A stretch of 20,366 nt of DNA from positions 1-20,366 of the IMG/VR virus record IMGVR_UViG_3300044577_000045. One strand, 5' to 3'. How positions within the stretch are numbered: position 1 is the first letter of the stretch; each line of letters starts with the position of its first letter. The translations under genes and the position numbers were made by a program. Positions 1 to 20,366 of the stretch are shown in pieces. This stretch comes from a virus. Below the pieces are notes generated by a model that was not told the origin of the DNA, made no database searches, and was given only the letters and a program-made list of their open reading frames with translations.

Positions 1-1
1 G

Positions 2-205
2 TTCGGCGGTCTTGCCTATTCGGCCAACGCCGGCCTTACCGACTTCGATGAAACGGGGCTCTCCGGATCGTATGGCGTCGGCGTTGAATTTCCACATGGC
101 TTCAGTTGCGAGGCTCGCCACCGATCGATGGTCAGACGAAAACCGGAAACTGTGACCAATGATGGTGGTTGTGAGTACAAGTATTATTTTGGGGAAAGAC
201 AATGA
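2..205 (+). CDS. Partial hypothetical protein, C-terminal 67 residues
   Basis: An open frame enters from the left edge and ends at the TGA at 203-205, overlapping the next start codon in an ATGA junction, which is typical of genuine neighbouring phage genes. The visible part begins FGGLAYSANAGL and has alternating small and aromatic residues (GLSGSYGVGVEF), as in the C-terminal strands of small outer-membrane beta-barrels. It then has an RHRS sequence and ends YKYYFGERQ. A lipid A deacylase-like (PagL) barrel is one possibility, because that family uses a His-x-Ser pair, but the match is too weak to assert. The true start and any signal peptide lie outside the window, so the function is not assigned. 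Confidence 0.55.
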   Translation, partial: FGGLAYSANAGLTDFDETGLSGSYGVGVEFPHGFSCEARHRSMVRRKPETVTNDGGCEYKYYFGERQ

Positions 206-495
206 CGAGTTTTCTTGCATTTTTGATCGGGCTTGGAATCGGCCTGTTTCTATTCATCGGTTATCTGTCATACCGAGCGTTGCGATCCGGGCATTGGGAC
301 ACAAGCAATTTGCTCAACGTCTTGCGACTGATTAGTTTCGTCGCTACGCACCCGGAGGTGTTTCCGTATTTAGTTGACTCACGGCTGTTGTCACAGCCGC
401 CTTTCGAGGTGGAACGGCGGGGCAAAAACACCAAAATGTGGCCGTTCTGGTATCTCCCACACGACGAATTTAAGGAGGTCGTGAAGACCATTTGA
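202..495 (+). CDS. Small single-pass membrane protein, unknown function
   Basis: A 97-residue protein starts at the ATG that overlaps the upstream stop, with the purine-rich sequence GGGGAAAG a few bases before it as ribosome binding site. Residues 3-25 form one clear hydrophobic helix (FLAFLIGLGIGLFLFIGYL) followed by basic residues, which suggests an inner-membrane protein with a soluble C-terminal domain of about 70 residues in the cytoplasm. The soluble part has no motif I recognise. Phages often carry such membrane peptides for superinfection exclusion or host take-over, but nothing in the sequence decides between these. It sits first in a run of small accessory genes. Confidence 0.6.
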   Translation: MTSFLAFLIGLGIGLFLFIGYLSYRALRSGHWDTSNLLNVLRLISFVATHPEVFPYLVDSRLLSQPPFEVERRGKNTKMWPFWYLPHDEFKEVVKTI

Positions 496-719
496 TGCGA
501 TCAATCACGAAATGGCGCGAGTGGAATCACGAAGGAAAGAATTATATATTCGTGACTTGTCCTGGTTGTGGAACGGAGTATCGACTGGACCATGACATCA
601 ACGTGCAGGGCGTTATTAACCCGAGCCTCGAGTGCCCTGGGACCAATTGCAATTTTCACGACACGGCCGTTTTGGTCGGCTGGCCCGGTTCGGGCGTGGG
701 GAAAAGTGGTAAAAAGTAG
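495..719 (+). CDS. Small zinc-ribbon-like protein
   Basis: A 74-residue protein starts at the ATG in a TGATG junction with the upstream gene. A GGAGG at 474-478 inside the upstream gene precedes it, though the spacing of 16 bases is long. A TTG at 492 would add one residue and shorten the spacing. Two Cys pairs, C22-P-G-C25 and the later C-P-G-T-N-C, are separated by about 20 residues, the layout of a zinc ribbon. The tail is Gly/Lys-rich. Such proteins may bind nucleic acid or a host polymerase, but no specific role can be read from the sequence. The stop TAG directly abuts the start of the HNH gene. Confidence 0.6.
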   Translation: MRSITKWREWNHEGKNYIFVTCPGCGTEYRLDHDINVQGVINPSLECPGTNCNFHDTAVLVGWPGSGVGKSGKK

Positions 720-1055
720 GTGCCTATAAAGCCTGAAAATGTTGATCGATATCCGGAAAATTGGAAGGAAATCGTCGCGCATATTCGCGAGCGATCTGGT
801 GACCGATGCGAAGGTTCACCTGCCTACCCTGATTGCAGGGCTGAGAATCGCGAACCGCATCCGGTCACTAGATCGAAGGTCGTTTTGACCGTGGGCCATC
901 TGGACCATACTCCTGAAAATTGCGACGACGATAATTTGAAACATTGGTGCCAGAGGTGCCATTTGACCTATGACGCAAAGCACCATGCGCAAACCGCGAA
1001 CCGGACGCGGCGTGAAGGCAGGGCAATTGATTGGATTGGTAGTGGGACGACGTAG
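720..1055 (+). CDS. HNH endonuclease
   Basis: A 111-residue protein starts at a GTG directly after the upstream stop, with GGGGAAAAG as a plausible ribosome binding site inside the upstream gene. It carries the HNH/McrA-type metal-dependent nuclease signature: GHLDH with H63, an asparagine in DNL at N72, and WCQRCH ending at H81. Further cysteines at the N-terminal side (RCEG and PDCRAE) probably complete a structural zinc site. The length and stand-alone architecture fit phage HNH nucleases. Many cos-type phages need an HNH nuclease beside the terminase for packaging, but this gene lies about 3 kb upstream of the terminase, so it may instead be a homing nuclease or act in recombination or host DNA degradation. 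Confidence 0.8.
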   Translation: MPIKPENVDRYPENWKEIVAHIRERSGDRCEGSPAYPDCRAENREPHPVTRSKVVLTVGHLDHTPENCDDDNLKHWCQRCHLTYDAKHHAQTANRTRREGRAIDWIGSGTT

Positions 1056-1083
1056 GAAGCCGTGTTGCACTCGCATTGAACAA

Positions 1084-1269
1084 ATGGCCTACGAAGTCGA
1101 GTGGTACGAGAAGCACGGCAAGTATCCGGATCGAATCAAGGAAGATAGCCTCGGGCATCGCTTTGTGGAGTGGGATCGAGGCTGGAATAGTCGGAATCAG
1201 TATCGACGAGAGACGATTTGGAAGCAGCTTGCCGATCATGTGCAATTCAGAATAACGGGAGTCAGATGA
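1084..1269 (+). CDS. Small hypothetical protein
   Basis: A 61-residue protein (MAYEVEWYEKHGKYPDRI...) is read from the ATG at 1084. The frame is open further upstream, with possible starts at 970 (ATG) and 1042 (GTG), but these would overlap the HNH gene, and the extra residues are Arg/Gly-rich and look like a shadow of it. No good Shine-Dalgarno is present before 1084, so the start is uncertain. The protein is rich in Trp, Tyr, Glu and Arg and looks compact and helical. No motif is recognised. It ends in an ATGA overlap with the DUF1508 gene. Confidence 0.5.
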   Translation: MAYEVEWYEKHGKYPDRIKEDSLGHRFVEWDRGWNSRNQYRRETIWKQLADHVQFRITGVR

Positions 1270-1457
1270 AATTTACGATTCAGAGAGACAAGGCCGCGAA
1301 GTGGCGTTGGAAATTGGTTGCGAACAACAACGAGATTGTTGCTTGTTCGAGCCAAGGATTCGCAAGGAAATTAGATTGCCAGATCAATTGCGAACTGACC
1401 TTCGATGGCCTCAGAGAAAACAAGGGCGCGTGGCACACTTACCGCGACTCGGATTGA
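1266..1457 (+). CDS. DUF1508 (YegP-like) domain protein
   Basis: A 63-residue protein starts at the ATG overlapping the upstream stop, with GGGAG just upstream as ribosome binding site. The sequence MKFTIQRDKAAKWRW followed by KLVANNNEIVACSS shows the pattern of the DUF1508/YegP domain: a beta strand, a K-W-R-W strand, then A-N-x-E-I-V-A-x-S-x-G. It contains one such unit, whereas bacterial YegP has two. The domain is a small alpha-beta fold with no firmly established biochemical role. In this phage it is an accessory gene lying between an unknown gene and the methyltransferase. The family assignment is fairly secure; the role is unknown. Confidence 0.7.
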   Translation: MKFTIQRDKAAKWRWKLVANNNEIVACSSQGFARKLDCQINCELTFDGLRENKGAWHTYRDSD

Positions 1458-1462
1458 CTGCA

Positions 1463-2206
1463 ATGGAGGTGCAGTTCGAAAAGTGCTTGTTCGATCCGGA
1501 ATTGATCCGATATCTATATCTGAATACCGGGATCGCCTTCAAACTTCTGTTTGGCTACCGGCCTCGCAGGGTGTCGGAGCTATTGCTTAGTGCCGAGTGG
1601 GATCGTGAAGCGCCGAAGACAGAGGGCGAGTACAACAACTTCTATCGAGAGTCGTTGCTGGTTACAGAGGAAGTCGCAGTGTGGCATCAGGAACGCAACG
1701 GTCAGCGATTGCGTCGAGTGATACATGCGGGGACGATTGCAAAACAACTTGGCCTGAATCGCTTCTGTGAGGTCGGCGCGGGGATCGGTACGGATGGCGT
1801 TGCGCTGGCTAGACTCGGGTTCGATTGTGCTTATCTGGCGGAAATCAATAAAAATTCATTGCAGATGATCGAGAAAATGCGCGACCTTGCGATGGTCGAG
1901 CTAATGATTGTCGATCTATCGAAGACGACGAAAGAATTGTCTCACCGGCATTTCGGGCCTGTCGATTGGCTGTACAGTTCAGATTTATTCGAACACATTC
2001 ACGATCTGGAACAGTGGCTCGATGGATGGATTCATAATTTTCGAGTCGTAATTGTTTATGCGCCGTTCGGGAAATCTGACAAGAACCACGCGCACACGGC
2101 ATATACAAAGCGCGAGTTCAACGCATTCATGTCGCGACAGGGATTCGAAAAGGTCAAAGTGCGCGGTCTAGGCATCCCGCCGATGGTTTACCTGCGTAGA
2201 GCATGA
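1463..2206 (+). CDS. Class I SAM-dependent methyltransferase
   Basis: A 247-residue protein is read from the ATG at 1463, five bases after the DUF1508 stop. The open frame continues upstream to 1301 but only as a shadow of the DUF1508 gene. A Rossmann SAM-binding motif I is seen at residues about 101-112 (CEVGAGIGTDGVALAR), an acidic end of strand 2 in YLAEIN, and a post-motif II/III strand in VDWLYSSDLFEHI near residues 168-180. This matches the methyltransferase type 11/12 superfamily. The target cannot be read. It lacks the PCQ motif of C5-cytosine methylases and has no clear DPPY of N6-adenine methylases, so it may methylate a small molecule, a sugar on modified DNA, or a protein. Its neighbours include ParB-N and TAGT genes. 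Confidence 0.75.
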   Translation: MEVQFEKCLFDPELIRYLYLNTGIAFKLLFGYRPRRVSELLLSAEWDREAPKTEGEYNNFYRESLLVTEEVAVWHQERNGQRLRRVIHAGTIAKQLGLNRFCEVGAGIGTDGVALARLGFDCAYLAEINKNSLQMIEKMRDLAMVELMIVDLSKTTKELSHRHFGPVDWLYSSDLFEHIHDLEQWLDGWIHNFRVVIVYAPFGKSDKNHAHTAYTKREFNAFMSRQGFEKVKVRGLGIPPMVYLRRA

Positions 2207-2221
2207 AAGGAGAGTGTTCGA

Positions 2222-2551
2222 ATGACTGAAAAATATATGGCATATGATGATGACCAAGCCCTTGCTGGCCCCGACACGCCACCAATGAAAACGATCATGG
2301 ATGTGATTCGGTATTGCATTACCGTGCACGAGCGGTTTGGAAATACGTGCGTGGCGGATGTTCGATTGAAGTGGGGAGCCTGTGCGTTGAACAGCATGGA
2401 TGCTTCGAAGAAAGATACTGCACGAATGGATCATCTGGAAAACGAACCGATGGATCAGACCGGAACACTTTTTCGAAAAAACATGAAGATTACTCGGCAA
2501 ACGATTGATGCAGCAATTGCCGCCGACCGGGACGATCAGGAACACACATGA
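2222..2551 (+). CDS. Hypothetical protein
   Basis: A 109-residue soluble protein starts at the ATG at 2222, preceded by a strong Shine-Dalgarno (AAAGGAGAG, about 9 bases upstream). The stop overlaps the next start in an ATGA junction. It is rich in Asp and Met and predicted to be mainly helical, with a central segment (MDVIRYCITVHERFGN) that could pack as a helix. No motif is recognised. The good ribosome site, and the coupling to the ParB-N gene, suggest it is made together with that protein and may be a partner, but this is inference. Confidence 0.6.
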   Translation: MTEKYMAYDDDQALAGPDTPPMKTIMDVIRYCITVHERFGNTCVADVRLKWGACALNSMDASKKDTARMDHLENEPMDQTGTLFRKNMKITRQTIDAAIAADRDDQEHT

Positions 2552-3180
2552 AAATTAGAATGCTGTCGCCCAAGTCGCTGACGCCGTACAACAAAAACCC
2601 ACGCGATAACTCGAAGGCAATCGAGGCTGTTGCGCAGAGCATCAAGGACTTCGGATTTAACCAACCCATCGTCGAGGACAAAGGCGTGATCGTTGTCGGT
2701 CATACTCGGCATTCGGCCGCGTTGCTTCTCGGATTGACTAAAGTCCCTGTCACCGATTGCAAGCATCTGACGAAGGCGCAGATTCGCGCATACCGGATCG
2801 CGGATAATCGGACCAACGAGAACAGCTTCTGGCTCGAAGTCGAACTTGCTGAAGAGTTGCTTGCGTTGAAACCGGAGCAAAGGAAATCGACTGCATTCAG
2901 TGACGACGAGCTGGACGAAATACTTGGCGCTGTCGAAGATGCCGTGCCGATTGTTGGCAAGGTTGAGTTCAGTCAGGAACTTTTAGAGTCGCGGAATTAC
3001 GTTGTGCTATATTTCGACAACGATGTTGATTGGCTTAACGCCAGGACGCATTTCAAATTGAAGTCTGTTTACAGTAAACGGTGTAACGGAAAGCCGTGGA
3101 GCAAGGGCATCGGTCGTGTTGTCGATGGTGCTAAATACCTGCGGAGGGTCACGAAAAATGTCAGTAAAAAAAAGCGATAG
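2548..3180 (+). CDS. ParB-N (ParB/Srx fold) domain protein with C-terminal extension
   Basis: A 210-residue protein. Residues 1 to about 100 are a ParB/sulfiredoxin-like N-terminal domain: the opening LSPKSLTPYNKNPRDNS is the usual strand plus N-P-R, followed by GFNQPIVEDKGVIVVGHTRH with the phosphate-binding G-H-T-R box at residues 51-54, and then IRAYRIADNRTNE. This family includes CTPases and nucleases, and stand-alone members are common in phages next to DNA methylases and base-modification genes. The helix-turn-helix of plasmid ParB is missing. Instead, residues about 140-200 form a compact extension (NYVVLYFDNDVDWL, later KPWSKGIGRVVDG). It overlaps the following gene by 23 bases. A role in DNA modification with the TAGT gene two positions downstream is inferred; plasmid partition is unlikely. 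Confidence 0.8.
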   Translation: MKIRMLSPKSLTPYNKNPRDNSKAIEAVAQSIKDFGFNQPIVEDKGVIVVGHTRHSAALLLGLTKVPVTDCKHLTKAQIRAYRIADNRTNENSFWLEVELAEELLALKPEQRKSTAFSDDELDEILGAVEDAVPIVGKVEFSQELLESRNYVVLYFDNDVDWLNARTHFKLKSVYSKRCNGKPWSKGIGRVVDGAKYLRRVTKNVSKKKR

Positions 3181-3469
3181 CGAGTACACGGATGCGAGAG
3201 GAAATCTGCACAAGCAGTTCGCAGATGGTCGGGCTGAAATCTACATTGGCGGCTATGACAAGGATACTGAGTATGTCGATGTCACGGATGAAGCAGATAA
3301 GGCTGTTAATCGCAAAAGGTTTTTGCGATATATCGAGCCTCCCGTTTCTGAAACGGTACTGCACCATGATCCGGAAATTGCGACCAGATATTTAGACTCA
3401 ACGCGGGAAATCGAAGATGATGGCGTGCCTGGAATAGATTCGCTCGACTCGGACGAAGATGAAAATTGA
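3158..3469 (+). CDS. Acidic hypothetical protein
   Basis: A 103-residue protein is read from the ATG at 3158, which has a good Shine-Dalgarno (GGAGGG about 11 bases upstream) inside the end of the ParB-N gene. An in-frame start at 3116 lacks such a site. The N-terminal part (DARGNLHKQFADGRAEIYIGG) looks like a beta hairpin. The C-terminal 40 residues are strongly acidic and end DSLDSDEDEN, as in DNA-mimic or chaperone-like tails. No family is recognised. It overlaps the glycosyltransferase start by 11 bases, so it is translationally coupled between the ParB-N and glycosyltransferase genes. Confidence 0.6.
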   Translation: MSVKKSDSEYTDARGNLHKQFADGRAEIYIGGYDKDTEYVDVTDEADKAVNRKRFLRYIEPPVSETVLHHDPEIATRYLDSTREIEDDGVPGIDSLDSDEDEN

Positions 3470-4205
3470 AATATTGTCACCGTCTTACCATCGCGCCGAT
3501 TCAGCTACCACTCAGGACTACTTACCTGTTTGCACCTATGTTGTTGCACGGTCTGAGAAAAAGGCTTACGAGTCAGCAGGAAGGCGAGTTATTGCCGTCC
3601 CGAATGACGTGCAGGGCAACGTCTGTCGCGTACGCAATTACATACTCGAACACTTCAACCCCGTTCTAATTCTCGACGACGATATTCGTCGCTTCGGTCG
3701 ATGGAATAAGCAAGAGAATTTGAAACTCGATACCGACGAGGCGATGGAGTTCATCGAACACGCATTCATTCTTGCGAAAGGATTTCGTGCGCGTATGTGG
3801 GGCATGAATCTGCTCCCGGACAAGGCAGCCTATCGAGAGTACACGCCCTTTGCTTTTCGTGCTGTCGTGCTTGGTCCCGTGCAGAGATTCACCAACATGG
3901 ATTTACGATATGACGAATCGCTGCCATTGAAAGAAGACTACGATTTGAGTTTGCAAGTGTTGAACAAATATCGGCGCACATTGCGATTCAATATGTATCA
4001 CTACGTTTGTGATCAGCACACGAATGTCGGGGGTTGCGCCACCTACCGAACGATGGATCGAGAACGCAAGCAGTTTTTGCTCCTGCAAAAAAAGTGGGGC
4101 AGCGATATCGTTCGGATCGACACCCAGGGCGGCCAAGTGAATCAGAAAAAGCTCACCAATTGGGACATCAACCCGGTCGTGCGCGTTCCGATTACTGGTG
4201 TCTGA
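3459..4205 (+). CDS. TAGT-like (TET-associated) glycosyltransferase
   Basis: A 248-residue GT-A-fold enzyme. The N-terminus (ILSPSYHRADSATT) is the nucleotide-sugar binding start typical of TET-associated glycosyltransferases. It is followed by the CRVRNYI segment and the metal-binding LILDDDI motif with Asp residues 73-75. A second acidic motif, PLKEDYDLSLQVL with E159-D160, is the expected catalytic-base region, and C-terminal HTNVGGC and KKWGSDIV segments also match my memory of that family. TAGT enzymes are known from phages and some eukaryotes, where they are predicted to glycosylate oxidised pyrimidines such as 5-hydroxymethylcytosine. The gene has a weak ribosome site and is coupled to the upstream gene. 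Its stop directly abuts the small terminase start. The acceptor could alternatively be protein. Confidence 0.75.
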   Translation: MKIEILSPSYHRADSATTQDYLPVCTYVVARSEKKAYESAGRRVIAVPNDVQGNVCRVRNYILEHFNPVLILDDDIRRFGRWNKQENLKLDTDEAMEFIEHAFILAKGFRARMWGMNLLPDKAAYREYTPFAFRAVVLGPVQRFTNMDLRYDESLPLKEDYDLSLQVLNKYRRTLRFNMYHYVCDQHTNVGGCATYRTMDRERKQFLLLQKKWGSDIVRIDTQGGQVNQKKLTNWDINPVVRVPITGV

Positions 4206-4796
4206 ATGGCCGGGCCCGATAGAAACGTCACCGGGAAAGTACTCGCTCATATTTTCGGAGTCACGGAGCGTTACATTCAGATTCTTGCGGCTGATGGAAT
4301 CATTTTCAAAGAGGGGCGCGGACGATATCGATTCATCGATTCGTTGATGGGCTATATCGTTTTTCTAAAAGCGGATCGCGATGGAACTCAAGTCGCAGGA
4401 GAAACCGCTTATGGCGACGCCAGGACACAGAAAATGCGCGCCGACGCCGACAAATCAATCATGGAAGCTGCGACACTTGCCGGTTCTCTAATCCCGGTCG
4501 ATATCGTTGCATATAGTTGGAATCACATGACAGGGGCGTTTCGCGCTAAACTTCTGAACCTGCCTAAAAAAACTGCGGCATTAGTCCAGCATGAGAACAG
4601 CTTCCGCAAGTGCCAGTCTGCTTTACAGTCCGCCATACATGAATGTTTGGCAGAATTATCACAGTACGAACCTCCCGCAAAGCATTTCGGAAACCTTGAG
4701 CAGTTCCTATCTGGCACCACCTCCCGACTTGACGATAAGCCAGTGGGCCGAAAAAAATCGAAAACTGTCAAGCGAAAGCAGCGCAGAGCCGGGTAA
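4206..4796 (+). CDS. Terminase small subunit, lambda Nu1-like
   Basis: A 196-residue protein (lambda gpNu1 has 181) starting immediately after the glycosyltransferase stop. The N-terminus holds a winged helix-turn-helix (VTGKVLAHIFGVTERYIQILAADGIIF followed by a KEGRGRYRF wing), which in lambda recognises the cos region. Residues 70-150 are helical, as in the dimerisation region (ADADKSIMEAATLAG). The C-terminal tail is very basic (GRKKSKTVKRKQRR) and is encoded within the overlap with the large subunit. In the family this subunit recruits the large subunit to viral DNA. The position directly before a GpA-like gene supports the call. The ATG has no clear Shine-Dalgarno and probably relies on coupling. 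Confidence 0.85.
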   Translation: MAGPDRNVTGKVLAHIFGVTERYIQILAADGIIFKEGRGRYRFIDSLMGYIVFLKADRDGTQVAGETAYGDARTQKMRADADKSIMEAATLAGSLIPVDIVAYSWNHMTGAFRAKLLNLPKKTAALVQHENSFRKCQSALQSAIHECLAELSQYEPPAKHFGNLEQFLSGTTSRLDDKPVGRKKSKTVKRKQRRAG

Positions 4797-6555
4797 TTGG
4801 TCGAACGATAGAGCGCCTTATCAACCGGGCATGATGGATGCTTGCGGCGAAGAGGAGACGACTGACGTTACTTTTATGACTTCATCGCAGGTCGGCAAGA
4901 CTGAAATCATAAATAACGTGCTCGGCTACCACATAGACCAAGACCCATGTCCGCTGATGATCGTGTTTCCGACAAAGGAAATCGGACAAGCGTATTCGAA
5001 GGACCGACTTGACCCGATGATCCGCGATAGCGGCCTTGACACGAAGGTTGCGCAATCTGGATCGAAAAAAAAAGAGAACACCGTTCTGCATAAGTCATTT
5101 CCGGGAGGGCACGTTACGATCAGTGGCGCGAACAGTCCCGCCTCGCTGAGTTCGCGGCCGATCCGAGTCGTGCTATGCGACGAGGTTGATCGATTCCCGT
5201 ACAGCGCTGGCGAAGAGGGCGATCCGGAGCAGTTGGCATTCAAACGAACGCAGACGTTTTACAACAAGAAGCGCATCGACACTTCGACTCCGACGATTAA
5301 AGGATTGAGCCGAATCGAGGCACGCTTCAAGGCTGGTGATATGCAAAAATACTTCGTGCCGTGCCACAAGTGCGGTCATTGTCAGGAACTTGTTTGGAAG
5401 CAAGTCAAATTCAAAAAGGACGATAAGCGGATCGATCCGTATTACGACTGCATCAGTTGCAAGGCACACTGGAACGAAGCGCAGAAACGAAAGAATGTTG
5501 CGCGAGCCGAAGATGTAGAGGGCGGTGGCTGGATCGCGACGAACGACAAAGGCGCTGCCGGACATCGCTCATTCACTATTTGGGAAATCTATTCGCCGTG
5601 GTCGACGATGGACGAAATTGTCGAAGCATTTTACGCGGCAAAGGAAAACCCACTCAAGCTGCAAACATTCGTGAATACCGTCCTTGCTGAGAGTTGGGAG
5701 GAAAGCGGAGAAACCTTGTCGAGCAATAAATTGTTTCATCGCCGCGAGCGATATCCGGTCGACGGTGATGGCGAGCGTGTTGTGCCGAAGGACGTTCTGT
5801 TGCTGATCGCGGGAGTCGATATACAAAAGAATTGGATCGAGGGCGAGGTCGCTGGCTTCGGGCGCGGCGAAGAGTGGTGGGGAGTCGACCATTGGAAAAT
5901 ACCGGGGGATACGGAATCTGGTGAGGTGTGGCAGGAACTTGCGGAGCGACTGGAAGTGACCTATGGGCACCAGTCCGGCCACATTCTGAAAATCGCTGCG
6001 ACCGGGATCGATTCAGGACACCGGACCAACACCGTGTATCGATTCTGCGCAGAGAGGTCACAGCGTCGAGTCTGGGCCATGAAGGGCAGAGGCGGTGAGG
6101 GAGTGCCAATCGCGTCGCCACCGACCAAGAAAAAGACAACAATACCGGGAATGCCGGTTGACCTATACACGGTCGGAACGGATCAAGCGAAATCGAGCAT
6201 TTACGCGAGGTTGAAGCTACGAAGGCCGGGGCCTGGTTACTGCCATTTTCACACGGACTATACCGAGGCGTTTTTCGAAGGTCTGACCGCGGAAAAAGCA
6301 CTGACCGTTTACACGAAAGGGTTCCCGAAATTGGTATGGCGAAAACCTCCGGGCGTTGCGAATGAACCGCTAGATATTCGGGTCTATCAATTTGCTTGCC
6401 TCGCAATTCTTAATCCTGTTTGGAGTGCGTTGCAAAAAAGGCTAGAATCCGAGCCACCGGAGGAAGCGAAAGCGGACGACGATGAAAAACCCGAAAAAAA
6501 GCGGCGCAAAAAAAGACGTAAGCGTCGCTCTGGCTTTGTTGGAGGCTTGAGCTAA
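4639..6555 (+). CDS. Terminase large subunit, GpA family
   Basis: A 638-residue protein from the ATG at 4639; lambda gpA has 641, which supports this start over the in-frame ATG at 4591. It is the ATP-driven packaging motor and nuclease that cuts and threads DNA into the prohead. The Walker A motif is SSQVGKT (residues 82-88), and the Walker B motif is VVLCDEVDRF with D181-E182. A zinc-ribbon insert follows with C242-HK-C245 and C271-IS-C274. The nuclease domain starts near LIAGVDIQKN, with TGIDSGH and a C-terminal PLDIRVYQFACLAIL helix as in gpA. The C-terminus carries a Lys/Arg-rich tail (KKRRKKRRKRR). The frame overlaps the small subunit gene by 158 bases. The stop overlaps the next ATG. 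Confidence 0.93.
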   Translation: MNVWQNYHSTNLPQSISETLSSSYLAPPPDLTISQWAEKNRKLSSESSAEPGNWSNDRAPYQPGMMDACGEEETTDVTFMTSSQVGKTEIINNVLGYHIDQDPCPLMIVFPTKEIGQAYSKDRLDPMIRDSGLDTKVAQSGSKKKENTVLHKSFPGGHVTISGANSPASLSSRPIRVVLCDEVDRFPYSAGEEGDPEQLAFKRTQTFYNKKRIDTSTPTIKGLSRIEARFKAGDMQKYFVPCHKCGHCQELVWKQVKFKKDDKRIDPYYDCISCKAHWNEAQKRKNVARAEDVEGGGWIATNDKGAAGHRSFTIWEIYSPWSTMDEIVEAFYAAKENPLKLQTFVNTVLAESWEESGETLSSNKLFHRRERYPVDGDGERVVPKDVLLLIAGVDIQKNWIEGEVAGFGRGEEWWGVDHWKIPGDTESGEVWQELAERLEVTYGHQSGHILKIAATGIDSGHRTNTVYRFCAERSQRRVWAMKGRGGEGVPIASPPTKKKTTIPGMPVDLYTVGTDQAKSSIYARLKLRRPGPGYCHFHTDYTEAFFEGLTAEKALTVYTKGFPKLVWRKPPGVANEPLDIRVYQFACLAILNPVWSALQKRLESEPPEEAKADDDEKPEKKRRKKRRKRRSGFVGGLS

Positions 6556-7118
6556 TGCCCGTACATGAGATTGTCGAGTTACCCCGCCGAATCACCATCG
6601 GCGATACGATCACTTGGGACGAAACGCTCGATGATTTTCCTGCGAGTGTGCTGTGGGTCGTCACTTACAGCTTCACGAGTAAGGATACGAACTTCCAAAG
6701 CGGCCATGCCGCCGTTGTTGACGATCACAGAATAACAATCGTCACCACCTCGCTTAAGGAAGGACACTACGCCTGGACCAAAAAAGTCACTGATGGCACA
6801 AGTACCTTCACGCTCGAAAGTGGCATACTCGATGTTGACCCGGACTTGTCTGCCGACACTGCCGGAGTGGATCGGCGCAGTTACGCTGCAATTGCATTGG
6901 ACGCCATAGAGGCACTTCTCAAAGGCAAGGCGACGAAAGATCAGACCAGCTACTCACTTAATGGTCGTGCGTTGTCGAGATATTCAATTGATGAATTGAG
7001 AGAATGGCGAGCGCAATTGCGAGTAGAGGTGCGCGACGAAGACCAAAAGGCCCGCAGAAAGTCGGGCGGGAAATCACACGCTAACGTTCGTGCGAGGTTC
7101 AGTAGTGCGATTCCTTGA
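6555..7118 (+). CDS. GpW-like head-tail joining protein with N-terminal beta domain
   Basis: A 187-residue protein starting in a TAATG junction, with GGAGG about 10 bases upstream. Residues about 104-170 resemble lambda gpW: two helices around a short hairpin, seen as SYAAIALDAIEALLKG, then YSLNGRALSRYSIDELREW. GpW (68 residues) plugs the portal after packaging and provides the site for later joining proteins. The position between GpA and the portal is exactly that of W in lambda. The first 100 residues are an added beta-rich region (ITIGDTITWDETL, SVLWVVTYSF, HRITIVTTSLKEGHYAW) of a type also seen before gpW domains in other phages. The function of the extra part is not known. It overlaps the portal start. 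Confidence 0.75.
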   Translation: MPVHEIVELPRRITIGDTITWDETLDDFPASVLWVVTYSFTSKDTNFQSGHAAVVDDHRITIVTTSLKEGHYAWTKKVTDGTSTFTLESGILDVDPDLSADTAGVDRRSYAAIALDAIEALLKGKATKDQTSYSLNGRALSRYSIDELREWRAQLRVEVRDEDQKARRKSGGKSHANVRARFSSAIP

Positions 7119-8685
7119 TAAATTGAAACGGTTCTTGCCTGTCACCAAGAAAACCGCTAGTTACGCAATGAGGAAGTACGCTGCTGCGCAAATTGGCCGC
7201 TTGCAACAGGGCTGGATTACTCAACCCGCATTAATCGACACTGATATTCGCGGAGGACTTACTGCGCTACGCGCACGGTCGCGCGAGGAAGCACAGAACA
7301 ATGGCTACTTCAAAGGATTCTTGCGCGATTTGCAGGAGAACGTAGTCGGTGCCCAAGGTTTCCAGTTAATCAGCAAACCGATGGATTCTGACACCGTTGT
7401 CGACGTTGAAGCAAAAAACAGTATCGAGCGTCACTGGAAAACCTGGCAGACAAAAGAAATGCGCCCGGAGGTTTCGGGCATGGGATTCAAGAATTTTTGC
7501 AAACTGGTGATTCGCTCGGCCGCGTTAGATGGCGAAGTCTTTATTTGGGAGCGGAAGGGCGCGAGATTTAATCCGTACCGCTACTCGCTGCGTCTGATGG
7601 AACCGGGCAGCGTCGATGTGAATGTGAACACGGAGCAAAATTCCGGAACCGTGACCGGAGTCAATGTTGCTGCTGGCAATGTTGTTCGAATGGGCGTTGA
7701 GTATGATGCGAACAGATTCCCGGTCGCCTACCACATTCTTGCCAGTGAGCGCGACGTAGAGTTTTTCATTCACGCATCGACCGGACGGAAATATATTCGA
7801 GTGCCAAGCGATGAAATCATTCACCTATTCCTGAATGATGGTATCTGGCAAACGCGTGGTGTCCCGTGGATTCACCCTGCGCTGCTTCGCTTCAATCAAT
7901 TAGGAAAGTACGAGGAAGCCGAACTCGTTTCTTCACGCGGCGGCGCGAGCAAGATGGGCTTTATCACTGATGGTGATGACGGATCCGGGTATACCGGCGA
8001 CGATGATGAGGACGACTCGGACGATGATTATCTAATCGAGGAATTTGAACCTGGATTGATCGGGCGACTAAAAAAGGGACAGACGTTTACCGGGTTTAAC
8101 CCGGATCATCCGAATGCGATATACCCGGATTTTGTGAAGACCAACCTGCGCGGGATCGCTGCTGCGCTCGGAGAGTCGTACAACCAATTTGCGCAAGACC
8201 TCGAAGGCGTTAGTTTCGGAAGTCTGCGCCAGGGCGCGTTGAGCGAGCGTGCTGTGTGGATGGGATTACAGAATTGGCTGATTGAGGAAGCATTCGACCG
8301 AATTTTCGCGAAGTGGCTTGAATCGGGATTACAGGCAGGGGCCATTACAAACCGGAATGGCATTGCGCTGCCGTTCGAGCGTATGGAGAAATTTCTCGAA
8401 CACGAGTGGCAACCTCGCCGTTGGGATTGGATTGACCCGCTAAAAGACACGACTGCTGATCGATTCCAACAGCAAGATTTAACTATGAGCCGATCTGAGC
8501 GCATTCGAAAACGCGGGCGGCAACCGACCGAGGTTTTTCAGGAAATTGCTACCGAGAATGAGCTAATGGATACGCTCGGCATTGACGGTGCACAGGTAGA
8601 TGCTACACTCGGATCAAATTCGGCCGACGACCGTATTGCGGTGCTTGAAATTGCCGTCAGTGAATTGGCCGAACAGGGGAAGTAA
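7105..8685 (+). CDS. Portal protein, lambda GpB family
   Basis: A 526-residue protein (lambda gpB has 533) read from the GTG at 7105, which has GAGG seven bases upstream; a GTG at 7090 would add five residues. The portal forms a dodecameric ring at one capsid vertex through which DNA passes. Recognisable features are the N-terminal ARSREEAQNNGYFKGFLRDL helix, EVFIWERKG, the HLFLNDGIWQTRGVPWIHPAL segment and the crown-side GIAAALGESYNQFAQDLEGV followed by SFGSLRQGALSERAVW, all matching phage portal family 2. An unusual Asp-rich stretch (GDDDEDDSDDD, near residues 299-310) interrupts the clip-stem region. The C-terminus ends in a short helical tail. It is followed three bases later by the capsid fusion gene. 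Confidence 0.92.
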   Translation: MRFLDKLKRFLPVTKKTASYAMRKYAAAQIGRLQQGWITQPALIDTDIRGGLTALRARSREEAQNNGYFKGFLRDLQENVVGAQGFQLISKPMDSDTVVDVEAKNSIERHWKTWQTKEMRPEVSGMGFKNFCKLVIRSAALDGEVFIWERKGARFNPYRYSLRLMEPGSVDVNVNTEQNSGTVTGVNVAAGNVVRMGVEYDANRFPVAYHILASERDVEFFIHASTGRKYIRVPSDEIIHLFLNDGIWQTRGVPWIHPALLRFNQLGKYEEAELVSSRGGASKMGFITDGDDGSGYTGDDDEDDSDDDYLIEEFEPGLIGRLKKGQTFTGFNPDHPNAIYPDFVKTNLRGIAAALGESYNQFAQDLEGVSFGSLRQGALSERAVWMGLQNWLIEEAFDRIFAKWLESGLQAGAITNRNGIALPFERMEKFLEHEWQPRRWDWIDPLKDTTADRFQQQDLTMSRSERIRKRGRQPTEVFQEIATENELMDTLGIDGAQVDATLGSNSADDRIAVLEIAVSELAEQGK

Positions 8686-8688
8686 GCC

Positions 8689-10731
8689 ATGCCTAGCAAG
8701 GTGAAACCGAAAACTGATCGAAAAATTCGCACAACGACGCTTCGGCGAGTTGCATTCTTTGATCGACAAAGCGTCGATATGGATGCGAGGACAGTGAACC
8801 TTGCGTTTTCGAGTGAAGTACCTGTAGCGCGATGGTTTGGTGAAGAAATTTTAGATCATGGCAAAGGGTCAGTCCGGATGAAGCGGTTACGCGAAACCGG
8901 ACCGCTGCTTTTGAACCATGATGGCCGAGAACATATCGGAACAGTTGAATCTGCGAAGATCGATAGTGACCGCGTTGGACGCGCGGTAGTGCGGTTTGGC
9001 CAGGGGGCCGACCGTGACGCGATTTTGCAGGATATCGAGGATGGCATTCGGAAGTCTGTTAGCGTGGGCTATCAAATTCACCGAATGAAACTCGAAGAAA
9101 GCAGCGACGACGAACCAGACGTTTATCGGGCAACCGATTGGGAACCGTTCGAAATCTCGCTAGTGTCGATGCCCGCTGATATCGGCGTCGGAGTGGGTCG
9201 GGAGGCCCGCGAATGGCATAATGGCGATGAAGGACATCACAATACAATCACTATTGATTTACCTGTAAAGGAAACTAAGACTATGAAATTCGATGCGAAC
9301 GGCAACCCAATTGCCGAGACAGACGAAGATCGCGATGCAATTACAGCGGGAACTGCGAAGCGAAAGGACGGTACGCTGTTTGTTGCCGCCGCGGCTCCTG
9401 TGCCAGTTATTGCTGCTGTCGCTGATCCAGTCAACGTCGACGAGGTTCGCGCTGCGGAACAACTCCGGATCAAATTGATGACGGAAGTCGGCGCGAAGTA
9501 CGGCCAAGTCGATTTGGCAACGAAGTGTATTGCCGAAAACAAATCGCTTGCCGAGTTCAACGCGATGCTGCTCGATGCTCTACCGGGCGCGAAGCGTTAC
9601 ACAGCGGAAACACGCTCCGACTCGGACGTGAATATCGGACTCGATGGTAAAGAGATAAAGCGATTCCAGTTCCTGCGATTGATTCGTGCGCGCACGTATG
9701 GCCACGACCAACCGTCGTTCGTCGAGGAAGCCGCTTTCGAGCTGGAAGTTTGCCGAGTCGCTGGTGAGGAAGCTAAGAAAGGCAATCGGAAGCAGCGCGG
9801 GCTAATAATCCCGAACGATATTCTGCTCTATCAAAACCACGATGCGTCGCGGGATTGGCGAACAGTTCGTGCGATCCAGGAACTGATGCAGACTCGTGTA
9901 TTGACACAGGCCGTTGCGGGAGCGTCAACGATTGCGGAGGATCTGCTTGCCGGATCGTTCATCGATCTATTGCGTAACCGAATGATCGTGGCTGCGCTTG
10001 GTGCGACGATGCTGAACGGGCTTGATGGCGACGTTGCCATTCCGAGGTTGACAGGAGGTGGCACCGCGTTTTGGCTGGCAACGGACGAAACCGACATCAC
10101 CGAGGCAACGCAGACCTTAGATCAGGTCACGCTTGTGCCGCGAAATGTTGGCGCTTTGTCTGTGTTCACCAGGCAATTGCTGTTGCAGTCGAGTGTCGCA
10201 ATCGAGGCGTTGGTTCGAAGCGATATTGCTACCGTGCTTGCGATTGCAGTTGATCTGGCCGCGCTGTACGGTACGGGCGCTGGCGGTCAGCCAACGGGAG
10301 TCTCTAATACGGCAGGAATCGGTGCGCCGGGAGCATTCGCCGCTGCGGTTCCGACCTTTGCCGAGGTTATCTCGCTTGAGACCGTGGTTGCCCAGGCCAA
10401 TGCGCTTACTGCATCGCTTGCGTATGCGGTCGATACTGGAATGCGCGGCAGCTTGAAATCTGCGGAAAAGGTAGCTACGACCGGGCAGTTCATTTGGGAA
10501 GTGGGGAACACTCTCAACGGCCACCGAACCGAAGTCTCGAATCAGATTACCGATGGCGATGTGTTTTTCGGTAACTGGTCCGACTTGCTTCAAGGATCAT
10601 GGGGCGGTCTTGATGTCTTGATTGATCCTTACACGCTGTCTGCCCGAGGCAATACGCGAGTAATCGCTTTCTGGACGACTGACTTTGCTGTGAGGCATCC
10701 GGAGTCGTTTTCATTCGAGAATGATACGTAA
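8689..10731 (+). CDS. Fused HK97-type prohead protease and major capsid protein
   Basis: A single 680-residue chain. Residues about 15-170 are an HK97-type prohead protease (S78): H77 in LLLNHDGRE, S125 in KSVSVGYQI and E155 in FEISLVSMPA give the His-Ser-Glu triad. Residues about 190-300 form a helical, Ala-rich linker that probably takes the place of a scaffold (delta) domain. From about residue 310 on, an HK97-fold capsid follows, seen in FQFLRLIRARTY, KQRGLIIPNDI, GGTAFWLATDETDI, LVPRNVGALSVFTRQLLLQS and the C-terminal YTLSARGNTRVIAFWTTDF. The chain should assemble, cleave itself and mature. An internal ATG at 9283 with AAAGGA before it could give a free capsid protein. No separate protease, scaffold or decoration gene lies nearby. 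Confidence 0.92.
   Translation: MPSKVKPKTDRKIRTTTLRRVAFFDRQSVDMDARTVNLAFSSEVPVARWFGEEILDHGKGSVRMKRLRETGPLLLNHDGREHIGTVESAKIDSDRVGRAVVRFGQGADRDAILQDIEDGIRKSVSVGYQIHRMKLEESSDDEPDVYRATDWEPFEISLVSMPADIGVGVGREAREWHNGDEGHHNTITIDLPVKETKTMKFDANGNPIAETDEDRDAITAGTAKRKDGTLFVAAAAPVPVIAAVADPVNVDEVRAAEQLRIKLMTEVGAKYGQVDLATKCIAENKSLAEFNAMLLDALPGAKRYTAETRSDSDVNIGLDGKEIKRFQFLRLIRARTYGHDQPSFVEEAAFELEVCRVAGEEAKKGNRKQRGLIIPNDILLYQNHDASRDWRTVRAIQELMQTRVLTQAVAGASTIAEDLLAGSFIDLLRNRMIVAALGATMLNGLDGDVAIPRLTGGGTAFWLATDETDITEATQTLDQVTLVPRNVGALSVFTRQLLLQSSVAIEALVRSDIATVLAIAVDLAALYGTGAGGQPTGVSNTAGIGAPGAFAAAVPTFAEVISLETVVAQANALTASLAYAVDTGMRGSLKSAEKVATTGQFIWEVGNTLNGHRTEVSNQITDGDVFFGNWSDLLQGSWGGLDVLIDPYTLSARGNTRVIAFWTTDFAVRHPESFSFENDT
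9267..9285 (+). promoter_or_regulatory. Possible internal ribosome binding site and start for a free capsid protein
   Basis: Within the protease-capsid fusion gene, AAAGGA is followed about ten bases later by an in-frame ATG (residue 199, MKFDANGNPIAE). It lies exactly at the junction between the protease domain and the linker. The arrangement looks like the start of a once separate capsid gene. Initiation here would yield a 482-residue capsid protein without the protease. This is inference; the site could equally be an inert relic. Confidence 0.4.
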
Positions 10732-10776
10732 CCGCACAACACCACATCTGCGGAGTATGACGCTGAATGTGCGAAC

Positions 10777-10801
10777 GGGGCGGGCTGTTTTAGCCCGCCC
10801 C
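10777..10801 (+). terminator. Strong GC hairpin after the capsid gene
   Basis: A perfect 10-base-pair stem (GGGGCGGGCT pairing with AGCCCGCCCC) encloses the loop GTTTT. It lies in the 91-base gap between the capsid gene and the next gene, the largest truly non-coding gap in the window. It is not followed by a run of T, so it is not a standard rho-independent terminator. It may act as a partial terminator, or as a 3' stabiliser of capsid mRNA, which would let the capsid be made in excess over downstream tail proteins. The rest of the gap holds no clear promoter. Confidence 0.6.
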
Positions 10802-10822
10802 ATCATCGACAAAGGTGGAGAA

Positions 10823-11032
10823 ATGGGAAACAAGGCAAAAGAGAAATCACCAGCACGACCAGAACGGCTCAAACGGATTCGTGTCTGCGGTAAGTGGCAG
10901 AAGCCGGGTTATAAGCCTGACGACGAGGAAATTGCGGCTTGGGAAAAACGCTGCAAGGATCGTGGTTGGGACCGGAAGACTGGCAAGCCAAAAGTCGCTA
11001 ACATGGCACCGATCAAAGAAACCAAAAAATAG
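10823..11032 (+). CDS. Small basic hypothetical protein
   Basis: A 69-residue protein starts at the ATG at 10823 with a strong Shine-Dalgarno (AAAGGTGGAG) just upstream; an in-frame start at 10721 would run back over the end of the capsid gene and the hairpin. It is Lys/Arg-rich (KAKEKSPARPERLKRIR) with a central DDEEIAAWEKRC helix and a basic C-terminus. No family is recognised. It occupies the position of gene FI between the capsid gene and FII in lambda, but is half its length and shows no evident similarity. A DNA- or capsid-associated minor head protein is possible. Confidence 0.6.
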   Translation: MGNKAKEKSPARPERLKRIRVCGKWQKPGYKPDDEEIAAWEKRCKDRGWDRKTGKPKVANMAPIKETKK

Positions 11033-11038
11033 TCAACC

Positions 11039-11350
11039 ATGCCGCCTATCGAATCCGAAGCCGACCGTGCCTCGTTCTTCGATGATGCGGAAACCGCGAA
11101 CATTCGTGGTGTCGATGTTCCTGGACAGTTTGACGAACGCACAGAATTTATTGATGGCGTAGGGCCGGTGCCGTTGCAGACAACCGATCCGGTATTCATA
11201 TGCCAATCTGTCAATGTTCCAAGCGACATTACAGAGGGCGAGCCAATCGATATCACCCGGCAAGATGGCACGGCGTTTTTGGGAACAGTCATCACGCACG
11301 AACCGGATGGATTCGGAATGACCACGCTCACATTGCAGGACAATGGATAA
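11039..11350 (+). CDS. Head-tail attachment protein, lambda GpFII-like
   Basis: A 103-residue protein (lambda gpFII has 117). The pattern FFDDAETANIRGVDVPGQFD at the N-terminus, then TTDPVFICQSVNVP, GEPIDITRQDGTAFLGTV and a final beta strand matches the FII layout: a mobile N-terminal helix followed by a small beta barrel. In the family it binds the gpW surface of the filled head and provides the docking site for the tail. Position between the capsid and GpU-like genes agrees. No clear ribosome site precedes the ATG. It overlaps the next gene by 8 bases. Confidence 0.65.
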   Translation: MPPIESEADRASFFDDAETANIRGVDVPGQFDERTEFIDGVGPVPLQTTDPVFICQSVNVPSDITEGEPIDITRQDGTAFLGTVITHEPDGFGMTTLTLQDNG

Positions 11351-11789
11351 ACACGTTCGACAACAGATTCGAGAGGCCACAATCGCGGCGTTGCAGGGAC
11401 TCGCGACAACTGGTGATCGAGTGTACCCAGGGCGCGTGTATCCGCTTGCCAAAGCGCAGTTGCCGGGATTGTGTGTCTATACCCCGCAGGAGGATTCCGC
11501 GCGAGAGGAATCACCGAACGAAACAATGCGCAACGTTGTGTTAGTCGTGCATGGGCTTGTTGCGATCAGTGATCGGATCGAAGACGAACTGGACGACATT
11601 GCGCTCGAAGTGGAAATCGCTGTTGACGGGCTTGCAGAAGTTGGTGATCTAGCAAAAATCTACCACGGCATTCAAGGAACAACGACAACCCTGTCGGGAG
11701 AGGATGCTGACCAGCCACACGGTGCAATCGAAATGGAATTTCTATACACTTATCGCACGAGGTCCGGGACACCGGACATCGCTCGATAA
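11343..11789 (+). CDS. Tail terminator protein, lambda GpU-like
   Basis: A 148-residue protein (lambda gpU has 131). The N-terminal helix VRQQIREATIAALQGLATTG followed by RVYPGRVYPLAKAQLPGLCV and a strand VVLVVHGLVAI corresponds to the gpU fold: a helix, an extended region with a conserved proline-rich strand, and a sheet. The middle IEDELDDIALEVEIAV forms the second helix, and the chain ends in the EMEFLYTYRT strand. In the family a hexamer caps the tail tube to stop its growth and joins it to the head. No gpZ-like gene is visible between this and the FII-like gene. Confidence 0.7.
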   Translation: MDKHVRQQIREATIAALQGLATTGDRVYPGRVYPLAKAQLPGLCVYTPQEDSAREESPNETMRNVVLVVHGLVAISDRIEDELDDIALEVEIAVDGLAEVGDLAKIYHGIQGTTTTLSGEDADQPHGAIEMEFLYTYRTRSGTPDIAR

Positions 11790-11801
11790 CGAGGAACGAA
11801 C

Positions 11802-12194
11802 ATGACGACAGCTACAGGAAATTCCGGATCGCTCAGTTTCGCTGCGGGTACGATCACCGAACTGAAGTCGTGGTCCCTTGAGGAAAGTGCAGAGCAGATC
11901 GACGATACTGCGATGGGTGATTCAAACCGTACTTCGAAAGCAGGACTGCCGACAGCGAACGGAACCATCGAGGTTCATTACGACGAAGCTGATTCTGTGC
12001 AAGAGGGTATGGATGCCGGCACTAGCGGAGTGTTGATTCTGTTCCCGAAAGGAAACACATCGGCCAATCCGCGGATCACGTTGACCGTGCAGATCACAGG
12101 TCGGAGTACATCGGGTGCAATCGATGAAATTCTGCCGCAGTCGTTCAACTATGCAATTTCTAGTGGCTCGGTTGTCCGCGATCTGGTTCCGTAA
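11802..12194 (+). CDS. Major tail tube protein
   Basis: A 130-residue protein with the ribosome site GAGGAACG upstream. The N-terminus (GNSGSLSFAAGTITELKSWS) and the following SLEESAEQIDDTAMGDSNRT is the usual strand plus loop of siphovirus tube subunits. GTIEVHYDEAD, GTSGVLILFPKGN, PRITLTVQITGRST and a final QSFNYAISSG complete the beta barrel. It is about half the length of lambda gpV (246) because it lacks gpV's C-terminal Ig-like domain. Hexameric rings of this protein stack to form the tail tube around the tape measure. The position between terminator and chaperone genes supports the call. Confidence 0.8.
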   Translation: MTTATGNSGSLSFAAGTITELKSWSLEESAEQIDDTAMGDSNRTSKAGLPTANGTIEVHYDEADSVQEGMDAGTSGVLILFPKGNTSANPRITLTVQITGRSTSGAIDEILPQSFNYAISSGSVVRDLVP

Positions 12195-12229
12195 CGCCTG
12201 GACAACGAGATATCAATTGAGGTGGGAGC

Positions 12230-12604
12230 ATGACTAACGATAAACCCGTTCATCCGGACGAAACCGCGTTCGGGAAAATCCATGCGAAGCGCCAAGCCGC
12301 GAAAAAGGTGCGTGTTATCAAGGTGCCTGAGTGGGGCACGAAAAGGAAACCTCTGCTCCTATTCGCCTATCCGTTGACCGTCAATGATGTGATTGCGCTG
12401 GATAACGTGTATCACAGCAACGCCGAGCAGAATGTCATGCAGATAATTCGCCAATGCCTCGATAGCAAAGGCGATCCTTACTTCACGTTGATCGATAAAC
12501 CGGCGCTGCAAAATGAACCGTCTGACATTATCGGACGAATATTGGTTGCGCTGAATGGCGAAAATTCGACCTTCACCGAGGAACTAAAAAAAAATAAGCA
12601 ATGA
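12230..12604 (+). CDS. Tail assembly chaperone, GpG-like
   Basis: A 124-residue protein with the ribosome site GAGGTGGGAG just upstream. It lies between the tube and tape measure genes, the fixed place of lambda gene G. The N-terminal part is basic; the middle (LLLFAYPLTVNDVIALDNVY) and DIIGRILVALNGE are helical. It is thought to bind the tape measure during tail assembly and is absent from mature tails. The gene ends in an A9 run followed by AATAAGCAATGA, and a second open frame (+1) starts within the A run, so some ribosomes make the longer G-T protein, here of about 183 residues. Confidence 0.8.
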   Translation: MTNDKPVHPDETAFGKIHAKRQAAKKVRVIKVPEWGTKRKPLLLFAYPLTVNDVIALDNVYHSNAEQNVMQIIRQCLDSKGDPYFTLIDKPALQNEPSDIIGRILVALNGENSTFTEELKKNKQ

Positions 12605-12623
12605 CCCTGAGCTATTCGCTCAG
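12586..12623 (+). other. Programmed frameshift site: A9 run plus downstream hairpin
   Basis: Nine consecutive A residues (12586-12594) in the GpG frame are followed after 12 bases by a perfect 6-base-pair hairpin, CTGAGC (12607-12612), loop TATTC, GCTCAG (12618-12623). The slip must occur between the TAA at 12585-12587 in the new frame and the TGA at 12602-12604 in the old frame, so the A run is the only good candidate. The hairpin may stall the ribosome. Slippage by RNA polymerase on the A run is an alternative way to the same product. Confidence 0.75.
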
Positions 12624-12782
12624 CATTGGTGCGCCGAAAAATTAGGCCGGTCTCTGGAATCTGTTCGAGCCTTGCCTGCTACCGAATTTCGCGCGTGGAT
12701 GGCATACTTCGCAATCAAAGGCGAATCGCCATATTTGGTGCATAAGAAATGGCTCGACGCAACCAAGCAGAAATTGTCCTAA
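12588..12782 (+). CDS. GpT-like extension reached by frameshift
   Basis: The +1 frame relative to the GpG-like gene is open only from 12588 (a TAA lies at 12585-12587) to the TAA at 12780-12782, and has no start codon suited to independent translation near its beginning. It reads DPELFAQHWCAEKLGRSLES, then VRALPATEFRAWMAYFAIKG, which is the conserved pattern of gpT/DUF4035 tail assembly domains (LPxxEFxxWxAYF). Slippage by +1 (or -2) at the A9 run joins it to the GpG frame, giving about 62 extra residues. It overlaps the tape measure start by 34 bases. The equivalent in lambda uses a -1 slip. A -1 slip here would hit TAA at once. Confidence 0.8.
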   Translation, partial: KKISNDPELFAQHWCAEKLGRSLESVRALPATEFRAWMAYFAIKGESPYLVHKKWLDATKQKLS

Positions 12783-14614
12783 CGGCGCGGGACCGGACTA
12801 AATCAGCCTTCCGAGCTGTAAATAAAAACCTCGGACGATTTGCTGCCGTTGGCCTTGCTGGTGGAGTCGCGGGACTCGCGTTGTTGACTCGTGCGAGTCT
12901 CAAACAAATTGATGCCCTTGCGAAACAGTCTCAATTGCTCGGTATCACCACCGAGAAACTTGCTGCATTTCAATTGGTGGCAGCGAAAACTGGCATCGAG
13001 CAGAAGACCCTTGAAAAGTCGCTAATCAATGTGACGCGAGTCGTGGCGGAAGCCGCAGAGGGAACTGGGCTTGCCACTGACACCCTGAAAAAGCTCGGCC
13101 TAGAAGCGAAGGCATTGTCACAACAAAGTCCCGACGAACAATTTCTGATGATCGCCGAGGCGATGAAGGGACTCAATACGCAATCGGAAAAAGTGCTTGC
13201 AGCTTATGAGTTGTTCGGAGGTCGAGGTGCTGCGCTGTTGCGCACTTTGGAAGCAGGATCTGCAGCATTCGAGGAAGCCGAGGAAAGAACAAAAAGATTT
13301 GGCACCGCCATATCCGCTGTTGACGCTGCGAGCATCGAGGAAGCAAACGATGCCTTTACTGACTTGCAGGAATCAGTGAAGGGCCTCGGCTTCGATCTTG
13401 CGCGACGATTTGCTCCGGGCATGAAGGAGGCTAACGAAGGACTTGCAGGTTTTGTGGTCACGCTTCGGCGCGATTTTATTCCTGCGATGGCGCTGCTGTT
13501 CGAGCAGCTTGGAATTTTACAAAATAACGTGCGCGGCTTGTCTGACATCGAACTTGCTGTGCGAGTGATTGTTTCCGAAGATGATTTCGCGGAACTCGAA
13601 GCGCGCGAGCAACAGTTTCTCAATTCAAGATTGACGCAACACACTCTTGCGGTAGATCAAGAAACCGCGAGTGAGACAGAGATACGGCGTATTCGTTTGG
13701 TCGAATGGCAAAAGGAACAATTCGAACTCGAACGACAGGCGGTACAAGAAAGGCTCGACCTCGTTACCGAAGAACAAGAGCGCCGCGCAAATATCATTTT
13801 AACCGCGGAACAGAAACTTCAAGACCAGAAAGCGGCCCAAGTAGAGGAAGCACGAATCGTTGCGCTCGAAAAGGAACGTGAGTCTGCGCAGGAAGCATTC
13901 GAAGCCAGGATTGAAAAACAATCAGAGGAAACTGCCGCATTTATTGAAGGCGAACTTGACCGGGCACGCGCCTTTCGCCGGATTCGACTCGGCGAAGCAC
14001 GTCAAGAACAACGTGCATTAATTGCGCAAGGGAAATTGGAAGCGCGATCTGCACAACAGACCATCCGATTGCGACAGGCTACCGCACAAACCAGCGTGCA
14101 AATTTTGCAGGTGTTGGTCGGAAAAAATAAAACCGTCGCTCGTGCCTTGTTCCTGGTCGAAAAGGGGCTTGCGATTGCACGCACCGTTCAAAACACGGCT
14201 GCCGCATCTGTAAAGGCACTTGCGGAACTTGGTCCGATTGCTGGCCCACCGGCTGCTGCTGCGATTCAGGCATTCGGCGCTGCGCAGGTCGGGTTGATTG
14301 CCGCAACCGCTCTAACGGGCGTAGGGGCGATTGGCGGTGGTGGTGGTCTGGGTGGTCTGGGTGGTGGTGGAGGATTCGGTGCAGGGGAGTTCAGCGGCGG
14401 CGACGCTGCGAATGACCCTGCCCCTAGCTCTGGAGGTGCGGGAGTACAGGAGCAGGGGGTCGTGCAGTTGATTTTTCCGAATTTATTCGGGATCACTCCG
14501 GATGCAATTGATTCGCTTGCTGATGCTCTGAGAGAGGCATCAGAAAATCGCGACGTGATAATTGTGTCCGGACAGGGACGCAATGCAGAGTTATTAGCGG
14601 GAGCAAACGGTTGA
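12749..14614 (+). CDS. Tail tape measure protein
   Basis: A 621-residue protein. It sets tail length and is thought to help DNA cross the inner membrane. Residues about 31-47 (AAVGLAGGVAGLALL) are a hydrophobic, possibly membrane-inserting helix. Residues about 60-200 contain the tape measure pattern (LGITTEKLAAFQLVAAKTGI, KVLAAYELFGGRGAALL), as in TP901-type tape measures. Residues about 317-448 form a long charged coiled coil rich in Glu, Arg and Gln. Residues about 529-560 are very rich in Gly (runs of five), encoded by a GGT/GGC repeat. The start ATG overlaps the end of the frameshift product, with only a weak ribosome site, so it is likely coupled. Confidence 0.88.
   Translation: MARRNQAEIVLTARDRTKSAFRAVNKNLGRFAAVGLAGGVAGLALLTRASLKQIDALAKQSQLLGITTEKLAAFQLVAAKTGIEQKTLEKSLINVTRVVAEAAEGTGLATDTLKKLGLEAKALSQQSPDEQFLMIAEAMKGLNTQSEKVLAAYELFGGRGAALLRTLEAGSAAFEEAEERTKRFGTAISAVDAASIEEANDAFTDLQESVKGLGFDLARRFAPGMKEANEGLAGFVVTLRRDFIPAMALLFEQLGILQNNVRGLSDIELAVRVIVSEDDFAELEAREQQFLNSRLTQHTLAVDQETASETEIRRIRLVEWQKEQFELERQAVQERLDLVTEEQERRANIILTAEQKLQDQKAAQVEEARIVALEKERESAQEAFEARIEKQSEETAAFIEGELDRARAFRRIRLGEARQEQRALIAQGKLEARSAQQTIRLRQATAQTSVQILQVLVGKNKTVARALFLVEKGLAIARTVQNTAAASVKALAELGPIAGPPAAAAIQAFGAAQVGLIAATALTGVGAIGGGGGLGGLGGGGGFGAGEFSGGDAANDPAPSSGGAGVQEQGVVQLIFPNLFGITPDAIDSLADALREASENRDVIIVSGQGRNAELLAGANG
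14333..14375 (+). repeat. G-rich tandem repeat inside tape measure gene
   Basis: The strand contains repeated GGTGGTCTGG units and further GGT codons, encoding a run of Gly with two Leu. The tandem GG tracts could form a weak two-tier G-quadruplex, and the repeat may expand or contract by slippage. It changes only a flexible linker of the tape measure protein. Confidence 0.6.
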
Positions 14615-15012
14615 GTATTTTCACTTACACCGCGAGGCGAGAATTGTCGCCCGGCACATCGAACCTTGAACTCGTCACTCGTGATTTTCGGTTGTTGTCC
14701 AGGCGACTTACGCGACGTGCGAAGGTACGACAAAACACGTCGCTGAGTGGGTCGGTCGAATCATTATTACTGCGAAGCGAGAAGCATTATTCTTGCCAAT
14801 CGCAAGCGATTGATCCGCGCAGCTTGGACGAGGCGAGACTGCTTGAGTTTCTTGCGTCAGTCGAGAATGCTGAATTATTCACCTTCGACCGATATGGTTC
14901 GATCGCTGTTCCGGACAATCCGGTGTCGTGTTTGATGGTTTCTGCAACCTTTCCGGAGGCGGAGCAGGCAAAGAAGTTTCACCGCTACGCATTTGTGATC
15001 CGTGAGAGCTGA
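14611..15012 (+). CDS. Minor tail protein, probable distal tail component
   Basis: A 133-residue protein starting at a TTG that overlaps the tape measure stop (TTGA). It lies between the tape measure and the tip protein, the position of gpM-like distal tail proteins. It begins SIFTYTARRELSPGTSNLEL and is rich in Arg and Ser, with a beta-rich end (LFTFDRYGSIAVPDNPVSCL, then AKKFHRYAFVIRES). The layout fits small beta-barrel tail proteins that form the ring joining tube to hub, but no family motif is certain. An in-frame alternative start was not evident. It overlaps the tip protein gene by 11 bases. Confidence 0.6.
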   Translation: MSIFTYTARRELSPGTSNLELVTRDFRLLSRRLTRRAKVRQNTSLSGSVESLLLRSEKHYSCQSQAIDPRSLDEARLLEFLASVENAELFTFDRYGSIAVPDNPVSCLMVSATFPEAEQAKKFHRYAFVIRES

Positions 15013-18000
15013 CAACCCCCTATTCGGGACCGACAACATAGACGGCTCGAAACAGCCGCGTTATGTGGTGAGCATCGATTTCGATGGCACGTTGCAGCAC
15101 ATAACCTCGCACGACGACATTGCAAATGTACCTACTGCGTTAGCAGTCATACAGAATGCAATTCTCGGAATCAGTGCGACGAGCCAAACGCTGAACCCGG
15201 ATCGCGCAAATGCAACGATTGGCAGTATGTCGTTCGATATCGTTGACCTTGCGAATGCCTTCACGAATGTCGTTCGAAACCAATTGACCACGAACGATAT
15301 CGGCTTGCGCGGTCGGACTGTGAAATTCTATGTTGGTTACAAAACCGAGTTAGATGGTGCTGGCATTCTTGATGGGGGCAGCACCGACGACAATCCGGAT
15401 TTCGATAATTTCGTTCTGTTTCAAACACAGATTGTGCAAAGCGTTGAAACGAAGGAAGGCATATATTCAATCAAGTGTGCTGATATTCAGAGGGACACGA
15501 AAAAGAAAATTTTCGAACTTGCGCTAACCTATTTCACTAGCTCAATCACCGATGTTGCTACGACTATTCCTGTGCTCGACCTGTCAGGTTTCGAGGGCAA
15601 TGTGCACGGCACGAGCTACACGGATGCACCGAGTCTGGATGTAATTTATATCCGGATCGATTCGACAAAGGAAATCATTCGATGCCCGACATCGGGAATT
15701 TCAGGAAATAGCTTTACAGGCGTTACTCGCGGAGCTTTGGGAACGACTGCAAAGGCCGTGGAGGTTGATACCGCGTCTGCTAGTGACCGCCGACCGAAGG
15801 TTGAGGAATATGTCTACCTCGAATTACCTGCTGTCAAACTCGCCTATGCGGTCCTGACCGGAGTAATCGAGGGCACCGCTAACGTGTTGCCGAGCAGTTG
15901 GCACGCGGGAGTCCCAGCATCGTTCGTCCGGTTGACTGACTTCAAAACGATTGGTGATGATCTGTGGGTGCCGACCGACGATACTGCTGCCGTTGTTCTG
16001 CGATTCGATGGTATAGAGAAGCAGGATGCCAAAACTTTTTTAGAGACCGAGATTTACCTGTTGCTCGGTTTGTTCTCCCCGGTGTATGCGGATGGTCAGC
16101 TTGGGCTAAAACGCATGGTGCCATCGCTATCGGATTCGCCTTATAAGTTCGACGTTGACGATGACAACGTGATCGGATCGGCAAACTTGCGGCACGACAT
16201 GGAGTCGATGCAAAACAATCTGCGAGTCGATTGGGCATGGAACGGGGATCGTTATATTCGCTCAACCATCATTGTCGACTCGACATCGATTGCGAAACAC
16301 GGTCAGGCCCTCGAAAAACGAATGTCTTTCCGTGGTCTGGTCGGAACGCGATTTACGGAACAGGTGTTGCGGCAGTTGCTTACATCGCTGCGCGATATGT
16401 ATACCGGCCCTCCGCTACGCCTGGACATCGATGGATTTCATTTGATGAACCCGCTTGAAGTGGGTGATGCCGTTCGAACAAACCTGTCGAATATCAGGGA
16501 CTACAGCCAAGCCGGTACGAATCTAGTCCGCACAATGGTCGTTCACGGAATGACCGTCGATTGGCTAAAGGGCGTCAAACTGAAATTATTTGGCAGCGCC
16601 GAAAGGGCCGAAGAAATCCCACCAATAACGGCTACTACCTGTTTGCCTGATGCGTTCTATGCGCAAGCTGGTACTGCGCTCTCAAGCATTGGGGGATTGA
16701 TGACAGGCAATGTCACCAATGCGGGATCATTCACGCTTATCGGCAATGTCGATATGAACGCTGCGGGAGCAATTTTCTATCACGATGGTCCGCTGACAAT
16801 CAGCTCAACCACCACATTGAACATCGAGGATAATGTACAGCTTCGTGCCAAAGGATTTTTGACAATCAATGGTTCAATCATCGGCACAGGAGAGGGCCTT
16901 GCTGCCGGTTCCGATAATTTTGTTTTCGACGAGCACTATTTCTTCACTACCGGCATAAACGTCGGCAACGAGGGATTCATTGGTAACAGCGTCTCGCATT
17001 TCGGCTTATTGTTTCGTGAACCTGACGATGGCGGCATACCCAAATGGGTTTGGGTGACAGCGCCGTATTCGCAGCTTGGACGATACGATTCATTCCCGAA
17101 TCTAGTGCTGCAAGTAGATGATGCTGGTAGCGGGGAAATCATTGGCATACCCACTGATATGCGCGGCGGGGGTGGTCCTGCAGGTACGCGAGCCGGCCTA
17201 AAAATTGGAATCTCAGGGCGCAGCCATCAAAAAAACATCGGCGGAGCAGGCGGTGCTGGCGGTGCTGCTCTCGTCGTCGTTTGTCGAGGTGGGGATTTCG
17301 GAGTGTCGGGACTGATTCGGCTCGATGGCGCGGATGCTTTAGAGCCAACTGGTTTTTTTACAACCCAACCGAACCCAACCTTTCACATTTATGGCGGTGC
17401 TGGTGGTGCTGGCGCTCCGGGTGCGTTGCTGTGGTTGATCGATGGATCGGGGCAGACGTTTCCGGATATCGCGGGACACTTTTTTGCGATCACTGGCGAC
17501 GTTCCTGCTCAGTTCGCGTTGCCGCTTCAGGGAGAGGGGCAGTCAGCAAGTAGTCAGAACCGAAGCCTATCGCAAACTAACGCACCACAGAAAAATATGG
17601 CCCCATTTATGCCGGGACGGATCAGTGGATTCGATCAGTCGGGCGTCAATTTTAGAATTTCATTTTTACCTTGCGACGTTGTTCCGGAGGACGACCAAAC
17701 TGACATTGTGCCTCCCCCGTCTGGTCTTGCTGCCGTTCAAGCAACCGGAGGCATACAATTATCCTGGACGAACCCACCAGCCGATGAATTTGATTACATC
17801 GAAATAATCGAGGACATAAATGATTCATTTGCAGGATCATCAAAGATAGCTGAGGTACGAACCGACAGGTATTTAGTGCCGCACGATCCGGACAGCACAG
17901 AATATTTCTATTGGATTCGCGCTGTGCGGCCCCCGGATACACAATCGATTCGCGATCCCGATTCAGATACAACGACAATTTCTGCAACGACTGAGGCCCC

Positions 18001-19078
18001 TATACTCGACGGATTAAATGCAGTGTCGGGATTCGTAGAGCCAGAGAATGGTCTTGCGTGGGTGAGGGCGACAACCGGAGGTGCGTGGACGCCGGTTCAA
18101 TTAACCACCGATCTGGATTGCCGGTTTGTTCAAGGCGGCGTCGATGTTGCGCGCATCGCGAGGCGCGTCACTCTGAATAGTACGAACGGGACGCTGACGG
18201 TAACCACTGTAGCTCACAAGTCGGGCAACCTGAATACTTCGAGAGTGACTGTCACCATTTTGGGGTCGGGATCAACCGCCCTGTCTGCGAAATTCGATTA
18301 TTCATTTAGCGGTGATGATGGGTCGGATTCTGTAACAGTTGCATCTGCGCAGGGTGGCGACGATGGCGTCCTGCATTATTTGACCAATGAGGCGCACGTA
18401 GTCGCGGCCAATTTTGATGGCGGAGGGTATTCGTTAACGGGCTCGGGTGGAACTCACAAGGTTTTTGAGGGAACTAGTGATGAGACGACAAACGCAACGC
18501 ATTCCGTCGTTGCCCCTGCCACAAAAAACGGCCTCACAATTGCGGTTGTTTCTGGCACTGGTGTCTATTCTCTCAGCGGAGCGTCTTGGACTACCGACAT
18601 TGAAACATTCACATTGCGGGCGGTGTTTAACGGCGTCAACTACGACAAGGAATACACGATTGCTAAGGCCAAGCAGGGAACTGATGGCGGGTGCGCATTA
18701 AATACATTCACAGACATAACGCTGTCTGACGAGCAAGATTTTCCAACTAATGCGGGGGTCGGGTTCGAAGTTAATTCATCCGGCACCATTCGAATTGAGA
18801 CCGGCTTCAACACCGGATTTTCTTTTAAGGAAACTTGGATTGGTGCGTGTGCTAATACAGAATATGAAACTAGGCTTGAAAAGACCAGTGGTGATGATCC
18901 GTCAAACGGCCCAGCACTTGCTACATGGCTCGTTTGTAGCACTACTCGTCAATGGGATTGGCAGGAACAGGGTACGGGTGGGAAGGATTTCATTGGCGTG
19001 TTGAGAATACGTCGCACGAGCGATGATACTGTGTTGAAAACAGTAGCTATCGACATTCATGTAGATGTTATTCTTTGA
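15002..19078 (+). CDS. Tail tip/central hub protein, likely host recognition
   Basis: A 1358-residue protein from the GTG at 15002, analogous in position and size to lambda gpJ (1132). Residues about 1-560 form the hub-like part (YVVSIDFDGTLQHIT, IYSIKCADIQRDTKKK). Residues about 563-640 look like a repetitive beta-structured stalk (LIGNVDMNAAGAIFYHDG, LTISSTTTLNIEDNVQLRAK). Two glycine-rich segments lie near residues 719-760 and 795-810 (GGAGGAGGAA, GGAGGAGAPG). Residues about 904-1000 are a fibronectin type III domain (PSGLAAVQATGGIQLSWTNP, with YFYWIRAVRP). Residues about 1000-1230 hold Ig-like repeats (GVYSLSGASWTTDIETFTLR, ending YTIAKAKQG), and the last 120 residues are beta-rich. The C-terminal parts probably contact the receptor. 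Confidence 0.82.
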   Translation: MRADNPLFGTDNIDGSKQPRYVVSIDFDGTLQHITSHDDIANVPTALAVIQNAILGISATSQTLNPDRANATIGSMSFDIVDLANAFTNVVRNQLTTNDIGLRGRTVKFYVGYKTELDGAGILDGGSTDDNPDFDNFVLFQTQIVQSVETKEGIYSIKCADIQRDTKKKIFELALTYFTSSITDVATTIPVLDLSGFEGNVHGTSYTDAPSLDVIYIRIDSTKEIIRCPTSGISGNSFTGVTRGALGTTAKAVEVDTASASDRRPKVEEYVYLELPAVKLAYAVLTGVIEGTANVLPSSWHAGVPASFVRLTDFKTIGDDLWVPTDDTAAVVLRFDGIEKQDAKTFLETEIYLLLGLFSPVYADGQLGLKRMVPSLSDSPYKFDVDDDNVIGSANLRHDMESMQNNLRVDWAWNGDRYIRSTIIVDSTSIAKHGQALEKRMSFRGLVGTRFTEQVLRQLLTSLRDMYTGPPLRLDIDGFHLMNPLEVGDAVRTNLSNIRDYSQAGTNLVRTMVVHGMTVDWLKGVKLKLFGSAERAEEIPPITATTCLPDAFYAQAGTALSSIGGLMTGNVTNAGSFTLIGNVDMNAAGAIFYHDGPLTISSTTTLNIEDNVQLRAKGFLTINGSIIGTGEGLAAGSDNFVFDEHYFFTTGINVGNEGFIGNSVSHFGLLFREPDDGGIPKWVWVTAPYSQLGRYDSFPNLVLQVDDAGSGEIIGIPTDMRGGGGPAGTRAGLKIGISGRSHQKNIGGAGGAGGAALVVVCRGGDFGVSGLIRLDGADALEPTGFFTTQPNPTFHIYGGAGGAGAPGALLWLIDGSGQTFPDIAGHFFAITGDVPAQFALPLQGEGQSASSQNRSLSQTNAPQKNMAPFMPGRISGFDQSGVNFRISFLPCDVVPEDDQTDIVPPPSGLAAVQATGGIQLSWTNPPADEFDYIEIIEDINDSFAGSSKIAEVRTDRYLVPHDPDSTEYFYWIRAVRPPDTQSIRDPDSDTTTISATTEAPILDGLNAVSGFVEPENGLAWVRATTGGAWTPVQLTTDLDCRFVQGGVDVARIARRVTLNSTNGTLTVTTVAHKSGNLNTSRVTVTILGSGSTALSAKFDYSFSGDDGSDSVTVASAQGGDDGVLHYLTNEAHVVAANFDGGGYSLTGSGGTHKVFEGTSDETTNATHSVVAPATKNGLTIAVVSGTGVYSLSGASWTTDIETFTLRAVFNGVNYDKEYTIAKAKQGTDGGCALNTFTDITLSDEQDFPTNAGVGFEVNSSGTIRIETGFNTGFSFKETWIGACANTEYETRLEKTSGDDPSNGPALATWLVCSTTRQWDWQEQGTGGKDFIGVLRIRRTSDDTVLKTVAIDIHVDVIL

Positions 19079-19097
19079 TTTTTACAGGAGAGTAGAA

Positions 19098-19256
19098 ATG
19101 AAAACAGTAGACCAAGAAAGCGAACGCCGAAACCGAGATGCTGGTTCCAGACCTCAAACGACATCGACTCGCGCGGAACAGCGGAAGAAAAACACGATCT
19201 ATATAGTGGTCGGGGTTTTCTTTGCCGCCCTTGTGGTTGCATATTTTACTGGCTGA
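19098..19256 (+). CDS. Small tail-anchored membrane protein, possible holin
   Basis: A 52-residue protein starts at the ATG at 19098 with GGAGAG about eight bases upstream; an in-frame start at 19065 lies within the tip gene and lacks such a site. The N-terminal 32 residues are polar and charged; residues 33-51 (NTIYIVVGVFFAALVVAYF) form one transmembrane helix close to the C-terminus. It lies directly upstream of a second membrane protein and a peptidase gene, so a role in lysis (holin or antiholin) is plausible. A single C-terminal helix is short for a classical holin. Function not proven. Confidence 0.6.
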   Translation: MKTVDQESERRNRDAGSRPQTTSTRAEQRKKNTIYIVVGVFFAALVVAYFTG

Positions 19257-19311
19257 TTTGGAGCTGTCGCTCGATTGGTGCATAATCCGCGAAACAGGTG
19301 GAGTTGATCGC

Positions 19312-19680
19312 ATGGCAAAAATTGCGGGACACGAAATTACCAAGAACACATTCGTCGGAATGAGCATCGGTACGCTTTTGACGATAATCGTTGCCGCGTG
19401 GTCGATATCGGGAATCGGTCGCCCTCTGTTTGCCGCCGACCTGAATCGGATCGAAGAAAAAATCGATACCTACCAGACCAACACCGCAGTACAAATTCTC
19501 AGTATTAGAAAGTCTGCATTGCAGAGTGAATTGCGAGAGGCGAAGCGTGATGTCCGGCGAAATCCGGATGACGAGGATGCTACAGAGGACGTTGACGAAA
19601 TCGAAACCGATATCGAGGAACTCGATTCAAAAATAGACTGTCACCGCACGGAAGGCTGCACCGTTGAGAATGATATCTGA
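19312..19680 (+). CDS. Membrane-anchored coiled-coil protein, possible holin or i-spanin
   Basis: A 122-residue protein is read from the ATG at 19312 with the ribosome site GGTGGAG about ten bases upstream; the frame is open to 19222 but without a comparable site. Residues about 13-35 (NTFVGMSIGTLLTIIVAAWS) form one transmembrane helix. The remainder is charged and forms a coiled coil (LNRIEEKIDTYQTNTAV, ATEDVDEIETDIEELDSKID), ending with two Cys in CHRTEGC. This is the topology of an inner-membrane spanin (Rz-like), but it also fits unknown lysis membrane proteins. No lipoprotein partner (Rz1-like) with a lipobox was recognised. It overlaps the peptidase start (TGATG). Confidence 0.6.
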   Translation: MAKIAGHEITKNTFVGMSIGTLLTIIVAAWSISGIGRPLFAADLNRIEEKIDTYQTNTAVQILSIRKSALQSELREAKRDVRRNPDDEDATEDVDEIETDIEELDSKIDCHRTEGCTVENDI

Positions 19681-20129
19681 TGAATGTCACGGCCTTTGAT
19701 ATTGCCCAGGTATTTGTCGGCACGGATGAGGTCGGTGGTTCGATGGACAACCCGCAGATTCTTGCGATGTTGAAACTCGACAACAAGTGGCCTGAAAATG
19801 ATGAGGTGCCGTGGTGTTCTGCATTTGTGAACTACATTTGCAAATTGCTTCGCTTGCCGCGTTCGAAAAGTTTGCTTGCGCGATCCTGGTTGACGGTTGG
19901 AAAGGAAATCGGATTACCGGGTGCGAAGGCCGGGTTTGATATCGTTGTGTTAAAACGTGGATCAGGCGACCAGCCGGGGCCGGAGGATACAACCGCACCG
20001 GGACATGTAGGATTCTACGCAGGACAGAACGGCAATTTTGTGCAGGTCCTTGGCGGGAATCAATCGAACTCTGTTAGGATATCGAGCTACGATATATCGA
20101 GAATTTTGAGCGTCAGACGATTGCTCTGA
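19680..20129 (+). CDS. Endolysin-like peptidase, TIGR02594/CHAP-NlpC type
   Basis: A 149-residue protein matching the TIGR02594 family of phage cysteine peptidases: VPWCSAFVNYI with C46 as likely nucleophile, a long helix, GFDIVVLKRG, then PGHVGFYAG with H109, and VLGGNQSNSVRISSY as the third part of the active site. In phages such proteins cleave cell-wall peptides and serve as endolysin or virion-associated lysin. The start overlaps the upstream stop (TGATG). There is no signal peptide, so release to the periplasm would depend on a holin. The position after two membrane proteins supports an endolysin role. Confidence 0.8.
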   Translation: MNVTAFDIAQVFVGTDEVGGSMDNPQILAMLKLDNKWPENDEVPWCSAFVNYICKLLRLPRSKSLLARSWLTVGKEIGLPGAKAGFDIVVLKRGSGDQPGPEDTTAPGHVGFYAGQNGNFVQVLGGNQSNSVRISSYDISRILSVRRLL

Positions 20130-20150
20130 ATTAAACATTGAGGAAAAGAA

Positions 20151-20366
20151 ATGGCCGATTTAGTTGTTGTTGCTGCCAACGTGAAACCTGGATCAGATGC
20201 TGTTACGAAACGCGGAATTGCTGGCGAAGCAATTTCCGCTGGCGAATCTATATTCATCGCGACCGATGGTGAACTCGAACTTTGCGAAAAAGATCAGGCC
20301 GTCGCTGATGCTGCTTGCGTAGGAGTTGCACTGAATGATGCTGCTGCGTTACAGCCTGTAGAGTAC
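20151..20366 (+). CDS. Partial small structural protein, possibly a capsid decoration protein
   Basis: The first 72 residues of a protein cut off by the right edge. It starts at the ATG at 20151 with GAGGAAAAG just upstream. The sequence VVVAANVKPGSDAVTKRGIA followed by GEAISAGESIFIATDG and VGVALNDAAALQPV is the pattern of small beta-rich phage structural proteins often lying beyond the lysis or tail genes. It recalls the layout of decoration proteins such as gpD (start of chain flexible, then a beta-tulip), but similarity is loose. No decoration gene exists elsewhere in the window. Function is tentative. Confidence 0.6.
   Translation, partial: MADLVVVAANVKPGSDAVTKRGIAGEAISAGESIFIATDGELELCEKDQAVADAACVGVALNDAAALQPVEY

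Follow-up and report, generated by a model that had tools for sequence, protein, structure and literature searches.

A conserved phage cassette of a ParB-like protein and a TAGT glycosyltransferase with a possible role in DNA glycosylation

Results

Organization of the locus

The window analyzed here is the whole 20,366-base stretch of an IMG/VR virus record, which may be a fragment. A search of phage records for near DNA matches to the window returned none. Genes for a methyltransferase, an orphan protein, a ParB-like protein, an acidic protein and a TAGT glycosyltransferase are closely spaced on the plus strand and run into the genes of the small and large terminase subunits. From the orphan to the TAGT gene, just upstream of the terminase genes, the reading frames overlap head to tail. 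The following features were assigned:

1301..2206, plus strand: class I SAM methyltransferase, core ~1481-2203 (PF13489, E 7e-4, below cut-off)
2222..2551, plus strand: orphan protein, 109 aa, overlapping the ParB start by 4 nt
2548..3180, plus strand: ParB-like protein, 210 aa (PF02195, 26.9 bits, cut-off 26.3; phrog_620, phrog_498)
~2956-3150, plus strand: C-terminal module of ParB (NYVVLYFDNDVDWLNARTHF...NGKPWSKGIGRVVDG), residues ~137-201, with no Pfam match of its own
3158..3469, plus strand: acidic protein, 103 aa, pI 4.4, ATG at 3158
3459..4205, plus strand: TAGT glycosyltransferase, 248 aa, predicted GT-A fold (PF20691, 47.7 bits, cut-off 27.5; phrog_842)
3675..3683, plus strand: DDD motif of TAGT (D73-D75), corresponding to the GT-A DXD metal/donor site, invariant in 53 relatives
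3930..3944, plus strand: KEDYD motif of TAGT (residues 158-162), K158-D162 invariant in 53 relatives
4164..4202, plus strand: C-terminal tail of TAGT, D[IFY]NPIIKxPIxGV (DINPIIKVPIxGV), present in the clade with the ParB C-terminal module
4206..4796, plus strand: small terminase subunit, given for context (phrog_57, E 4e-23)
4591..6555, plus strand: large terminase subunit of the lambda gpA type, given for context (PF05876 and PF20454)

As listed, the large terminase frame overlaps that of the small subunit, and its true start probably lies further in. Profile matches, motifs and gene overlaps bear out the cassette of ParB N domain, acidic protein and TAGT that had been described from the sequence-only reading. 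Comparison with close relatives indicated purifying selection on the ParB, acidic, TAGT and methyltransferase genes (dN/dS ~0.06-0.18). The methyltransferase is 75-87% conserved in the loci L002-L004 with a dN/dS of 0.13-0.15 and is possibly an accessory gene. Further downstream, a single ORF of 680 aa (8689-10731) combines a prohead protease (PF04586) with an HK97-type major capsid protein (PF05065), and a tail-region protein of 1358 aa (15002-19078) had no Pfam match.

The acidic reading frame shares 23 nt with ParB and 11 nt with TAGT. Its product matched no Pfam or PHROG family, and homologues were found only in the loci L002, L003, L004 and L006 and in their duplicates, where the gene has a dN/dS of 0.09-0.18. 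As it is confined to the phage clade of the window, we rejected it as a core component of the cassette; it is a clade-specific insert.

The glycosyltransferase

The match of the 3459-4205 product to the Pfam TAGT family spans the whole profile and exceeds the curated cut-off, as the earlier assignment had implied. Both motifs named with that assignment, LILDDDI and KEDYD, are present in the protein. The KEDYD motif presumably occupies the position of the GT-A catalytic-base motif. A structure model with a pLDDT of 88.6 retrieved neighbours of the GT-A fold, consistent with the DXD motif. The C-terminal tail is missing from the TAGTs of T2, Klebsiella, L009, L145, L121 and Gina. In a TAGT tree, sequences of the hydroxymethylcytosine type and the first copies of tandem TAGTs were placed on long branches; this grouping was marked as a possible artefact and was not used.

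ParB and TAGT occur together across phages

TAGT relatives were collected from the best 80 of 361 viral relatives and from 11 bacterial loci, whose contig labels included Verrucomicrobia, Bacteroidetes, Spirochaetes, Acidobacteria, Lentisphaerae, Planctomycetes and Firmicutes. Of the 95 related loci, which derive from phages and prophages of several bacterial phyla and include near-duplicates, 89 have ParB beside TAGT. ParB mostly lies directly upstream, often with an overlap of 1-11 nt, and the pair is commonly followed by terminase genes, which belong to at least two unrelated types. Five of the six loci lacking ParB start within ~350 nt of a contig end; the sixth, L009, carries a TAGT of another type adjoining a pyrimidine hydroxymethylase. 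The adjacency is thus near-obligate and far beyond chance.

When 11 diverse genomes were compared, ParB and TAGT were the sole protein families common to all of them. The next most shared families, which resemble large terminase and portal protein, occurred in 4 of the 11, and a third core gene was rejected, none being found in these genomes. Nor did they have a capsid or tail family in common. By these comparisons, ParB and TAGT are the constant unit of the cassette.

Other genes are occasionally inserted between the two, namely a methyltransferase in L054/L058/L059, an FkbM methyltransferase in L073 and a second TAGT in L083, L086, L088 and L091, where tandem copies follow one ParB; the divergent first copies perhaps add a second sugar. 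A radical SAM/SPASM protein occupies this position in L007 (6233-7108). Gina encodes a UDP-glucose dehydrogenase downstream of TAGT, and in L048-L052 a cytidylyltransferase-like protein is encoded upstream of ParB. Together with the FkbM methyltransferase, these neighbours would fit an enzyme that uses nucleotide sugars.

The C-terminal module of ParB co-varies with TAGT

The N-terminal part of the ParB-like protein (~2548-2937) is a ParB/Srx-fold domain. The ParB_N profile retrieves Spo0J/Noc/ParB structures, and in the structure model this domain matches the CTP-binding CTPase domains of Noc and ParB. A search of 50,697 phage records with the full-length protein matched 340 records, and the sole match to the C-terminal module alone was Javan291 (E 0.01). 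Viral contigs were scanned with a pattern for the module; this gave 80 loci, and in every one of them TAGT adjoined it. Scanning independently with the ParB N domain added 79 loci, none of which carries the module. Mean identity was 54% for the module, 50% for TAGT and 31% for the ParB N domain, and the partial correlation with TAGT was 0.55 for the module versus 0.15 for the N domain. The module is thus dedicated to TAGT and co-varies with it. The module and the TAGT tail, which fall in less confident regions of the two single-chain models, may bind each other.

Related ParB proteins adjoin DNA-modifying enzymes

In 44 of the 79 further loci an amino-methylase motif lies in the same ORF as the ParB N domain. 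Elsewhere this domain adjoins Mom (PF25680), a C5-methylase (PF00145, 218 bits), TET/JBP (PF12851) and other TAGTs, as well as a PAPS-reductase-like and a TGT-like protein. TET/JBP-family dioxygenases directly follow ParB in L143 (1976-2908), L147 and L155 (2757-3671), and in the record of L147 a TAGT lies downstream of TET, giving the classical ParB-TET-TAGT arrangement. On the bacterial contig L099 (2327-5177), ParB, TAGT, a small ORF, a second ParB and Mom follow in succession. The position is shared as well: ParB-methylase fusions lie upstream of terminase genes in Javan394 and Latilactobacillus TMW 1.2272 P1, as do ParB-Mom in Psychrobacter Y8A and ParB-TAGT in Javan291. The locus of the window, where ParB adjoins a candidate modifier upstream of terminase, belongs with these cassettes, and the pattern points to phage ParB proteins as interchangeable partners for enzymes that modify DNA. 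The ParB neighbours also include an ABC ATPase, a PAPS reductase and a GT-B, for which a role in DNA modification is not established; this counts against DNA glycosylation as the function of the cassette.

Two further arrangements were observed. A conserved ABC-type ATPase (phrog_11143) follows ParB in L149 (3513-4187), L158 and L171 and possibly represents another ParB-linked system. In L177 (3487-4251), a queuine tRNA-ribosyltransferase-like protein (phrog_887) comes after ParB, recalling the DpdA/DpdB pair.

These ParB partnerships bear on the alternative that survives best, in which the sugar goes to a protein of the phage or the host, such as the capsid, the terminase or ParB itself, with ParB as acceptor or carrier. 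Phage glycosyltransferases are thought to modify some capsids. The solved folds nearest to the TAGT model are polypeptide GalNAc-transferases (GalNAc-T2, Z 13.8) and the teichoic-acid transferases TarP/TarS, which use protein or glycan acceptors and so count against a DNA target. A protein acceptor would also agree with the lack of a base-hydroxylating gene common to the 11 genomes, and the highly conserved C-terminal module of ParB could serve as the acceptor site. However, Z values above 12 are found across GT-A enzymes and do not reveal the acceptor, so that the GalNAc-T2 match was not accepted as an argument for a protein target. Moreover, DNA methylases, Mom, C5-methylase and TET/JBP are all found as partners of this ParB N domain, and the cassette-bearing genomes compared share no capsid or tail family that could be the substrate. 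We consider a protein target rather doubtful.

Genes for base hydroxylation or methylation

In agreement with the sequence-only reading, profile search of the window revealed no TET or C5-methylase gene. The same search was extended to 27 cassette-bearing phage records, which include 36 and 39 kb relatives of the window and the complete Javan291 and Gina. TET/JBP was found in none of the 27 (the profile matched L143, L147 and L155 as positive controls), and a C5-methylase in one, as a partial match at a contig end. Hydroxymethylases of the thymidylate-synthase type, including dCMP hydroxymethylase, were likewise found in none of the 27, and the profile matched the control record W03. For Javan291, 42 proteins, most of them non-structural, were compared with Pfam, which returned ParB, TAGT and ordinary phage families. 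The 25 families listed, from which matches weaker than E ~3e-5 could be missing, comprised no oxygenase or methylase and no alpha-GT or beta-GT family; oxygenase families beyond TET/JBP were looked for in Javan291 alone. As most virus records may be incomplete, a single absence says little; what counts is the pattern as a whole together with the complete isolates.

An unrecognised phage or host enzyme might still make a hydroxylated or hydroxymethylated base, which TAGT would glycosylate in the classical way. The chemistry of T2/T6 TAGT, which requires a hydroxymethyl base (PMC13216743), and the ParB-TET-TAGT arrangement of the L147 record speak for such a route. The profile results for the 27 records, the Javan291 scan and the lack of a third gene family common to the 11 genomes stand against it, and we regard it as unlikely.

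The main proposal of the earlier reading, an orthodox TET/JBP operon with its TET and C5-methylase genes located beyond the 20 kb fragment, fares considerably worse. The record may indeed be incomplete, and the TAGT name derives from TET operons; the predictions of TAGT and TET operons reportedly go back to Iyer et al. 2013. However, the missing genes probably do not simply lie outside the window, since the 36 and 39 kb relatives and the complete Javan291 and Gina lack them too, and 11 further phage records are without TET/JBP. Such an orthodox operon is therefore very improbable, and the evidence favours the variant system that the same reading had offered as its alternative. It is just as improbable that ParB, in line with the usual annotation of phage ParBs and with the nucleases and partition proteins among ParB/Srx proteins, serves partition or nicking beside a merely adjacent TAGT with a separate role, given the pairing in 89 of 95 loci across phyla and a C-terminal module that adjoins TAGT in all of its 80 loci and varies in step with it.

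Discussion

A putative DNA glycosylation module

We cautiously favour the interpretation that the cassette is a late two-protein phage DNA glycosylation module, in which ParB brings TAGT to DNA. DNA modification has the strongest support of the readings considered, since ParB elsewhere pairs mostly with DNA-base modifiers; to this extent the DNA hypermodification proposed earlier holds up, and its TET/JBP part does not. In the proposed mechanism, the module would be expressed late, the ParB N domain would engage phage DNA and the C-terminal module would hold TAGT. TAGT might then move a sugar from a nucleotide-sugar onto a base before the DNA is packaged by the adjacent terminase, and the sugar would presumably shield phage DNA from host nucleases. 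As none of the recognised phage genes would supply a hydroxylated base, the acceptor may be either a canonical base, glycosylated directly, or a hydroxyl made by an unrecognised route. That T2/T6 TAGT works on a hydroxymethyl base which already carries glucose (PMC13216743, PMC13390438) counts against the proposed module.

A bolder version, which we put forward tentatively, is that ParB and TAGT are self-sufficient and directly glycosylate a canonical DNA base, for example at an exocyclic amino group, in phages of many bacterial phyla. We know of no precedent for a GT-A enzyme that directly glycosylates a canonical base, and of no glycosyltransferase for which such DNA chemistry has been reported. 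A glycosylation route without TET would add a base modification and might be put to use for glycosylating DNA in a single step.

Both TAGT and the placement of ParB beside genes for DNA modification are already known. In a literature search for ParB with TAGT or hypermodification, whose scope excluded the 2013 operon predictions, we did not find the TET-free variant with a dedicated ParB described. According to a 2026 paper, TAGT is the only DNA glucosyltransferase in 288 of 753 phages, and its role in these was left open (PMC13216743). The ParB-TAGT cassette probably accounts for some of these 288 phages. Our results thus describe one large class of solitary TAGTs, which has a dedicated ParB module and lacks base-hydroxylating genes where tested, and cultured members, the Microbacterium Quhwahvirus phages, can be named for measuring the product.

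Comparison with known systems

The beta-glucosyl-HMC-alpha-glucosyltransferase of T-even phages (T2/T6 TAGT), which adds a second sugar to already glucosylated hydroxymethylcytosine (PMC13216743, PMC13390438), belongs to the same PF20691 and PHROG family and has the GT-A fold (PMC13216743). Unlike the cassette TAGT, it adjoins dCMP hydroxymethylase, and the T2 enzyme has neither an adjoining ParB nor the DINPIIKVPIxGV tail. Phage TET/JBP-TAGT operons share the TAGT family and may include ParB, as in the L147 record, but they contain TET/JBP, whereas the 27 cassette-bearing records lack it and gave one partial C5-methylase match.

Phage ParB-N6/N4 methylase fusions and ParB-Mom pairs have the same ParB N domain at the same site upstream of terminase genes. 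In the cassette, however, the partner is a glycosyltransferase, and the C-terminal module of its ParB is absent from those ParBs. In 7-deazaguanine insertion, the DNA transglycosylase DpdA also works with a ParB-like partner, DpdB (PMC12839542), although its chemistry is a TGT-type base exchange and not the sugar transfer of a GT-A enzyme. Similarly, ParBc genes with no assigned role accompany the C5-carboxymethyltransferase CmoX, so that a ParB-type gene again lies beside a phage DNA modifier, here with a different enzyme chemistry (PMC12783734).
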